This document shows, in pieces, positions 1 through 64,000 of a stretch of DNA of 64,000 nt. Below the pieces are notes generated by a model, which saw only the letters and a list, made by a program, of their open reading frames with translations, did not search any database and had not been told where the DNA came from. A program made the translations under genes and the position numbers. This DNA comes from Pelagibius marinus (lineage in GTDB: Bacteria; Pseudomonadota; Alphaproteobacteria; Kiloniellales; Kiloniellaceae). The stretch is from contig NZ_JACSDK010000014.1 in the NCBI RefSeq assembly GCF_014925385.1, positions 307,011 to 371,010 on the forward strand. The letters run 5' to 3'. Within the stretch, counting starts at the first letter, position 1. Each line of letters opens with the position of its first letter.

Positions 1-788
1 CGCATCAGCCGGCGGAAGGCGTTGGTGTGGCGGCCGATCACCTCGGCGACGAAGGAGTCCTCGCGCTCGGTGTGGGCGAAGAGCTTCACCGACTGGATGT
101 TGGTGTAGCTGTCGACCACGCGGCCGGTGAGCGCCGAGTTGGCTTCCGAGACCGCGGCGGACTTGCGCCGGACCGGCGGCACCATGAAGTAGATGACGGC
201 GCCGTAGGCGGCGATCCAGACCAGCACCGGGACCAGCATGCGCCAGTCGATGCCGGCGAAGAGCGCCAGGGTGCCGAAGAGGTAGATGGCCAGGAACCAC
301 ACGCCGTCGATGACGTTGACCACCGCCTCGCGCACCGCGTGGCCGGTCTGCATGACCTTCTGGGCGATGCGCCCGGCGAAGTCGTTCTGGAAGTAGGTGA
401 GGCTCTGGCGCAGCACGTAGCGGTGGTTCAGCCAGCGCACCCGGTTGGTCAGGCCCGGCACGATGGCCAGGTTGATCAGCCCGCGCGAGGCCAGGGTCGC
501 CGCGGGGCGCAGCAGCAGGGCGACGACGGCCATGCCGATCAGCGCCCAGCCGTGGTCGGCCAGGAAGCTCTCCGGCGCGCCTTCGCTGATCCAGTCGACC
601 AGCACGCCGAGGAAGGCGTAAAGCGCCAGCTCGGCGCCGGCGGCGATGCCGGAAATCACCAGGGTGACGAGCAGCAGCCAGCGGATCGGCCCCAGGAAAT
701 GCCAGAAGAAGGCCGCGGTCGACTTGGGCGGCCGCGTGACCTTGGAGGGGGCGAGGGGGTCGAAAAGGCGCTCGAAGAAGGCGTACAT
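1..788 (-). CDS. ABC exporter, transmembrane domain (3' part beyond window)
   Basis: Reading leftward from an ATG at 788, one open frame runs off the window edge, giving 262 residues with no stop. It begins MYAFFERLFDPLAPSKVTR, then shows several hydrophobic helices (around residues 30-50, 60-85, 150-185) and coupling-helix-like stretches such as LTYFQNDFAGRIAQKVMQTG, the layout of type IV ABC exporters (MsbA/multidrug family). The ATPase domain would lie outside the window. Codons are strongly G/C-ending in this frame; the rightward frame over the same DNA is a shadow. The substrate cannot be told from the membrane domain. Confidence 0.88.
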   Translation of the reverse strand, partial: MYAFFERLFDPLAPSKVTRPPKSTAAFFWHFLGPIRWLLLVTLVISGIAAGAELALYAFLGVLVDWISEGAPESFLADHGWALIGMAVVALLLRPAATLASRGLINLAIVPGLTNRVRWLNHRYVLRQSLTYFQNDFAGRIAQKVMQTGHAVREAVVNVIDGVWFLAIYLFGTLALFAGIDWRMLVPVLVWIAAYGAVIYFMVPPVRRKSAAVSEANSALTGRVVDSYTNIQSVKLFAHTEREDSFVAEVIGRHTNAFRRLM

Positions 789-988
789 GCGGTTCTGGCT
801 GCAGCTCGCTCGAAAAGTGGTGATCGGGTGGACAGGCTATATCTGGGGGCTCGGCCGGCGCGAGGCAATCACGCGGCGGCTTTTACGTCGGCAATAGTAA
901 CAGCTAAGCTGTCGGAAAGCCGTGCAAATCGGGCAGGGCGGCTGCCCGCCGCGGCGGCGCCGGAGCGGAAATTGTCAGGAGAGCGGTT

Positions 989-1753
989 ATGGGGATGCGG
1001 AAAACCGGCGGCGGATTGGCGATGGCGGCGGCATTGCTCCTGACAGCCTGCGCGGCCCCCGCGCCGCCGCCCGACCCGGCTGAAGAAGCCCTGCTCAGCG
1101 ATTTCCACCGGCTCGCTTACGGGACCGAGCGCCCCGGCCGCGACCACCTGGCCAAGTGGGAGATCCCGATCCGCGCCGCTTTCGTCGGGGAATCGGAGGA
1201 GGCCTACCGGGAGGAGGCCCGGCGGCACCTGGCCGACCTCGGCGCGTTGACCGGCCTGGAGATCACCGAGGCCGCGGCGGGCGAGGCGAACCTGCTCATC
1301 TTCTTCGCCGACGACCCCTTCGCCGCGGCGCGCCGCCACCGTTCCCTCTACGCCCATCGGATCTTCGATACCCGCAGCTTCGACGATCTCATCGCCCGCA
1401 TGGAGCAGAGCGCCACCTGCTTCGGCCTGCTGTGGGGCGGCTGGCCCAGCGGCCGCGGCATCGACTTCAGCGTGGTCTTCATCCGCACCGGCCTAGGCGC
1501 GCGCACCGTGAAGGGCTGCCTGGTTCAGGAGACGGCGGAAGTCCTGGGCCCGAGATTCGGCCTCGACCCGGACGCGGACTCGGTGTTCAGCGATTCCGGG
1601 AAGCAGGTGGAACTCACAGACCAGGACCGCCTGATGATCCGTCTGCTCTACGACCCGCGCCTGAAGCCCGGCATGAGCTGGGCCGAGGCCGAGCCTCTGG
1701 CCCGCGCGGCGCTGCGGGAGCTGCGCAACGGGACCGCGGCGGCCGGCGGGTGA
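989..1753 (+). CDS. DUF2927-like lipoprotein
   Basis: A 254-residue protein with a lipoprotein signal peptide: charged MGMRK start, hydrophobic run and lipobox LTAC (Cys at about residue 21). The C-terminal half contains GRGIDFSVVFIRTGL, a conserved-looking CLVQETAEVLGPRFGL and FSDSGKQVELTDQDRLMIR, which I recognise as the DUF2927 type found in alphaproteobacterial envelopes. An AGGAGAG ribosome site lies 7-8 bases before the ATG at 989; an ATG at 995 is an alternative start. The gene diverges from the ABC exporter. Biochemical function is unknown. Confidence 0.82.
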   Translation: MGMRKTGGGLAMAAALLLTACAAPAPPPDPAEEALLSDFHRLAYGTERPGRDHLAKWEIPIRAAFVGESEEAYREEARRHLADLGALTGLEITEAAAGEANLLIFFADDPFAAARRHRSLYAHRIFDTRSFDDLIARMEQSATCFGLLWGGWPSGRGIDFSVVFIRTGLGARTVKGCLVQETAEVLGPRFGLDPDADSVFSDSGKQVELTDQDRLMIRLLYDPRLKPGMSWAEAEPLARAALRELRNGTAAAGG

Positions 1754-1825
1754 TTCCCGGTTTGCAGTCCGACCGCCGCCGCATAGCATAATGCGGCGAG
1801 GGGTGGACGAAGGAACCTGCGACAG

Positions 1826-3055
1826 ATGATCCTGTTCGAGAACTGCCGGCTGTTCGACGGCCTGGGGAGCGAGCTGCTGGACGGCCGCCACGTGCTGGTC
1901 GAGGGCGAGCGCATCAAGGAAGTTTCCGACACGCCGATCAAGGCAAGCGGCGCCGAGGTCTTCGACCTGAAGGGCCGCACTCTCATGCCCGGCCTCATCG
2001 ACGCGCACTTTCACGCCATGGCGGCGGAGCCGGACTTCGTGAAGATGGAGGACCTGCCGCGCTCCTTCCTGCACCAGCACGCCCGCCACCTGCTGGAGGC
2101 GGCGCTCAAGCGCGGCTTTACCACGGTGCGTGACGCCGGCGGCGCCGACTACGGCCTCGCCATGGCGATCAAGGCCGGGCTCATCGAGGGGCCGCGGCTG
2201 TTCTATTCCGGGCGCGCGCTGACACAGACCGGCGGCCATGCGGACTTCCGTTCGCTGGAGGCCGGGCACGGCGACTTCTGCTTCTGCAGCCAGAGCGGCC
2301 CCATCTTCGGCGTCATCGCTGACGGCGTGCCGGCGGTGCGCAAGGCCGCGCGCGAGGAGCTGCGCAAGGGCGCGACGCAGATCAAGATCATGGCCTCGGG
2401 CGGCGTGTCCTCGCCCAGCGATCCGATCTGGAACCTGCAGTATTCGGAGGAAGAGATCCGGGCCATCGTCTGGGAGGCTGAGTCCTGGCGCACCTACGTC
2501 ATGGCCCACGCCTACACGCCGGAGGCCATCGCCCGCTGCGTCGCCTTCGGGGTGCGCTCCATCGAGCACGCCAACCTGATCGACGCCGAGACCGCCGCGG
2601 CCTGCGCGGCGGCGGGCGCCTTTGTGGTGCCCACCCTGGTGACCTACGAGGCGCTGGAGCGCGACGGGCCGGAGCTGGGCCTGCCGCCGGTCAGCATCGA
2701 GAAGCTGAAGGTGGTGCGCGAGGCCGGCGTGCAGTCGCTGGAGATCCTCAAGGCCGCCGGCGTCGCGGTCGGCTTCGGCACCGACCTGCTGGGCGCCATG
2801 CAGTCCCACCAGTCGGGCGAGTTCTCGATTCGCGCCGAGGCTCTCTCGGCAGATGAGATTCTGCGCTCCGCCACCTCTGTCAATGCGGCCCTCCTGAACG
2901 CGGAGGGCGACCTCGGCGTCGTCGCACCCGGCGCCTTCGCGGACCTGCTGGTGGTCGACGGCGATCCCCTGGCGGACCTTGGTCTCCTGCAAAACCAGGG
3001 CGCGCATCTGCCGGTAATTGTGAAGGGCGGACGCTTCATCAAGCAGGGCCTCTAA
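1826..3055 (+). CDS. Amidohydrolase family protein (imidazolonepropionase/prolidase-like)
   Basis: A 409-residue metal-dependent hydrolase. It has the small N-terminal beta domain, then PGLIDAHFHAM with the HxH metal pair (His61, His63), a candidate carboxylated lysine in QIKIMASGG, further histidines in VMAHAYTPE and RSIEHANLID, and the terminal aspartate in GFGTDLLG. The C-terminus (ADLLVVDGDPLADL) is typical of cytosolic amidohydrolases acting on Xaa-Pro dipeptides or cyclic amides. It stands immediately before a peptide-type ABC transporter and an M20 hydrolase on the same strand, so it probably processes imported amide or peptide substrates; the exact substrate is not readable. Confidence 0.9.
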   Translation: MILFENCRLFDGLGSELLDGRHVLVEGERIKEVSDTPIKASGAEVFDLKGRTLMPGLIDAHFHAMAAEPDFVKMEDLPRSFLHQHARHLLEAALKRGFTTVRDAGGADYGLAMAIKAGLIEGPRLFYSGRALTQTGGHADFRSLEAGHGDFCFCSQSGPIFGVIADGVPAVRKAAREELRKGATQIKIMASGGVSSPSDPIWNLQYSEEEIRAIVWEAESWRTYVMAHAYTPEAIARCVAFGVRSIEHANLIDAETAAACAAAGAFVVPTLVTYEALERDGPELGLPPVSIEKLKVVREAGVQSLEILKAAGVAVGFGTDLLGAMQSHQSGEFSIRAEALSADEILRSATSVNAALLNAEGDLGVVAPGAFADLLVVDGDPLADLGLLQNQGAHLPVIVKGGRFIKQGL

Positions 3056-3242
3056 GACTTAAATACCTACAGCTAGAAGGGGTAAACGCCCAGCAAGCCG
3101 CTTGTTTTCCGGAAGCGGCTCGTAATAGGCTAAGTTGGTTACAAACAAGATCCAAGACCTCATTAGAGGTTGTAACGCAAACGGACAAATCAACGCGCAC
3201 TTATCATTTGTGCGCAACTTTGACGAACAGGGGGGTGCAGCG

Positions 3243-4865
3243 ATGTTTCTGCGAATTGGGTTCACTTCGGGACGCGGTTTCTTCGCTGCAACGCTGATAG
3301 CCGGCTTTCTGGCGGCTATGGCTCTTCCCGGCGTCAAGACCGCCGAGGCCAAGCCCTTCAAGTGGGCTTTCCAGGGCGACGTGCAGACCGTCGATCCGCA
3401 TGGGCTGTTCGAGACCTTCACCCTGGGCTTCCAGCTGAACTTCTATGAAGGCCTGGTCTCGCGCTCCGCGGATCTGGAACTGCAGCCGGGACTGGCGACC
3501 TCCTGGGAGAACGTCGAACCGACGGTCTGGCGCTTCACCCTGCGCCAGGGGGTGACCTTTCACAACGGCAGCACCTTCAACGCCGACGACGTGATCTTCT
3601 CCGTCCAGCGCATCAATACCGAAGGCTCGGACATGAAGGTCATCGCGGGCCTGATCAAGGACGCGGTGAAGGTCGACGACTACACCGTCGATCTGGTGAC
3701 GGAGCAGCCCGACCCCATCCTGCCGCTGCAGCTCGAGATCTTCATGATCATGGACAAGGAATGGTCCGAAGAGCACGGCACGACGCAGGCCACCAACGTC
3801 AAGGGCGACGACCAGGGCAACTATGCGAACCTCCACGCGAACGGGACCGGCCCTTTCATGGTGGTCGAGCGCCAGCCGGATGTGCGCACCGTGCTGAAGG
3901 CGAATCCGAACTGGTGGGGCGAGACCAAGAGCAACGTCACCGAGGCGACCTTCACGCCCATCAGCCAGGACGCGACCCGCGTGGCGGCGCTGATCTCCGG
4001 CGACGTCGACATGGCCTATCCGGTGCCGGTGCAGGACTGGAAGCGTCTGGAAGGCGCGGCGGGGGTCAGCCCCCTGACCGGGCCGGAGGCGCGCACCATC
4101 TTCCTGGGCTTCGACCAGGCGCGCGACGAGCTGCTCTATTCCAACGTCAAGGGCAAGAACCCCTTCAAGGATCAGCGCGTGCGCCAGGCCTTCTACCAGG
4201 CCATCGATATCGAGGCGATCAAGTCCAAGATCATGCGCGGCGCCTCGACCCCCAGCAACCTGATGATCGCCCCGCAGATCAACGGTTTCAATCCGGCGCT
4301 CAACAAACGCCTGCCCTACGACGTCGACACGGCCAAGGGCCTGCTTTCGGAGGCCGGCTATCCCGAGGGCTTCGAGGTAACCATGGACTGTCCCAACGAC
4401 CGCTACGTGAACGACGAGCGGATCTGCCAGGCGGTAGCCTCCATGCTGGCGCGCATCGGGGTCAAGGTGGACCTGCTGGCGCAGACCAAGTCGAAATACT
4501 TCGGCAAGGTTCTGGCCCAGAACGATTACGACACCAGCTTTTTCCTGCTGGGCTGGACGCCCTCGACCTTTGACGCCCACAATGCCATCTCCTCGCTGAT
4601 GTCCTGCCGGGTGGATGGCAAGGGCGCCTTCAATCTGGGCGGCTACTGCAACGAACGGGTGACCGAGCTGGCCGACCTGATCCAGGTGGAGACCGACCCG
4701 GAGAAGCGCCAGGCGCTGATCGACGAGGCCAACAAGATCCACTCCGAGGAGGTCGGGCACATCCCGCTGCACCAGCAGCCGCTGTCCTGGGGCGTCAGCG
4801 ACGGCGTGACCGTTGCCCAGCGCCCGGACAACATGTTCCATCTGCGGCACGTGACGGTGAAGTAG
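3243..4865 (+). CDS. Peptide-type ABC transporter solute-binding protein (SBP_bac_5)
   Basis: A 540-residue periplasmic binding protein of the DppA/OppA class. I place the start at the ATG at 3243, preceded by a purine-rich AGGGGGG ribosome site, giving a signal peptide (residues 1-35, cleaved near AEA). A longer in-frame opening from 3135 would put the signal peptide far inside and is unlikely. Family features are the VDPHGLFE segment, WRFTLRQGVTFHNG, FNADDVIFSVQRI and FKDQRVRQAFYQAID. It feeds the two permeases and two ATPases that follow. Several small hairpins lie in the 187-base leader. Ligand: peptides or similar amides by family; not determinable here. Confidence 0.93.
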   Translation: MFLRIGFTSGRGFFAATLIAGFLAAMALPGVKTAEAKPFKWAFQGDVQTVDPHGLFETFTLGFQLNFYEGLVSRSADLELQPGLATSWENVEPTVWRFTLRQGVTFHNGSTFNADDVIFSVQRINTEGSDMKVIAGLIKDAVKVDDYTVDLVTEQPDPILPLQLEIFMIMDKEWSEEHGTTQATNVKGDDQGNYANLHANGTGPFMVVERQPDVRTVLKANPNWWGETKSNVTEATFTPISQDATRVAALISGDVDMAYPVPVQDWKRLEGAAGVSPLTGPEARTIFLGFDQARDELLYSNVKGKNPFKDQRVRQAFYQAIDIEAIKSKIMRGASTPSNLMIAPQINGFNPALNKRLPYDVDTAKGLLSEAGYPEGFEVTMDCPNDRYVNDERICQAVASMLARIGVKVDLLAQTKSKYFGKVLAQNDYDTSFFLLGWTPSTFDAHNAISSLMSCRVDGKGAFNLGGYCNERVTELADLIQVETDPEKRQALIDEANKIHSEEVGHIPLHQQPLSWGVSDGVTVAQRPDNMFHLRHVTVK

Positions 4866-4881
4866 ACGAGATGCTATGAAG

Positions 4882-4912
4882 AGGGCCCGGGCAGGTTGTC
4901 CGGGCCCTTTTT
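4882..4912 (+). terminator. Intrinsic terminator/attenuator after the binding-protein gene
   Basis: A perfect 9-base-pair stem (AGGGCCCGG with CCGGGCCCT, 9-base loop) is followed directly by a run of T. It sits between the binding-protein gene and the permease genes of the same cluster, so it probably stops only part of transcription and lets the binding protein be made in excess over the membrane components. Confidence 0.85.
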
Positions 4913-4959
4913 GATTCGCTCTTTCCGGGCGCCTGTTTCAGGGATCGAAGTAGCAACGC

Positions 4960-5985
4960 ATGATCGCCTTCGTCGTCCGACGGCTCTTACAATCGATTGG
5001 GGTGATGCTGGCGGTCGGCCTCATTGCCTTCTCGCTCTTCAACTACGTCGGTGATCCCATCAACAACATGGTGGGGCAGGACACGACCCTGGAGCAGCGC
5101 CAGGAGCTGCGTGAGCGCCTGGGCCTGGATGACCCCTTCTTCGTGCAGTACGGGCGCTTCCTGGTGAACGCGGTGCAGGGCGACTTCGGCATCTCCTACC
5201 GCCACCGCCGCCCGGTGGCGGACCTGATCACCGAGCGGGTGCCGGCGACCCTGGAGCTGTCCTTCATCGCCGCCGTTCTGGCGCTTTTCATCGGCGTGCC
5301 CATGGGGGTCTATACCGGGCTGCACCGGCGCGGGGCGCTGTCACAGGTCTTCCTCAGCGTTTCGCTGGTCGGTGTTTCGCTGCCGACCTTCCTGATCGGC
5401 ATCCTGCTTATCCTGGTCTTTGGGGTCATGTCGCAGGACATCAACGCCGCGGTCGGCTTCTACCTGGTTCCGCAGCTGCCGACCTTCGGGCGCGGCGACA
5501 CGGTGCAGCTCGGCTGGTGGTCTACCGGCTTCCTCACCAAGTCCGGCCTCCTGGCCCTCATCCTGCCGTCGATCACCCTGGCGCTGTTCCAGATGACGCT
5601 GATCATGCGCCTGGTGCGCTCTGAAATGCTGGAGGTGCTGCGCACCGATTACATCAAGTTCGCCCGCGCCCGCGGCCTGACCAACCGCGCCGTCAACTTT
5701 GGCCATGCCTTGAAGAATACCCTGGTGCCCGTGATCACCATCACCGGCCTGCAGCTCGGCTCCATCATCGCCTTCTCGCTGATCACCGAACAGGTCTTCC
5801 AGTGGCCGGGCATGGGCCTGCTGTTCATCCAGGCGATCAACGAGGTCGATATCCCGGTCATGGCCTCTTACCTCATGATGATCGGCTTCTTCTTCGTCTT
5901 CATCAATCTCGTCGTCGACCTGCTCTACTACGTCGTCGATCCCCGCCTGCGCGCCGACAAGGCCGTCTCCGGCGGGCATCAGTAG
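4960..5985 (+). CDS. ABC transporter permease, DppB type
   Basis: A 341-residue inner-membrane permease. N-terminal MIAFVVRRLLQSIGVMLAVG is the standard first helix of DppB/OppB proteins, followed by GDP, the LGLDDPFFVQYGRFL segment, and the cytoplasmic EAA-type loop (YIKFARARGLTNRAVNFGHA, about residues 227-246) that contacts the ATPases. It forms the translocation pore with the permease starting 11 bases downstream and belongs to the 3243-9034 transporter. Confidence 0.93.
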   Translation: MIAFVVRRLLQSIGVMLAVGLIAFSLFNYVGDPINNMVGQDTTLEQRQELRERLGLDDPFFVQYGRFLVNAVQGDFGISYRHRRPVADLITERVPATLELSFIAAVLALFIGVPMGVYTGLHRRGALSQVFLSVSLVGVSLPTFLIGILLILVFGVMSQDINAAVGFYLVPQLPTFGRGDTVQLGWWSTGFLTKSGLLALILPSITLALFQMTLIMRLVRSEMLEVLRTDYIKFARARGLTNRAVNFGHALKNTLVPVITITGLQLGSIIAFSLITEQVFQWPGMGLLFIQAINEVDIPVMASYLMMIGFFFVFINLVVDLLYYVVDPRLRADKAVSGGHQ

Positions 5986-5995
5986 GAGAGGGCAG

Positions 5996-6964
5996 ATGGC
6001 TGTCGGCGAAAATCAGCAAGCAGGCGTGCGAAGAGGCTTCGCCACGCACCTCGCGGACGGCGTCCGGCGCTTCTTTCACGGTGACCTTTGGCACTCCTTT
6101 ACCCGTTCGCCGGTAGTGATGGTCTCCGCCGTCATTACCGTGGTGTTCGTCGCCTCTGCGATCTTCGCGCCCCTGGTGGCGCCCTATGACCCCTTCGACC
6201 TGGCCTCCATCGACCTGCTCGACTCCGAGATACCGCCGATCTGGATAGAGGGCGGCGACCCGCGCTTCCTGCTGGGCACCGACGACCAGGGTCGTGGCAT
6301 TCTCTCGACCATGATCTACGGCGCGCGCATTTCGCTCGGCGTCGGTTTCGCCTCGGTGCTCTTCGCCATGGTGCTGGGGGTCGGCCTCGGTCTGCTGAGC
6401 GGCTATCTCGGCGGCACAGTGGATGCGATCATCATGCGCATCGCCGACGTGCAGCTCACTTTCCCGGCCATTCTCATCGCCCTGCTGATCGACGGGCTTT
6501 CGCGCACCGTGCTGCCACGCGACCTGCACGGCGAGATCTGGTTCTACGTGCTGGTGCTCGCCATCGGCTTGTCGTTCTGGGTGCAGTACGCGCGCACCGT
6601 GCGCGGCTCGGCCATGGTCGAGCGCAGCAAGGAATACGTCCAGGCCGCCCAGGTTATCGGCATTCCGCCGCTGCTCATCATGCTGCGCCATGTGCTGCCC
6701 AACGTCATGGGGCCGGTGCTGGTGATCGCCACCATCAACCTCGCCATCGCGGTGATCACCGAGGCGACGCTGTCCTTCCTGGGCGTCGGCGTGCCGCCGA
6801 CCTCGCCCTCGCTGGGCACGCTGATCCGCGTCGGCAACGATTTCCTCTTCTCCGGCTCCTGGTGGATCACCATCTTTCCCGGCGCCGCGCTCGCCATCCT
6901 GGTGCTGGCCGTCAACCTGCTGGGCGACTGGCTGCGCGACGCCCTGAACCCCAAGCTGCGGTGA
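5996..6964 (+). CDS. ABC transporter permease, DppC type
   Basis: A 322-residue permease with the DppC/OppC N-terminal cytoplasmic tail, a first helix near residues 40-65, then LLGTDDQGRGILSTMIYGAR (the hallmark GTDxxGRD-like motif, here GTDDQGRG) and the EAA loop KEYVQAAQVIGIPPLLIMLR (about residues 212-231). FLGVGVPPTSPSLGTLI close to the C-terminus is also family-typical. Only 10 bases separate it from the DppB-type gene and its stop adjoins the first ATPase gene, so these are one operon. Confidence 0.93.
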   Translation: MAVGENQQAGVRRGFATHLADGVRRFFHGDLWHSFTRSPVVMVSAVITVVFVASAIFAPLVAPYDPFDLASIDLLDSEIPPIWIEGGDPRFLLGTDDQGRGILSTMIYGARISLGVGFASVLFAMVLGVGLGLLSGYLGGTVDAIIMRIADVQLTFPAILIALLIDGLSRTVLPRDLHGEIWFYVLVLAIGLSFWVQYARTVRGSAMVERSKEYVQAAQVIGIPPLLIMLRHVLPNVMGPVLVIATINLAIAVITEATLSFLGVGVPPTSPSLGTLIRVGNDFLFSGSWWITIFPGAALAILVLAVNLLGDWLRDALNPKLR

Positions 6965-6969
6965 CGGGC

Positions 6970-7977
6970 ATGAGCCGGACCGGAACCAACCAGCCGCTGC
7001 TCCAGGTCGAGAACCTGCGCGTGGAGATTCCCGGGCGGCGCGGCACCCTGGTCGCCGTCGACGACATCTCCTTTGCCATCGGCGAGGGCGAGGTGCTGGG
7101 CGTGGTCGGCGAGTCCGGCGCCGGCAAGTCGCTGACCGGGGCCGCCGTCATCGGCCTGCTGGAGCCGCCCTGCCGCATCGCCGGCGGACAGATCCTCTTC
7201 GACAGCCGGCGCATCGACAACCTGCCTTACGAGAAGCTGCGCCGCATCCGCGGGCGCCACATCGGCATGGTCTTTCAGGACCCGCTGACCTCGCTGAACC
7301 CGCTCTACACCGTCGGGCGGCAGCTCACCGAAACCATCCTCACCCACAGCGACCTCAGCGAGAAGGGCGCGCGCAAGCGCGCCCTCGAACTGCTGCAGGA
7401 AGTCGGCATCCCGGCGGCCGAGCGCCGCATCGACCAGTACCCGCACGAGTTCTCCGGCGGCATGCGCCAGCGGGTGGTCATCGCGCTGGCGCTCTGCGCC
7501 AGCCCGCGCCTCATCATCGCCGACGAGCCGACGACCGCGCTGGACGTCTCGATCCAGGCGCAGATCATCACGCTGCTGAAGCGGCTGTGCCGAGATCACG
7601 GAGCCGCGGTTATGCTGGTGACCCACGACATGGGCGTGATCGCCGAGACCGCCGACCGGGTCGCGGTGATGTACGCCGGGCGCATCGTCGAGATCGGCCC
7701 GGTGGCCGACGTGGTGCTGCGTGCGCGGCATCCCTATACCGAGGGCCTCATGGGCTCGATCCCTCTGGTTGGTCACGATGTCGATCGCTTGACCCAGATC
7801 GACGGCGCCATGCCGCGCCTCAACGCGATCCCCGCCGGCTGCGCCTTCAATCCGCGCTGTCCCAAGGCCTTCGAGCGCTGCCGGCAGGCGCGCCCGGAGC
7901 TGGAAACCGTCGAGGCGACGGAAGCGGCCTGCTGGCTCTACGAGGAAGCGCCGGAACGGAGCGGCACCGATGGCTGA
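6970..7977 (+). CDS. ABC transporter ATP-binding protein, DppD type
   Basis: A 335-residue ATPase. Walker A GESGAGKSLTG, Q-loop VFQDPLTSLNP, signature FSGGMRQRVVIA, Walker B LIIADEPTTALD and the H-loop VTHDMGV are all intact, and the C-terminal oligopeptide-type extension has the cysteine-rich GCAFNPRCPKAFERC. The start is uncertain: an ATG at 6970 or an in-frame GTG at 6961 overlapping the previous stop; I chose the ATG. The 3' end overlaps the next ATPase gene by 8 bases, implying translational coupling. Confidence 0.93.
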   Translation: MSRTGTNQPLLQVENLRVEIPGRRGTLVAVDDISFAIGEGEVLGVVGESGAGKSLTGAAVIGLLEPPCRIAGGQILFDSRRIDNLPYEKLRRIRGRHIGMVFQDPLTSLNPLYTVGRQLTETILTHSDLSEKGARKRALELLQEVGIPAAERRIDQYPHEFSGGMRQRVVIALALCASPRLIIADEPTTALDVSIQAQIITLLKRLCRDHGAAVMLVTHDMGVIAETADRVAVMYAGRIVEIGPVADVVLRARHPYTEGLMGSIPLVGHDVDRLTQIDGAMPRLNAIPAGCAFNPRCPKAFERCRQARPELETVEATEAACWLYEEAPERSGTDG

Positions 7978-9034
7978 GGCGCGCCCTGTGCAGGCGGTGG
8001 ACGACGTCCTGGTCGAGGTCGAGGGCCTCGCCAAGCTCTTCGACGTTTCGCCGCCCTTGCTGAACCGGCTGCTGCAGGGCCAGAAGCGCGTCCTGCTGAC
8101 GGCGGTCGACGATGTCTCCTTCAAGATTCCGCGCGGCAAGACCTTCAGCCTGGTCGGCGAGTCCGGCTGCGGCAAGTCCACGGTGGCGCGCCTGGTGGTC
8201 GGGCTGCACGCCGCCACGCGCGGCCGGATCCTCTTCGAGGGCGCCGACATGGCGGGCGTCACCGAGCGCGCCGAGGCGGCCGCCTTGCGCAAGCGCCTGC
8301 AGATGATTTTCCAGGACCCCTATGCCAGCCTCAATCCGCGCTGGCGCGTATCCGACATCATCGCCGAGCCGATCCGCGCCCATAAGCTCATTGACGGACG
8401 CCGCGCCATCGCCGCGCGGGTCGGCGAACTGCTGGAACAGGTAGGGCTCGCGGCGGCCGACGGCGAGAAGTTCCCGCACGAGTTCTCCGGCGGCCAGCGC
8501 CAGCGCATCTCCATCGCCCGCGCGCTGGCCAGCAACCCGGAGTTCCTGGTCTGCGACGAGCCGACCTCGGCGCTCGACGTCTCGGTGCAGGCGCAGATCC
8601 TGAACTTGATGAAGGCGCTGCAGCGCGAACTGGGCCTGACCTACCTCTTCATCAGCCACGACCTGGCCGTGGTCTATCACATCTCCGACTACGTCGGCGT
8701 CATGTACCTGGGCCGCCTGGTGGAATGGGGTGAGGCCAAGGCCCTGTTCCGCCGCCCGCAGCATCCCTATACGCGCATGCTGCTGGACGCCATCCCGGAC
8801 CTGGAGATGACCGGCCGCCCGCGCATTCCCGTGGCCGGCGAGGTGCCGAGCCCCATCGCGCCGCCCAGCGGCTGCCACTTCCACCCGCGCTGTCCCTTCG
8901 CCGAGGAGCGCTGCCGCCGCGAGGCGCCGCAGCCCTTGGCGACGGCGGCGGGTGAGGTATCCTGCCACGCGGTGGCCGAGGGCCGCCTGCCGGAGGTGGA
9001 GCGGGCGGCCCCGCCCGCCGCGACCGAAACCTGA
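7970..9034 (+). CDS. ABC transporter ATP-binding protein, DppF type
   Basis: A 354-residue second ATPase of the same importer. It shows Walker A GESGCGKSTVA, Q-loop IFQDPYASLNP, signature FSGGQRQRISIA, Walker B FLVCDEPTSALD and H-loop ISHDLAVV. The C-terminus GCHFHPRCPFAEERC is the oligopeptide/dipeptide transporter domain that often binds an Fe-S cluster in this family. It would pair with the DppD-type ATPase to power the two permeases. Confidence 0.93.
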   Translation: MAEARPVQAVDDVLVEVEGLAKLFDVSPPLLNRLLQGQKRVLLTAVDDVSFKIPRGKTFSLVGESGCGKSTVARLVVGLHAATRGRILFEGADMAGVTERAEAAALRKRLQMIFQDPYASLNPRWRVSDIIAEPIRAHKLIDGRRAIAARVGELLEQVGLAAADGEKFPHEFSGGQRQRISIARALASNPEFLVCDEPTSALDVSVQAQILNLMKALQRELGLTYLFISHDLAVVYHISDYVGVMYLGRLVEWGEAKALFRRPQHPYTRMLLDAIPDLEMTGRPRIPVAGEVPSPIAPPSGCHFHPRCPFAEERCRREAPQPLATAAGEVSCHAVAEGRLPEVERAAPPAATET

Positions 9035-9063
9035 ACACAAGCGCCTGTAGGAGAGTCACGTCC

Positions 9064-10248
9064 ATGGCCGTCATCAACCGCATCGCCGAGTTCCACGAGG
9101 AGATCAAGGGCTGGCGCCGCGACATCCACGCCCATCCGGAAACCGCCTTCGAGGAAGTGCGCACCGCGGACTTCGTGGCCGAGAAGCTGGCCGAGTTCGG
9201 CATCGAGGTGCACCGCGGGCTGGCCACCACCGGCGTGGTCGGCGTGCTGGACGGGCGGAGCAACACCTCCGGGCGCGCCATCGGCCTGCGCGCCGACATG
9301 GACGCCCTGCACATCCAGGAGCTCAACGGCTTCGATCACCGCTCGCGCCACGACGGCAAGATGCATGCCTGCGGTCACGACGGCCACACCGCCATGCTGC
9401 TGGGCGCCGCCAAATACCTCTCCGAGACCCGCAACTTCGACGGCCGTGTCGCCTTCATTTTCCAGCCGGCCGAGGAGAACGAGGGCGGCGGCCGGGTGAT
9501 GGTGGAGGAGGGGCTGTTCGAACAGTTCCCGGTGGAGGCGGTCTACGGCCTGCACAACATGCCCGGCATGCCGGTCGGCACGGTGTCGCTGCGCAGCGGC
9601 CCGGCCATGGCGGCCTTCGACATCTTTGAAATCACCATCACCGGCAAGGGCACCCACGCGGCCATGCCGCAACTCGGCATCGACCCGGTGGTGACAGGCG
9701 CGCAGATCGTGACATCGCTGCAGACCATCGCCAGCCGCCGCACGGCGCCGCTCGATTCCGTGGTGGTCAGCGTGACCCAGTTCCACGCCGGCGATACCTG
9801 GAACGTAATCCCGGAGACCGCAGTCATCCGCGGCACCGTGCGCTCCTTCAAGAAGGCAACCCAGGACCAGATGGAACGCGACATCGACCGCATGGCCCGC
9901 GCCATCTGCGAGTCACAGGGCGCCAGCATGACCCTGCGCTACGAGCGGCGCTATCCGGCGCTGGTCAACTCGGAGGCCGAGACAGCCATCGCCGGCGCGG
10001 TGGCCGCCAAGGTGGTGGGCGACGACAAGGTGGTGATGGGCGCCGAGCCGCTGATGGGCTCGGAGGACTTCGCCTACATGCTGGAGGCCAAGCCCGGCTG
10101 CTACGTCTGGCTGGGTAACGGCACCGAGGGCGGGCCGGGCGGCTGCGCCGTGCACAACCCGCACTACGACTTCAACGACGAAATCTCCGTGGTCGGCGCC
10201 AGCTACTGGGCGACTTTGGTGGAGCAGACCCTGCCGAAGTCAACCTGA
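9064..10248 (+). CDS. M20 family amidohydrolase (hippurate hydrolase-like)
   Basis: A 394-residue cytosolic metallohydrolase of the M20D/amidohydrolase family. Visible landmarks are DIHAHPETAFEE, the metal and catalytic stretch LRADMDALHIQE, MHACGHDGHTAMLLGAAK, FQPAEENEGGGRVM (catalytic Glu and metal ligands) and a late EDFAYMLE. Enzymes of this type release amino acids from N-acyl or short peptide conjugates. A GGAG ribosome site precedes the ATG. Its position 29 bases after the transporter ATPase suggests it hydrolyses what the transporter brings in, together with the amidohydrolase at 1826. Confidence 0.92.
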   Translation: MAVINRIAEFHEEIKGWRRDIHAHPETAFEEVRTADFVAEKLAEFGIEVHRGLATTGVVGVLDGRSNTSGRAIGLRADMDALHIQELNGFDHRSRHDGKMHACGHDGHTAMLLGAAKYLSETRNFDGRVAFIFQPAEENEGGGRVMVEEGLFEQFPVEAVYGLHNMPGMPVGTVSLRSGPAMAAFDIFEITITGKGTHAAMPQLGIDPVVTGAQIVTSLQTIASRRTAPLDSVVVSVTQFHAGDTWNVIPETAVIRGTVRSFKKATQDQMERDIDRMARAICESQGASMTLRYERRYPALVNSEAETAIAGAVAAKVVGDDKVVMGAEPLMGSEDFAYMLEAKPGCYVWLGNGTEGGPGGCAVHNPHYDFNDEISVVGASYWATLVEQTLPKST

Positions 10249-10395
10249 GAGATTACTGCGAAAGCTGACTCCGATCATTGCCGCGCCTCGGGAAAGAGGT
10301 AAGCTAACGATCAGGAACATCGGGCACTGAGAGCCGGCCGCGATGCCGTGCGGCCGGAAAGTGTTCGTTCTTCCGCTCCCTTATGGTGATGTCGG

Positions 10396-10947
10396 ATGAG
10401 CGAGAAGCCGCAAGACAGGAACTATACTGCCGAAGCCGCGCCCCTGTCGGCGCTGTCGCACCCGGACCACATCTGGTTCTTCGAGTATTGGCGGGCGCGC
10501 AAGCCGGCGGATGGCCTGCCGAGCCGCCACGACATCGACCCCGCCGACTTCCCCAAGCTGCTGCCGCGCGTTGCCATGATCGCGGCCGAGGCCGCGGACG
10601 GCGGTTTCCACTACCGCTATCGCCTGGCGGGGACCGAGATCGTCTCGCGGGCCGGGCGCGACCCGACCGGCAAGACCTTCGACGAGCTCTACCAGGGCGA
10701 CTACCTGAAGAGCGCCCAGGCGCTCTACGATGATTTGCGGGACTCGATGGAACCGCACTTCTCCGAGCGGGTGTTCCCCATCGGCGACGGCGAGAGCTTC
10801 CTGCGCTACGACCGCCTGATCCTGCCCCTGGCCAGCGACCACCAGAACGTGGACCAGTTTCTGCTGCTCATCGTGGTGGTGGAGCAGCGCGGCAGGGTCC
10901 GCCGCGAAGGCAGCTTCGAGCGCGCCGGCTGGCCGAAGCTGCGCTAG
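10396..10947 (+). CDS. PAS_5-type domain protein
   Basis: A 183-residue soluble protein. The core SHPDHIWFFEYWRARKPADG, IDPADFPKLLPRVAMIA and FHYRYRLAGTEIVSRAGRDP matches the single-domain PAS_5 (PAS-like) proteins widespread in alphaproteobacteria, often in several copies per genome. No output domain is fused, so it is probably a small sensor or adaptor. It is separated from the M20 gene by about 147 bases and faces the heat-shock gene downstream. Ligand and partner unknown. Confidence 0.8.
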   Translation: MSEKPQDRNYTAEAAPLSALSHPDHIWFFEYWRARKPADGLPSRHDIDPADFPKLLPRVAMIAAEAADGGFHYRYRLAGTEIVSRAGRDPTGKTFDELYQGDYLKSAQALYDDLRDSMEPHFSERVFPIGDGESFLRYDRLILPLASDHQNVDQFLLLIVVVEQRGRVRREGSFERAGWPKLR

Positions 10948-11013
10948 CCGCGGCGACCGCACAGACTCCTGAAATAGCGGAAAAATTTCCTGTATCTGAC
11001 CTCCGACGACCCC

Positions 11014-11041
11014 CTTGAAACCGCCTGGGAGGTACCTATCT
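11014..11041 (+). promoter_or_regulatory. RpoH (sigma-32) type promoter for the small heat-shock gene
   Basis: CTTGAA at 11014-11019 and CCTATCT at 11035-11041 match the alphaproteobacterial heat-shock promoter pattern (CTTGAA, then CYTATNT). Transcription would begin near 11048 and leave a leader of about 110 bases before the ATG at 11159. That leader includes a GGGATC/GATCCC hairpin. A ROSE-type RNA thermometer is possible but its diagnostic motif is not clear. Confidence 0.65.
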
Positions 11042-11158
11042 CGGGCCTCGGGATCGCTCTTGAGGAGGATCCCCTTGGCTATCCAGGCGGGGCTTGACGG
11101 CGCCTTCTTGGTTGGGTCGACGGCAGCGCCCCGCGATACAGCTCATCAGGAGGGTATC

Positions 11159-11629
11159 ATGCGTAGCGCTTTTGATTTCAGTCCTCTGTACCGTTCCACC
11201 ATCGGTTTCGATCGCCTGCCGGGCCTGCTGGAATCAGTGGCCCGTCTCGACGAATCGAGCCTTGGCTATCCTCCCTACAACATCGAAAAGCAGGATGAAG
11301 AGTCCTACCGCATCACCATGGCGGTGGCCGGCTTCGCCGAAGGCGATCTCGACATCCAGGTCCGCGGGCAGACCCTGGTGGTCAGCGGCCGTATGGGCGA
11401 TGACGGCGACGACCGGACGTACCTGCACCGCGGCATCGCCGGACGCGCCTTCCAGCGCAGCTTCGAAATCGCCGACCACGTGAAGGTGACCGGGGCGCGC
11501 CTGGAAAACGGCCTGCTGCACATCGACCTAGTGCGCGAACTGCCTGAGGAGATGAAGCCGCGCCGGATCGAGATCGGCACGGGACCGGCTTTCAAGCAGG
11601 TCACGGACGGCACCAAGAAGGCCGCCTGA
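11159..11629 (+). CDS. Small heat-shock protein, Hsp20/IbpA type
   Basis: A 156-residue chaperone. The N-terminus MRSAFDFSPLYRSTIGFDRL and YPPYNIEKQDEESYRITMAV are characteristic of alphaproteobacterial IbpA/HspA proteins, followed by the alpha-crystallin domain (about residues 38-130) including the conserved A-x-L-x-N-G-L-L (ARLENGLLHIDL). These proteins hold unfolding polypeptides for refolding by DnaK. The start at 11159 has a strong AGGAGGG site at 11149-11155; a longer in-frame opening reaches into the promoter and is rejected. Heat control by RpoH is suggested by the upstream promoter. Confidence 0.95.
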   Translation: MRSAFDFSPLYRSTIGFDRLPGLLESVARLDESSLGYPPYNIEKQDEESYRITMAVAGFAEGDLDIQVRGQTLVVSGRMGDDGDDRTYLHRGIAGRAFQRSFEIADHVKVTGARLENGLLHIDLVRELPEEMKPRRIEIGTGPAFKQVTDGTKKAA

Positions 11630-11652
11630 TTCGGCGGTGGCTCTGGGGGCCT

Positions 11653-11691
11653 GGTGGGCCGGAGGCGTCCGGTCGGCGCGGCCGGCCCACC
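11653..11691 (+). other. G+C-rich hairpin after the heat-shock gene
   Basis: GGTGGGCCGG at 11653 pairs perfectly with CCGGCCCACC ending at 11691. There is no long T run, so it may be a weak terminator or an mRNA-stabilising structure between the heat-shock gene and the next small gene. Confidence 0.45.
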
Positions 11692-11715
11692 ACCCCTCTT
11701 CAGGAGGACAGGAGC

Positions 11716-12045
11716 ATGTGCAGGTTTTCTCAACCCTTCGTGACCGATAAGCGGATTGCCTTTGCGGTGCGCCGGGCCGGGGAGATCGCCGACCGGCGGC
11801 GCGAGGATTCGGCCTTCGACTGCGCTGCCGCCGCGGTGCGCCAGGTTTTCGGGCGCTGGCTGCTGGACCATACCGCAGCTGTGCCACCCTCCAAGATGCC
11901 GCTTTACCTGCGGTTGGTGGACGAGGTGGAGCAGCGCCTGGGGCTGCACCGCCGCCGCCGTGGTGTGACGCTGCCGCAGAATCCGGCGATGGCAGCGCCG
12001 CTGCCCTTTGCGCCGGACTGCGTCGAGGCCCGCGCCTCGGCCTAA
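11716..12045 (+). CDS. Hypothetical protein, 109 aa
   Basis: I do not recognise this protein. It is small and basic (MCRFSQPFVTDKRIAFAVRR, then an RRRR stretch at about residues 88-91) and predicted soluble and mostly helical. A strong AGGAGGAC site lies before the ATG, and codon third positions are strongly G/C, which favours this frame over the shorter overlapping frame beginning at 11756. It follows the heat-shock gene and could share its transcript. Confidence 0.6.
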   Translation: MCRFSQPFVTDKRIAFAVRRAGEIADRRREDSAFDCAAAAVRQVFGRWLLDHTAAVPPSKMPLYLRLVDEVEQRLGLHRRRRGVTLPQNPAMAAPLPFAPDCVEARASA

Positions 12046-12094
12046 GCGGGCAGGGCGCGATCCTCCGAACCGCGAGGGCAGGGAGGTGGAAGCC

Positions 12095-12493
12095 ATGCAG
12101 CATCGAGGTTGGTTCGACGACGGGCATTGGAGGCGGGGTCACGGCCGGCGTCGCGACGGTGAACGCGGTGCGAGCGACCTCATCGCCCGGCTGCGGGACG
12201 TGCTGCTGGAGACCGGGCTTTGGGCGGCCGGCAGTCTGGCCGCGGCCTCCCTCATGCCGCCGGTTCTGGTGGCGCCGCTGCTGCGCGAGCTGCTGCTGTT
12301 CTCGGCGGCCTTTGTCTCACTGTCCGCGCTGTTCCGCGGTGAGGCACTGACCCTGCGGCGCGTCAACCGCCAGGACGTGGCGATGCTGCTGCTTGCCCTG
12401 GCGCTGATCGCCGGTCTTTTCGTCGAGCCGGAGGCGGTCAGGGCCTTCGTGGAATCCGGGGCGGCCGGCCAGGCGGGGAGCGCCGGCCTCTAG
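12095..12493 (+). CDS. Hypothetical small membrane protein
   Basis: A 132-residue protein with a His/Arg-rich cytoplasmic head (MQHRGWFDDGHWRRGHGRR) and about three hydrophobic segments (residues 45-75 as one or two helices, and 93-112). I chose the ATG at 12095 because GGGAGGTGG lies 7-8 bases upstream; an earlier in-frame opening gives an arginine-rich run. No family recognised. It lies between an unknown soluble gene and a rhomboid protease on the same strand. Confidence 0.6.
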   Translation: MQHRGWFDDGHWRRGHGRRRDGERGASDLIARLRDVLLETGLWAAGSLAAASLMPPVLVAPLLRELLLFSAAFVSLSALFRGEALTLRRVNRQDVAMLLLALALIAGLFVEPEAVRAFVESGAAGQAGSAGL

Positions 12494-12579
12494 TGACGGC
12501 AGCGCTTTCTCCTTGCCTTCGTGCGGGCGAGGGGTCACATCGAAGGGGCTTTTCGTTCCTGCAGCCAGCCCTGTCCTTC

Positions 12580-13281
12580 ATGTCCGTCCCGCCCGAGCAC
12601 TTCCACGACCCCGATCAGGGTCCGCCGCCGCCACGCGGCCGTGAGCCGGTGTTCAACCTGCCGCCGGGGACGCTATGGCTGACCCTGGCGATGCTGGCCT
12701 GCTTTGCCCTGCAGAACATCCTGGAGGGGCCGGCCTGGACCTGGTTCATGTCGGCGCTGGCTTTCGTTTCGCCGGTTTTCTGGCCGCCGGGCAGCGACCT
12801 GCCCAGTCTCCTGGCGCTACCCTCCCTGGTGACCTATGCCTTCCTGCACGCCGACTTCATGCACCTGGCGCTGAACCTGGGCTTCTTCCTGGCCTTCGGC
12901 AGCTTCGTGGAGCGCCATCTGGGCCTCCTCCCCTATCTGCTGCTCTTCGCGCTGACCGCCGCGGCCGGCGCGCTGGCGGAGTTCTGGTTCCGCGGCGCGG
13001 AGCCGGTGGCCCTGATCGGCGCCTCCGGGGCCGTTTACGGTATGACCGGGGCGGCCATGCGCTTCATGTTCGCCAGCGGTCAGCCCGGCCAGCGCCGCCG
13101 GGCCCTGGCCTTCGTCGGGGTCTTTATGGGGCTCAACCTGGTCTTCGGCATCTCGGGGCTGGGCGATTTCCTGGCCGGGGCGCAGATCGGCTGGAAAGCC
13201 CATGCCGGCGGTTTCATCGCCGGGACGGCCCTCTCCTTCCTGCTGGCGCGCCGGCCGCCGGGCCTGAAGAGGCGCGCCTAA
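12580..13281 (+). CDS. Rhomboid family intramembrane serine protease
   Basis: A 233-residue membrane protein with about six helices. The catalytic serine is Ser149 in GASGAVYGM, the catalytic histidine is His208 in KAHAGGFIAG, and the oxyanion-side motif HADFMHLALNLG supplies His95 and Asn99. The cytoplasmic head is short and proline-rich. Rhomboids cleave single-pass membrane proteins within the bilayer; the substrate here is unknown. An upstream in-frame extension to 12493 is possible, but it lacks the family pattern, so I start at MSVPPEHFHD. Confidence 0.9.
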   Translation: MSVPPEHFHDPDQGPPPPRGREPVFNLPPGTLWLTLAMLACFALQNILEGPAWTWFMSALAFVSPVFWPPGSDLPSLLALPSLVTYAFLHADFMHLALNLGFFLAFGSFVERHLGLLPYLLLFALTAAAGALAEFWFRGAEPVALIGASGAVYGMTGAAMRFMFASGQPGQRRRALAFVGVFMGLNLVFGISGLGDFLAGAQIGWKAHAGGFIAGTALSFLLARRPPGLKRRA

Positions 13282-13401
13282 ACCCCCACTGCCCCCTTTG
13301 CGGTTTGACGGCGAGGGACCGCTCTTAGTACCTTCGCCCGGCAGAATCCTGGCCTGTCCGAATTCCGGGCAGCCGGCCGTCAGTTCGACAGAGGGGGTAC
13401 G

Positions 13402-13992
13402 ATGAAGGGGCTTCGATGGAGCGCAGGCGCGCTCGCCGTCGCGGGTGTGGTGCTGGCGACCGCCGGCTGTGGCGGCCCGCGCGGCTACTACGAATCCGGC
13501 CCGCCCCGCGTGCCCGCCGGCGGCACCTTCACCATCGAGCCGGGCCAGGAGGTGGTGGTCTACGGCGTGCGATCCAAGTACTGCGGCATGACGCCCCCGA
13601 CCTTCGAGACCGCCAGCCAGGAGATGTTCAGCGGCGAGGGCTCGCAGGGCCCGGCCACGGGGCAGGTCTACGACGCCGGCATCGGCCAGCGCGTCAGCGT
13701 GCCCTGTGGCGGCACCGTGCCGGTGCGGGCCATAGGCTACCGCGCGCCCGAGGGCTTCGAGGGCGAGGTATCCATGGTGTTCTACGGCGTCGATCAGGCC
13801 ACCGTGACCGTCGCCCTGCCGGAGCCGGAGCCGGAGGAAGAACCGGTTCTGGATCCGGAAGCGGCCTCCGAGCCGGCGCCGCTGCCGGACCCCGCGACCG
13901 AGCCGACGCCCAGCGAGGGGCCCATGCCCGAGGGCGAAGCCGGGCCGCCGGAAAGCCCCCTGGAGGAGCCCCCGGGCGTCCAGCCGAACTGA
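13402..13992 (+). CDS. Lipoprotein with acidic Pro/Glu-rich tail
   Basis: A 196-residue exported protein. The signal peptide MKGLRWSAGALAVAGVVLA ends in a lipobox TAGC (Cys about 23). Residues 40-135 form a compact beta-like region with two cysteines (SKYCGMTPP, SVPCGGTVP) that could pair; residues 138-196 are low-complexity Pro/Glu/Ala, likely a flexible spacer in the periplasm. No family recognised. It converges on the leftward ABC cluster that ends at 14006. Confidence 0.72.
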   Translation: MKGLRWSAGALAVAGVVLATAGCGGPRGYYESGPPRVPAGGTFTIEPGQEVVVYGVRSKYCGMTPPTFETASQEMFSGEGSQGPATGQVYDAGIGQRVSVPCGGTVPVRAIGYRAPEGFEGEVSMVFYGVDQATVTVALPEPEPEEEPVLDPEAASEPAPLPDPATEPTPSEGPMPEGEAGPPESPLEEPPGVQPN

Positions 13993-14005
13993 TGCGCTGA
14001 AGGAC

Positions 14006-14971
14006 CTAGTCCTCGCTTTGCAGGGCGCGCGGGTCTAGGGCGTCCTGCAGGCCGTCGCCCAGGAAATTGAAGGCGATGACCGTGAGGAAGATCAGCGCCC
14101 CCGGATAGATCGCCAGTGCCGGCGCGTCCCAGATCAGCTCCTGCGCCGAGGTCAGCATGTTGCCCCAGGAGGGCAGCGGCGGCTGGATGCCGAGACCCAG
14201 GAAGCTCAAGACCGATTCCAGCAGGATGATGCCGCCGATCGACAGGGTCGTGGCAACGATGATCGGCGAGACCACGTTGGGCAGGATGTGCACCAGCATG
14301 ATGCGCGGCGCGGAGGCGCCCAGGGCCTCGGCGGCGCGCACGAATTCCCGGGTCTTCATTGACAGGGTGGCGCCGCGCACCAGGCGCGCAACGGTGGTCC
14401 AGCCGACCAGCGCGATGAGGAAGACGATGCGGTAGAGACTGATGCTCTCCGAGGTCACCAGGTCTTGGGGCAGGCCGATCTTGCCCAGGTCGATGGCCGC
14501 CAGGATGATCAGCAGCGGCAGGATCGGCAGGGCGATGACGCCGTCGGTGAAGCGCATCAGCAGGGCGTCGAGGCGGCCGCCGTAGTAGCCGGCGGCGAGC
14601 CCCAGCAGCGTGCCGACGACGGCCGCGCAGAGCGCCGCGGCGAGCCCCACCACCAGCGAGACCTGGCCGCCGTAGAGCAGGCGGACCAGCAGGTCGCGGC
14701 CCAGTTCGTCGGTGCCCAGCGGATTGGCGGGCGAGGGCGGCTGCTTGGCGTTGAAGAGGTCGACCAGGTTGCCGTCGACGCCCAGCAGCGCCTCCACCAG
14801 CGGCGCGGCGGCGGAGGCCAGCGCCAGCACCACCAGGAAGGCCAGGCTGGCGACGGCCAGGCGGTGGCGCAGGAAGCGGCGCCAGAAGATCTGCCGCACG
14901 GTCAGCGCCGTGCCCTGGGCGTGGGCGGCTTCGGCGGCCAGCAGGCCCTGGGGTGGTGGTGCGCCCGTCAT
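14006..14971 (-). CDS. ABC transporter permease, DppC type (second cluster)
   Basis: A 321-residue permease. LGTDELGRDLLVRLLYGGQ is the canonical GTDxxGRD motif, the EAA loop is REFVRAAEALGASAPRIMLV, and FLGLGIQPPLPSWGNML is the usual C-terminal signature. It is the last gene of a three-gene leftward cluster (binding protein, DppB type, DppC type). No ATPase genes follow it within the window; rightward genes lie beyond its stop. Confidence 0.92.
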   Translation of the reverse strand: MTGAPPPQGLLAAEAAHAQGTALTVRQIFWRRFLRHRLAVASLAFLVVLALASAAAPLVEALLGVDGNLVDLFNAKQPPSPANPLGTDELGRDLLVRLLYGGQVSLVVGLAAALCAAVVGTLLGLAAGYYGGRLDALLMRFTDGVIALPILPLLIILAAIDLGKIGLPQDLVTSESISLYRIVFLIALVGWTTVARLVRGATLSMKTREFVRAAEALGASAPRIMLVHILPNVVSPIIVATTLSIGGIILLESVLSFLGLGIQPPLPSWGNMLTSAQELIWDAPALAIYPGALIFLTVIAFNFLGDGLQDALDPRALQSED

Positions 14972-14984
14972 CGGCAGGTGATGC

Positions 14985-15932
14985 TCATTGGTAGCTGATC
15001 CTGGGGTCGAGCCAGCTGTAGGCCAGGTCGGCCAGCAGGTTGGCCAGCAGGGTGGTCAGCGTCGCCAGCAGCAGGCCGAGCAGGGCGACGTTGTAGTCGT
15101 TGCCGATGACCGCGTCGTAGATGGTCTTGCCCATGCCCAGGTAAGCGAAGATCTGCTCGGTGATCAGCGCGCCGGAGAAGAGGTTGCCCATCTGCAGCGC
15201 CAGGATGGTGACCACCGGGATCATGGCGTTGCGCAGCACGTGGCCCAGCACCACCTGGCGGCCGCTGAGGCCCTTGGCCAGCGCGGTGCGCACGTAGTCC
15301 TGGCGCAGCGCCTCCAGGGCGGCGGCGCGCATGAAGCGGATGACGCCGCCCACGGTAGCGATGGTCAGCGCCATGACCGGCAGCGCCAGGTAGCGCAGGT
15401 CGGCCCAGAAGTCGCGGCCGTCGCCCATACCGCCGGCGGGCAGCCATCCCAGCGTCACGGCGAAAAGAATGATCAGCAGGATGGCGAGCCAGAAAGGCGG
15501 CACCGAGATGCCGGCGAAGGCCAGCAGGTTGATGGCGTGGTCGACCGGGCTCTGCGGCCGTGTGGCGGCGTAGATCCCGGCCGGCAGAGCGATGGCCAGG
15601 GCCAGCAGGAAACTGAGGCCCATGAGGATCACGGTATTGCCCAGGCGCGGCAGCAGGATGTCCAGGGCCGGCTGGTTATAGAGCCGCGAATAGCCGAAGT
15701 CGCCGGTCAGCGCGTTGCCGAGCCAGGCCAGATAGCGCTCGAAGATCGGCTGGTCGAGCCCGTAGATGGCCCGCAGGCGCTCGGCCTCCGCCGGCGTCAT
15801 CTCCGGGTCGGAGAAGATCATGATGTCGATGGGATCGCCCGGCATGAGCCCGATGAGGGCGTAGATCACCAGCGACATGACGGCCAGCACGAAGAAGGAC
15901 TCGATCAGCCGCCGGGCGAGGTAAGAGAGCAT
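14985..15932 (-). CDS. ABC transporter permease, DppB type (second cluster)
   Basis: A 315-residue permease opening MLSYLARRLIESFFVLAVMS and carrying LMPGDPIDIM, LGLDQP-like YGLDQPIFERYLAWLG and the EAA loop YVRTALAKGLSGRQVVLGHV. The reading frame follows the binding-protein stop by only 6 bases and precedes the DppC-type gene by 13 bases, so the three are co-transcribed. Sequence is clearly different from the DppB-type protein at 4960, so this is an independent transporter rather than a duplication. Confidence 0.92.
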   Translation of the reverse strand: MLSYLARRLIESFFVLAVMSLVIYALIGLMPGDPIDIMIFSDPEMTPAEAERLRAIYGLDQPIFERYLAWLGNALTGDFGYSRLYNQPALDILLPRLGNTVILMGLSFLLALAIALPAGIYAATRPQSPVDHAINLLAFAGISVPPFWLAILLIILFAVTLGWLPAGGMGDGRDFWADLRYLALPVMALTIATVGGVIRFMRAAALEALRQDYVRTALAKGLSGRQVVLGHVLRNAMIPVVTILALQMGNLFSGALITEQIFAYLGMGKTIYDAVIGNDYNVALLGLLLATLTTLLANLLADLAYSWLDPRISYQ

Positions 15933-15938
15933 CCGGCT

Positions 15939-17615
15939 CTAGCGCCCCTCGACGGTCCAGTCCTCGATCCACAGCGTCGAGGAGGCCTGCTGTCCGGTCG
16001 GGCGCACGCCTTTCAGCCACTTGGGCAGGATGTAGGGATTGGCGCGCCAGTAGAGCGGGATGACCGGCACCTCCTCGGCATAGATCTCCTGCAGGCGGTG
16101 CCACATCTGCTCCCGCTTGGCGCGGTCGAGCTCCAGGTTGATGGCCTCGATGAGTTCGTCCATCTCGGCGTTCCTGAAGCCGGTGTAGTTCTGTCCCGAC
16201 CAGCCGTTCTGCTCGCTGGGGATCTCCTCGGAATGCAGGGTCGAGCGCGGCGCGTTCTCCGGCGACGATCCCCAGGCGAACATGGCGAGGCCGGTGAAGC
16301 GGCGTTCATGCACGGTCTGGCCGAAGAAGACGCGCGGCGGCTCGTTGCGCACGCGCACGTCGATGCCGAGCTGCTTCCACTGGCTCTGCAGCACCTGCTG
16401 TACCAGCTCGCGCACCCGGTTGCCGGCGGTGGTCATGAACTCCAGCTGCAGCGGCTCGCCCGCCGCGTTGTGGCGGATGCCCTGCCTGAGGTCGCTCCAG
16501 CCGGCGGCCTCCAGCAGCCCGGCGGCCTTCTCCGGGTCGTAGGGATACTTCTTCACGTCCTTGTAGTAGACCCAGTCCAGCGGCGAGACGCTGGTATGGG
16601 CGACCGGCTGGCGGCCCTCGAAGAGGCGCTCGTTGATGGCCTCGCGGTCGAGGCCGTAGACCAGCGCCTGGCGCAGCCGCTTGTCGGCCAGGATCGGGTT
16701 GTCGAGCATCAGGTCGATGTGCTCGTACAGCAGGCCCGGCTTGTAGATGACGTTGAAGCGGTCGCCGTGGCGTTTCTCGAAGGCCAAGGCCTGGTCGAGA
16801 GTCAGGCCCAGTTCGCCGGAAATCATGTCGATGTTGCCCGACAGCAGGTTCGCCTCCAGCGCCGTGGTCTTCTCGATGATCAGCACGGTGATGCGGTCGA
16901 AGGCCGGGGGCTTGCCCCACCAGGTCTCGTTGGGCTCCAGCACGACGCGCGAGCCCGGGATGATCTCGGTGATGCGGTAGGGGCCGTAGTAGAGCGCCTT
17001 GTTGGTGGGATCGGTGTCGAAGGTGGTGCGGTTGCGGTAATCCTCCGGCGCCGCGTCGAAGATCGGCTCCTCGATGTGCGCGGGCAGGATGCGGAAGTCG
17101 TTGATCGCCGCGTACTCGTAGGAGATGCGGTCGGCGTGCATGACGAAGGTCTTGTCGTCGATCACGTCGATGGCGTGGATGCGCTTGTAGAGCTCCAGGT
17201 TGCCGATGCCGGCGGTGGGATGGCGCCCCGCCTTCCAGGTGAAGAGCACGTCCCTGGTGGTGACCGGCGTGCCGTCGCCCCAGGTGGCGTCGGGGCGCAG
17301 GCTGTAGGTGAGGGCGATGCCGCGCCCGTCGCCGGCGCCCTCGACCCCCGGCGGCAGGTCCTCCGGCTCGGCGGTTCCGGCCTCGATGGACGGCAGCTCG
17401 GTGCAGAGCATGCAGATCAGCTCCCACTGCTGGTCGTAGACCGTCATCGGCCGCCGGGTCATGGAGGCGACGTAGGACTTGGCGACCGAGGGCTCGCGGC
17501 TGGGGTGCAGGGTGGTGGGGTACTGCGAGATGCCGATGCGCAGCTCTTCGGCGGCGGCGGGCCGCGCCGCGGCGGCGGCCAGCGCCAGGAAGAACATCAG
17601 GATCAGCTTTCGCAT
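15939..17615 (-). CDS. Peptide-type ABC transporter solute-binding protein (second cluster)
   Basis: A 558-residue SBP_bac_5 protein with a clear signal peptide (residues 1-22, cleaved after PAAAEE region). Landmarks: YPTTLHPSREPSVAKSYV, TYSLRPDATWGDGTPVTTRD, and LADKRLRQALVYGLDREAIN. Tryptophan-containing segments (NETWWGKPPAFDRI) line the usual ligand cleft. It is the first gene of the leftward operon; its promoter must lie in 17616-17735, shared with the divergent protease gene. Substrate not determinable. Confidence 0.92.
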   Translation of the reverse strand: MRKLILMFFLALAAAAARPAAAEELRIGISQYPTTLHPSREPSVAKSYVASMTRRPMTVYDQQWELICMLCTELPSIEAGTAEPEDLPPGVEGAGDGRGIALTYSLRPDATWGDGTPVTTRDVLFTWKAGRHPTAGIGNLELYKRIHAIDVIDDKTFVMHADRISYEYAAINDFRILPAHIEEPIFDAAPEDYRNRTTFDTDPTNKALYYGPYRITEIIPGSRVVLEPNETWWGKPPAFDRITVLIIEKTTALEANLLSGNIDMISGELGLTLDQALAFEKRHGDRFNVIYKPGLLYEHIDLMLDNPILADKRLRQALVYGLDREAINERLFEGRQPVAHTSVSPLDWVYYKDVKKYPYDPEKAAGLLEAAGWSDLRQGIRHNAAGEPLQLEFMTTAGNRVRELVQQVLQSQWKQLGIDVRVRNEPPRVFFGQTVHERRFTGLAMFAWGSSPENAPRSTLHSEEIPSEQNGWSGQNYTGFRNAEMDELIEAINLELDRAKREQMWHRLQEIYAEEVPVIPLYWRANPYILPKWLKGVRPTGQQASSTLWIEDWTVEGR

Positions 17616-17735
17616 GACGGGCCCCCTCGCACCATCTTGGCATACCGTGTCATCATCCTAACCGACCGGGGCGGCGGCGCGAAGGGGCCTGAGGGCCCGC
17701 CACCGCGGAGCGGGTCGGAAGGGGGATTGGTTGGA

Positions 17736-17753
17736 AATCACCTTTCGGTGATT
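17736..17753 (+). other. Small perfect hairpin ahead of the site-2 protease gene
   Basis: AATCACC and GGTGATT flank a four-base TTTC loop. It lies immediately before an alternative upstream ATG (17756) in the divergent promoter region between the peptide ABC operon and the protease gene. It could be an operator or a leader hairpin that would discourage initiation at 17756. Confidence 0.35.
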
Positions 17754-17806
17754 ATATGCAGAATCGAGAGAGCAAAGGGCTTCTCGGTGGGAGAGACGGT
17801 TTCAGG

Positions 17807-18946
17807 ATGAACGGACGCAGCATCACCCTTTTCGAACTGCTGGGCTTCAAGATCCGGGTCGACATCAGCTGGATCTTTCTCGCTCTGCTGGTGACCTGGT
17901 CCCTGGCCAAGGGCGTCTTCCCGGCCTGGTACGAAGACGCGGGCCTCAGCCAGGCGGCTTTCTGGTGGATGGGCATCGCCGGCATGGCCGGCCTGGTGTT
18001 CTCGCTGATCTTCCACGAGCTTTCGCACTCCCTGGTGGCGCGGCGCTACGGCCTGCCGATCAAGGGCATCACTCTCTTCATCTTCGGCGGAGTCGCCGAG
18101 ATGACCGAGGAGCCGAAGAGCGCCAAGGTCGAGTTCTGGATGGCTATCGCCGGCCCCATCGCCAGCTTCGTCCTGGCGCTGGCCTTCTGGCTGCTGGCGG
18201 GCCTCGGCCGGGCGCAGGGACTGCCGGTGGCGGTCACCGGCGTGCTCGGCTACCTCGCATTCATCAACCTGCTGCTCGGCGGCTTCAACCTGATCCCGGC
18301 CTTTCCCATGGACGGCGGGCGGGTGCTGCGCGCCGCCCTGTGGTACTGGCGCGGTGACTTTCGCCAGGCGACCCGCATCGCCTCGGGCGCCGGCAAGGGC
18401 TTCGGCATGGGGCTGATGCTGCTGGGCCTGCTCAGCGTGGTGACCGGCAACTTCATCGGCGGCATGTGGTGGTTCCTCATCGGGCTCTTCGTGCGCGGCG
18501 CGGCCGAGGCCTCCTACCAGCAGATGGTCACCCGCCGCCTCTTCGAGGGCGAGCCGGTGCGCCGCTTCATGACCCACGAGACCGTCGCGGTGCCGCCGGA
18601 CCTGCCGCTCACCGCCTTCGTCGAGGATTATGTCTACGAATATCACTACGACCTCTTCCCCGTGGTCTCCGAAGGACACCTCCGCGGCTGCATCTCGACG
18701 CGCCAGGTGAAGACGGTGCCGCGCGAGGCCTGGCCCTACCGCAGCGTCGCCGACCTCATGGCGCCCTGCAACGAGGAGAACACCGTCGACCCCGGCATGG
18801 ACGCCATCGAGGCCATGGCCCTGATGCGCCGCACGGGGGCCAGCCGCCTGATCGTCGCCGTCGGCGACCGCCTGGTCGGCATCGTGGTGATGAAGGACAT
18901 GCTGGAGCTGTTCAGCCTGAAGATGGACCTGGAGGGGCAGCGCTAG
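17807..18946 (+). CDS. Site-2 protease (M50) with CBS pair
   Basis: A 379-residue membrane metalloprotease. HELSH at residues 70-74 supplies two zinc ligands and the catalytic glutamate; the third ligand is Asp169 in NLIPAFPMDGG. Six or so helices are followed by a C-terminal CBS domain pair (about residues 245-375, RRFMTHETVAVPP and VADLMAPCNEENTV), which usually binds adenine nucleotides. I use the ATG at 17807 (MNGRSITLFELLG), which fits the family N-terminus and has GGGAGAG upstream; an in-frame ATG at 17756 would add 17 residues. Its last 64 bases are duplicated at 22454. Confidence 0.9.
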   Translation: MNGRSITLFELLGFKIRVDISWIFLALLVTWSLAKGVFPAWYEDAGLSQAAFWWMGIAGMAGLVFSLIFHELSHSLVARRYGLPIKGITLFIFGGVAEMTEEPKSAKVEFWMAIAGPIASFVLALAFWLLAGLGRAQGLPVAVTGVLGYLAFINLLLGGFNLIPAFPMDGGRVLRAALWYWRGDFRQATRIASGAGKGFGMGLMLLGLLSVVTGNFIGGMWWFLIGLFVRGAAEASYQQMVTRRLFEGEPVRRFMTHETVAVPPDLPLTAFVEDYVYEYHYDLFPVVSEGHLRGCISTRQVKTVPREAWPYRSVADLMAPCNEENTVDPGMDAIEAMALMRRTGASRLIVAVGDRLVGIVVMKDMLELFSLKMDLEGQR

Positions 18947-19696
18947 CGATCTGCCGGACGGGGACATGGACCAGGATTACACCGCGCATCCGCAGTACAG
19001 CCGCGCCGAGCATATCGCCGACGCCGTGATCCATGTTCTGGGCCTGACCTTCGGGCTGGCGGCCTGCGTCTCCCTGATCATCGCCGCCTGGCCCAGCCAC
19101 GACCCGCTGCTGCACCTCGCGCTGGCGCTCTACGGCCTGGGCCTGCTGGCCATGCTCGGCTGCTCGGCGCTCTACAACCTTTCCGGCCACGGCCCCTGGA
19201 AGGTCATCTTCCGGCGCTTCGACCATGCCGCCATCTTCGTGATAATCGCCGGCACCTATACCCCCTTCATGGTGGTGGTGCTGGGTGACGCCTGGGGCTT
19301 CGGCCTGCTGGCCTTTGTCTGGGGTGTGGCGCTGGCCGGCGTGGCGCTGAAGCTGTTCTGGCCGAACCGCATCGACCGCCTCTCCGTCGCCGCCTACCTG
19401 CTGCTCGGCTGGAGCATTGTGGTGGCGGCCGGGCCGCTGCTGGGCGCGATTTCCGTGCCGGGCCTCGTGCTGTTGATCGTCGGCGGCGTGCTCTACAGCC
19501 TCGGCGTGGTCTTCCACCTGTGGCATCGCTTGCCCTACCAGAACGCCATCTGGCACGCCTTCGTGCTGGCCGCCGCCGCCTGCCACTTCTCGGCGGTCTT
19601 GAGCGAGGTGGCGATCGCCGGCTAGGGCGCGCCGACACATCGCGGCGGGACTCAGACCCTGATTCTGGTTTTGCCTCACAGCGGGCGCCGGCCCTC
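18883..19696 (+). repeat. Direct repeat copy 1 (M50 3' end plus hemolysin III gene)
   Basis: This 814-base stretch recurs almost unchanged at 22454-23268. I count only about seven differences, including one added T near the right end. The left boundary is the hexamer CGTGGT shared with the NYN gene; the right boundary follows GCCGGCCCTC. Confidence 0.93.
18966..19625 (+). CDS. Hemolysin III family (PAQR-type) membrane protein, copy 1
   Basis: A 219-residue protein with about seven membrane helices. Family motifs are the N-terminal YSRAEHIADAVIHVLG, SALYNLSGHGP, FDHAAIFVIIAGTYTPF and C-terminal WHAFVLAAAACHF, which together supply the zinc-site Ser/His residues of the PAQR/YqfA family. Despite the name, most members are not proven toxins. 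It follows the protease gene by 19 bases. A second copy at 22537 differs by two residues. Confidence 0.92.
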   Translation: MDQDYTAHPQYSRAEHIADAVIHVLGLTFGLAACVSLIIAAWPSHDPLLHLALALYGLGLLAMLGCSALYNLSGHGPWKVIFRRFDHAAIFVIIAGTYTPFMVVVLGDAWGFGLLAFVWGVALAGVALKLFWPNRIDRLSVAAYLLLGWSIVVAAGPLLGAISVPGLVLLIVGGVLYSLGVVFHLWHRLPYQNAIWHAFVLAAAACHFSAVLSEVAIAG

Positions 19697-19778
19697 GAGA
19701 GCTGTGGTCCCGGTTTGACCCTGAGAGGAAGCGATACACAACGGCAGCGATACCAGCAATGTGGGCTTTGCGAAGGTT

Positions 19779-20591
19779 CTATTTCCGTGCCGTCATGGTC
19801 AGGCACTGTGCCGGCGAGGCGAGGCCGTCGTCGTCGTGGTAGTCCGCAAGTTCGGCGACGATCTCTTTAATCAGCCGGGCGTGTTCGGCCTCGGCCAGGT
19901 CGGCCATGGTTTCTGCGATGGGAGAGCCGGCGATGGCGCCGGTGATGAAGGCCTCCGGGTCGGGATGGCGGGCGAATTTCACGTCCAAGGTGATATGGAC
20001 GTCACGGAACCCGGCGCCCTCGGCCAGGTTGTGCAGGCGGTTGCGGTCGCCGAGCGAATAGATCATCTCCCACGGCGCCGTGGTGCCGGCACCGAAATGC
20101 CGGTCGAGCACGGTCGCGAAGGCGGCCCCGATGGGGGCACGGGTCTTCCAAACGCTAAGTGCGAGCCGACCGCCGGGCTTCAGCACACGCGCCATCTCGG
20201 CCATCGCGCCGGGCTTGTCGGGCATGAACTGCAGTCCCTGCTGGCAGAGCGCTACGTCGAAGGCGTCGTCTGGAAGGGGCATGGCGGCGGCGTCGCATTC
20301 GAGCCAGGCGATCTCCGCTTGCCCGGCCTCGGCGGCGAAGCGCGCCGCGGCTTCCAGCATACCGGCATGGACGTCAGTTCCGGTCACGTATGCGGCGGTG
20401 CCCGAGCGGGTGGCGGCCGTGCGAGCTACGACGCCGGTGCCGCAGGCGATATCGAGTACCCGGTCGCCGCGGGTGACGCCGGCGGCGGTAACCAGCTCCT
20501 CGGCGCAACGACCCATCTGAGCCCGGACCCAGCAGAGTTCGTAGACGTCCGGGCCGCCCCGTTTCAACTGAAAGCCGGATTCGTCTGCCAA
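19779..20591 (-). CDS. Class I SAM-dependent methyltransferase (UbiE/Methyltransf_11-like)
   Basis: A 270-residue enzyme. SAM-binding motif I is VLDIACGTGVVAR, the acidic loop is VTGTDVHAGML, and the motif IV region is FDVALCQQGLQFMPD, followed by EMARVLKPGGRLALSVWK. The start is a TTG at 20591 with GGGAGAACGACC just upstream; no nearby ATG fits as well. Substrate unknown. It sits inside the first half of the 18.9-24.2 kb duplication and is absent from the second half. Confidence 0.87.
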   Translation of the reverse strand: MADESGFQLKRGGPDVYELCWVRAQMGRCAEELVTAAGVTRGDRVLDIACGTGVVARTAATRSGTAAYVTGTDVHAGMLEAAARFAAEAGQAEIAWLECDAAAMPLPDDAFDVALCQQGLQFMPDKPGAMAEMARVLKPGGRLALSVWKTRAPIGAAFATVLDRHFGAGTTAPWEMIYSLGDRNRLHNLAEGAGFRDVHITLDVKFARHPDPEAFITGAIAGSPIAETMADLAEAEHARLIKEIVAELADYHDDDGLASPAQCLTMTARK

Positions 20592-20725
20592 GGTCGTTCT
20601 CCCGATTTGGTCGGCGGCCGATCGCCGACGTGAGCGCTTGCTTTGGGCTCAAGAACCGTCATCTGACAGTTTCGCTCAGGCCGTTTGTTTTGAAACCCCG
20701 AATGACCGCTGCGAGGACGGGACCG

Positions 20726-21091
20726 CTACGTGACGATCATGTAAAACTTGCGAAGCCTTTCAGTGATTTCCAAAGTCACTTTCGCGCCCTTCGGAATGAG
20801 GAATGTATCACCCGCGGTGAAGGTTTCTCTCCTGCCCTGCGCATCGGTGATGTCGAGGCTTCCCGATAGCACCGTCATCAGTTCGTTGACGGAGTAGGCG
20901 TCGATTTCCACCAAAATGGGTGCGCACTCCCATACACCCGACGTGATCGAGCCGTCCGCGGTTTCAAAGAACTTGTGCCGCAGTTCCGAACGGTCGTCCG
21001 TAGTGAAAGCAGTTGCAGGAACCGCGTGGGACGGCCCCATGCCCGTCTCCGGGTGACCGTCCGGCAGAAACCGGTGAAACGTCACTGCCAT
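20726..21091 (-). CDS. Cupin domain protein
   Basis: A 121-residue single-cupin protein starting MAVTFHRFLPDG at 21091, supported by an AGGAGG site; an upstream in-frame ATG at 21169 would run through the operator region. ECAPILVEIDAYSVNELMTVLSGSLDIT and GDTFLIPKGAKVTLEI correspond to cupin motifs 1 and 2, though motif 1 lacks the usual HxH pair, so metal binding is uncertain. Divergent from a LysR regulator, which probably controls it. G+C content is lower than in the surrounding genes. Confidence 0.8.
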   Translation of the reverse strand: MAVTFHRFLPDGHPETGMGPSHAVPATAFTTDDRSELRHKFFETADGSITSGVWECAPILVEIDAYSVNELMTVLSGSLDITDAQGRRETFTAGDTFLIPKGAKVTLEITERLRKFYMIVT

Positions 21092-21162
21092 GCAGAAGTC
21101 CTCCTCTATCTCGGGAGCGAGAGGAGTGTAGAGGAGAATTGTCTTTACGATCACATCATTAA

Positions 21163-21192
21163 TATGCAAATCATCTTTGCAGTATTTGCATA
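21163..21192. promoter_or_regulatory. Perfect 9-bp inverted repeat between cupin and LysR genes
   Basis: TATGCAAAT (21163-21171) is the exact reverse complement of ATTTGCATA (21184-21192), separated by 12 bases. It lies in the AT-rich divergent promoter, 17 bases before the LysR start. LysR regulators usually bind such interrupted dyads and repress their own gene. Confidence 0.6.
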
Positions 21193-21208
21193 AATTATTT
21201 TCAGGTGA

Positions 21209-22129
21209 ATGTCATTGGATAGGCTGGGAGCAATATCGCTGTTTGCGAAGGCCGTGGAAACGGGCTCGTTCTCCGAAGCCGGGCGGCAGTCTGGTTTGTC
21301 ACCTTCTTCAGTCTCCCGTCGCATCGATGAACTTGAAGATTGGGTCGGTTCTGCCTTGTTCCATCGCACGACGCGCAAGTTGAACCTGACAGAAGCTGGC
21401 CTTTCGTTCTATGAGCGAACGCACGACATTTTGCTCGACCTGGAAGAGGCGAGGACAGTCGCTGGGCAACTGCAGGACCATCCCTCTGGCCTGATCCGAA
21501 TGACGGTTCCTGAAGGCATGGAGCGTCACTTGTCGCCGGCCATCAACGCCTTCCAGACACAGTGGCCCGATGTCAGCTTCGTGCTGGATATCAGCGCCCG
21601 GATTGTAGATTTGGTTGGGGAAGGTTTCGACTTGGCTGTCCGCATTGGACAGATGGAGGATTCGACCCTCAAGGCACGAAGAATTGCGGCGGCGCAACGC
21701 TATCTATGCGCCAGCAAGCAGTATCTGATGGAAGCAGGAACACCCAAGCGGCCTGAAGACCTGGAAGACCACAACTGCCTGATCTACAGAGCGCTTCCCG
21801 GCTACAACGTTTGGCGGTTCAAGACTGGGAACCGCACCGTCGACATTCGCGCGTCGGGCAGCTTTTCCGCCAACAGCGGCAATGCCCTCGTCAATGCGGC
21901 CCGCGACGGCAGAGGCATCATTCTGTCGCCGGGTTGGCTTGTCGGACCCTCTTTGGCGAACGGCGATCTTGTCGAGATCCTGCCGGGGGTTTCGCCAAAT
22001 CCGGCACGGGTGCCGCTTTATGCCGTCCATCCATACCGGCGGTTCGTGCCGCCAAAGGTGAAAAAGCTTGTGGATTTTCTGGCGAGGCGATTTGGCGACG
22101 ACTACGATTGGAGTCACCTGACTCCCTAG
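21209..22129 (+). CDS. LysR family transcriptional regulator
   Basis: A 306-residue regulator. The N-terminal winged helix-turn-helix (residues 3-62) reads LGAISLFAKAVETGSFSEAG, SPSSVSRRIDELE and LFHRTTRKLNLTEAG; the rest is the two-lobed inducer-binding domain, close to the GcvA/AaeR-like class that represses or activates a divergent gene. The cupin gene at 20726 is the obvious target. Codon usage is less G/C-biased than neighbouring genes, suggesting later acquisition together with the cupin. Confidence 0.92.
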   Translation: MSLDRLGAISLFAKAVETGSFSEAGRQSGLSPSSVSRRIDELEDWVGSALFHRTTRKLNLTEAGLSFYERTHDILLDLEEARTVAGQLQDHPSGLIRMTVPEGMERHLSPAINAFQTQWPDVSFVLDISARIVDLVGEGFDLAVRIGQMEDSTLKARRIAAAQRYLCASKQYLMEAGTPKRPEDLEDHNCLIYRALPGYNVWRFKTGNRTVDIRASGSFSANSGNALVNAARDGRGIILSPGWLVGPSLANGDLVEILPGVSPNPARVPLYAVHPYRRFVPPKVKKLVDFLARRFGDDYDWSHLTP

Positions 22130-22343
22130 CAGCGAAAGCAGTCCTCTGAGCCAGGAACAGGAACTTCCTGGGCAACGGCCTACCCAATTCATGACCGGCT
22201 TGAGATGCCCGCAATGGGCGAAGGCTCTGCTCTGTTGGCTGCGGCGGGATTTTCTACTCCTGGCACTTGGGCGACGTGCGCCGTCTCGGGATGAATGTCC
22301 GGGAATCCGCCGAAAGCGGTCATCTACCCAGTGAGTGCGCGTC

Positions 22344-22459
22344 CTAGTCCAGCAGGCGCTTGATGATGTGGCCGCCTGACTTTTCGTCGTGCTGCAGCTC
22401 CAGCAGCTTGCGGTCTTCGGCTTCCTCCAGCAGCTGGCCGAAGGGGCGGAAGCCGTGGT
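22344..22459 (-). pseudogene. C-terminal fragment of the NYN-LOTUS gene
   Basis: This 116-base piece aligns without gaps to 24053-24168, the 3' end of the NYN gene, with 12 mismatches (about 90% identity). The frame and stop codon are kept: the last 35 residues read FRPFGQLLEEAEDRKLLELQ and on to the terminal RLLD. Several substitutions change the protein. It has no start or N-terminal domain and ends at the hexamer CGTGGT where the duplicated M50 3' end begins, so it marks a rearrangement junction. Confidence 0.85.
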
Positions 22460-23268
22460 GATGAAGGACATGCTGGAGCTGTTCAGCCTGAAGATGGACC
22501 TGGAGGGGCAGCGCTAGCGTTCTGCCGGACGGGGACATGGACCAGGATTACACCGCGCATCCGCAGTACAGCCGCGCCGAGCGTATCGCCGACGCCGTGA
22601 TCCACGTTCTGGGCCTGACCTTCGGGCTGGCGGCCTGCGTCTCCCTGATCGTCGCCGCCTGGCCCAGCCACGACCCGCTGCTGCACCTCGCGCTGGCGCT
22701 CTACGGCCTGGGCCTGCTGGCCATGCTCGGCTGCTCGGCGCTCTACAACCTTTCCGGCCACGGCCCCTGGAAGGTCATCTTCCGGCGCTTCGACCATGCC
22801 GCCATCTTCGTGATAATCGCCGGCACCTATACCCCCTTCATGGTGGTGGTGCTGGGTGACGCCTGGGGCTTCGGCCTGCTGGCCTTTGTCTGGGGTGTGG
22901 CGCTGGCCGGCGTGGCGCTGAAGCTGTTCTGGCCGAACCGCATCGACCGCCTCTCCGTCGCCGCCTACCTGCTGCTCGGCTGGAGCATTGTGGTGGCGGC
23001 CGGGCCGCTGCTGGGCGCGATTTCCGTGCCGGGCCTCGTGCTGTTGATCGTCGGCGGCGTGCTCTACAGCCTCGGCGTGGTCTTCCACCTGTGGCATCGC
23101 TTGCCCTACCAGAACGCCATCTGGCACGCCTTCGTGCTGGCCGCCGCCGCCTGCCACTTCTCGGCGGTCTTGAGCGAGGTGGCGATCGCCGGCTAGGGCG
23201 CGCCGACACATCGCGGCGGGACTCAAACCCTGATTCTGGTTTTTGCCTCACAGCGGGCGCCGGCCCTC
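22454..23268 (+). repeat. Direct repeat copy 2 (M50 3' end plus hemolysin III gene)
   Basis: Near-identical to 18883-19696. It contains only the last 63 or so bases of the protease gene, so no functional protease is encoded here, followed by a full hemolysin III gene. After GCCGGCCCTC at 23268 the two copies diverge completely. Confidence 0.93.
22537..23196 (+). CDS. Hemolysin III family (PAQR-type) membrane protein, copy 2
   Basis: A 219-residue protein identical to copy 1 except for His-to-Arg in YSRAERIADA and Ile-to-Val in SLIVAAWP. All membrane helices and the zinc-site motifs are retained. Unlike copy 1 it is not preceded by an intact protease gene; only the NYN and M50 fragments lie upstream, so whether it has its own promoter is unclear. 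The remaining part of 22130-22343 before the fragments shows no gene. Confidence 0.9.
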   Translation: MDQDYTAHPQYSRAERIADAVIHVLGLTFGLAACVSLIVAAWPSHDPLLHLALALYGLGLLAMLGCSALYNLSGHGPWKVIFRRFDHAAIFVIIAGTYTPFMVVVLGDAWGFGLLAFVWGVALAGVALKLFWPNRIDRLSVAAYLLLGWSIVVAAGPLLGAISVPGLVLLIVGGVLYSLGVVFHLWHRLPYQNAIWHAFVLAAAACHFSAVLSEVAIAG

Positions 23269-23291
23269 TAAAGCCGCCGACCCCGCAACAC

Positions 23292-24023
23292 CTACCCGGC
23301 TTCGACCAGTCGGTAGCCGCAATCCAGTTCGTCCAGGCTCATGAGGTGGCCGTAGCGCTGCTCCCATGCGCCGCTCTTCAAGTCCGCTTCAAGCTGTCTC
23401 AGGCCTTCGGAAACATCGCCGATGGCCCAGAAGGAAGACATTGCCGCGCGCGCTCTCTCCTCGAGATAGGCCGCAGGGCGCCGCCAATAGCCGGCCAGAA
23501 AGCCGTCGGTGCAGTCGTGGGGGATCGGCACGGCGGAGACCTGGGCGGCACCGAGCCATTTCCCATAGTCCTCCATTCGGGGCATCTGTCCTTCATCCAG
23601 TGTGATGAGCGCGGGGAAGTAGTCGGTGAGCCAGAAGCCACGGAACGCCGGATCAAAGGTCAAGAAGACGATTTTGTCCCGCGTGACGCGGCGCATCTCC
23701 CTCACGCCTCTTTCCTGATCGGACCAGTGGTGAATGGTCAGGATCGCCATGGATGCATCAAAGGAATTGTCGGGGCAGGGAAGGTTTTCCGCGCTTGCTT
23801 GGATCACCACGGCATCCGAAGGAGGGCGCTGCTGGATCATCTCGGCCGAAGGTTCCACTGCCGTGATCTCTCTGCCGCTGGGCTCGTAGGAACCGGCGCC
23901 GGCCCCGACATTCAAAACGGTCCGGGCATCGCCCAGGGCGGTTTCGATTCGCTGGGCAATTCTCGCGTCGGGCTGACGCAGGTTCGCGTAGTTCAGTCCG
24001 ATCTTGTCGTAAAGAGCGGTCAT
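23292..24023 (-). CDS. Class I SAM-dependent methyltransferase (second type)
   Basis: A 243-residue protein starting MTALYDKIGLNYANLRQPD. Motif I is VLNVGAGAGSYEP, followed by ITAVEPSAEMI, and the catalytic-domain motif FDASMAILTIHHWSDQ, the Methyltransf_11 layout. It is not an orthologue of the methyltransferase at 19779: the sequences share only fold-level motifs. It occupies the corresponding place (after hemolysin III, before NYN) in the second half of the duplication. Substrate unknown. Confidence 0.87.
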   Translation of the reverse strand: MTALYDKIGLNYANLRQPDARIAQRIETALGDARTVLNVGAGAGSYEPSGREITAVEPSAEMIQQRPPSDAVVIQASAENLPCPDNSFDASMAILTIHHWSDQERGVREMRRVTRDKIVFLTFDPAFRGFWLTDYFPALITLDEGQMPRMEDYGKWLGAAQVSAVPIPHDCTDGFLAGYWRRPAAYLEERARAAMSSFWAIGDVSEGLRQLEADLKSGAWEQRYGHLMSLDELDCGYRLVEAG

Positions 24024-24052
24024 GGCCCCACCCACCGTCGATGATGCGCGGT

Positions 24053-24874
24053 CTAGTCCAGCAGGCGGTTGATGATATAGCCGCCGGACTTCTCGTCGTG
24101 CTTCAGTTCCAGCAGCTTGCGGTCCTCGGCTTCCTGCAGCAACTGCCCGAAGGAGCGGAAGCCGTGGTAGCTCTCGCTGAAGCCCGGCTTGCGGCGCTTC
24201 AGGGTCTGCTTGACCATGGAGCCCCAGACTTTCTCCTCCTGGCCACGCTCCTTGAAGAGGTCGTCGATGACCTCGGTCACCAGGTCGAAGGCCTCCTGCT
24301 TCAGGACTTCCTCGCTGCTGGGCTTCTTCCTGGTGGTCTTCTTGGTGGCGCTGCGCCGGCGCTTGGCCTTTTGCTGCGTGTCCGATTCGCGGATCAGGTC
24401 GTCGTAGTAGATGAACTCGTGGCAGTTCGCGGTCAGCAGATCCGAGGTCGAGTTCTTTACGCCGACGCCGATCACCGTCTTGTTGTTCTCGCGCAGCTTG
24501 CTGACCAAGGGCGAGAAGTCGGAGTCGCCGGAGATGATGACGAAGCTGTCGATGTGCGGCTTGGTGTAGCAGAGGTCCAGGGCGTCGACGACCAGGCGGA
24601 TATCGGCGGAGTTCTTGCCGGAGACGCGCACGTGGGGGATCTCGATGAGCTCGAAGGCGGCCTCGTGCATGGGCGCCTTGAATTCCTTGTAGCGGGCCCA
24701 ATCGCAGTAGGCCTTCTTGACCACGATGTCGCCCTTGAGCAAGAGCCGCTCCAGTACCTTGGCGATGTCGAAGGCCGCGTACTTGGCGTCCTTGACGCCC
24801 AGGGCCACGTTCTCGAAATCGCAGAAGACAGCCATGTTCTGGGCCATGTTCTGCGTCGTGTCGCCTTCGCTCAT
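24053..24874 (-). CDS. NYN domain ribonuclease-like protein with OST-HTH/LOTUS domain
   Basis: A 273-residue LabA-type protein. The NYN (PIN-like) nuclease domain spans about residues 14-165, with acidic residues in MAVFCDFENVALG, KNSADIRLVVDAL and VIISGDSDFSPLV. A basic linker (KAKRRRSATKKTTRKK) leads to a C-terminal OST-HTH/LOTUS domain (about 190-273, ending YIINRLLD) expected to bind RNA. A role in RNA turnover is inferred from the family. The start at 24874 has GGAGAG upstream. Its last 116 bases are duplicated at 22344. Confidence 0.9.
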   Translation of the reverse strand: MSEGDTTQNMAQNMAVFCDFENVALGVKDAKYAAFDIAKVLERLLLKGDIVVKKAYCDWARYKEFKAPMHEAAFELIEIPHVRVSGKNSADIRLVVDALDLCYTKPHIDSFVIISGDSDFSPLVSKLRENNKTVIGVGVKNSTSDLLTANCHEFIYYDDLIRESDTQQKAKRRRSATKKTTRKKPSSEEVLKQEAFDLVTEVIDDLFKERGQEEKVWGSMVKQTLKRRKPGFSESYHGFRSFGQLLQEAEDRKLLELKHDEKSGGYIINRLLD

Positions 24875-24936
24875 GCTGCTCTCCGCCTCTATCGTATCGC
24901 CAGTCGTGTCACTGCGATCATAAGGCGGTAAGCGCC

Positions 24937-25923
24937 CTACAGCCAGCCGCGTTCCTGGTAGTAGCGCAGCGCCCCCTCGTGGAGCGGCGCGCTCAGCCCG
25001 TCGGTGATCATGCGTTCGGGCATGAGATGCCGAAAGGCCGGATGCATGCCGCGGAAGGCGTCGAAGTTCTCGAAGAGCGTCTTGGTCAGGACGTAGACGG
25101 TGTCGGCATCGACTTTGGCGGAGGTGACGACCGTGGCCTTGACGCCGAAGGTCTGCACGTCGTGGGGGTTGCCGGCGTAGAGGCCGCCGGGGATCTCCAT
25201 GCGGGCGTAGAAGGGATACTTCGCCACCAGGATGTCGATGGGCCGGCCCGAGACCTCGACCAGGGTGGCGTCGCAGAGCCGCACCGCCTGCTTCACCGAG
25301 TCGTTGGGGTGGCCGACCACGTAGACCATGGCCTGGATTCGGTTGTGGCACAGCGCCAGGGACTGCTGGCTGGCCGGCAGTCCCTCGGCCAGGCTGAAGG
25401 TCGAATTCTCCCAGCCCATGGCGAACATCACGACTTCCATGGTGCCGCGCTGGCCGGAGCCCGGATTGCCGATGTTGACCCGCTTGCCGACCAGGTCCTG
25501 CAGGTGCGCGATCTCCGAATCGCGCCGGGCGACCAGGGTGAAAGGCTCGCCGTGCACGGAGAAGAGGGCCCGCAGGTCGCCGTCCGGCTTGTCCTCTGTG
25601 AAGCTGCTGGTGCCGTTCAGGGCGTGGTACTGCCAGTCGGACTGGACCACCGCGAAGTCCAGCTTGCCGGCCCGCAGGTCGCGCAGGTTGGCAATGGAGC
25701 CCGCCGTCGGCTGGGCCGTGCAGGCGGGCGCGGCGCCGTCGGCGCTGCGCGCCACCAGGCGGCAGAGGGCGCGGCCGACCTGGAAGTAGACTCCGGCGCG
25801 GCTGCCGGTGCCGATGGTCAGGCTCTGGTCCGCCGCGGAAGCCGACGGGCTGACGGTCCCGGCGGTGACGCCGGCAAGAAGGGATGCGAAAAGCAGGCTG
25901 CGGACAAGCGTGCGGGATCTCAT
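24937..25923 (-). CDS. TAXI family TRAP-type solute-binding protein
   Basis: A 328-residue periplasmic protein with a signal peptide (cleaved after SASAAD region, about residue 31). SLTIGTGSRAGVYFQVGRALC, AQPTAGSIANLRDLRAGKLDFAVVQSD (split here by eye), GKRVNIGNPGSGQRGTME and a late HPAFRHLM are hallmarks of TAXI proteins, which feed fused TRAP permeases. No TRAP membrane component is visible anywhere in the window, so it is an orphan here and may use a distant permease. Confidence 0.9.
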   Translation of the reverse strand: MRSRTLVRSLLFASLLAGVTAGTVSPSASAADQSLTIGTGSRAGVYFQVGRALCRLVARSADGAAPACTAQPTAGSIANLRDLRAGKLDFAVVQSDWQYHALNGTSSFTEDKPDGDLRALFSVHGEPFTLVARRDSEIAHLQDLVGKRVNIGNPGSGQRGTMEVVMFAMGWENSTFSLAEGLPASQQSLALCHNRIQAMVYVVGHPNDSVKQAVRLCDATLVEVSGRPIDILVAKYPFYARMEIPGGLYAGNPHDVQTFGVKATVVTSAKVDADTVYVLTKTLFENFDAFRGMHPAFRHLMPERMITDGLSAPLHEGALRYYQERGWL

Positions 25924-26060
25924 GCGCCGGCCTCCTGAATTCTCATTTTTGACAATAAAGTCTGCTGCTTACGATATTTCTTCTGAGCTGCAAACTGTCA
26001 GCGAGACCCTAACAAAGTCTAAAAGAGAATTCGACAGTGTACGCCCTAAAGATGCGGCCG

Positions 26061-26627
26061 TCAGGCGCCGGTGGGCAGGTTGCTGTCCCAGGCGACGATG
26101 TCCTGATAGAGGGCGTCAAAGCGTTCGTCGTTGCGGTTGTCGAACAGGGGGTCGGCGATGGGCGCTGCCTGGGCGGCCAGCTGGCGCCAGTCCTCCGGCG
26201 TCAGGGCGCGCTGGGCGGCAGGGAAGAAGTACTTCTCCTCCATCAGGATGTGATGGCGATAGCCCTTGAGGAAGGCGCTGGCGGCATTGGTCAACTCGTC
26301 CCGCTCCATGGGGATGTCCTGTTCCACGGCGGCCAGGGCCTCGGCGAAGCGCTCGGTCACCTGGGCCAACTTGCGGTGCTCGGTCCGCAGGTCGCCCATG
26401 GCCGCCGCCGCTTCCGGATCGCGGGCCTTCAGACGGTCGAAGACCATGTCCTCGCGCGGGTGGTGGTGCAGGTCCGGATAGGTCTGGCAGTAGTGCAGGA
26501 CGCCGTCGGCGATTTCGAAATCCAGGGTGCCGCCTTCGCCGAAGGCGTCGACCTGGCGTTCCAGGGCGTCGAGAAGCTTGGTCAAGCGGGAATGGTCGCT
26601 GCGCAGGGCATCGATGATGCTGGCCAT
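26061..26627 (-). CDS. Hemerythrin HHE domain protein
   Basis: A 188-residue all-helical protein starting MASIIDALRSDHSRLTKLLD, with a GAGGTGG ribosome site. Iron ligands expected for the HHE fold are visible: His in SDHSRL, YPDLHHHPREDMVFDRL (His and Glu), EHRKLAQVTE and HHILMEEKYFFP. Such proteins bind O2 or NO or help repair Fe-S damage. A Crp/Fnr-type dyad about 100 bases upstream (26726) suggests oxygen- or NO-dependent expression. Confidence 0.92.
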   Translation of the reverse strand: MASIIDALRSDHSRLTKLLDALERQVDAFGEGGTLDFEIADGVLHYCQTYPDLHHHPREDMVFDRLKARDPEAAAAMGDLRTEHRKLAQVTERFAEALAAVEQDIPMERDELTNAASAFLKGYRHHILMEEKYFFPAAQRALTPEDWRQLAAQAAPIADPLFDNRNDERFDALYQDIVAWDSNLPTGA

Positions 26628-26725
26628 TTTTTCCACCTCAGGTCGGGACAGGGACTTCCCGGTTGAGCTTCGCAGCGAAGCGCCGGAACTGTCCGAAAGC
26701 GTATTTTCCCCGCATTGCCAAGGCA

Positions 26726-26739
26726 TTGACTTGCGTCAA
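26726..26739. promoter_or_regulatory. Crp/Fnr-type (FNR/FixK/Dnr) binding site
   Basis: TTGAC-TTGC-GTCAA is a perfect dyad fitting the FNR/FixK/Dnr consensus TTGAY-N4-RTCAA. It is about 100 bases upstream of the hemerythrin start and 200 bases upstream of phaZ, in the 312-base divergent region 26628-26939. Apart from this site the region holds G+C-rich and A-rich leader DNA with no gene visible. Confidence 0.6.
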
Positions 26740-26939
26740 GCGAGTCCCGGCGCGGGCCGGGAAGGGGGGCGACTTTTTGCTTCGCCCCAGGGGGGCGGAA
26801 TGCTAAGGTTTTGTTGCGTCGCAGCATCGGTTGCCAGGACGGCGCAGCGCAGGCCCGCAGTTTCGGCCCAGCGGAAAAAAACAAGGCAACACAGTGGGAG
26901 TGCCCTACAGGGTGCGCCAACTCTGGGGACCGAGGTACC

Positions 26940-28229
26940 TTGCTTTACCATGCTTATGAGATGACCCATGCTGCGGTGCAGCCGTTGCGTCTGCAGTCTG
27001 ACGCCATGCGCCGTTTCTACCGCAGCGCCTTCAATCCCGTCGCCTACACGTCCGTCGGCAAGGCCGTGGCGGCGGCCTGCGAAGTCTTCGAGAACGTGAC
27101 CCGGCGCTACCGCAAGCCGGAATGGGGCATCGACGAGACCATGATCTTCGGCCTGCCCGTGAAGGTCGAGCCGGAGGTGGTGCATTCCAAGCTGTTCTGC
27201 GATCTGCTGCACTTCAAGCGCGACGAGAGCATGGCCGGCAAGCGTTACGATCCCAAGGTGTTGGTCGTGGCCCCGCTGTCGGGGCACTACGCGACGCTGC
27301 TGCGCGGCACGGTCAAGGCGATGCTGCCGGAGCACGACGTCTACGTCACCGACTGGCGCGACGCGCGCGTGGTGCCGATGATGTACGGCGACTTCGACCT
27401 CGACGACTTCATCGACTACATCATCGAGTTCCTGCAGTTCATCGGGCCGAACACCCATGTGATCGGCGTTTGCCAGCCTTCGGTTCCGGTCCTGGCCGCG
27501 GTGGCGGCCATGGCGGCGGCGGACGATCCGATGCAGCCGGCCTCTATGACCCTGATGGGCGGGCCGATCGACACGCGGCGCAATCCGACGGCGGTCAACG
27601 AACTGGCCGCCTCACGGCCGCTGTCGTGGTTCGAGCAGTCGGTGATCCATACCGTGCCCTATCCGAACCCGGGCGTCATGCGGCGCGTCTATCCCGGCTT
27701 CGTCCAGCTCTCCGGCTTCATGACCATGAACCTGGAGCGCCACATGGACGCCCATGCCGGGCTGTTCCGCCACCTGATCGAAGGTGACTGCGACTCCGTC
27801 GAGCAGCACCAGAACTTCTACGACGAATACCTCTCGGTCATGGACCTGACGGCGGAATTCTATCTGCAGACCGTGCGGACCGTGTTTCAGGAGCATTCCC
27901 TGCCGGAGGGACGCATGATGCATCGCGGCGAACTGGTCGACTGCCGCAAGATCCGCAAGACGGCGCTGATGACCGTCGAGGGCGAACTGGACGACATCTG
28001 CGGCCTGGGCCAGACCGAGGCGGCGCACGATCTCTGCGTCAACATCCCCATCGACGACCACTACCACTATGTGCAGCCGGGCGTCGGCCACTACGGCGTG
28101 TTCAACGGCACCCGCTGGCGCACAGAGATCCAGCCGCGGGTGCGCGAGATGATCCGCTCCACGGACTTCAAGCGCCGTATCCAGGCCAAGCCGGCCAGAA
28201 TCATCCGCCGCGTCGACGCGGCGGGATAG
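26940..28229 (+). CDS. phaZ: Intracellular polyhydroxyalkanoate depolymerase
   Basis: A 429-residue PhaZ. The catalytic cysteine is in VIGVCQPSVPVLA (Cys178), with Asp351 in GELDDICG and His384 in GVGHYGVFNG; these match the Cys183/Asp355/His388 triad known for Ralstonia PhaZ1, offset by 4-5. I start at the TTG at 26940 because LLYHAYEMTHAAVQPLRL aligns with the usual MLYQLYE start of the family and GAGG lies 5 bases upstream; the first ATG at 26961 would remove seven conserved residues. It mobilises stored polyhydroxybutyrate granules. The 3' end falls in a 33-bp tandem repeat. Confidence 0.93.
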   Translation: MLYHAYEMTHAAVQPLRLQSDAMRRFYRSAFNPVAYTSVGKAVAAACEVFENVTRRYRKPEWGIDETMIFGLPVKVEPEVVHSKLFCDLLHFKRDESMAGKRYDPKVLVVAPLSGHYATLLRGTVKAMLPEHDVYVTDWRDARVVPMMYGDFDLDDFIDYIIEFLQFIGPNTHVIGVCQPSVPVLAAVAAMAAADDPMQPASMTLMGGPIDTRRNPTAVNELAASRPLSWFEQSVIHTVPYPNPGVMRRVYPGFVQLSGFMTMNLERHMDAHAGLFRHLIEGDCDSVEQHQNFYDEYLSVMDLTAEFYLQTVRTVFQEHSLPEGRMMHRGELVDCRKIRKTALMTVEGELDDICGLGQTEAAHDLCVNIPIDDHYHYVQPGVGHYGVFNGTRWRTEIQPRVREMIRSTDFKRRIQAKPARIIRRVDAAG

Positions 28230-28295
28230 GTCATCATCCGCCGCGGCGACGCCGGGGAAAAGGTCATCATCCGCCGCGTCGACGCGGCGGAGCAG
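28197..28295. repeat. Three 33-bp tandem repeats across the phaZ stop
   Basis: Units are 28197-28229, 28230-28262 and 28263-28295. The first encodes the PhaZ C-terminus IIRRVDAAG plus stop; the others would read VIIRRGDAGEK and VIIRRVDAAEQ in the same frame. Units 1 and 3 contain the perfect 20-base palindrome CCGCCGCGTCGACGCGGCGG; unit 2 is degenerate. The structure could act as a hairpin terminator or reflect slippage. Confidence 0.88.
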
Positions 28296-28338
28296 GCCTC
28301 AGAAAATTTCCGGAAACAAAAAACGCGCCGGCGCAGTC

Positions 28339-28968
28339 TCAGGCGCTTTGCTTTTCCTGCATCTTCACGCCGTGCGGCGGGCGGTAGCGCCACACGCTGG
28401 CCGGCGGGATGTTGTCGACCACCCAGTTGATGCGCTCGGCCTGCAGGCCCAGGCGCGTCAGGATGCGCCGCGACACCGGTGAGGCCGGGCCGTAGGTGAA
28501 CTGCAGCAGCACGCCGTCTTCCTCCAGCACCTCGGTGGCCTCGGAAACGATGCGCAGGCAGACGCGCTCGGGAATGGAAAGCAGCGGCAGGCCGGAGACC
28601 ACCGCCTTTACCGGGCCGATGCCGGCGGCGCGCAACAGGCGGCGCAGCTCGGCGGCATCGCCCTGAAGCAGGCGCACGTCTGGAAAGCGGGCGGCGATCA
28701 CCCGGGCGAAAGCGGGATCTCGCTCCACCACGGCGATGTCCTCGATGGGAACCCCACTCTGCAGCAGAGCGGCCGTGATGTTGCCGGTGCCGCCGCCCAG
28801 CTCGACCACGGCGCCGGGGGCCTCCAGGTCGATGCCCGCCACCATGGCGCTGGCCAGGCTGCGGCCGCTGGGCACGAGGGCGCCCACCGCCTTGGGGTTC
28901 TGCAGCCAGCGCCGCAGAAATCCGAGATTGCGCCGCAGGGGCGCCAGGCGGGTCGGCTCTATAGGCAT
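28339..28968 (-). CDS. Class I methyltransferase, PmtA/phospholipid N-methyltransferase-like
   Basis: A 209-residue enzyme. FLRRWLQNPKAVGALVPSGR is typical of the bacterial phospholipid N-methyltransferase/KsgA-like group; SAM motif I is VVELGGGTGNITAALL, then VVERDPAFARVI and VVSGLPLLSIP, the last standing where these enzymes keep an SGLPLLNFP-type motif. The start at 28968 (MPIEPTRLAPL) is best by homology although no strong ribosome site is seen; longer in-frame starts reach 29061. It probably methylates phosphatidylethanolamine, but an rRNA-type substrate cannot be excluded. Confidence 0.8.
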   Translation of the reverse strand: MPIEPTRLAPLRRNLGFLRRWLQNPKAVGALVPSGRSLASAMVAGIDLEAPGAVVELGGGTGNITAALLQSGVPIEDIAVVERDPAFARVIAARFPDVRLLQGDAAELRRLLRAAGIGPVKAVVSGLPLLSIPERVCLRIVSEATEVLEEDGVLLQFTYGPASPVSRRILTRLGLQAERINWVVDNIPPASVWRYRPPHGVKMQEKQSA

Positions 28969-29194
28969 GGGGTTTTGGTTTCTATCGCAGGAGCGGCCAT
29001 CGTCGAAGTCCGTTTCGCGGAGCTTGGTCGCGCGCCTGCTGGCGGCCAGCGACTCCGACACCGCACTTTATCTCGGACTGTATATGGAGAGTAACCCTTC
29101 GCGCACAAGTGTTTATGATGGGGCCGCCCGACCCCCGGGGCGCCAAGGGCCTTGGGGAAGCCCGGAGAATGCGGGGCCGGAAAGGGGAAGCGCC

Positions 29195-29224
29195 CCGAAG
29201 GAAAAACCGCGGTTTTCCCTTCGG
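29195..29224. other. Imperfect 15-bp inverted repeat
   Basis: CCGAAGGAAAAACCG is followed directly by CGGTTTTCCCTTCGG, pairing over 15 positions with one mismatch. It lies downstream of the small ORF ending at 29282 (leftward) and could terminate its transcript. Otherwise 28969-29281 shows no gene. Confidence 0.45.
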
Positions 29225-29281
29225 AGCGGTCTAAGTAGAGACATCTTTTTCCCCGGCGCTAGTGGCGCGAAGGTTTGGCGA

Positions 29282-29470
29282 TCAGGCTTCGAAGTCGATC
29301 GCCTGTCCCCGGTTGGGTTCCGGATAGGGGAACCGCGGGGGAGGGTCCTTCGGGGCCGCGTCGACAGGACGCGGCGTTTCCGCTTTGGCCCCGGCGGAGA
29401 CCTCCTGGGTCTTGCCGGCGGTCTCTGCGCCACTGTTGGCGAGAGGCACCGGGGCTGGTTGGATCTGCAT
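29282..29470 (-). CDS. Small hypothetical protein, 62 aa
   Basis: A short leftward ORF starting MQIQPAPVPLANSGAETAG at 29470 with GGAGG five bases before the ATG and consistently G/C-ending codons. The product is Pro/Ala-rich, uncharged to slightly acidic, probably disordered, ending PNRGQAIDFEA. No family recognised. It diverges from the AT-rich island and ParA-like gene, so it may share that promoter region. Confidence 0.5.
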   Translation of the reverse strand: MQIQPAPVPLANSGAETAGKTQEVSAGAKAETPRPVDAAPKDPPPRFPYPEPNRGQAIDFEA

Positions 29471-29978
29471 CGTATCCTCCATTCAATCCAGGCATCTAAT
29501 CAGCCTGATAAAATATTATTTGTTGGTGCTTAAGTAAAGGTATAAATAAAAGTCGATTTAATATTGATTTATACTAAGTTTGTATCGAAATGTATCGATT
29601 TGCTGATGTATTGTTCCTTGTGTACTATCAACCTTCGGTTATTTTCTTTGAAGTCGTGCGGCTTCGGACACCCTGGCGGCCCTCGATTGATCGCCTTCCA
29701 ATGATTGTCTTTCTGGATTGTTTGATCACAGGTTGTGTTGCACAAAGCCCACAGCCTGGGGTAAGAAGAGGCGTGGCAGTCTTTTTTGTCGCAAGACCTG
29801 TAACATCGCCTTCCATTGATACGCTATATATAGTAGAAATTAACTAATTGTTAACTTTCGCTGCTGGGCGTCGGGGCTTAGTCTTCGGTGTCGGACGTGA
29901 TCGGAGCCACTGGCGCTGCGTCGGGCCGCAATGCGCCAAGTATAGTTGGCTCCTGGAGAACTTCGGGGGGCAAGCAGG
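29471..29978. other. AT-rich intergenic island
   Basis: About 500 bases between the small ORF and the ParA-like gene are far richer in A+T than anything nearby, particularly 29500-29600 and 29815-29860. A rightward 85-codon opening at 29590-29847 lacks a ribosome site and G/C-type codons and is not called. The island contains one perfect CtrA-type box and a near match at 29558-29572 (TTAA-N7-TTAT). No parS-like or replication gene was found. Confidence 0.6.
29840..29855 (+). promoter_or_regulatory. CtrA-type binding site
   Basis: TTAACTAATTGTTAAC is a perfect match to TTAA-N7-TTAAC, the binding site of the alphaproteobacterial cell-cycle regulator CtrA. It lies about 125 bases upstream of the ParA-like start, a position compatible with promoter control. 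Confidence 0.6.
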
Positions 29979-30683
29979 TTGAAGGTTTTGGTTGTTGCGT
30001 CTCAGAAGGGTGGTTCGGGCAAGACCACCCTCGCCGGGCATCTGGCTGTCCAGGCGGAGATGAGTGGAAACGGGCCGGTTGGCCTGATTGATGTGGATCC
30101 CCAGGGCAGTCTCGCCGACTGGTGGAACGAGCGCACGGCGCCGAACCCCTTTTTCATACAAACCGCAGTGCCGCGGCTGGCCGACGACATCAAGGAACTG
30201 GCCGCCCACGGCATGGAACTGCTGATCATCGACACGCCGCCGGCCTTGACCGCGACCATCGCCGACGTCATCGGCGTCGCCGACCTGGTGGTGATCCCAA
30301 CCCGGCCGAGCCCGCACGATCTGCGCTCCATCGGGGCCACGATGGAACTGGTCGAGCACCTGGGCAAACCGCTGGTCTTCGTCGTCAACGGGGCCGCCGC
30401 GCGGGCCCGCATCACCAGCGAGGCGGTGTCCCTGCTGTCCCAGTACGGCCCGCTGGCGCCGTCCATCATCCACCAGCGCGTCGACTTTGCCGCGGCCATG
30501 ATCGACGGCCGCACGGTGATGGAACTGCCGGGTGAATCCCGCTCCGCCGACGAGATCGCCGAACTCTGGGACTACCTGCAGGACCGGCTGGAAGGCGGAG
30601 GGATAAGGCGCCGGCGCCTGCCCTCGATCCCCGGCCCGGTCGCGGCCATGACCGCACAGACGAAGGCCGAGGGCAGAGCCTGA
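29979..30683 (+). CDS. ParA/MinD family ATPase
   Basis: A 234-residue Walker-type ATPase with the deviant Walker A QKGGSGKTTLAGHL (signature Lys10, catalytic Lys15), DVDPQGSLADWW (Walker A') and LLIIDTPPALT (Walker B). These proteins form nucleotide-dependent dimers that position DNA, chemoreceptors or division proteins. No ATG is available near the start; I use the TTG at 29979 (MKVLVVASQKGG), with a G-rich GGGGGG run upstream, and an upstream TTG at 29946 is an alternative. It ends one base before the SPOR gene, so the two are coupled. Confidence 0.88.
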   Translation: MKVLVVASQKGGSGKTTLAGHLAVQAEMSGNGPVGLIDVDPQGSLADWWNERTAPNPFFIQTAVPRLADDIKELAAHGMELLIIDTPPALTATIADVIGVADLVVIPTRPSPHDLRSIGATMELVEHLGKPLVFVVNGAAARARITSEAVSLLSQYGPLAPSIIHQRVDFAAAMIDGRTVMELPGESRSADEIAELWDYLQDRLEGGGIRRRRLPSIPGPVAAMTAQTKAEGRA

Positions 30684-30684
30684 G

Positions 30685-32709
30685 ATGAGTCAGCACAAGG
30701 CCGCTTCGTTGACGAGCAATCTCTTCGCGCGCAAAGGCAGGGCCTCGCCTGCCAGTCTCCTGATCGCGGAAATCGAAGGTGGCGACCCGGAAGAGCGGGA
30801 GCTCAAACCGAAGCGCCCTGCAAACGGCGCGCGGAAGATAGAACTCAACGGCAAAGCCGCGAAGAAGGCCAAGCAGCCGGAGGAACTGCCGCTGCTCGCC
30901 TTCGTCGAAGCGCAGGCGGTCGGGGCGCGGACCGTCGAAGAGGAAGAGGGCGCTTCCGAAAAGCCGGAAGCTGCAAAGCCGGAAGAGACGGCGGAGCCGC
31001 GTCCGCCCGCCAGCCTGCTCGACAGCGGCGCCCGGGCGCTGCGCCAGGCCAACGGTCGTCACGTGGCGGCGGAACCGATGATGCCGGCCGAGGCCGGGGA
31101 AGAGGCGTCCCAGCCTGCGGCCGTTGTTCGGGCCTCCGTCGCACCGGCAGCCGGGGCCGAGGCGGAAGCCGCAGCAGGGATCGATGCGGAGATCGAGGCC
31201 GAAACCGTCTCCGGCGACGAGAACGTAGCGGCCATCGAGGATGCGCCGCAGGACGAGAGCGAGCCGGCCGCGGCGGCCGAAAGCGAGGCCGCAGAGGCCG
31301 AGGCCGTCGAAGCCGAGACCGTCGAGGCGGTTGACGACGACGAACCCTCCCCCACGAAGGCCGGGGCGGAAGAGACCGCCACGGAAGACGCGGCGGCAGA
31401 GAAGGCAACCGCGGAGGAACAATCGGAAGCGGAGAAGCCCGCTGCCGAAGCGGAAGCCGAGGCCGAGGCAGAGGCAGAGGCAGAGGCAGAGGGGCGCGAG
31501 GTGAAGACGCCCGCGGCTGTCGGGCCGGAGGCGGCCAAGGTGACGCCGACGGCGACCCGGAAGCTCGGGACCGAGGCGGCCATTTCGGCCACCGTTGCCC
31601 TGCGCCAGGCTGCGGCCCTGCGGGCGACGCCCATGCCGGGCCTGAAGCCGCAGGCGCGGGAAGCCGCGGCAACGTCCACGGCGGCGGTCCCGCCGCCGAA
31701 GCCGGCCGGCAGCGCCCTGCCGTGGCGCAGCGCCGCGGTCGTGGCCCTCGGCGTCGCGCTGGGCCTGGGCGCCTACGTCGCCTTCTCCGGCGACCCGGAA
31801 GCGCCGCCGGCGGGAACCCCGGCACCGCGCGCCGAAGCGCTGCCCGAGGGCGAGGCGACGGCGGCTGAAAAGACCACGGCAGAGACCGCCGTGCCCACGG
31901 CAGCCGCTCCCGCCGCCGCGCAAAGCGCGGCGGAAGAGACCGCCGTGCAGTTGCCGGAGCCGTCCTTCGACATCATCCGCATCGAGCCGGACGGGCAGTC
32001 GATCATCGCCGGGCGCGCGGCGCCGGGCAGCGAGTGGATCCTGCTCAACAACGGAGATCCCATCGCCAGCGTGCAGGCCGACGCCAACGGCGAGTGGGTG
32101 GTGCTGCCCGACGCCTCGCTGGTGCCGGGGGCCAACGCCTTCAGCCTGGTGCCCAAGACGGAGCGCGGCAAGGTCGCCATTCCCGCACCGGCAGCGCGGG
32201 AGAACCTCTCGCAGCAACCCGCGCCCGAAATGCCCGCCACGCCGCAGTCCGGCAGCGACGCGGGTGCGGCGGCGACGCCGGACGATGGTCCCGAAATCGA
32301 TGTCGGCATGGCGCTGCCGAAACCCAAGCCGGCCGTTTCCGGCGCGGTGCCGCGCATCCAGGTTTCCCAGGACGGCATCTACGAACTGCAGGTGGCCTCG
32401 GTCCGCCAGAGCGCCGACGCGGAGCGCGAGCGCAACCGACTGGCGGCGGCCTATCCCGACCTTCTGGGGAACTTGGACCTGCGGGTGCAGGAGGCCAGCA
32501 TCGACGGCGCCGGCACCTACTACCGCGTGCGCAGCGGTGCCATCGCGGACCTCGGTGCGGCGCGCGAGGTCTGCCGCCGTCTGGGGGTGTCGGGGCAGGG
32601 CTGTCTGGTGGTGCGTCGCCCGCCGCCGGCCGAGGCGCCGCAGACCGAGGTTGTGCAGGACGCGCCGACGCCCCACGCGGCGCCGGAGCAGCAGGCCCAG
32701 CGACCCTAG
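30685..32709 (+). CDS. Large single-pass protein with C-terminal SPOR domain
   Basis: A 674-residue bitopic protein. Residues 1-340 are cytoplasmic, low-complexity Ala/Glu-rich (with an EAEAEAEA tract near 257-270); one membrane helix spans about 343-365 (AAVVALGVALGLGAYVAF). The periplasmic part has an Ig-like/LysM-associated segment (about 430-495, IRIEPDGQSIIAGRAAPGSE) and a SPOR domain (about 563-645, IYELQVASVRQSADAERERN to CLVV). SPOR domains bind denuded septal peptidoglycan. Coupling to the ParA gene suggests a division or polarity machine. Confidence 0.85.
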   Translation: MSQHKAASLTSNLFARKGRASPASLLIAEIEGGDPEERELKPKRPANGARKIELNGKAAKKAKQPEELPLLAFVEAQAVGARTVEEEEGASEKPEAAKPEETAEPRPPASLLDSGARALRQANGRHVAAEPMMPAEAGEEASQPAAVVRASVAPAAGAEAEAAAGIDAEIEAETVSGDENVAAIEDAPQDESEPAAAAESEAAEAEAVEAETVEAVDDDEPSPTKAGAEETATEDAAAEKATAEEQSEAEKPAAEAEAEAEAEAEAEAEGREVKTPAAVGPEAAKVTPTATRKLGTEAAISATVALRQAAALRATPMPGLKPQAREAAATSTAAVPPPKPAGSALPWRSAAVVALGVALGLGAYVAFSGDPEAPPAGTPAPRAEALPEGEATAAEKTTAETAVPTAAAPAAAQSAAEETAVQLPEPSFDIIRIEPDGQSIIAGRAAPGSEWILLNNGDPIASVQADANGEWVVLPDASLVPGANAFSLVPKTERGKVAIPAPAARENLSQQPAPEMPATPQSGSDAGAAATPDDGPEIDVGMALPKPKPAVSGAVPRIQVSQDGIYELQVASVRQSADAERERNRLAAAYPDLLGNLDLRVQEASIDGAGTYYRVRSGAIADLGAAREVCRRLGVSGQGCLVVRRPPPAEAPQTEVVQDAPTPHAAPEQQAQRP

Positions 32710-32762
32710 GTCTTAGCTAGAGTCCTTTCACTCGATTTTCTTGAACAGACCGCACCGCAGCT

Positions 32763-33626
32763 TCAAGCAGGTTCGCTCGCGAACAGGCCGATGGCGGCCA
32801 GCAGGTCCTGGATCTCACGCCGCGCCGCCGCATGGCTGCTGCTCTCGGCCGGGCCCCTGGCTTGGCTAGGGCCTTGGCCGGCGACCTGCTCGGGCAGGTC
32901 CAAGGCGGTCAGCCCCTTCATGAAGTGTTCGCGGAAGACGACCCGCTCACTGATGCCGGGGGCGGTGCGGAAGCCGATGCGCTTGGCCAGAAGGTCCAGC
33001 AGGGCCGAGATCTCGCGCATGTTGCGGGCCTCGATGTGGGCCAGGCGGTTGCGCAGGATGACCCAGTCGATGGGCGGCCGGCCGGCGACCACGCGCTGGT
33101 TGTTCTGCTCCCAGACGAGCTGGCTGTAGACGCTGGGCGCTTCGACCTCGCGGCGTTCCCGGTTGATCTGCGCCAGCACCCCGATGTCCAGGAAGCTGTC
33201 GTTCAAGGGGGTGATCAGGGTGTCGGCGCGGTTGTGGCCCAGGCGGCAGAGGTAGGAGTCGCTGCCCGGTGTGTCGACGACGATGAAGTGGCAGTCGGCC
33301 AGGTCGTCGAAGGCGTCCTGCAGGCGGCCGGCCTCGTCGGCCTCGGCGGCGGCGCGCTCGCTCGCTTTGGAGCGCTCGATGGCGCGATGTTTAGACAGTT
33401 CCAGCCTTCGGCCGCTCTGCTCCGCGTAGCTCGCGCGATTGCGGACGAAGGCGCTGAGGGTGCCCTGGCGGGCGTCGAGATCGATAGTGCCGACGCGGAA
33501 GCCGAGCTTCATCAGCGCCACGGCGATGTGGATTGCTGTCGTCGACTTGCCGGTGCCGCCCTTCTCGCTGCCGACGACGATGATGTAGGGCACCGCCTCT
33601 TCCGGCCGGTTGCTGCTGCGTTGCAT
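32763..33626 (-). CDS. mipZ: MipZ, division-plane positioning ATPase
   Basis: A 287-residue ParA-superfamily ATPase closely matching MipZ from memory: YIIVVGSEKGGTGKSTTAIH (deviant Walker A, Lys22 and Lys27), GTIDLDARQGTLSAF, IVVDTPGSDSYL, ADTLITPLNDSFLDI, WVILRNRLAHIEARN and RIGFRTAPGISERVVFREHF. In Caulobacter, MipZ forms a gradient from ParB at the poles and inhibits FtsZ assembly. The start is the ATG at 33626; a GTG at 33632 is possible. It converges with the ParA/SPOR pair. No parB or parS is in the window. Confidence 0.93.
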   Translation of the reverse strand: MQRSSNRPEEAVPYIIVVGSEKGGTGKSTTAIHIAVALMKLGFRVGTIDLDARQGTLSAFVRNRASYAEQSGRRLELSKHRAIERSKASERAAAEADEAGRLQDAFDDLADCHFIVVDTPGSDSYLCRLGHNRADTLITPLNDSFLDIGVLAQINRERREVEAPSVYSQLVWEQNNQRVVAGRPPIDWVILRNRLAHIEARNMREISALLDLLAKRIGFRTAPGISERVVFREHFMKGLTALDLPEQVAGQGPSQARGPAESSSHAAARREIQDLLAAIGLFASEPA

Positions 33627-33728
33627 CTCCACGGCGCCCCCTTCTATGGTCGGCTCGCTACCACAGGGCGGCTGGTAGGACCCACGTTCACGCCGGTTGG
33701 ATCACACCAGCGCTCGTCGGCTTGTTGA

Positions 33729-34268
33729 TTAGAAAAGCACGGTCCAGTTTTCAGCATCTCTTGCCGTGCCCGCGGCGGAAACCATACGCAGATGATCGGG
33801 GTCGCCGGGCGCTTCCTCGGCGTCGTCCTCGTCGCTGCTTTCCGTGGGGTTGTTTTCCGCGGCCCGCTTTTCCGCTTCGGCGATGATGCCCTTCAGGGCC
33901 GCCAGCCGCCGCGCCAGGATCTCGGTCCGGGCCCAGGCGACGTACTCCTCGCCGTCGGACGACTTGTGAACCGCGGCCCACTGCTCGCGCCGCTCCGACT
34001 TCATCACGAAGGCGATGTTCTCGCCTTCAACGGCGCAGTCGAGCGACTGGGTGTAGGGCGCGACTTTGCCTTCCCAGATTTCGGAGATCACGTTCCAGGA
34101 GAAGCCTTCGTTGACCAGCAGTTCCATCATGACCTGATCGAACTCGCCCCGGGCCAATTCCAGGGCATAGCTAATCATGCAGTCCAATTCCTGGCTGCCG
34201 TGTGGCGCAGATTCCAAGGCCGACACCACACGCCTAATGATGCCGTCCCTACGTTCATATTGGCTCAT
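33729..34268 (-). CDS. Hypothetical protein with acidic tail
   Basis: A 179-residue protein starting MSQYERRDGIIRRVVSALES, with a purine-rich GGGACGGGGG upstream. Two parts are visible: a helical N-terminal domain (residues 1-70) and a basic helix (about 105-145) followed by an acidic linker (NPTESSDEDDAEEAPGDPD). Not recognised as a known family. It is the upstream neighbour of mipZ on the same strand with about 100 bases between, and could belong to the same locus; that is inference. Confidence 0.68.
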   Translation of the reverse strand: MSQYERRDGIIRRVVSALESAPHGSQELDCMISYALELARGEFDQVMMELLVNEGFSWNVISEIWEGKVAPYTQSLDCAVEGENIAFVMKSERREQWAAVHKSSDGEEYVAWARTEILARRLAALKGIIAEAEKRAAENNPTESSDEDDAEEAPGDPDHLRMVSAAGTARDAENWTVLF

Positions 34269-34451
34269 CGACCCCCGTCCCTGAGCAACACTTCGATAGT
34301 ACTGATTTTGGCGCCGAAGAGAAGCGCCCCTCGTGCTCAAGGGAGAAAAAAGCGACAACGCTATGGTTAATATCCACGCATTGCGCCAGCGGTAGGGCGC
34401 AGTGGGGGAGGTATCAGGCGAGAGGCTACAATTACGGGTAGCAGCCTGGGG

Positions 34452-35165
34452 TCAGACGCCGGACGCGCGGTCCTCGCTGCCGGCTTCCTTGCCACCATGG
34501 GCCGCCGACCAGGACTCGGGATCCTGCAGGAAGCTGCGTACTTCCTCGACCTGTGCCGGGGTGAGGTAGCCGCTGTTCTCGGCGGCGGCCAGCGCGTCCC
34601 ACCAGGTTGCCAGCGCATGCAGCTTCACGCCCTTTTCGGCCAGGGCGGCCACGCCCTGAGGGAAGATGCCGTAGTGGAAGATTACGAAGGTATGCGCGAT
34701 CTCGGCTTCTGCCTTGCGGATCGCATCGACGAAATTCAGCTTCGAGCCGCCGTCGGTCGCCAGATCCTCCACCAGCAGGACGCGGCTGCCCTCCGGCAGG
34801 TAACCCTCGATCTGCGCGTCGCGGCCGAAGCCCTTGGGCTTCTTGCGCACGTAGAGCATCGGCAGGCCCAGGCGCTCGGCGATCCAGGCGGCGAAGGGGA
34901 TGCCCGCGGTCTCGCCGCCGGCGATGCAATCGATGGATTCGTAGCCGGCTTCGCGTTGGATCACGTCGCAGGCGAAGTCCATCAGCTGCGCACGGGCGCG
35001 CGGGAAGGAGATGATCTTGCGGCAGTCCACGTAGACCGGGCTGGCCCGCCCCGAGGTGAAGATGAAGGGCTCGTCCGGGCGGAACAGCACCGCCTCGATC
35101 TCCAGCAGGATGCGGGAGGTGATTTCGGCGATGTCGCTGGAACTGGCGGCAGCGGTCGGCAGCAT
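34452..35165 (-). CDS. pyrE: Orotate phosphoribosyltransferase
   Basis: A 237-residue enzyme of pyrimidine synthesis joining orotate to PRPP to make OMP. The PRPP-binding motif [14 protein letters not shown] is intact; [20 protein letters not shown] and [19 protein letters not shown] are typical of the longer alphaproteobacterial PyrE. The C-terminal tail beyond residue 215 is extra and Glu/Ser-rich. The start at 35165 ([11 protein letters not shown]) follows GGGGCCC; an earlier in-frame start is less likely. No other pyr gene adjoins it. Confidence 0.94.
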
Positions 35166-35258
35166 GGCGGGCCCCTCTGATTTCGGTCCGCCTTGTTTAT
35201 CGCCAAAGCCCGCGAATGACAATCGGGCGGACCCGCTACGCGGGCCGGGGGCGGGAAT

Positions 35259-36521
35259 TCAGTCCGCTTCGGCCGCGGGCTGGACGCTGCCTTCGCGCGG
35301 CAGGGGCGTCCGGGCCAGCAGGTAGCCCAGGAAGGCGATGACCGCCGAGGCGGCCATGACCGTGACCATGGGGTAGACGGTGTCGCCCTGCAGCCAGCCG
35401 ACCAGCAGGGTGACCAGCGCGCCGATCATCATCTGGGTAAAGCCGAGCAGGCCGGAGGCGGTCCCCGCCAGGTCCGGGCGGCGCGAGATGGCCGCGGCGG
35501 TGGCGCTGGGCATGCTGAGGCCGTTGCCCAGGCCGACCAGCATCACCGGGCCGAAGAGGGCGAGCGGCGTCATCTCGGTGCCGAGCGCCAGCGCGCTCAG
35601 AAGGGCAGTGCCGGCCAGGGCCGCCGAGCTGCCGCTGAACACCATGCGCTCGGGCCCGATCCGGGTGGCCAGGCGGCCGGAGAGAAAGTTGCCGGCCATG
35701 TAGCAAAGGGCGTTCAGCACGAAGTAGTTGCCGTAGTCGCTGGACGGCCGGCCCATGAGCTCGACCATGATGTAGGGCGCCCCGGCCAGGAAGGAGAAGA
35801 AGACCGCCGTGGTGAAAGAGACGTTGAGCGCGTAGCCGTTGAAGCCGCGGTCGCGCAGCAGGATGGGAAAGCCGCGCAGCATGTCCAGCGGGCCGGTCGC
35901 GACGTGGCGGTCGTGGTGGGTTTCGTGCAGCAGCACCCAGGCGAAGCCCAGCGCCACCACGCCGACGCCGGCGACGGTGAAAAAGGTCGAGCGCCAGCCG
36001 AACCACTGGTCCAGGTGGCCGCCCAGCAGCGGCGCGATCATCGGCGCCACCACCATGACCATGGTGATGTAGCCGATCATGCTGGCCGATTCCTCGCGGC
36101 TGTGGGTGTCGCGCACGATGGCGCGCCCCAGCACCAGTCCGGCGCAGCCGCCGAAGGCCTGGATGATGCGCCCGGCGATCAGCAGCAGGATCGAATCGGC
36201 CAGCGCCGCCATGAGGCTGCCTGCCAGGAACACCAGGATGCCGCCCAGCAGCACCGGGCGCCGCCCGAAACGGTCGGAAAGCGGTCCCATGAAGAGCTGA
36301 GAGATGGCGACGCCGAAGAGGTAGAGCGTCAGGGTCAGCTGGATGGTGGTGTAGTCGGTGTTGAAGACCGCCACCATGCCGGGCATGGCGGGGATCAAGA
36401 TATTGAGCGCCAGCGGCCCCAGCGCCGTCACCGCGATGAGAATCCCCAAGGACGGCCGGAGCGAGGGACGCGGGGCGGTTGAAAGCGACGAATCGGAAGA
36501 GGGCGGCGCGGGCGCGCTCAT
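35259..36521 (-). CDS. MFS efflux transporter, Bcr/CflA type
   Basis: A 420-residue protein with about twelve helices. The family's motif A appears in GPLSDRFGRRPVLLGG; RIIQAFGGCAGLVLGRAIVRD and GYITMVMVVAPMIAPLLGGHL mark the Bcr/CflA drug-resistance subfamily. I begin at MSAPAPPSSDSSLS (36521); an in-frame upstream opening would add a basic, improbable extension. It diverges from the enoyl-CoA hydratase gene across about 230 bases. Substrates of the family include bicyclomycin and related drugs; this one's are unknown. Confidence 0.9.
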   Translation of the reverse strand: MSAPAPPSSDSSLSTAPRPSLRPSLGILIAVTALGPLALNILIPAMPGMVAVFNTDYTTIQLTLTLYLFGVAISQLFMGPLSDRFGRRPVLLGGILVFLAGSLMAALADSILLLIAGRIIQAFGGCAGLVLGRAIVRDTHSREESASMIGYITMVMVVAPMIAPLLGGHLDQWFGWRSTFFTVAGVGVVALGFAWVLLHETHHDRHVATGPLDMLRGFPILLRDRGFNGYALNVSFTTAVFFSFLAGAPYIMVELMGRPSSDYGNYFVLNALCYMAGNFLSGRLATRIGPERMVFSGSSAALAGTALLSALALGTEMTPLALFGPVMLVGLGNGLSMPSATAAAISRRPDLAGTASGLLGFTQMMIGALVTLLVGWLQGDTVYPMVTVMAASAVIAFLGYLLARTPLPREGSVQPAAEAD

Positions 36522-36753
36522 GGGCAAAGGGGGTCCGAATTGTGAATGCCGGGCGGGCGGTAAGAGAAGCGCCACATTCCCGGCGCAGCGGGACGGTGAC
36601 GCTTTGGTCAGCATGCTATATGGGAAGTAAACTGACCAGTGTCCATGGCGCATGCCTGCTTTGCTCCGGCCCCGAGAACGGGGTTTTGCGCGGCGCTTGC
36701 GCGCCCTAAGCTGCGGCCCGCAGCAACCGGACCGGACGGGGAGGAGAGGCGGC

Positions 36754-37554
36754 ATGACGGCGGCAGGGGCGGCGCGGCAGGCGCCATCGATCGAGCTGGA
36801 ACGGCAGGACGCGGTCGCGACCCTGTGGCTCAACCGGCCGGAGCGGCGCAACGCCTTCGACCTTGCCATGTGGCAGCGGCTCGGCGACCTGACGCTGGAC
36901 CTAGCCGGCGACGACAGCCTGCGCTGCCTGGTGCTGCGCGGGCGCGGCGGCGCCTTCGCCGCCGGGGCCGACATCTCCGAGTTCCCCGAGAAACGCTACA
37001 GCGCCGCGCAGGCCGAGGACTACGCCCGGATCATGGACCGCGCCACCGAGGCGGTGGCCGACTGCCCGGCGCCGACCCTGGCGGTGATCGAGGGCCCCTG
37101 CGTCGGCGGCGGCCTGGAACTGGCGGTGCAGTGCGACCTGCGCATCGCGTCCGAGAACGCGCGCTTGGGCATTCCGATCAACCGCATCGGCCACTGCCTG
37201 CCCTACCCGGCGATGATCGCCCTGGTGGAGCTGGCCGGGCGCGCCGCGGCGCTGGAGATCCTGCTGGAGGGCCGCATCCTCACCGCCGAGGAGGCGCTCT
37301 CCAAGGGCCTGCTCACCCGCGTGGTGCCAGACGGCGAGTTGGAGGCGGAGGCCGCTGCCGCGGTCAAGCGCATCGCCGCCGGTGCCCCGCTGGCCGCGCG
37401 CTGGCACAAGAGCCTCGCCAAAAAGGCGCGGCGCCCGGAGACCCTGGACGACGAGGCCTGGCGCGAGCCGCTGATTTCCTGCGACACCGCCGACTACCGC
37501 GAAGGCATCCGCGCCTTTCTGGCCAAGGATAAACCGGCCTTCCGCGGGGAGTAG
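36754..37554 (+). CDS. Enoyl-CoA hydratase/isomerase family protein
   Basis: A 266-residue crotonase-fold enzyme. ATLWLNRPERRNAFD, the oxyanion-hole segment GAFAAGADISEF, PTLAVIEGPCVGGGLELAVQCDLRIAS (read across two helices) and LEILLEGRILTAEEALSKG are clear. The glutamate of GGLELA is present, but the second catalytic glutamate position reads as PINRIGH, so the precise activity (hydratase, isomerase or other) is open. The ATG at 36754 has GGAGAGG upstream. The next gene starts 2 bases after its stop. Confidence 0.9.
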   Translation: MTAAGAARQAPSIELERQDAVATLWLNRPERRNAFDLAMWQRLGDLTLDLAGDDSLRCLVLRGRGGAFAAGADISEFPEKRYSAAQAEDYARIMDRATEAVADCPAPTLAVIEGPCVGGGLELAVQCDLRIASENARLGIPINRIGHCLPYPAMIALVELAGRAAALEILLEGRILTAEEALSKGLLTRVVPDGELEAEAAAAVKRIAAGAPLAARWHKSLAKKARRPETLDDEAWREPLISCDTADYREGIRAFLAKDKPAFRGE

Positions 37555-37556
37555 AA

Positions 37557-38159
37557 ATGAAGCGGGAGCACTTCGATGCGGTCATCCAGTATTTTGTCGA
37601 GCGAGACAGGCTGACAACTGCCGTAAGCCGACACCGGATTTTTTCGAGGATTGGACGCGAAAGTGCTCTGCGGTTCCTCGAGTGGCTGGCGCTCCAGAAA
37701 TTCCTGAGAAGATACCCGGTCGATCCGCGTAGGAATCCGGAGCACATCTGCGACTTGCTCAAGAGCGCCTTGAAGAACCAGGATGCGAAGGAAGCAGAGG
37801 CCGCTGACTTGTTGGGATGGGAATTCGGATTTCCGAGGAGTTGTCTGGTCTCATTGAACACTCTGCTGACCGAAGACTGGCACGAGGTGCACGAAGACTT
37901 TGCAGTGGCTCTGGGGGATCTGCGCGATCCCAGCAGCATTGATCCCCTTTATCGTGCTGCTCTGATGGATCTGGACTATCTGGCTTACGATCAGGCTTGT
38001 GCTCTTGCGGCCAAGTGCTGCTGCGCCTTGGGTGCCATCAATACCGAAGAGGCCATCGAAAGGCTGCGAGCGCTTACACAATCGGAGAACCCGGTGAAGG
38101 CTGCAGCCGCTAAGAAGCAGCTGCGGCATCAACAGCTTCCGCCCGATCGGATGGCGTAA
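37557..38159 (+). CDS. Hypothetical helical (HEAT-like) protein
   Basis: A 200-residue protein, mostly amphipathic helices. Its C-terminal half (DLRDPSSIDPLYRAAL, YDQACALAAKCCCALG, EEAIERLRALTQSENPVKAAAAKKQL) looks like two to three HEAT-type repeats; similar proteins are sometimes immunity-like or scaffold proteins. The start overlaps the ribosome-site region of the enoyl-CoA hydratase end (GGGGAG), implying coupling. Base composition is noticeably less G/C-rich than its neighbours, suggesting recent acquisition. Function not assigned. Confidence 0.72.
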   Translation: MKREHFDAVIQYFVERDRLTTAVSRHRIFSRIGRESALRFLEWLALQKFLRRYPVDPRRNPEHICDLLKSALKNQDAKEAEAADLLGWEFGFPRSCLVSLNTLLTEDWHEVHEDFAVALGDLRDPSSIDPLYRAALMDLDYLAYDQACALAAKCCCALGAINTEEAIERLRALTQSENPVKAAAAKKQLRHQQLPPDRMA

Positions 38160-38251
38160 ATTCAACTCTACAAAAATAGGGCGGCGCTCCGGCCCGCTCT
38201 GCCGTCACGCCGCCCCTCGGGGGAGCCTCCCTGTTTGCTTGCCTGACCCCC

Positions 38252-39202
38252 CTATTGCAGCGTCTCCTTGAAGAAGTTGATGGTCCGCCCCCAGGCGATC
38301 TCCGCCGCCTTCTCGTCATAGCGCGCGGCGTTGGTGTCGTTGTTGAAGGCGTGGTTGGCGCCCTCGTAGGTGAACATCTCGTAAGCCACGCCGTTGGCGT
38401 CCAGCGCCGACTTGAAGTCGGAAATGCCGGCGTTGATGCGCTCGTCAAGCCCCGCGTAGTGCAGCAGCAGGGGTGCGCGGATGTTCGCCACCTGCTCGGC
38501 CGAGGGCTGGCGGCCGTAGTAGGCGACGGTGCCGGAGACGGCAGGCGAGTTCACCGCCACCTGGTTGGCCATGGCGCCGCCCCAGCAGAAGCCGACGGCG
38601 CCGACCTTGCCGCTGGAAGCCGGGTGCTTGGCGAGGTAGTCGACCGCCGCCACCGCGTTCTGGATGGTCTGGGCGCTGTCGAGGGCGCGGATCATCTCGC
38701 GCGCCTGGTCCTCGTCGGCGGGCGTGCCCCCGGCGGGCGAGAGGAAGTCGACGCCCAGCGCCACGAAGCCCTCCAGGGCGATGCGCCGGGTGACGTCCTC
38801 GATATGCGGATTGAGGCCGCGGTTCTCGTGGATCACCAGCACGGCCGGCAGCTTCTCGGTGACCGGCACGTTGGCCGGGCGCGCCATATAGCCGCTCAGC
38901 TCGCCGCTGGCGCCGGGGAAGGTCACGGTGCTGGTGGCCACGCGGCTGTCGTCCGGGGCGATCATGGCCGCCTGGGCGTAGTTGTTCTCCAGCAGCGGCA
39001 GCAGGGCGCAGGCCGCGGCGCTGCCGCCGGCCACCCGGGTCAGGTGGTCGAAGAAGCGGCGGCGGTCCAGGGTCAGGTGGGTGTATTCGTCATAGAGATC
39101 GATCACCTCCTGGGTGATTTTCGGTGCCGATTTCGGGGGCGCCTTGCCTTTGGGCATCTCGAGGGCGGTTCTCGCTGGGGCGGTCTTCGCGGGGGCGGTC
39201 AT
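38252..39202 (-). CDS. Dienelactone hydrolase family protein
   Basis: A 316-residue alpha/beta hydrolase. The catalytic triad is Cys in VGAVGFCWGGAMA, Asp in YAGLDERINAG and His in YEGANHAFNND. A long N-terminus contains LDRRRFFDHLTRVAGGSAA followed by a hydrophobic stretch, which may be a Tat-like signal (RRRFF), so it could be exported. The first ATG (39202, MTAPAKTAPART) has AGGAG about 11 bases upstream. Family members open lactones in aromatic degradation, but no catabolic cluster surrounds it. Confidence 0.88.
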   Translation of the reverse strand: MTAPAKTAPARTALEMPKGKAPPKSAPKITQEVIDLYDEYTHLTLDRRRFFDHLTRVAGGSAAACALLPLLENNYAQAAMIAPDDSRVATSTVTFPGASGELSGYMARPANVPVTEKLPAVLVIHENRGLNPHIEDVTRRIALEGFVALGVDFLSPAGGTPADEDQAREMIRALDSAQTIQNAVAAVDYLAKHPASSGKVGAVGFCWGGAMANQVAVNSPAVSGTVAYYGRQPSAEQVANIRAPLLLHYAGLDERINAGISDFKSALDANGVAYEMFTYEGANHAFNNDTNAARYDEKAAEIAWGRTINFFKETLQ

Positions 39203-39496
39203 CGCTGGTCTAACTCCTGAAGAGTTGTCGTCTGTCAGACGCGAGAATGGGAAACGGCGGCCCGGCAGGGCAGGGGACAGTTCGGGGCGGTCCCGACCGG
39301 TGTCGCGGCCGGTGGCTTTGGGGGACCGTTTCGCCCGGCGCCGGCGCCGCCGTCTCTTGCCGAAAAAACTAGCCGGATCCTGGGCTTACGAACAGGGGAC
39401 GGCACGGGATATTTCTCGAATGGGCAGTTGCGCGAACGCCTGCGCCGGAGATCACGAAAAAATCAGTGCCTGCGGGGGGGTATCTTCAGGTAGCAT

Positions 39497-39513
39497 TTTC
39501 ATGCAGCATGAAA
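39497..39513. promoter_or_regulatory. Perfect palindrome before the LytTR gene
   Basis: TTTCATG-CAG-CATGAAA has perfect 7-base arms and lies 24 bases upstream of the ATG at 39537. It could be an autoregulatory operator for the LytTR protein it precedes; direct evidence is absent. Confidence 0.45.
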
Positions 39514-39536
39514 TTTCAGGCCCTGGAGGGCCCGTG

Positions 39537-40442
39537 ATGGCTGTTCGTGCGTCCTCGACATCGATGCCCTGGCCCTTTTGGGGATTCGTGGCGACGCTGC
39601 TTGCCGGGCTGCTCCTCGCCGGCCACCAGCGCGAGGCCTTTGCCGAGTTCTCGCTGTTGTTCAGCTACGGCTACTGGGTCACGCGCCTGCTCATGGCTTA
39701 CCTGCTGTTCGCCGGCTGCCTGCTGCTGCTCGAGATGGGGCCGCTGGGCGAGCGCCTGGAAGGTCGCTGGGCCTGGGGCTGGCTAGCCGGCGCGGCGGCA
39801 CTGATCACGCTGCCCTTCTTCACCTTGAGCGTCACCATGCTGGACCTGCTGCTCGGCCTGCCGGAGCTGGGCATCAGCGGCTTCGGCCTGGACAGCGCCG
39901 GCGCCGAGGAAGCCTCGGCCTCCGGCATGGCGGCCCTCTTCGCCATGGAATCACTCTACCACCTGGACAACCACCTGGCGCTCTGCGCGCTCATCGTCCT
40001 GCCCCGCGTGGTGCTGGACCTGCGCGGCGCCCAAGCGGGGGCGGAGCAGGACGGGGCGGAGCAGCGTGCGCCCTTCCCGGCGCCGGTGACCCTGCGCCCG
40101 GCGACGCCGGCCGCGCCGGCCTTCTTCCAGCGCTTCGATCCGCCGCTGAAGGGCCCGGTCCTGGCGGTGCAGGCCCAGGAGCACTACGTGCGGGTGGTGA
40201 CCGCCGAGGGCGCGGTGACCACGCTCTACCGCTTTGGTGACGCCCTGCGTGAGCTGGAAGGTCTTTCGGGACTGCAGGTGCACCGCTCCTTCTGGGTGGC
40301 CGACGCCGGGGTCGCGGCCTTGCGGAGCGGCAAGCGCGGCTTGAAGATCGTTCTGCGCAACGGCGAGCAGGTGCCGGTCAGCGCCCGCCACGCCGACACG
40401 GTGCAGCGGCGCTACGGCGAGCGCCTGGAGACGGTCGCCTGA
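39537..40442 (+). CDS. Membrane-anchored LytTR DNA-binding regulator
   Basis: A 301-residue protein with about four membrane helices (roughly residues 12-30, 44-66, 80-105, 130-155) followed by a linker and a C-terminal LytTR domain (about 200-297: LAVQAQEHYVRVVTAEGA, HRSFWVADAGVAALRSGK and NGEQVPVSARHADTVQRRYG). This fusion is common in alphaproteobacteria and suggests a membrane signal passed to DNA without a kinase. The start at 39537 has GGAGG upstream; earlier in-frame ATGs overlap the palindrome. It is followed after 10 bases by a tiny membrane protein. Confidence 0.88.
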   Translation: MAVRASSTSMPWPFWGFVATLLAGLLLAGHQREAFAEFSLLFSYGYWVTRLLMAYLLFAGCLLLLEMGPLGERLEGRWAWGWLAGAAALITLPFFTLSVTMLDLLLGLPELGISGFGLDSAGAEEASASGMAALFAMESLYHLDNHLALCALIVLPRVVLDLRGAQAGAEQDGAEQRAPFPAPVTLRPATPAAPAFFQRFDPPLKGPVLAVQAQEHYVRVVTAEGAVTTLYRFGDALRELEGLSGLQVHRSFWVADAGVAALRSGKRGLKIVLRNGEQVPVSARHADTVQRRYGERLETVA

Positions 40443-40452
40443 TGGAGGCCCG

Positions 40453-40653
40453 ATGATGGTCGGCGGTATCGATCACGAAGGCGAGCTGGCGGTGGCGCGC
40501 ATCCGCATGAAGCTGGAACAGGATGCCGCCCTGACCTCCCTGGCCGAGAGCGAGCGCCTGCGCCGCGAAGAGGGCGAGGAGCAGTTCCGCGGGCGGCTCT
40601 GGGCGCTGACGGTCATGGGGGTCATCTACGTGCTCTACCTGCTGTTCGGCTGA
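40453..40653 (+). CDS. Small tail-anchored membrane protein
   Basis: A 66-residue protein: a charged helical N-terminal part (MMVGGIDHEGELAVARIRMK, EAERLRREEGEEQF-like region) and a single C-terminal membrane helix (residues 49-66, LWALTVMGVIYVLYLLFG). GGAGG precedes a double ATG. It follows the LytTR gene closely and may act with it, as small membrane partners do in LytTR systems; that is inference. Its last bases overlap the convergent acetyltransferase gene. Confidence 0.68.
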   Translation: MMVGGIDHEGELAVARIRMKLEQDAALTSLAESERLRREEGEEQFRGRLWALTVMGVIYVLYLLFG

Positions 40654-41189
40654 GGGCGCGGCGCTTCCCGGCGTGCCGCGAAGGCGGTGCGGTCGATGCT
40701 GTAGCGCCGTGCCGCTTCGCCCTGGTAGTCCACAACTCCGGTGAAGACGAGTCCCAGTTTTTCGGCCACGCGGATGGAGCCGTGGTTGTCGGGATGAATG
40801 TCTGCGACGACCTGCTCCAGTGCGGCGGTGGCGAAGCCTTGTTTCAGGATCGGCGCTGCGGCTTCCGTGGCGATACCTCGGCCCCAGGCATCGCGCTTCA
40901 GCCGCCAACCGATTTCCACGCTCCCGCCGGAGACGGGGGTCGGGTAGAGCATGATCCAGCCGAGGAAATCCGCAGGCGCGTCAATCGGAAAGACGGACCA
41001 GTAACCCATCCCCTGCGGATAGGTCATGGATATTCGGCGGCATAGAAAATCCAGGTGCTCCGCGTCATTCGACCAGGGCGGTCCGACAAAGCGGATCACA
41101 TCGGGGTCGCGGTCCATGGCGACGCAGGCATCGAAGTCATCCATGGTGCGCGGTCGCAGCAGCAGACGCTCAGTCCGGATTGTAGACAC
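40635..41189 (-). CDS. GNAT family N-acetyltransferase (RimJ/RimL-like)
   Basis: A 184-residue enzyme of the Acetyltransf_3 subgroup. IRTERLLLRPRTMDDFDACV is the usual opening; VEIGWRLKRDAWGRGIATEAA contains the acetyl-CoA pyrophosphate loop (R/Q-x-x-G-x-G/A), and NHGSIRVAEKLGLVFTGVVD the C-terminal motif. The start is a GTG at 41189, supported by GAGGTGC six to seven bases upstream. Acceptor substrate unknown. The 3' end overlaps the small membrane protein gene by 19 bases on the opposite strand. Confidence 0.9.
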   Translation of the reverse strand: MSTIRTERLLLRPRTMDDFDACVAMDRDPDVIRFVGPPWSNDAEHLDFLCRRISMTYPQGMGYWSVFPIDAPADFLGWIMLYPTPVSGGSVEIGWRLKRDAWGRGIATEAAAPILKQGFATAALEQVVADIHPDNHGSIRVAEKLGLVFTGVVDYQGEAARRYSIDRTAFAARREAPRPQPNSR

Positions 41190-41207
41190 CGTGAAGCACC
41201 TCGAATT

Positions 41208-41251
41208 ACCTGCGCAGCGTGATGTATTTACCTGCGCAGCGTGATGTATTT
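41208..41251. repeat. Tandem 22-bp duplication at the thioesterase stop
   Basis: ACCTGCGCAGCGTGATGTATTT occurs twice head to tail (41208-41229, 41230-41251). It duplicates the last codons of the leftward thioesterase gene; because 22 is not a multiple of three, the outer copy is untranslated. It lies in the gap before the GTG of the acetyltransferase gene. Confidence 0.85.
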
Positions 41252-41662
41252 AAAAGTGCCCTGGCCGCTGCCGACGACGCGGCCGTCCTCGTCGCGCACT
41301 TCGCAGTTGGCGAAGAACAGCGACTTGCCGCCGCCGCTGCAGGTGGCGCGGGCCAGGAGGCGCTGGCCCTCCTTCGCGGTGCCGATGAAGTTGCAGGTCA
41401 GCGACAGGGTGAAGGCGCGGCGCGGTGTCACCCCCTCCGGCGTGTAGCAGCCGCAATAGCCGCAGGCGGTGTCGATCAGCGTGGTCAGCACGCCGCCGTG
41501 CATGACGCCGCTGCGGTTCAGGTGGCGCTTGGCGACCGTCAGGCCGACTTCGGCGACGTCGTCTTCCCAGTTGATCAGATGATAGCCGACCAGGTCGGCG
41601 AAGCCGCCGTGGCTGCGCAGCGGGTCGGCATCCTTCACGGGTTTTGTCGAATCGTCAGGCAT
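41228..41662 (-). CDS. PaaI/YdiI-type hotdog thioesterase
   Basis: A 144-residue single hotdog-fold protein. HLNRSGVMHGGVLTTLIDTACG holds the conserved HGG and the catalytic Asp region, and TLSLTCNFIGTAKEGQRLLA the central strand. It hydrolyses acyl-CoA thioesters by family; the acyl group is unknown. Start MPDDSTKPVKD at 41662; a longer in-frame start at 41698 is possible. The last residues (KYITLRR) lie in the 22-bp duplication. It is 38 bases upstream of the acetyltransferase on the same strand and may be co-transcribed. Confidence 0.9.
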   Translation of the reverse strand: MPDDSTKPVKDADPLRSHGGFADLVGYHLINWEDDVAEVGLTVAKRHLNRSGVMHGGVLTTLIDTACGYCGCYTPEGVTPRRAFTLSLTCNFIGTAKEGQRLLARATCSGGGKSLFFANCEVRDEDGRVVGSGQGTFKYITLRR

Positions 41663-41767
41663 GGCGGCAGACTGCCGTGTCACGGCGGCGCTGTCCATAC
41701 GCGGGCAGCGCGGCGCTTTTGCAGCGCTTTTCGGATGCCGGCATATCGTTGGAAGGCCCACAAAGCT

Positions 41768-41795
41768 AGACCGGGGCTCACGGCCCCGGTCTTTT
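41768..41795 (+). terminator. Rho-independent terminator without an obvious + strand gene
   Basis: AGACCGGGGC pairs perfectly with GCCCCGGTCT around a five-base loop, followed by TTTT on the + strand. Both neighbouring genes are leftward (thioesterase starts at 41662, cysQ ends at 42184), so the T run points the wrong way for them and may end a small RNA or a short transcript. Confidence 0.6.
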
Positions 41796-42183
41796 GCTCT
41801 CGCTTGACAGGAACGCTCCGCACCGCGGTTCGTTGGGAGCTTCCTGACGAGTCACCGCACAGGCTTTGCGGCGGCTAAATCGTCACCGGTTTTTCCCGGC
41901 CACGTGCAGTTAGCTTGCGACTCTTCGGGTGGTCCGGTCAAGAGGCCAGCGCTAGGAATATGGGCGGATTTCCGCGCTTTTCACCGCGCCTTTCGCGCGT
42001 GCAAAGCGGCCGCGGCCAAGGCGGGCGGCGGGAAAGCGTGAAGACCGCGCGCAACATTGCCGTAGCGCAGCAAAAAAGAGGGGGCCGACAGGACGGCGCG
42101 CGCCGTTCACCGCGCGATTGCTTATCGCGCCGTCAAAACCAAAGCCGCAGTTGCGGAAAACGAATCGCGGCCGGCGCGCGGCG
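41796..42183. other. Intergenic stretch without a recognisable gene
   Basis: Nearly 390 bases between the orphan terminator and the end of cysQ. A rightward opening from 41915 is strongly Arg/Gly-biased with no ribosome site and is treated as chance. No RNA family or repeat recognised. Confidence 0.4.
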
Positions 42184-43035
42184 CTAGGACTCCAACCCCA
42201 CGGCATAGAAATAGGGGTTCTCGAAGCCGGGCTTGCCGTAGTCCAGGGGTTCGCCGTCCATGTCGTAGACCTGGCCGCCGGCGGCCAGCAGCACCGCGTG
42301 GCCGGCCGCCGTGTCCCCTTCCCTGGTGCGCCCGGAGCGCGGGGAGAGATCGGCGCGGCCGGTGGCGACGAGGCAAAACTTCAGCGAGGAGCCGGCGGTC
42401 ACCCGGTCGGCCACCTTGTACCTGGCGAGGAAGTCGTCGAGTTCCTGGCCGCTGCCGTGGCGGCGGCTGGCCACCACCACCGCGCCGTCTTCCGGGATCT
42501 CGCGGGCGCGGATCTCCATCAGCGGCTTGTCGGTCTCGGCGAAGACGGCGCGGCCGCTGCCCTTGTCGCCGTCTGCGGTGTCGCCGCAGACGCCCGCCCA
42601 GGTCATCGCCATGGCCGGGGCGTGGACCACGCCGGCGACCGGCTGGCCGTCCTCGATGAGGGCGATGTTCACGGTGAACTCGCCGTTGCGGCTGAGGAAC
42701 TCCTTGGTGCCGTCCAGGGGATCGACCAGCCAGAAGCGGCCGCCGGAGACGTCCGGCTCCTCGCCCGCCGCCATGGCTTCCTCGGCCACCACCGGGATGT
42801 CCGGCGTCAGGGTGTTGAGGGCGCCCAGGATGAAGGTCTCCGCGGCCTCGTCGGCCTCGGTGACGGGGGAGGCGTCGTCCTTCTCGCGCACCTCGATCTC
42901 CTCGGCCTCCACGTAGTAGGCGAGGATGACCTTGCCGGCGCGCTCGGCGATGAGCCGCAGCACCGCCAGGATGTCCTCGGCCCCGGCCTCGTCCTGGTCG
43001 AGCAGCCCCTTTGGCGATTTTCCCGTGTCGCTCAC
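42184..43035 (-). CDS. cysQ: 3'(2'),5'-bisphosphate nucleotidase, CysQ type
   Basis: A 283-residue inositol-monophosphatase-fold enzyme. Metal sites are visible in PVTEADEAAETFIL, VVAEEAMAAG, FWLVDPLDGTKEFLSRNGEF and a late GDTAAGHAVLLAAGG (with two extra Asp in the GRTREGDTAAG loop). CysQ removes the 3' phosphate from PAP formed in sulfate activation. The start is a GTG at 43035 overlapping the upstream stop as GTGA, so translation is coupled to the molybdoenzyme gene. An upstream in-frame extension runs inside that gene and is rejected. Confidence 0.9.
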   Translation of the reverse strand: MSDTGKSPKGLLDQDEAGAEDILAVLRLIAERAGKVILAYYVEAEEIEVREKDDASPVTEADEAAETFILGALNTLTPDIPVVAEEAMAAGEEPDVSGGRFWLVDPLDGTKEFLSRNGEFTVNIALIEDGQPVAGVVHAPAMAMTWAGVCGDTADGDKGSGRAVFAETDKPLMEIRAREIPEDGAVVVASRRHGSGQELDDFLARYKVADRVTAGSSLKFCLVATGRADLSPRSGRTREGDTAAGHAVLLAAGGQVYDMDGEPLDYGKPGFENPYFYAVGLES

Positions 43036-45374
43036 TCTGCGGCTTCCTGTTGCCTGGCGTCCTGGATGGCGCGCCACAGCTTCTCCGGCGTCGCCGGCAT
43101 GTCGACGTGGCGGATGCCCAGCGGCGCCAGGGCGTCCACCAGGGCGTTGATGACCGCCGGGCAGGAGCCGATGGCCCCGGCTTCACCGGCGCCCTTCACG
43201 CCCATGGGGTTGGTGGTGCAGGGCGTGTCCTCGACCATGGTCAGCTCGATCGAGGGCAGGTCGTCCGCCCGCGGCATGGTGTAGTCCATGAAGGAGCCGG
43301 TAAGCAGCTGGCCGTCGCCGTCGTAGACCGTGTGCTCCAGCAGCGCCTGGCCGATGCCCTGCGCCGCGCCGCCGTGCACCTGGCCGGCGGCCAGCAGCGG
43401 GTTCACCACCACGCCGAAGTCGTCGACCACCACGTAACGCAGCAGCTTGACCGCGCCGGTCTCCGGATCCACCTCCAGCTCGCAGAGGTGGCTGCCGTTG
43501 GGATAGGTCTGCGCCCCGGCGACGATGTGGTGCTGGTCCTCCAGCGGCTCCTTCATCTCCTCCGGCAGGGTCTCGTCGCCGTAGGCCGCCTTTGCGACCT
43601 CGGTCAGCGTCACGGTCTTGTCGGTGCCGGCCACGGTGAAGACGCCTTCCTGGAACTCGATGTCGGCCTCGGCGGCTTCCAGCAGGTGCCCGGCGACCTT
43701 GCGGCTGCGCTCGATCACCTTGTCTGCGGCGCCGTCGAGGGCCTGGCCGCCCATCAGCAGGGAGCGCGAGCCGCCGGTGCCGCCGCCCTGGGGCAGGTCC
43801 CGGGAATCGCCCTGGTGGATGGTCACCTGGTCGGGCTCCACGCCCAGCTTGTCGGCGAGCAGCTGCGTGTAGGCGGTGAAGTGGCCCTGGCCGTTGGTCT
43901 GGGTGCCGATCCACAGCTCCACGCCGCCGTCGTCCTTCACCTTCAGGCGCGCGGTCTCCTCGCCGTTGGAGCCGCAGACCTCGCCGTAGCAGGCGAAGCC
44001 CAGGCCGCGCAGCTTGCCGGCCTTGGCCGCCTCGGCGCGCCGCGCCTCGAAACCGGCGAAGTCGATGGCCTCCTGCCCACGCTGCAGCAGGCCGGCGAAG
44101 TCGCCGCTGTCGTAGGTCTGCTCGAAGGCGGTGGTGTAGGGCATCTGCTCCTTGGGAATGAAGTTGCGCCGTCGGAACTCGTCCGGCGCCATGCCGATGT
44201 CGCGCGCCGCCGCGTCCATCAGGCGCTCCACCAGGTAGGCCGCCTCCGGCCGTCCGGCGCCGCGGTAGGCGTCGACGGGCACGGTGTTGGTGAAGACCGT
44301 GGTCACTTCGGCATAGCCGGTGGGGAAGGTGTAGAGGCCGCTCAGCATGGGCGCGTAGCAGCCCGTCGGGATGAAGGGCGCGAAGTTGGAGAGGTAGGCG
44401 CCCATGTTGGCGGTGGTGGTGACACGGATGCCCAGCGCCTTGCCGTTCTCGTCGGTGGCGAGCTCGGCCAGGGTGACGTGGTCGCGGCCCTGGGTGTCGC
44501 TGAGGAAAGCCTCGCCGCGCTCGGAGATCCAGCGCACCGGGCGGCCCAGGCGGCGCGCCGCGAAGAGCACCAGCACGGTCTCCGGATAGACGAAGATCTT
44601 CATGCCGAAGCCGCCGCCCACGTCCGGGGTGATGACGTGCATCTTCTCCTTGGGCACCTTGAAGATCATGTCGGCCAGCAGCGGCAGCATGCGGTGCGAG
44701 CCCTGGGAGACGGTGTGGAGCGTGAAGGTCTCGCTGGCCGCGTCGTAGTCGCCGATGGCCGCGCGCGGTTCCATGGCGTTGACGATGACGCGGTTGTTCA
44801 CGAACTCCAGCCGGGTGACGTGGTGGGCCTTGTCGAAGGCCGCCTTGGTCGCCGCCTCGTCGCCCATCTCCCAGACCAGGCTGGTGTTGTTGGGCGCCTC
44901 GTCCCAGACTTGGGGCTGGCCCGGGTCCTTGGCGGTCTTGGTGTCGGTCACCGCCGGCAGGGGGTCGTAGTCGACCATCACCAGCTCGGCGGCGTCGCGC
45001 GCCGCCGTCGCCGTCTCGGCCACCACGAAGGCCACCCCGTCGCCGACGTGGCGTACCCGGCCGCGCGCCAGCGCCGGGCGCGGCGGCATGATGGTCTTGG
45101 TGCCGCCCTTGCCCGGCATGGGTACGATGCAGGGGACGTTGCCGACGCCGTCGGCGTCCAGGTCGTCCACGGTGTAGACGCCGAGCACGCCCGGAACGGC
45201 CTTGGCCTCCTCCAGGTCGATCGACTTGATCTCGGCATGGGCAAAGGGGCTGCGCACCAGCACGCCGTAGGTCTGCCCCTCGAACTGAATATCGTCACTG
45301 TAACGGCCTTGGCCGGTCAGGAAGCGCGAGTCTTCCACCCGCCGCAGGCCTTGGCCTACGCCAAATCGCCCCAT
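43032..45374 (-). CDS. Xanthine dehydrogenase/CO dehydrogenase family molybdenum subunit (form II CoxL-like)
   Basis: A 780-residue molybdopterin-cytosine-dinucleotide-type large subunit. The opening GVGQGLRRVEDSRFLTGQGRY, PDVGGGFGMKIFVYPE and VDAYRGAGRPEAAYLVERLM are diagnostic; AYRGAGR is the motif of form II CoxL rather than the AYXCSFR of true form I CO dehydrogenase. Near the C-terminus GVKGAGEAGAIGSCPA holds the active-site glutamate of the family. No CoxS (2Fe-2S) or CoxM (FAD) subunit lies beside it, so partners are elsewhere. Physiological substrate unknown. Confidence 0.92.
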   Translation of the reverse strand: MGRFGVGQGLRRVEDSRFLTGQGRYSDDIQFEGQTYGVLVRSPFAHAEIKSIDLEEAKAVPGVLGVYTVDDLDADGVGNVPCIVPMPGKGGTKTIMPPRPALARGRVRHVGDGVAFVVAETATAARDAAELVMVDYDPLPAVTDTKTAKDPGQPQVWDEAPNNTSLVWEMGDEAATKAAFDKAHHVTRLEFVNNRVIVNAMEPRAAIGDYDAASETFTLHTVSQGSHRMLPLLADMIFKVPKEKMHVITPDVGGGFGMKIFVYPETVLVLFAARRLGRPVRWISERGEAFLSDTQGRDHVTLAELATDENGKALGIRVTTTANMGAYLSNFAPFIPTGCYAPMLSGLYTFPTGYAEVTTVFTNTVPVDAYRGAGRPEAAYLVERLMDAAARDIGMAPDEFRRRNFIPKEQMPYTTAFEQTYDSGDFAGLLQRGQEAIDFAGFEARRAEAAKAGKLRGLGFACYGEVCGSNGEETARLKVKDDGGVELWIGTQTNGQGHFTAYTQLLADKLGVEPDQVTIHQGDSRDLPQGGGTGGSRSLLMGGQALDGAADKVIERSRKVAGHLLEAAEADIEFQEGVFTVAGTDKTVTLTEVAKAAYGDETLPEEMKEPLEDQHHIVAGAQTYPNGSHLCELEVDPETGAVKLLRYVVVDDFGVVVNPLLAAGQVHGGAAQGIGQALLEHTVYDGDGQLLTGSFMDYTMPRADDLPSIELTMVEDTPCTTNPMGVKGAGEAGAIGSCPAVINALVDALAPLGIRHVDMPATPEKLWRAIQDARQQEAAE

Positions 45375-45610
45375 GGCTGAAACATTCTCCGTGAAGGTGG
45401 GTTATATGAGGAATTGGCCTCAATGATAGGCGAGACAAGGGGCCGCGACAAAGCGGAAAGTCATGACGCTTTCATGAGATGGCCCTTCCCGGCGTGCCGC
45501 TACTCGCACCTTTGTTGGCGTCCACCTGAATTGACAGCAGATTGTCGCGAGCCCTTCGCGCTAGGCTCGGCCACCCCAAGGAACGATCCGAGCAAGGACA
45601 GGAGACGGCA

Positions 45611-46057
45611 ATGGACCAGCGGCTGACCATGGTGACCCTCGGCGTGCGCGACCTCAAGCGGGCGCGGGCCTTCTACGAGGAAGGGCTGGGCTGGACCCTG
45701 GGCGGCGGGGTCGAAGGCAGCGTCGCTTTCTACCAGCTCGGTGGCATCCTGCTCGGCCTCTACGGCCTGGAGGCCCTGGCCGAGGACGCGCAGCTCGCCC
45801 TGCCGGACCTGCGGCCGGGCCAAAATTTCGGCGGCATGGCCCTGGCCTACAACGTCGCCAGCCCGGAAGCCGTCGACGCCACCCTGAAGGAGGCGGAGGC
45901 GGCCGGCGCCACCCTGCTGAAGCCGGGCCAGAAGGTCTTCTGGGGCGGCTACTCCGGCTACTTCGCCGACCCCGACGGCCACCCCTGGGAGGTCGCCCAC
46001 AACCCCTTCTGGACCCTGAAGCCCGACGGCAGCGTCTCGCTGGAAGCGCCGGAATAG
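45611..46057 (+). CDS. Glyoxalase/bleomycin-resistance (VOC) family protein
   Basis: A 148-residue vicinal-oxygen-chelate protein. MVTLGVRDLKRARAFYEEGLGW is the standard first beta-alpha unit, and YSGYFADPDGHPWEVAHNPFW the closing one. A CAGGAGACGG ribosome site precedes the ATG at 45611. Members range from dioxygenases to isomerases or drug-binding proteins; the metal ligands here are incomplete enough that the activity is open. It diverges from the molybdoenzyme gene across about 236 bases with no other gene. Confidence 0.88.
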   Translation: MDQRLTMVTLGVRDLKRARAFYEEGLGWTLGGGVEGSVAFYQLGGILLGLYGLEALAEDAQLALPDLRPGQNFGGMALAYNVASPEAVDATLKEAEAAGATLLKPGQKVFWGGYSGYFADPDGHPWEVAHNPFWTLKPDGSVSLEAPE

Positions 46058-46093
46058 GGTCAGGGCGTACCGCCGTCGCCACACCTCCACTTT

Positions 46094-46178
46094 GTCATGC
46101 TCGGGCTTGACCCGAGCATCCATGGAAAGGCCGGACGCGGACGGTGCCATGGACCCTCGGGTCACGCTCGAGGACGAC
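46094..46178. repeat. REP-like palindromic element, first type
   Basis: GTCATGCTCGGGCTTGACCC and the following GAGCATCCATGG form one arm; a degenerate inverted arm (CCATGGACCCTCGGGTCACG, then GAGGACGAC) follows. This is the dispersed intergenic palindrome common in alphaproteobacterial genomes, from memory. Confidence 0.7.
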
Positions 46179-46206
46179 TGGCGGAGAGGGGCGCGGGCGG
46201 TGTGAT

Positions 46207-46328
46207 TTCATCCTTCGAGACGCTTGCTGCGCAAGCTCCTCAGGATGAGGCAGCGGGAGAGATTCCGGAGATGAAAAGCCCCTCACCCTGAGGAGCGCTC
46301 TTCAGAGCGCGTCCCGAAGGGCGAGGGG
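46207..46328. repeat. REP-like palindromic elements, second type (two inverted copies)
   Basis: CCTTCGAGACGCTTGCTGCG with its complement around AAGCTCCTCAGGATGAGG, and then CCCTCACCCTGAGGAGCGCT to CCCGAAGGGCGAGGGG, are two copies in opposite orientation of another widespread alphaproteobacterial palindrome. They lie directly downstream of nrdB, where they may form transcript-end hairpins. Confidence 0.7.
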
Positions 46329-46342
46329 CTTAGTTCCCCTGC

Positions 46343-47302
46343 CTAATCGAAGGCCTCTTCCCAGGTGCCCTGGGTGGCGGCCTTGGAGTATTCCGTCGCG
46401 CGGTTCTCGAAGAAATTGGTGTGCTCGACGCCGTTCAGGATAGCGTCCAGCCAGGGCAGGGGGTTCTTGTCGGTGCGGTAGATCGGCTGCAGGCCCAGCT
46501 GGGTCAGGCGGCGGTCGGCGATGTAGCGGATGTAGGCCTTCACGTCGCCGGGCTCCAGGCCTTCGATGGCGCCCTGTTCGAAGGCCAGGTCGATGAAGGC
46601 ATCCTCGTGGGTGACGATGGTCTCGCAGGCCTTGTAGAGGTCCTTCTCGAAGGCGTCGGTCCAGATCTCCGGGTTTTCCTCGATGAAGGTCTTGAACAGG
46701 CGGATGGCCGACTGGGTGTGCAGCGACTCGTCGCGCACCGACCAGGTGACGATCTGGCCCATGCCCTTCATCTTGTTGAAGCGCGGGAAGTTCAAGAGGA
46801 TCGCGAAGGAGGCGAAGAGCTGCAGGCCCTCAGTGAAGGCGCCGAAGACGGCGAGGGTCTTGGCGATGTCCTCCTTGGTATCGCAGCCGAACTCCTGCAT
46901 GTAGTCGTACTTGTCCTTCATCTCCTTGTAGTGGAGGAAGGCGGAGTACTCGGCCTCCGGCATGCCGATGGTGTCCAGCAGGTAGGAGTAGGCGGCGATG
47001 TGCACCGTCTCCATGTTGGAGAAGGCCGAGAGCATCATCTGCACCTCGGTCGGCTGGAACACGCGGCTGTAGTGGCGCATGTAGCAGTTGTTCACTTCCA
47101 CGTCCGACTGGGTGAAGAAGCGGAAGATCTGGCTCAGCAGGTTGCGTTCCGAATCCGTCAGGTTGCGGTTCCAGTCCTTCACGTCGTCGGCCAGCGGCAC
47201 TTCCTCCGGCAGCCAGTGCAGGCGCTGCTGCATCAGCCAGGCGTCATAGGCCCAGGGGTAGCGGAAGGGCTTGTAGACGGGGCTGGCATCAAGCAGGGAC
47301 AT
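46343..47302 (-). CDS. nrdB: Ribonucleotide reductase beta subunit (class Ia)
   Basis: A 319-residue diiron radical subunit. Ligands are visible in FFTQSDVEVNNCYMRHYSRV, FSNMETVHIAAYSYLLDTIG, GAFTEGLQLFASFAIL and SVRDESLHTQSAIRLF; the radical tyrosine region is present around VHIAAYSYL. The C-terminus ends with NRATEYSKAATQGTWEEAFD, the tail that docks with NrdA. Start MSLLDASPVYK at 47302. It lies downstream of nrdA on the same strand with about 217 bases between. Confidence 0.95.
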   Translation of the reverse strand: MSLLDASPVYKPFRYPWAYDAWLMQQRLHWLPEEVPLADDVKDWNRNLTDSERNLLSQIFRFFTQSDVEVNNCYMRHYSRVFQPTEVQMMLSAFSNMETVHIAAYSYLLDTIGMPEAEYSAFLHYKEMKDKYDYMQEFGCDTKEDIAKTLAVFGAFTEGLQLFASFAILLNFPRFNKMKGMGQIVTWSVRDESLHTQSAIRLFKTFIEENPEIWTDAFEKDLYKACETIVTHEDAFIDLAFEQGAIEGLEPGDVKAYIRYIADRRLTQLGLQPIYRTDKNPLPWLDAILNGVEHTNFFENRATEYSKAATQGTWEEAFD

Positions 47303-47519
47303 CTTGTCGTTTCTCCCAAGGATGGCATCGCGCTTCTCAGGCGGGCGCGATCGCCGTGTCTGTTCAAAAATTTCGTACGCAAGAATTCGTCCGGGGGAAG
47401 TTGGGGCCGGCGGTCCCCCCGAACCACCGGCCCCTTTCACCCCCGAAGCGCGTCTAGCGCACCTTAGCCCTTCGAAGGTCTCTAGCCTCGCGGCCGCCGC
47501 AGCCGCCGCGACAGCCTTG

Positions 47520-49544
47520 TCACTGGCAGGCGAGACACTCCTCGTAGTCGGTGGTCGATTCCGCGGCGGCCGGCAGGTCCTTGGAGGCGATCTTGCCCAG
47601 GTGCGGCACCGTCGCCGCCACGGCCGCCGGCTGCGACGACTCGGCGCGCTGGATCGATTTGGAACGGCAGTAGTAGAGGCTCTTCACGCCCTTCTTCCAG
47701 GCCTGGTAGTGGATCTGGTGCAGGTCGCGCTTGTGCACGTCGGCCGGCACGAAGACGTTCAGCGACTGCGCCTGGCAGATGAACTCGGCGCGGTCGCCGG
47801 CGTGCTCGATGAGCCAGCGCTGGTCCAGCTCGAAGGCGGTCTTGAAGACGTCCTTCTCGTCGTCGTCCAGGAAATCCAGGTGCTGTACCGAGCCGCCGTT
47901 GATGGTGATGGAGGTCCAGACGTCCTCGTTGTTCTGGCCCTTTTCCTCCAGCACCGCGGCCAGGTGCTTGTTGCGCACGTTGAAGGAGCCCGACAGCGTC
48001 TTGTGGGTGAAGGAGTTGGCCGCGATGGGCTCGATGCCCGGCGAGGCGCCGCCGCAGATGATCGAGATCGAGGCGGTCGGCGCGATGGCCATCTTGTTGG
48101 AGAAGCGCTCCATGATGCCGAACTCCTCGGCATCGGGGCAGGCGCCGCGTTCCTCGGCCAGCTTCTTCGAAGCGGCGTCGGCGTCCTTGCGGATGTGGGC
48201 GAAGATCTTCTTGTTCCACACCTTGGCCATGACGCCTTCCAGGGGAATGCGGTTGGCCTGCATGAAGGAGTGGAAACCCATGACGCCCAGGCCGACCGAG
48301 CGCTCGCGCATGGCCGAGTACTTGGCCCGGGCCATGCCTTCGGGCGCCTTGTCGATGAAGTCCTGCAGCACGTTGTCGAGGAAGCGCATGACGTCCTCGA
48401 TGAAGCCCTCTTCCTCCTGCCATTCAAAGTACTTCTCGAGGTTCAGCGAGGAGAGGCAGCACACGGCGGTGCGGTCGACACCGTGGTGGTCGACGCCGGT
48501 CGGCAGGGTGATCTCGCTGCAGAGGTTCGACATCTTCACGGTGAGGCCGGCCAGCTTGTGGTGTTCCGGGATCTGCCGGTTCACGTGGTCGCCGTAGATG
48601 ATGTAGGGCTCACCGGTCTCGATGCGGGCGGTGAGGATGCGGATCCAGAGGTCGCGGGCGCGCACCTTGCGGATCACGGCGTTGTCCTTGGGGCTGGTCA
48701 GGCCCCATTCCTCGTCTTTCTCGACAGCGCGCATGAAGGCGTCGGAGATGACGATGCCATGATGCAGGTTCAGCGCCTTGCGGTTGGGATCACCGCCGGT
48801 TGGTCGGCGCAGCTCGATGAACTCCTCGATCTCCGGGTGGGAGACGGGAATGTAACAGGCCGCCGAGCCGCGCCGTAGGGAACCCTGGCTGATCGCCAGG
48901 GTAAGGGAATCCATGACCCGGATGAAGGGGATGATGCCGGAGGTCTTGCCGTTGTGGCCGACCCTCTCGCCGATGGAGCGCAGGTTGCCCCAGTAGCTGC
49001 CGATGCCGCCGCCGCGCGCGGCCAGCCAGACGTTCTCGTTCCACAGGTCGACGATGCCGTCCAGGCTGTCGCCGGCCTCGTTCAGGAAGCAGGAGATCGG
49101 CAGGCCGCGGCTGGTGCCGCCGTTGGACAGCACCGGCGTCGCCGGCATGAACCACAGCTTCGAAATGTAGTCATAGAGCCGCTGGGCGTGCGCGCTGTCG
49201 TCGGCATAGTGGGCCGCGACCCGGGCGAAGAGGTCCTGGTAGGACTCGTCCGGCATGAGGTAGCGGTCGCTGAGCGTCGCCTTGCCGAACTCGGTCAGAT
49301 TGGCGTCGCGGCTGCGGTCCATGTGGACCTTGATGCCGCGCGCGTTCTGGAACTCGTCGCGCACTTCCCGGGCGTCGAAGAGGTCTTCGCTGTCGTCGTT
49401 GGCGGGCGTCGCCGTGACTGCCTGGGTTGGGGCCTGAATCGGGGCTGGGGCCTCGGCTTGTTTTCCTAGCGGCTTTGCGTTATCCACAAGATCCGGGTCG
49501 GATTCATCCGACGTCTCGCGCCCGAAAATCCCCGATCCATCCAT
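47520..49544 (-). CDS. nrdA: Ribonucleotide reductase alpha subunit (class Ia)
   Basis: A 674-residue catalytic subunit converting ribonucleoside diphosphates to deoxy forms. Redox and active-site residues: Cys152 in SRGLPISCFLN, Asn340-x-Cys342-x-Glu344 in KMSNLCSEITLP, a second redox cysteine in TAVCCLSSLN (362/363), the paired tyrosines in SLYYCRSKS, and the C-terminal relay ECLACQ. No N-terminal ATP-cone is evident; instead residues 1-55 are Pro/Ala/Asp-rich. Thus adenine-nucleotide activity control is probably absent. DnaA-type boxes lie in and before the gene start. Confidence 0.95.
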   Translation of the reverse strand: MDGSGIFGRETSDESDPDLVDNAKPLGKQAEAPAPIQAPTQAVTATPANDDSEDLFDAREVRDEFQNARGIKVHMDRSRDANLTEFGKATLSDRYLMPDESYQDLFARVAAHYADDSAHAQRLYDYISKLWFMPATPVLSNGGTSRGLPISCFLNEAGDSLDGIVDLWNENVWLAARGGGIGSYWGNLRSIGERVGHNGKTSGIIPFIRVMDSLTLAISQGSLRRGSAACYIPVSHPEIEEFIELRRPTGGDPNRKALNLHHGIVISDAFMRAVEKDEEWGLTSPKDNAVIRKVRARDLWIRILTARIETGEPYIIYGDHVNRQIPEHHKLAGLTVKMSNLCSEITLPTGVDHHGVDRTAVCCLSSLNLEKYFEWQEEEGFIEDVMRFLDNVLQDFIDKAPEGMARAKYSAMRERSVGLGVMGFHSFMQANRIPLEGVMAKVWNKKIFAHIRKDADAASKKLAEERGACPDAEEFGIMERFSNKMAIAPTASISIICGGASPGIEPIAANSFTHKTLSGSFNVRNKHLAAVLEEKGQNNEDVWTSITINGGSVQHLDFLDDDEKDVFKTAFELDQRWLIEHAGDRAEFICQAQSLNVFVPADVHKRDLHQIHYQAWKKGVKSLYYCRSKSIQRAESSQPAAVAATVPHLGKIASKDLPAAAESTTDYEECLACQ
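49480..49488 (+). promoter_or_regulatory. DnaA box in the nrdA 5' region
   Basis: TTATCCACA is a perfect DnaA box, located inside the first codons of leftward nrdA. A one-mismatch box TTACCCACA lies at 49742-49750 and an inverted CCACAGCTTGTGG-like dyad at about 49559. E. coli nrdAB is also DnaA-regulated, from literature memory. Confidence 0.5.
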
Positions 49545-49626
49545 GCTTTTTCCCCTCAGTCCACAGCTTGTGGAAGACTTTGTCTCGAATTATGTGCACA
49601 ACATCTGGGGCTGATGCCCATCGCCC

Positions 49627-49660
49627 ACACCAGATATGGGCTCCAATCTATACCGGGTGT
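49627..49660 (-). promoter_or_regulatory. Candidate NrdR-type boxes upstream of nrdA
   Basis: On the leftward strand ACACCCGGTATAGATT and AGCCCATATCTGGTGT each match about 10-11 of 16 positions of the NrdR consensus (acaCwAtATaTwGtgt). Their close spacing (18 bases) differs from the usual 30-31, so this is tentative. Confidence 0.35.
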
Positions 49661-49789
49661 CTTGAATCTGTCATCGTGAACAAAATAAGAACATTTACCA
49701 TAGTAGCGCCTGGCGCGGTTGCGGCAAGGGTGGGGGGCGGGTTACCCACAAGATTCTCTCCTCACGCTGTATACGGAGGCGGTTGATTC

Positions 49790-50512
49790 ATGTGTGGGCG
49801 CTTCCTGCTGACCGCGCCGCTGGAGGCGGTACAGCGGCTTTTCGGTTTCCTGGAGCAGCCGAATCTGGAGCCGCGCTACAACATCGCGCCCAGCCAGGCG
49901 GTGGCGGCGATGATCCGCGACGACGCGGCGCAGCGCCACTTCGCGTGGATGCGCTGGGGGCTGGTTCCCTCCTGGTCGAAGGAAGGACGCCAGAGCGCGC
50001 CCCTCATCAACGCGCGCGGCGAGACCGTGGCGGAGAAGCCTTCCTTCCGCGACGCCTTCGCCCGCCGCCGCTGTGTGGTCTTCGCCGACGGTTTCTACGA
50101 ATGGCGCCAGGGCGGCAACCGCCAGCCCTACTGCGTCAGGCTGACGGATACGTCGCCCTTCGCCTTGGCGGCGATCTGGGAGCCGGTGGCCAGGTCGAGC
50201 GAGGGGGCAGGGGAAGGGGGAGCGGCAGGCGAACTCACCAGGGGCTGCGCCCTGATCACCACGCAAGCCAATGCCAAGATGGCCGAGGTGCACCACCGCA
50301 TGCCGGTGATCCTGACGCCGGAGGAGGTCGGCCTCTGGCTGGACCCGGCCGCGCCACGCGACGATCTGCAGGCGCTGCTCAAGCCGCTGCCCGACGAGGC
50401 CGTCACTCTCACGCCGGTCTCCAAGCGGGTGAACTCGGTGCGCGAGGACGACGCCGACCTGCTGCGCGAGGAGGAACTGCCCGCGGGGCCCTCGCAGCTC
50501 GATCTCTTCTAG
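49790..50512 (+). CDS. SOS response-associated peptidase, YedK/HMCES type
   Basis: A 240-residue SRAP-domain protein. Cys2 becomes the N-terminal nucleophile after Met removal; Asn74 in INARGETVAEKPSF, Glu104 in ADGFYEWRQ and His168/169 in EVHHRMPVIL complete the active site that forms a stable cross-link to abasic sites in single-stranded DNA. A run of Gly/Ala/Glu (about 136-148) is an insert. It is divergent from nrdA across 245 bases. DNA-damage control is likely by family but no LexA box was found. Confidence 0.93.
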   Translation: MCGRFLLTAPLEAVQRLFGFLEQPNLEPRYNIAPSQAVAAMIRDDAAQRHFAWMRWGLVPSWSKEGRQSAPLINARGETVAEKPSFRDAFARRRCVVFADGFYEWRQGGNRQPYCVRLTDTSPFALAAIWEPVARSSEGAGEGGAAGELTRGCALITTQANAKMAEVHHRMPVILTPEEVGLWLDPAAPRDDLQALLKPLPDEAVTLTPVSKRVNSVREDDADLLREEELPAGPSQLDLF

Positions 50513-50520
50513 CCCGGTCC

Positions 50521-51549
50521 TCAGGCCGAAGAGGCGCCGGCCTGCTGTCCCTCGAAAAGCTTCTGCAACAGGTCGGGGGTGATGTCGGCCTCGCCCTCCA
50601 TGCCGACGCTGCTCAGGTAAGCGCCGATGGCGCTGCGGGTGCGCGGCCCCGACAGGCCGTCGACCGTCCCGGCGTTGAAGCCCAGCTGGTTCAGGCTGTG
50701 CTGGACGTACATCACCGTCGGCAGGTCGGCGAACTCGGCGCTATTCGTGGGGCTGAAGGCGTCGGCGCGCTTCTTGGCGGTCTCGATCTGCGCCGGCGTC
50801 ATCTTGTTGGCGATGGCGGCGCGCACCTCGCCGGCCTTGCCGTGGCCGCGGTTGCTGGCGATGTCGAGCCAGGCATAGCCGGAGGTCAGGTTCTTGGGCA
50901 GGCCCAGGCCGGCGGCCTGCACGACGCCGTAGGAGAAGGCGCCGTCGGCATGTCCCTGCATCGCAGCCTTGCCGTACCAGCGCGCGGCCCAGGAGAGGTT
51001 CTTGGTCACGCCGCGGCCGTTGGCGTAGCACTCGCCCAGCAGGTACTGCGCCCCGGCGTGTCCCTGGCTGGCGGCGTTGCCGAGGTAGCGCGCGGCGCGG
51101 GCATAGTCCTGCTCCACCCCGGCGCCGTTGTAGAGGGCGGCGCCCACCGCGTACTGCGCGCGCGGCTCGCCCCGCGCGGCGGCGGCGTTGATCCACTTGG
51201 CCCCGGCATTGAGGTCCTTCTCCACGCCGAGCCCGGCGTTGTAGGCCTCGCCGGTCTCGTAGGCGGCCGGGCCGTGGCCGCGCTCGGCGGCGTCGAGGAA
51301 GTAGGTGAAGGCGTCCTCGTTCTTGCCTTCGTTGCGCAAGCTCAGGCCCTTCTGGTAGGTGGCCTCGGACAGCTCGGTGCCGCTCAGCCCCGCCAGTTCC
51401 GGATCGTTGGCGCCAAGCGCCCCCGAGAGCGTCTGGTCGGCATCGTCCAGAGTGTCCTTGACGTCGGTACAGGCAAAGCCCCCGATCCCCACCAGGAAGA
51501 GCGCGGCGACCACGCTCAGCGGCTTCGCAATGCCTGTGCTGATCTTCAT
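50521..51549 (-). CDS. Sel1-repeat protein with peptidoglycan-binding domain
   Basis: A 342-residue exported protein. An N-terminal hydrophobic segment ends in GGFAC, a weak lipobox, so it may be a lipoprotein. Residues 60-260 contain about five Sel1-like (SLR) helical repeats (for example GPAAYETGEAYNAGLGVEKD, AQYAVGAALYNGAGVEQDYA, GAQYLLGECYANGRGVTKN). Residues 278-330 (YVQHSLNQLGFNAGTVDGLSG) are a PG_binding_1 domain. It likely scaffolds cell-wall complexes. No functional partner is adjacent. Confidence 0.87.
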   Translation of the reverse strand: MKISTGIAKPLSVVAALFLVGIGGFACTDVKDTLDDADQTLSGALGANDPELAGLSGTELSEATYQKGLSLRNEGKNEDAFTYFLDAAERGHGPAAYETGEAYNAGLGVEKDLNAGAKWINAAAARGEPRAQYAVGAALYNGAGVEQDYARAARYLGNAASQGHAGAQYLLGECYANGRGVTKNLSWAARWYGKAAMQGHADGAFSYGVVQAAGLGLPKNLTSGYAWLDIASNRGHGKAGEVRAAIANKMTPAQIETAKKRADAFSPTNSAEFADLPTVMYVQHSLNQLGFNAGTVDGLSGPRTRSAIGAYLSSVGMEGEADITPDLLQKLFEGQQAGASSA

Positions 51550-52008
51550 TTAACTTCCCCTCCGAATAGGCGGCTCTCCCCGCCGGGCCGCACGCGGGCG
51601 GTCCCTACCTCGTTAAATGGATTCCGTTCGATTTCCGTCGCGCCGACTTCCCCCAGCAGATCGTCGACCGCCGCCTGAACCGCGGCGAGGGGGATGAGGT
51701 CCATGGCTTTGCCGCCCCGCTCCCCCTGCGCTTTCCTCGGCAATGTCTCCTGGAACGTCCTGGGCTCGCAGCACGCGAGCCTGGCCGACCAGCGGCGCCA
51801 GGCCACGCGCGTCGACCGGCTTGCCCTTACCGGCAAGCCAAGTGGTTCGCGCGTCCGGGAAGGCGTCGCGCAGGGCACGCAGGAAAGGCAGCTTGACCAG
51901 GTCGTCTCCGACCAGATCCAAGCCGCCGTGAACCAGCATAGACCCTGGGACCAACTCCGACCCGGGCGTTTCGACAGCTGGAGACATTACCCCCAATTCA
52001 CATTCCAA
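51546..52008 (-). pseudogene. Decayed family-9 glycosyltransferase (heptosyltransferase-like)
   Basis: Two leftward frames each hold a piece of the same fold. The frame opening near 52008 reads MLVHGGLDLVGDDLVKLPFL then RALRDAFPDARTTWLAGKGK, the usual N-terminal unit of GT9 enzymes. After about residue 65 the sense is lost, and a second frame ending at 51546 carries a C-terminal-like KAMDLIPLAAVQAAVDDLLG. The middle is missing and frames shift, so I call it an internally deleted pseudogene. 52009-52098 before it shows no gene. Confidence 0.45.
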
Positions 52009-52098
52009 ATTGCCGGCGTCCCGTCAGGCCCCTGAAGGCCTAAGCCTACACCTTCAATCGACTGAGCGGTGACTCTACAAGAGGCAAAATAGCGGCAT

Positions 52099-52123
52099 AA
52101 ATAACATTGTAAGAATGTTATTT
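52099..52123. promoter_or_regulatory. AT-rich perfect inverted repeat upstream of the sulfurtransferase gene
   Basis: AAATAACATT pairs exactly with AATGTTATTT across GTAAG. It lies about 62 bases upstream of the rhodanese ATG in an AT-rich stretch. Such dyads are typical operators of ArsR-family sulfide/persulfide sensors (BigR/SqrR), but no regulator gene is adjacent, so this is a suggestion. Confidence 0.5.
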
Positions 52124-52184
52124 TAAATCAATATACGGTGTGAAATAGTAATTTGAGTTGGTCCCCCAAGCTGAAAGGTCCGTC

Positions 52185-53183
52185 ATGCAGGCTCTCTTGC
52201 CGCTGAAATGGCGCCTGGTGACCCGGCGCCTGGCGGCGGCTGCCGCCCTGGGCGCGCTCGCCGTTACCACCGCCGCCGCCCTGGCGCCCCGTGCCGCCCT
52301 CGCCGAGGAAGCGGCCCCGCCGCTGGTCGACGTCGCCTGGCTGCGCGCCAATGCGGAGCGCGACGACCTGGTGGTGCTCGACATCCGCAACCAGCTCGAC
52401 GGCGGCTCGGAGCAGGTCTACCGGGCCGGACACGTTCCCGGCGCCGTCTACAGCGATTACCTGAAGGCCGGCTGGCGCACCGAGCGGGACGGCGTTCCCG
52501 CCCAGCTGCCGCGGCTGGAGACCCTGGAGGCCCTGATCGGCGAGCTGGGCATCAGCAACGACAGCCAGGTGGTCATCGTCTCGGCCGGCACCGACGCCCT
52601 GGATGCCGGCAGCGCCGCGCGCGTCTACTGGACCTTCAAGGTGGTGGGGCACGACAAGGTCTCGATCCTGGACGGCGGCTACCGCGCCTACACGGCCGAT
52701 CCCGCCAACCCGGTGGAAAGCGGCTGGGTCGAGCCGCTGCCCGACATCTTCTCCGCCGAACTGCGCCCGGAGCTGCTGGCCGACCGCGGCGACGTCGAGG
52801 CGGCCCGCGCGGCCGGCGGCCTGCTGGTCGACACCCGGCCGGCGGAGTACTACCTGGGCCGGAAGCGCCATACCTGGGCGAAGCGCGCGGGCACCATTCC
52901 CGGTGCGGTTTCGGTGCCTGACTCCAGCTTCATCGATGCCGGGGGCCACTTCGTGAAGGCCGGAGGGATCGGCGACCTGCTGCAGCGCGCCGGCCTGTCG
53001 CTCGGCGGCGAGGGCGCCGGCTCCATCATGTTCTGCAACACGGGCCACTGGGCGGCGCTCGGCTGGTTTGCCCAGAGCGAGATCCTGGGGCAGAAGAACG
53101 CCCGGGTCTACGACGGCTCCATGGTCGACTGGTCCGCCCAGGCGGCGCTGCCGGTGCAGCAGGGCGCGCTCGTCACCGAATAA
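52185..53183 (+). CDS. Exported sulfurtransferase (rhodanese-like, two domains)
   Basis: A 332-residue protein with a signal peptide (residues 1-40, cleaved after ALA). Two rhodanese domains follow (about 45-180 and 195-320): LVVLDIRNQLDGGSEQVYRA, GHVPGAVYSDYLKAG, then LLVDTRPAEYYLG and the active-site loop IMFCNTGHWAALGWF with the catalytic cysteine. It would carry sulfane sulfur in the periplasm. The start at 52185 has AAAGG upstream; an in-frame TTG at 52158 is less likely. It precedes the YeeE transporter gene by 139 bases. Confidence 0.9.
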   Translation: MQALLPLKWRLVTRRLAAAAALGALAVTTAAALAPRAALAEEAAPPLVDVAWLRANAERDDLVVLDIRNQLDGGSEQVYRAGHVPGAVYSDYLKAGWRTERDGVPAQLPRLETLEALIGELGISNDSQVVIVSAGTDALDAGSAARVYWTFKVVGHDKVSILDGGYRAYTADPANPVESGWVEPLPDIFSAELRPELLADRGDVEAARAAGGLLVDTRPAEYYLGRKRHTWAKRAGTIPGAVSVPDSSFIDAGGHFVKAGGIGDLLQRAGLSLGGEGAGSIMFCNTGHWAALGWFAQSEILGQKNARVYDGSMVDWSAQAALPVQQGALVTE

Positions 53184-53249
53184 CGCCCCGCCTGCCGGTC
53201 AAAGCCTTGCTGGTCAAAGTCTGCCGGTCAAAGCCGCTCACGATGCCGT

Positions 53250-53273
53250 GCGCCCGTCTCGACAGACGGGCGC
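53250..53273. other. Perfect 10-bp hairpin between sulfurtransferase and transporter
   Basis: GCGCCCGTCT and AGACGGGCGC flank a four-base CGAC loop. The preceding 40 bases carry GGTCAAAG three times in direct repeat. There is no T run, so readthrough into the transporter gene is plausible. Confidence 0.5.
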
Positions 53274-53322
53274 GGCGGCGCTCTTATCTTGCATCAGGAA
53301 GCACTCCAGAGAACGTCCAGCG

Positions 53323-54543
53323 ATGACATCGTCCGTTCCCCTCCCGCCCCAGCGCCCCGATTGGCGCGTGACGGTTCCGGCCCTGCTGCTGCTGGCCGGC
53401 GGCGCGCTCTACATCGCCGGCAGCGCCAGCCAGAAGATGGCCGGCCTCTACCTGCTGGGCGGGGCGCTGGGCCTGGTGCTCTATCACGCCGCCTTCGGCT
53501 TCGCCTCGGCCTGGCGCGTCTTCCTGGCCGAAGGGCGGGGCGAGGGGCTGCGCGCCCAGATGCTGATGCTGGGCGTGGCGACGCTGCTGTTCTTCCCCCT
53601 CATCGCCGAGGGCGCGGCCATCGGCGTCAACGTGGGCGGCGCCGTGGCGCCGCTGGGCGTCTCGGTCCTGGTCGGGGCGGCGCTCTTCGGCGTCGGCATG
53701 CAGCTCGCCGGCGGCTGCGCCTCGGGCACGCTCTACACCGTGGGCGGCGGCTCCACCGCCATGGTCTTCACCCTGATCTTCTTCATGGTCGGCTCGGTGA
53801 TCGGCGCGGCGCATCTGCCCTGGTGGCTCGACACGCCGAGCCTGGGCAGCATCTCGATCCTCAAGACCTGGGGCCTCTGGCCGGCGCTGGCGGCGCAGCT
53901 CGCCGTCTTTGCGGCCATCGCCGGGGCCACGCTGGTCATCGAGCGGCGGCGCAATCCCTACCCCGCGGCCACGGCGGCGCCCGGCGGATCGCCGGCCCGG
54001 CGGCTGGTCAGCGGGCCCTGGCCGCTGGTCTGGGGCGCGGTGGCGCTGGGGGTGCTCAACGCCGTCACCCTGGTCTCCGCCGGCCATCCCTGGACCATCA
54101 GCTTCGGCTACACCCTGTGGGGCGGCAAGCTGGCCGCGGCGGCGGGCGTCGACCTCTCCGCCTACGCCTTCTGGACCTGGCCCTTCCCCAGCCGCGCCCT
54201 GGCCGGCTCGGTCTTCGCCGACAGCACCTCGGTGATGAACTTCGGCGTGCTGGCCGGCGCTTTCCTGGCCGCGGGCCTGGCCGGGCGCTTTAATCCGGCC
54301 TGGCGCCTGCCCTGGCGCCGGGTGCTGGCGGCGGCCCTCGGCGGCCTGCTGATGGGCTACGGCGCGCGCCTGGCCTTCGGCTGCAATGTCGGCGCCTATT
54401 TCAGCGGCATCGCCTCCGGCAGCCTGCACGGCTGGCTGTGGTTCGCCGCGGCGCTGGGCGGCAGCTACCTCGGCACCTCCCTCCGGCCCCTTTTCGGGCT
54501 CTCCGGTGGCTTTTCCCGCCGCCCCACCGCGCAGGCCGCCTGA
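53323..54543 (+). CDS. YeeE/YedE family (TsuA-type) sulfur-compound transporter
   Basis: A 406-residue inner-membrane protein with about nine to ten helices in two pseudo-symmetric halves. Each half has the conserved cysteine motif: GMQLAGGCASGTLYT (Cys132) and RLAFGCNVGAYFSG (about Cys373). TsuA/YeeE imports thiosulfate through these cysteines. Pairing with the exported rhodanese upstream supports a sulfane-sulfur or thiosulfate route. Ligand specificity not proven. Confidence 0.9.
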   Translation: MTSSVPLPPQRPDWRVTVPALLLLAGGALYIAGSASQKMAGLYLLGGALGLVLYHAAFGFASAWRVFLAEGRGEGLRAQMLMLGVATLLFFPLIAEGAAIGVNVGGAVAPLGVSVLVGAALFGVGMQLAGGCASGTLYTVGGGSTAMVFTLIFFMVGSVIGAAHLPWWLDTPSLGSISILKTWGLWPALAAQLAVFAAIAGATLVIERRRNPYPAATAAPGGSPARRLVSGPWPLVWGAVALGVLNAVTLVSAGHPWTISFGYTLWGGKLAAAAGVDLSAYAFWTWPFPSRALAGSVFADSTSVMNFGVLAGAFLAAGLAGRFNPAWRLPWRRVLAAALGGLLMGYGARLAFGCNVGAYFSGIASGSLHGWLWFAAALGGSYLGTSLRPLFGLSGGFSRRPTAQAA

Positions 54544-54664
54544 ACAATTACAGGTGGCAAGACTTCTTGATTTTGTGTGAAAAACACGCATAAGTCGCAT
54601 TCAAGGGTTGCCATGAGTGGGTATAACCCCTTGAATCCCTTGAATCGTGGCCTATGTAGCACCT

Positions 54665-54820
54665 ATGAAGCAAGCTACCCTCACGAAGCCAGGCCCCGAA
54701 GAGCCGCAGGATTCCAAGGTCAGGCGCTGCCTCATGTGCCGCGACCGCTTTGAGAGCTCCTGGCCGGGCGAGCGCGTCTGCAAGCGCTGCAAGTCCACCG
54801 CCGCCTGGCGCGAGGGCTGA
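54665..54820 (+). CDS. Small zinc-ribbon protein, 51 aa
   Basis: A short ORF starting MKQATLTKPGPEEPQDSK with a CLMC knuckle and a CKRC knuckle (four cysteines, residues 23-42) that would bind one zinc, ending TAAWREG. The spacing and the WPGERVCKRCK segment recall small alphaproteobacterial zinc-ribbon proteins of unknown role. Codons are G/C-ending. No strong ribosome site is visible before the ATG at 54665. Confidence 0.65.
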   Translation: MKQATLTKPGPEEPQDSKVRRCLMCRDRFESSWPGERVCKRCKSTAAWREG

Positions 54821-54907
54821 GGCCGTTCGAGCGGCCCTTACTGCGGGTATCCGCATGACGTCACTCCGACAGCATCCTCTCAGGCAGAACCTACGTAGGT
54901 TGAGGTC

Positions 54908-55081
54908 ATGAACGACAAGGACCTCGTCAGCCCCTATCTGCAACGCCCGCTGCGCAGCCTGGAAGAGGTGCTGCGCGAGCGGCTGGTCAGGCTTGCCCGG
55001 CAGCGGGGCAGCTTGCCGGTCCCCGAGGCCGATAACAGCAACGATCCCGACGACGCCCTGCCGCCCGCAAAATCGGCCTGA
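54908..55081 (+). CDS. Small hypothetical protein, 57 aa
   Basis: ORF starting MNDKDLVSPYLQRPLRSLEE with GAGG seven bases upstream. The N-terminal half is a basic amphipathic helix (RSLEEVLRERLVRLARQRG), the rest acidic and disordered (DNSNDPDDALPP). Similar short proteins occur in related genomes as far as I remember, without known function. Confidence 0.6.
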   Translation: MNDKDLVSPYLQRPLRSLEEVLRERLVRLARQRGSLPVPEADNSNDPDDALPPAKSA

Positions 55082-55230
55082 CCCAGTCCCCAGGGCGCCG
55101 TTTTCGCCGCCGCGGGCAGGAATTCCCGGTTGTTTTCCCCCTAAATAGATCAACGTCCGGCTTCGCCTGCGGCTTGTGGCGTGCTAGCTTGGCATTCGGG
55201 TCGGTTGATCAGGGGACGGGGATTTTTCGT

Positions 55231-55881
55231 ATGCGCTTTGGCATTTTCGCTGCGGCCGCGGCATCGGTGATGTTCGCCTTTGCGGCAGAGGCGGCAACGG
55301 GCCCCAAAGGGGGACCCCCCGACAGCTTGTCCCGGATGCAGAAGTTCGAGTTCTACCTCGGCGAGCTCGCCGGCGTCCTCAATCTCTGCCGCATCACCGA
55401 TCTCGCCTACGAACTGAAGGAACTGTCGGACCTGACGCCCTATGGCCGCAAGGGCTGGCGCAGCACGCTGTCGTATGACTCCATCCGGGGCGGCCGCTGC
55501 ACCCGCTATGCCGAGCGCGCCCGGGAGGTCCTGGCCGACCGCGACAAGATCCTGGCTCATCTCACCGAGACCTACGACTGCCCGGGCGGGGACTGCGGGC
55601 CGGAAAGCGGTGACGCCTCCGCAACGGCCGTCTGCCGCTCCGAAGCGGAAGATCACTTGAGCTCCTTTTCCATCAGCGAAGATGATGTCGAGAGCATCAA
55701 AATGATCGGACGCAATGCTGGCGATGCCCAGGTCATCGTCAGTGGATCACCTGGTCACGAAGCCTGGGTGCGCTTGGCATTTTGCGAGGGTTGGATGGTG
55801 CTGCACCTCACGCCGCGCTGTTCTCTGCGCCAGGCTTTCACCCGTGGCGACTGCAAGGTCGAGGGCGTCGGCAGCTATTGA
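55231..55881 (+). CDS. Secreted eight-cysteine protein, paralogue 1
   Basis: A 216-residue protein with a signal peptide (MRFGIFAAAAASVMFAFAAE, cleaved near AEAAT) and exactly eight cysteines in the mature part: NLC, GGRC, YDCPGGDC, AVC, FC, PRC and GDC. All eight recur at equivalent places in the next gene, so four disulfides are likely. Landmarks include LTPYGRKGWRS and AFTRGDCKVEGVGSY. I do not recognise the family. Periplasmic or secreted. Confidence 0.8.
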   Translation: MRFGIFAAAAASVMFAFAAEAATGPKGGPPDSLSRMQKFEFYLGELAGVLNLCRITDLAYELKELSDLTPYGRKGWRSTLSYDSIRGGRCTRYAERAREVLADRDKILAHLTETYDCPGGDCGPESGDASATAVCRSEAEDHLSSFSISEDDVESIKMIGRNAGDAQVIVSGSPGHEAWVRLAFCEGWMVLHLTPRCSLRQAFTRGDCKVEGVGSY

Positions 55882-55968
55882 CGTGCCGGAGTGGAATTAA
55901 AAACCAAGTAGGCCACTTCGGTGGACCAGGCTGCGCAAAGCAGCTGTTGAGAAACTGGGAGACCAGGG

Positions 55969-56616
55969 ATGCGTAGCTGGATGATTGCCGTGGCGGCGGT
56001 GCTTTGGCTCTTGCCTTCGGGCGCGCAGGCGGCCGCGGGATCGGGCGCCCGGCCGTCGGAGAATTGGACCGAGATGCAGAAGCTCGAGTACTACATCGGG
56101 CAGATTGGGGCGGCGCTGAGCATCTGCGGCTATCACACCTTGTCCCACGACCTGACGGAACTGGCCAACCTTTCGCCCTATGGCCGCAAGGGGCTGGCCA
56201 GCATCCGGGTCTACGATTCCATCAAGGGGGGCCACTGCGGCAAGCTGGCCGCTGACGGCGAGGTCCTGATGGAGGACCGCGATCAGCTGCTGGCCTATCT
56301 GCAGGATGCCTACGACTGTCCCGCCGGCCAGTGCGCCCCGGAGGTCGGCGATACATCTCTCTCGGCGCCCTGCCGTGCGGAGGCGGATGAGCACTTGGCG
56401 GGCCTGCCGATCGACGGCCGGGATATAGTGAGTGTGATGATGCGCAACGGCAGCCGCCAGGGAAGCCAGATGAGTACTGGCAAAAAGGGATATGAAGCCT
56501 GGGTGCGCCTCAATTCCTGCCAGGGCTGGGTGATTATCGAGCTGTCGAAAGGCTGCTATCCCCGCCGGGCCTTCACCCGCGGCGAGTGCGAGATCGACGG
56601 CATCAGCAGCTACTGA
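55969..56616 (+). CDS. Secreted eight-cysteine protein, paralogue 2
   Basis: A 215-residue homologue of the preceding gene, starting MRSWMIAVAAVLWLLPSGAQ (signal peptide). It keeps SPYGRKG, YDSIKGGHC, YDCPAGQC, EAWVRL and RAFTRGECEIDGISSY with all eight cysteines. Overall similarity is moderate, so the duplication is old. The two genes lie head to tail 87 bases apart. Function unknown. Its stop is about 30 bases before the convergent tRNA. Confidence 0.82.
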   Translation: MRSWMIAVAAVLWLLPSGAQAAAGSGARPSENWTEMQKLEYYIGQIGAALSICGYHTLSHDLTELANLSPYGRKGLASIRVYDSIKGGHCGKLAADGEVLMEDRDQLLAYLQDAYDCPAGQCAPEVGDTSLSAPCRAEADEHLAGLPIDGRDIVSVMMRNGSRQGSQMSTGKKGYEAWVRLNSCQGWVIIELSKGCYPRRAFTRGECEIDGISSY

Positions 56617-56645
56617 ACACCTTGGGAATGCGGTTTTGCGGGGAA

Positions 56646-56720
56646 TGGTGGGCGATACTGGGATTGAACCAGTGACCTCTCCCGTGTGAAGGGAGCGCTC
56701 TCCCGCTGAGCTAATCGCCC
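56646..56720 (-). tRNA. tRNA-Val (CAC)
   Basis: Read leftward the 75 bases fold as a full cloverleaf: acceptor GGGCGAT/ATCGCCC, D arm GCTC...GAGC, anticodon stem CTCCC/GGGAG with loop TTCACAC (anticodon CAC, reading GTG valine), and T loop GGTTCAATCCC. The CCA end is encoded. No integrase or duplicated 3' end is seen next to it. Confidence 0.95.
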
Positions 56721-57216
56721 GTCGCCGGGCCCCGGAACGGGGCTGGGCAAAAGGGAAGCGTGATTTAGGACAGGCGCTCCGGCCTGTCAAGCACGGCCTC
56801 CCCCTCTTGCGGGGTCTTGAAAGGCCCGGAATCCCGGCTGTTTTGCACTGCCGAAGACTACCTCGTTACAAGCAAGAAACAATCGCCCACGGCCCATGTC
56901 GTGGCCCATGTCCCGGCCAATATTCCCTATGAAGTGGTAGGGCGACATCTTGCGGCGAGGAGGCCCGGAGACCATTGAAATGCCGTTGTGCTGCACCGGA
57001 GGTTGAATATTTTTCTTTTTGATATCAATGGTTTGAAGTGACTCTAAATGGTCACAGTCATTGTATGGCATTCAAGATAAGTTCGGAATAACCGGTACTA
57101 TCAGGCGTCTCGTCGATACCTGGAATGGTAATCGTTTATTAATTGAATCGGGATAATAACCGTTTGCCATTAGCCGAAATCCAAATGGGTTTATGGAGTT
57201 AGACGAGGAAATAGCA
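56721..57216. other. Intergenic region before the H1-like gene
   Basis: Nearly 500 bases with no convincing gene. The first half is G+C-rich and has a 10-base direct repeat (GGCCCATGTC twice); from about 57000 it becomes AT-rich and contains the likely promoter of the H1-like gene. A leftward 94-codon opening at 56787-57071 lacks codon bias and is not called. Confidence 0.45.
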
Positions 57217-59118
57217 ATGGCTATCGCTAGCAAACAGGCTTCCCGGAAGTCTGGTACTAAGGCGGTTCGCAAGACCGCAAAGAAGACCACCGCGCGCCGC
57301 AAGACTGCGGCTCGCAAGACGGCTGCCCGGAAGACCACGGCCCGGCGGACCACGGCTCGCAAGACCACGGCTCGCAAGACCACGGCTCGGAAGACGACGG
57401 CTCGTAAGAGCCCGGCTCGGAAGACGGCTGCCAAGAAGAAGACGACCGCTCGTAAGACGACTGCTCGTAAGACGACTGCTCGTAAGACGACGGCCCGTAA
57501 GACGACCGCGCGTAAGAGCCCGGCTCGGAAGACGGCCGCCCGTAAGACGACCGCTCGTAAGACGACCGCTCGTAAGACGACGGCTCGCAAGACGGCTGCC
57601 CGTAAGACGGTGGCCAAGAAGCGCGTCGTGAAGAAGACCGCGGCTCGCAAGAGCCCGGCGCGTAAGACGACGGCGCGTAAGACGACCGCCCGCAAGACGG
57701 CTGCTCGCAAGAGCCCGGCTCGCAAGACGGCCGCCAAGAAGCGCGTTGTTCGTAAGACGGCAGCTCGGAAGAGCCCGGCTCGCAAGACCACCGCGCGTAA
57801 GACGACCGCTCGCAAGACGGCCGCCAAGAAGCGCGTTGTGAAGCGTAAGACGGCTGCTCGGAAGAGCCCGGCGCGTAAGACTACGGCCCGCAAGACGGCT
57901 ACCCGTCGCACGGCCGCCAAGAAGCGTGTTGTGAAACGCAAGACGGCTGCTCGCAAGAGCCCGGCTCGCAAAACCACGGCGCGCAAGACGGCGACCCGTC
58001 GCACGGCTGCCAAGAAGCGTGTCGTGAAGCGTAAGACGGCTGCTCGCAAGAGCCCGGCTCGCAAGACCACCGCGCGTAAGACGACCGCTCGCAAGACGGC
58101 CGCCAAGAAGCGCGTTGTGAAGCGTAAGACGGCGGCTCGCAAGAGCCCGGCCCGTAAGACCACGGCGCGTAAGACGGCTACCCGTCGCACGGCCGCCAAG
58201 AAGCGTGTTGTGAAGCGCAAGACGGCTGCTCGCAAGAGCCCGGCTCGCAAAACCACGGCGCGCAAGACGGCGACCCGTCGCACGGCTGCCAAGAAGCGTG
58301 TCGTGAAGCGTAAGACGGCTGCTCGCAAGAGCCCGGCTCGCAAGACCACCGCGCGTAAGACGACCGCTCGCAAGACGGCCGCCAAGAAGCGCGTTGTGAA
58401 GCGTAAGACGGCGGCTCGCAAGAGCCCGGCCCGTAAGACCACGGCGCGTAAGACGGCTACCCGTCGCACGGCCGCCAAGAAGCGTGTTGTGAAACGCAAG
58501 ACGGCTGCTCGCAAGAGCCCGGCTCGCAAGACCACGGCCCGTAAGACGGCGACCCGTCGCACGGCTGGCAAGAAGCGCGTTGTGAAGCGTAAGACGGCTG
58601 CGCGTAAGACGACCGCTCGCAAGACCACGGCTCGTAAGAGCCCGGCTCGCAAGACGGCCGCCAAGAAGCGCGTGACCCGTAAGACGGCTGCGCGTAAGAC
58701 GACCGCCCGCAAGACGGCTGCTCGCAAGAGCCCGGCTCGCAAGACGGCCGCCAAGAAGCGCGTGACCCGTAAGACGACGGCGCGTAAGACGACCGCCCGC
58801 AAGACGGCTGCTCGCAAGAGCCCGGCTCGCAAGACGGCCGCCAAGAAGCGCGTTGTCAAGCGTAAGACTGCGGCTCGCAAGAGCCCGGCCCGCAAGACCA
58901 CGGCCCGCAAGACGGCTGCTCGCAAGAGTGCCGCTCGCAAGACGACTGCTCGTCGGTCGATCGCCCGCAAGACGCCTTCGCGTAAGGCCATTGCGACGCG
59001 TCGCCTGATTGCTTCTCGCCTTGCATCTTCGCGTCCGTCGACGGCGAGCCGGCTTGCTGCGGTCTCCCGTGCGACCCGCCAGGGTGGTTCCTACCGGAAC
59101 GGCTTGGCGCATCGCTAA
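57217..59118 (+). CDS. H1-like Lys/Arg/Ala/Thr-rich repeat DNA-binding protein
   Basis: A 633-residue extremely basic protein made almost wholly of KTAARKSPARK, KTTARK and AAKKRVVKR modules, resembling the C-terminal domain of histone H1 and bacterial H1-like proteins (HctB/BpH1/AlgP style). There are no aromatic residues in the repeats. A non-repetitive tail (SIARKTPSRKAIATRRLIAS to YRNGLAHR) closes it. I choose the ATG at 57217 (GAGGAAA eight bases upstream) over 57193. It should coat DNA non-specifically; role in nucleoid compaction is inferred. A strong terminator follows. Confidence 0.9.
   Translation: MAIASKQASRKSGTKAVRKTAKKTTARRKTAARKTAARKTTARRTTARKTTARKTTARKTTARKSPARKTAAKKKTTARKTTARKTTARKTTARKTTARKSPARKTAARKTTARKTTARKTTARKTAARKTVAKKRVVKKTAARKSPARKTTARKTTARKTAARKSPARKTAAKKRVVRKTAARKSPARKTTARKTTARKTAAKKRVVKRKTAARKSPARKTTARKTATRRTAAKKRVVKRKTAARKSPARKTTARKTATRRTAAKKRVVKRKTAARKSPARKTTARKTTARKTAAKKRVVKRKTAARKSPARKTTARKTATRRTAAKKRVVKRKTAARKSPARKTTARKTATRRTAAKKRVVKRKTAARKSPARKTTARKTTARKTAAKKRVVKRKTAARKSPARKTTARKTATRRTAAKKRVVKRKTAARKSPARKTTARKTATRRTAGKKRVVKRKTAARKTTARKTTARKSPARKTAAKKRVTRKTAARKTTARKTAARKSPARKTAAKKRVTRKTTARKTTARKTAARKSPARKTAAKKRVVKRKTAARKSPARKTTARKTAARKSAARKTTARRSIARKTPSRKAIATRRLIASRLASSRPSTASRLAAVSRATRQGGSYRNGLAHR
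57754..58590 (+). repeat. Nested 93-bp units grouped as three 279-bp super-repeats
   Basis: Nine 93-base units (31 residues each) run in exact register as 57754-58032, 58033-58311 and 58312-58590. Each 279-base block has the order b-a-a, where b carries KTTARKTAAKK and a carries KTATRRTAAKK. Blocks 2 and 3 differ at about seven positions (about 97% identity), with the first 170 bases identical. Confidence 0.9.
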
Positions 59119-59161
59119 GAACTGACGACGCGATTTCGGCTTTACTGGTGCAAAGCAGTAG

Positions 59162-59196
59162 GAGGCGGGTACCCAGCGGTACCCGCCTCTTTCTCT
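59162..59196 (+). terminator. Terminator of the H1-like gene
   Basis: GAGGCGGGTACC and GGTACCCGCCTC form a perfect 12-base-pair stem with a CAGC loop, followed by TTTCTCTTT. It lies about 44 bases after the stop at 59118. Confidence 0.92.
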
Positions 59197-59438
59197 TTCC
59201 GGTTTCGGTCAGGGCGGAGCCTGGTTCCGCCTTTTCGCATTTCCCGCGCCTGCGGCATCAAGAGAGCTTGTTGTCACTTCCGGCGGCAGGCTGTAATAAC
59301 CAGCAACAATTGTTGATTTGATGGGAAAATTTGCGCTGTGGCAAAGTCCGCACCGTTCGGGGCGGCGAGTCGTTTATCGTTTTACTGCACAGTATGAGTT
59401 CCCAGGTCCCTTTTACGTCGAGATATTCTGACCAGACT
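59197..59438 (+). promoter_or_regulatory. glmU upstream region with a palindrome
   Basis: No gene seen. CAACAATTGTTG at 59304-59315 is a perfect 12-base palindrome, 124 bases before the glmU ATG, and an AT-rich stretch follows. A promoter for glmU-glmS presumably lies here. Confidence 0.4.
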
Positions 59439-60866
59439 ATGTCCGATCGTAAGCTTGCCGTCGTAGTTCTGGCTGCCGGGAAAGGCAGCCGCATGAAATC
59501 CGATCTGCCCAAGGTCCTGCACCCGGTCGCCGGCCAGCCGATGCTGTGGCATGTGCTGACCGCCGTGGGTCCCTTGGCGCCGGCCGAGACGGTGGTGGTG
59601 ATCGCGCCCGGGATGGACGACGTGGCCGCCGCCGCAGCGCCCTGCCGCTGCGCCGTGCAGGCGCAGCCGCTGGGCACCGGCCATGCCGTCGCCGCGGCCC
59701 GGGAAACCCTGAAACCCCTGGTCGACAGGGGGGCCGACCTCTTGGTGCTGTTCGGCGACTGCCCGCTGCTGACCAGCGAGACGCTGCAGCGCCTGGCCCA
59801 GGCGCGCCGCGCGGCGCAGGCGCCGGACTTCGTCGGTCTGGCCTTTCGCCCGGCCGACCCGGCGGCCTATGGCCGGGTGATCCTCGACGAAGCTAAGGTG
59901 GGCGAGGAGGGGCGCATCGAGAAGATCGTCGAATTCGCCGACGCCGACACGGCGCAGCGCCAGATCGATCTCTGCAACGCCGGCATCGTCCTGGGTGACG
60001 CCGGCCGCCTCTTCGACCTGATCGAGCGCCTCGGCAGCCACAACGCCCAGGGTGAATACTACCTGACCGACATCTTCGGCCTGGCCCATGCGGAGGGCCG
60101 GCCGGCCGGCGTGGTCGAGTGTCCGGCCGAGGAGGTCCTCGGTGTCAATTCGCGCGCCGACCTGGCACTGGTGGAGCAGGTCATGCAGGGCCGCCTGCGG
60201 CGGCGCGCCATGGCCGAGGGCGCCACCCTGGTCGACCCGGAGACCGTCTGGCTCTCCGCCGACACCCGCTTGGGGCGCGACGTCACGGTGCAGCCCTCGG
60301 TCTTCTTCGGTCCCGGCGTCACCGTCGGCGACCGGGTGGAGATCCGCAGCTTCTGCCACCTGGAAGGGGCCGAGGTCGGCGACGAGGTGGTGCTGGGCCC
60401 CTTCGCGCGGCTGCGCCCGGGGGCCAGGCTGGGCCGCGCCGCCCACGTCGGCAACTTCGTCGAGATCAAGAACGCCGAGTTGGGCGAGGGCGCCAAGGCC
60501 AACCACCTGACCTACCTTGGCGACGCCACGGTGGGGGCGGCGGCCAATGTCGGCGCCGGGACCATCACCTGCAACTATGATGGCTTCCTGAAGCACCGCA
60601 CGACCATTGGCGCCAAGGCCTTCATCGGCTCCAATACGGCGCTGGTCGCGCCGGTGACCGTGGGTGAGGGCGCGCTGGTCGCCGCCGGCAGCACCATCAC
60701 CGAGGACGTGCCCGCCGACGCCCTGGCGGTGGAGCGCAGCGAGCAGCGCAACCGCGAAGGCACGGCCGCGCGCTTCCGCGCCGAACGCCAGGCGGCCAAG
60801 GACCAGGCGGCCAAGGAGGCCGAGGCAGGGAAGTCCGGGAAGAGTTCCGGCCGCAAGTCGTCGTAA
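59439..60866 (+). CDS. glmU: Bifunctional GlcNAc-1-P uridyltransferase/GlcN-1-P acetyltransferase
   Basis: A 475-residue enzyme making UDP-GlcNAc for peptidoglycan and LPS. N-terminal pyrophosphorylase motif LAAGKGSRMKSDLPKVLH, then QPLGTGHAV and FGDCPLL; C-terminal left-handed beta helix from about residue 250 (hexapeptides such as VGDRVEIRSF, IGSNTALVAP) with the acetyltransferase signature VGAGTITCNYDG. The tail is Lys/Ala/Ser-rich. glmS follows after 32 bases, so precursor supply is organised as an operon. Confidence 0.96.
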   Translation: MSDRKLAVVVLAAGKGSRMKSDLPKVLHPVAGQPMLWHVLTAVGPLAPAETVVVIAPGMDDVAAAAAPCRCAVQAQPLGTGHAVAAARETLKPLVDRGADLLVLFGDCPLLTSETLQRLAQARRAAQAPDFVGLAFRPADPAAYGRVILDEAKVGEEGRIEKIVEFADADTAQRQIDLCNAGIVLGDAGRLFDLIERLGSHNAQGEYYLTDIFGLAHAEGRPAGVVECPAEEVLGVNSRADLALVEQVMQGRLRRRAMAEGATLVDPETVWLSADTRLGRDVTVQPSVFFGPGVTVGDRVEIRSFCHLEGAEVGDEVVLGPFARLRPGARLGRAAHVGNFVEIKNAELGEGAKANHLTYLGDATVGAAANVGAGTITCNYDGFLKHRTTIGAKAFIGSNTALVAPVTVGEGALVAAGSTITEDVPADALAVERSEQRNREGTAARFRAERQAAKDQAAKEAEAGKSGKSSGRKSS

Positions 60867-60898
60867 CAGAGTTCAGGCAAGCAAAGGATCAAGGCCCT

Positions 60899-62722
<1,824 letters not shown>

Positions 62723-63061
62723 GCCCTCCGGAAGGGCGTTAACCATTTTCGCAGGCGATCTACTCACTTCCGGTTAGTTGCGAGTTTGCGATTCTTTTTT
62801 GCGCTGCGGCAGGATCCAGGCCCGGATTCCGGGGAATTCGGGCCTGCATTCAAACCCTTAAATGGTGAACGGACTTGAGCGCTGGTCGGGAGGAAATTCT
62901 CCAATAGGTAGCGCACGGTAAAGAGTCGTTCATCTTCCTTTATTAGAACTATGGGACAGATTTCAGGCCTCGCCGGGACAGGTATGCCCGGCTATTGGGC
63001 CGTCCGGATGTTTTCGGTTTTTGCCGGAGGAAGGGCGGCTTGGGATCCAGGAGACGGAACC
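62723..63061. other. Intergenic region with a hairpin
   Basis: About 340 bases with no gene seen. At 62818-62845 AGGCCCG-GATTCC-GG-GGAATT-CGGGCCT forms a near-perfect stem, possibly a transcript end for glmS or an operator. The right part, up to the AGGAGACGG ribosome site, is the likely promoter of the FecR-type gene. Confidence 0.5.
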
Positions 63062-64000
63062 ATGGCATTCACGACCAAGTTTTTTGCGTCGGATCTTCGC
63101 CGCCAGGTCATCATTTCGGCCGGCGTCATTCTTATAGCCGTTGCGGCGGCGATGATGATGCGTCCCGAGGTGGCTTCGTCCAGCGCGGAGTGGTCGGTAC
63201 TGGCCACCAACGGGAAGGCGGAATGGCGCGCCACTGCCGGAAACGGCGATTGGGTGGACTTGACCCTCGACAGCCGCGTGCCGGACGGTGCGGAACTGCG
63301 TACCGGTGGAGCCGGCTCGGCCGTGGTCGCCAAGGGCCTGGACCGGATCGAACTGCGGCCCAACACCTCACTGGTGGTGGCGGCGCGGCAATCCACCTTC
63401 GGCAAGATGGAGATCGACCAGACCTCGGGCAGCGCGACCTATACCGTCGAGAAGCGCCCGGCGGGCACCTTCTCGGTGCATACACCCTACGTGGTGGCTG
63501 TTGTGAAGGGCACCAAGTTCGATGTCGACATCGAGTCCGGGGATACCAGCGTCTCCGTGAACGAAGGCCGGGTCGGCGTTTCCGATACGCGCGGCGGCGG
63601 ATCCGTCGACGTGACGCCCGGCCAGACGGCGCGGGCCTCCAGCAGCGCGCCCGGCCTTGACGTGGGGGCGACACCCGCAGGCAAGTCTTCTGCGAAGCGC
63701 TCGGCCAGTTCCAGCGCCCCGGGCAAGTCTGCCGACGCGGCGGGCAAGGGCAACGGCGGCGGCAACGGCGGCGGCAACGGCGGCGGCAATGGCGGCGGTA
63801 ACGGCGGCGGCAACGGCGGCGGCAACGGCGGCGGCAATGGCGGCGGTAACGGCGGCGGCAATGGCGGCGGTAACGGCGGCGGCAATGGCGGCGGTAACGG
63901 CGGCGGTAACGGCGGCGGTAACGGCGGCGGCAACGGCGGCGGCAATGGCGGCGGCAACGGCGGCGGTAACGGCGGCGGGAATGGCAAGGGCAAGGACAAG
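63062..64000 (+). CDS. FecR domain protein with (NGGG)n tract (3' end beyond window)
   Basis: An open frame of 313 codons running off the window. One membrane helix near residues 14-32 (VIISAGVILIAVAAAMMM) anchors it; the FecR-like beta domain covers about residues 48-190, with VVKGTKFDVDIESGDTSVSV and NEGRVGVSDT characteristic. After a Ser/Lys/Ala linker comes a tract of nineteen NGGG repeats, then NGKGKDK at the edge. AGGAGACGG precedes the ATG. Alphaproteobacterial proteins of this layout often continue into further domains; none visible here. Confidence 0.85.
   Translation, partial: MAFTTKFFASDLRRQVIISAGVILIAVAAAMMMRPEVASSSAEWSVLATNGKAEWRATAGNGDWVDLTLDSRVPDGAELRTGGAGSAVVAKGLDRIELRPNTSLVVAARQSTFGKMEIDQTSGSATYTVEKRPAGTFSVHTPYVVAVVKGTKFDVDIESGDTSVSVNEGRVGVSDTRGGGSVDVTPGQTARASSSAPGLDVGATPAGKSSAKRSASSSAPGKSADAAGKGNGGGNGGGNGGGNGGGNGGGNGGGNGGGNGGGNGGGNGGGNGGGNGGGNGGGNGGGNGGGNGGGNGGGNGGGNGGGNGKGKDK
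63752..63979 (+). repeat. Nineteen 12-bp tandem repeats coding NGGG
   Basis: Units AAYGGCGGCGGN run without interruption, always in frame, with only synonymous variation (AAC/AAT, GGC/GGT/GGG). The glycine-asparagine tract follows the FecR domain and is likely to vary in length between strains. Confidence 0.92.

Follow-up and report, generated by a model that had tools for sequence, protein, structure and literature searches.

Nested tandem repeats in a long H1-like gene of Pelagibius marinus and its relatives

The locus considered here raises the question of what a gene built almost wholly of repeats within repeats encodes, how those repeats arose, and how its assembled length is to be read. 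It lies in the window, by which we mean the whole 64,000-nucleotide stretch of Pelagibius marinus DNA that was analysed (NCBI taxonomy places Pelagibius in the Alphaproteobacteria, Rhodospirillales). Judging from its sequence and from analogy with known proteins, the product is likely to be a disordered, DNA-condensing nucleoid protein of the kind of Hc2 and BpH1, and its nested repeats would have arisen by tandem duplications inside the reading frame; we put the probability of this joint reading at about 0.78.

The gene and its nested repeats

The gene runs on the plus strand from an ATG at 57217 to a stop ending at 59118 and encodes, as assembled, 633 residues that family models recognize as H1-like. 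The product contains 136 lysines, 129 arginines, 145 alanines and 126 threonines (K + R 42%), has neither aspartate nor glutamate, and is of low complexity nearly throughout, being repeat apart from its short ends. These ends are a conserved N-terminal start of 28 residues, MAIASKQASRKSGTKAVRKT... (57217–57300, plus strand), and a conserved C-terminal tail of 51 residues ending in SYRNGLAHR (58963–59115, plus strand). The ATG at 57217 and an RBS-like GAGGAA, which we identified by inspection at 57205–57210 (plus strand), are invariant in all 8 genomes of the genus, namely the window genome (G000) and seven other Pelagibius genomes (G001 to G007); an alternative ATG at 57193 is shared by G004 alone, and G001, G002, G003, G005, G006 and G007 have no ATG there. 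Just ahead lies a leader element, ATTAGCCGAAATCCANNTGGGTTT (57169–57192, plus strand), which is exact in 8/8 genus genomes, one per genome, and, with as many as 2 mismatches allowed, was not found in the remaining 108 of the 116 genomes searched. A conserved RNA structure in this leader is unsupported, the fold having a z of -1.55 in G000 (10 of 200 shuffles were as good) and -0.66 in G005. In 52000–64000, tRNA alone among Rfam families reaches its gathering score; a tRNA-Val (CAC) lies upstream of the gene on the minus strand (56646–56720). Behind the stop, a predicted intrinsic-terminator-like hairpin of 14 pairs, followed by a T-rich stretch, occupies 59160–59191 on the plus strand (folding of 59150–59200: -30.9 kcal/mol, z -6.55).

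Between the two ends, three nested levels can be distinguished: modules of 5–6 residues (15–18 bp), units of 30–31 residues (93 bp) and blocks of 276–279 bp. Over the gene, Tandem Repeats Finder detects periods of 15, 30, 60, 93, 120 and 279 bp, with period 93 at 57660–58934 (score 1407) and period 279 at 57727–58934 (score 1702). The 5′ part of the array (57301–57750, plus strand) consists mostly of single pentamers and holds the first KKRVV modules. Cutting after each KKRV[VT] then delimits nine consecutive units at 57751–58584, arranged as b a a b a a b a a, with one SPAR and one KKRVV in each. In eight of the nine, 93 bp encode 31 residues as one hexamer plus five pentamers; one codon fewer makes the first unit 90 bp long (30 residues). 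On the plus strand they form block 1 (57751–58026: b1 57751–57840, a1 57841–57933, a2 57934–58026), block 2 (58027–58305: b2 58027–58119, a3 58120–58212, a4 58213–58305) and block 3 (58306–58584: b3 58306–58398, a5 58399–58491, a6 58492–58584). The preliminary description of this DNA had recognized the 5–6-residue modules, the 93-bp units and three b-a-a blocks of 279 bp at about 97% identity. Reading of the frame, Tandem Repeats Finder and block comparison bear out this architecture; the block length is refined to 276–279 bp and the identity to 94.9–97.5% (blocks 1/2 96.7%, 1/3 94.9%, 2/3 97.5%). Silent and replacement differences number 9 and 0 between blocks 1 and 2, 13 and 1 between 1 and 3, and 6 and 1 between 2 and 3; unit a differs from unit b by 8–12 silent and 4–6 replacement changes.

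The b-a-a order thus holds as an order of units, but the last duplication has another phase. Of all pairs of 279-bp segments, 57892–58170 and 58171–58449 (both plus strand) are the most alike, with 1 silent difference in 279, and they are equally similar within a range of starts; an exact repeat of 278 bp links 57937–58214 to 58216–58493. From these relations we infer at least three steps, one more than the at least two proposed before: modules would have been amplified into units, units into a first pair of 279-bp blocks, and a late 279-bp duplication would have followed in the other phase, an order that exchange between copies could blur. The late copy carries 1 silent change over about 76 silent sites (a site number taken from the block comparisons). 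Since this is below the silent divergence between G000 and G004, both at the gene's ends (0.043–0.067) and in four neighbouring genes (0.19–0.30), the last step is recent, as had been suggested. The older block step, with a pS of 0.17, cannot clearly be placed after the split from G004. Two 30-residue units farther 3′ (58678–58857, plus strand) are common with G004, the nearest species, at 98.9 and 95.6% identity; being near-identical to units of that genome, they mark the 3′ part of the array as older and shared. Successive tandem duplications inside the reading frame are the likely origin of the nested 15–18-bp, 93-bp and 279-bp repeats, and slippage or unequal recombination would add and remove units.

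Codon usage may carry a further trace of the array. GCT makes up 0.49 of Ala and GTT 0.38 of Val codons in the gene, vs 0.05 and 0.10 in a set of 14 translation genes from this genome (one ribosomal-protein region, frames chosen by length and named by inspection); in CGT (0.40 vs 0.23) and CCG (0.95 vs 0.77), the gene leans the same way as the translation genes. The GCT share is 0.19–0.49 in pieces from the 8 genus species and 0.05 in both the G000 background and the ribosomal-protein region, an excess that amplification of a founder module may explain. A reading of the codon bias as a sign of high expression was rejected: it lends no support because the choice of Ala and Val codons is unlike that of ribosomal proteins.

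The locus in relatives and the turnover of its units

The gene, with its conserved leader, N-terminal start and C-terminal tail, is present in 8/8 genus genomes. The tail occurs in 9 of 61 genomes of the order, these eight and one of a sister genus (G008), and some match to the repeat protein was found in 38 of the 58 genomes searched, the window genome included. In all nine tail-bearing genomes, the gene or its C-terminal piece lies just upstream of glmU (59439–60866; NF010933, 631 bits, cut-off 505) and glmS (60899–62722; TIGR01135, 799 bits, cut-off 418), plus-strand neighbours conserved by synteny; in G001, G002, G003, G007 and G008, assembly breaks leave the C-terminal piece beside them. 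No K-rich frame was found at the other 21 of the 30 glmU loci examined (55 genomes have glmU; about 1.5 kb was covered where the contig allows), and this negative is soft, since the scans required K above 12% and missed the real C-terminal piece of G007 (14 K of 118). Elsewhere in the same family, the genus g4 has K-rich proteins of 445 and 422 residues (L047:7444-8778 and L052:8200-9465), made largely of KPVARKTAAK-type decamers and having a shared end of their own, VSVKPFRYVWSNGAVSR; they lie on contigs other than that of glmU. Two sister genomes, G013 and G015, have arrays at contig ends.

Several features of the flanks are shared as well. A block ahead of glmU, TGTAATAANCNGCAACANNTGTTGATTTG (59292–59320), is common to the 8 genus genomes and weaker in G008; possibly it is part of the glmU promoter region. 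At E 0.1, neither Pfam nor NCBIfam gives a match for two genes upstream of the H1-like gene (55174–55881 and 55969–56616), which match the same stretches in relatives; their place is mostly gapped in G004, and downstream of glmS there are related stretches in G001, G002, G003 and G007 and, more weakly, in G004 and G005. Identity between G000 and G004 is 94–100% per 100 bases at 57058–57357 and 58963–59162, above most of the surrounding sequence. Silent divergence between G006 and G001 is 0–0.027 at the gene ends and 0.146–0.177 in glmU and glmS; between G000 and G005, the contrast is slight (0.23–0.33 at the gene ends vs 0.355–0.397). The low divergence of the gene ends may stem from local recombination between closely related species.

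The array was amplified in nested steps, and its length changes between species. Uninterrupted genes encode 633 residues in G000, 366 in G004 and 248 in G005; that of G006 encodes 320 and includes 39 N. The preliminary description had expected length to vary between strains and to alter DNA compaction; the variation seen here is between species of the genus. In G001, G002, G003 and G007, the assembly breaks within the array and leaves one half of the gene at each of two contig ends; the halves sum to 302, 487, 464 (72 bases overlap) and 219 residues, respectively. All 12 genus pieces read are free of stops.

Unit types differ between most species as well. The comparison covered 48 units, each bounded by two KKR[VI][VT] modules, in pieces from all 8 genomes of the genus; G008, the outermost parts of each piece and any part cut at a contig end were left out, the C-terminal piece of G007 gave no unit, and one unit of G006 contains the N gap. 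In G000, nine units are 31 residues long, three are 30 and one is 40. G004 and G001 have three units each, all of 30 residues, and G006 has three of that length besides the gapped one. Units of 25 and of 30 residues occur together in G005 (two and one, respectively) and in G002 (five each), whereas all units of G003 (eleven) and G007 (one) have 25 residues. The nearest unit is in the same species for 37/48 (2000 label shuffles gave a mean of 8.15 and a maximum of 20). The nine a/b units are 0.935–1.00 identical within G000 and only 0.71–0.84 identical to units of other species, and KRKTAA occurs in G000 alone among the 8 genus genomes. By their sequences, four arrays appear to be lineage-specific, those of G000, G002, G003 and G004. 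Such replacement is not universal, since the nearest unit is in another species for the remaining 11 (every unit of G005 and of G001, 3 each, the single one of G007, 2 of G006, one of them gapped, and 2 of G000) and the close pairs G001/G006 and G002/G007 have a common unit type.

This turnover bears on whether length matters at all. Array length may be nearly neutral, any length of K/R/T/A pentamers serving and expansions drifting, which is compatible with a DNA-packing role; we regard this as quite possible, somewhat short of even odds. It is favoured by the fact that length differs among all species with a spanned gene and unit type between most, and by Bordetella bpH1 knockouts, which grow normally (PMC2848022, excerpted text). 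However, the excess of silent differences between copies indicates that the protein sequence is kept, no stop interrupts the genus pieces, and both ends and the locus are kept. In the DNA-condensing reading that we prefer, selection would keep the module type and both ends and would tolerate, or may use, changes of length. A stronger version, which we offer tentatively and think unlikely as a whole, would cast the gene as a length rheostat of the nucleoid, with ends, leader and place frozen and the arrays rewritten per lineage in units of 25–31 residues of its own; length would be reset by 75–93-bp units and 279-bp blocks, the true protein would be longer than 633 residues, and the repeat number would set packing. 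If this were true, the protein would be among the largest H1-like proteins known. As assembled, the genus offers a natural length series of 248, 366 and 633 residues for one orthologous H1-like protein at one locus, which would allow a direct test of repeat number against DNA packing.

Proposed function, copy number and reading frame

The window protein exceeds the cut-offs of the curated models Pfam HC2 (PF07382, 276 bits, cut-off 40) and NCBIfam NF038052 (256 bits, cut-off 135) and NF038053 (158.6 bits, cut-off 80), in support of the H1-like composition assigned to it at the outset. The G004 protein passes all three models, and the G005 protein passes PF07382 only (NF038052 116, cut-off 135; NF038053 74.8, cut-off 80). 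HC2 models are also above cut-off on 3/3 proteins tested from other genera, and a whole-protein search, which scored the 7986 candidates sharing most words, gave 395 matches, most of the 120 listed carrying an unrelated Pfam domain besides HC2; therefore, the match reflects composition and is not proof of common descent with Hc2. The tail has no Pfam or NCBIfam family at E 0.01 and the N-terminal start no Pfam family at E 1; in the protein database, the tail has no match at E 0.001 (123 and 89 candidates), though it is present in genome DNA. By its composition, the protein would bind DNA along its whole length, and the evenly spaced positive charge, with SPAR and KKRVV in each unit, would neutralise DNA phosphates.

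The main partner could instead be another polyanion, such as polyphosphate granules, which the protein would tether to or space on the nucleoid. AlgP of Pseudomonas aeruginosa provides the precedent, being an H1-like repeat protein on polyP granules whose repeat domain is needed for normal granule spacing (PMC9239181, excerpted text). Yet we consider this distinctly unlikely here: KPAA is absent from the Pelagibius protein, the repeat modules begin about 18 residues from the protein start, so that the roughly 17 residues before them leave no space for an AlgP- or PhaF-like N-terminal domain, and the genes conserved beside its own are glmU and glmS.

The number of 279-bp blocks may also be questioned, since the assembly bears a short-read signature. 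Of the 70 contig ends, 51 are unmasked. These show 5 overlaps from end to end, exactly 91 bases long in 4 cases and 61 in one, and 8 termini in common, exactly 91 bases long in 7 cases and 305 in one; 15 of the 51 take part in exact 91-base cases. The assembly looks like a de Bruijn assembly with k near 91, i.e., of short reads. The window's contig ends near 63978, where 61 bases are common with another contig end, and a 12-bp tandem array of about 19 copies (63749–63978) lies a few bases before this end. Four of the 8 genus assemblies break inside the H1-like gene and one more has an N run there, so genes of this kind tend to break or be under-counted; the exact 278-bp repeat in the array likewise speaks for an artefact. 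Against this, removing one copy of 57937–58215 loses as many k-mers as k (91 at k 91; k tested 91–279), by which a shorter array was rejected as a better reading of the assembly. Adding one such copy makes no new k-mer at the six k tested from 91 to 279 and 21 at k 300, and a copy added in phase 57892–58170 would create 10 new 91-mers, so not every added copy would be hidden. Provided that the assembled k-mers are genuine, three blocks are therefore the minimum explaining the assembly; additional exact copies of one phase would leave no trace, and the true block number could exceed three. G004, a genome assembled in 5 contigs, has a long array too (366 residues). An artefactual block number is thus very unlikely, and the smaller repeat number that the preliminary description had proposed to check for is disfavoured, the number perhaps being higher.

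The weakest alternative, that a reverse-strand frame is the real gene, was rejected as extremely improbable: one antisense frame is stop-free in 4/4 orthologues spanning the gene (window gene included; one with the N gap), but it is open because TTA, CTA and TCA codons are absent from the plus frame, whose third positions hold 23 of 28 differences (644-base segment, 279 shift), a silent pattern that marks it as the coding frame, and the RBS-like sequence, conserved start and terminator all lie on the plus strand.

Comparison with known systems

The tail of eukaryotic linker histone H1 resembles the DNA-condensing protein proposed here in being K/A/T/S/P-rich and in having S-P-x-K/R motifs; a globular winged-helix linker-histone domain was not found, Pfam at E 0.1 giving HC2 and a sub-cut-off extensin match only. 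Among bacterial proteins, the BpH1/Hc2-like proteins of Burkholderia and Bordetella, which are Betaproteobacteria, come from another class and are much shorter than the Pelagibius protein. They share with it the pentamer arrays (NF038053) and the existence of size variants, which span 149–231 residues in Burkholderia and 182–206 in B. pertussis (PMC2848022, excerpted text). AlgP and PhaF, the KPAA-repeat H1-like proteins of Pseudomonas, also have a long basic low-complexity region of H1-like composition; they differ in that an N-terminal domain is present there (PMC9239181, excerpted text), whereas the Pelagibius protein is repeat but for its short ends and has no KPAA, let alone KPAA after such a domain.

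The closest likeness is to Hc2 (hctB, Chlamydiaceae; PF07382/NF038052). As the excerpted text of Klint et al. 2010 describes (PMC2848022), Hc2 condenses DNA and represses transcription and translation; its elements of 36 residues consist of six pentamers plus one hexamer, and in C. trachomatis 2–4 of them give proteins of 165–237 residues that vary by duplication and deletion of elements. The Pelagibius proteins likewise have K/R pentamers and a hexamer organized in larger elements (25–31 residues here), conserved flanks, and a length that changes, between species, by whole elements (PMC2848022 for Hc2, as excerpted). They differ from Hc2 in the 633 residues, the nine b/a units and the third, 279-bp level of the window gene, and in a tail and N-terminal start without family match. 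As the preliminary description held, 633 residues is long for a bacterial H1-like protein, published Hc2-like proteins having 149–237 residues and the spanned relatives in the genus 248–366. In the open-licence literature, we found no paper on Pelagibius with histone and none with a title about this protein. Two-level arrays of pentamers and units with length variation are already published for Hc2, Burkholderia and Bordetella (PMC2848022, as excerpted), and the principle is the same here; the Pelagibius case differs in size, in its third repeat level, in taxon, and in ends that match no family model.
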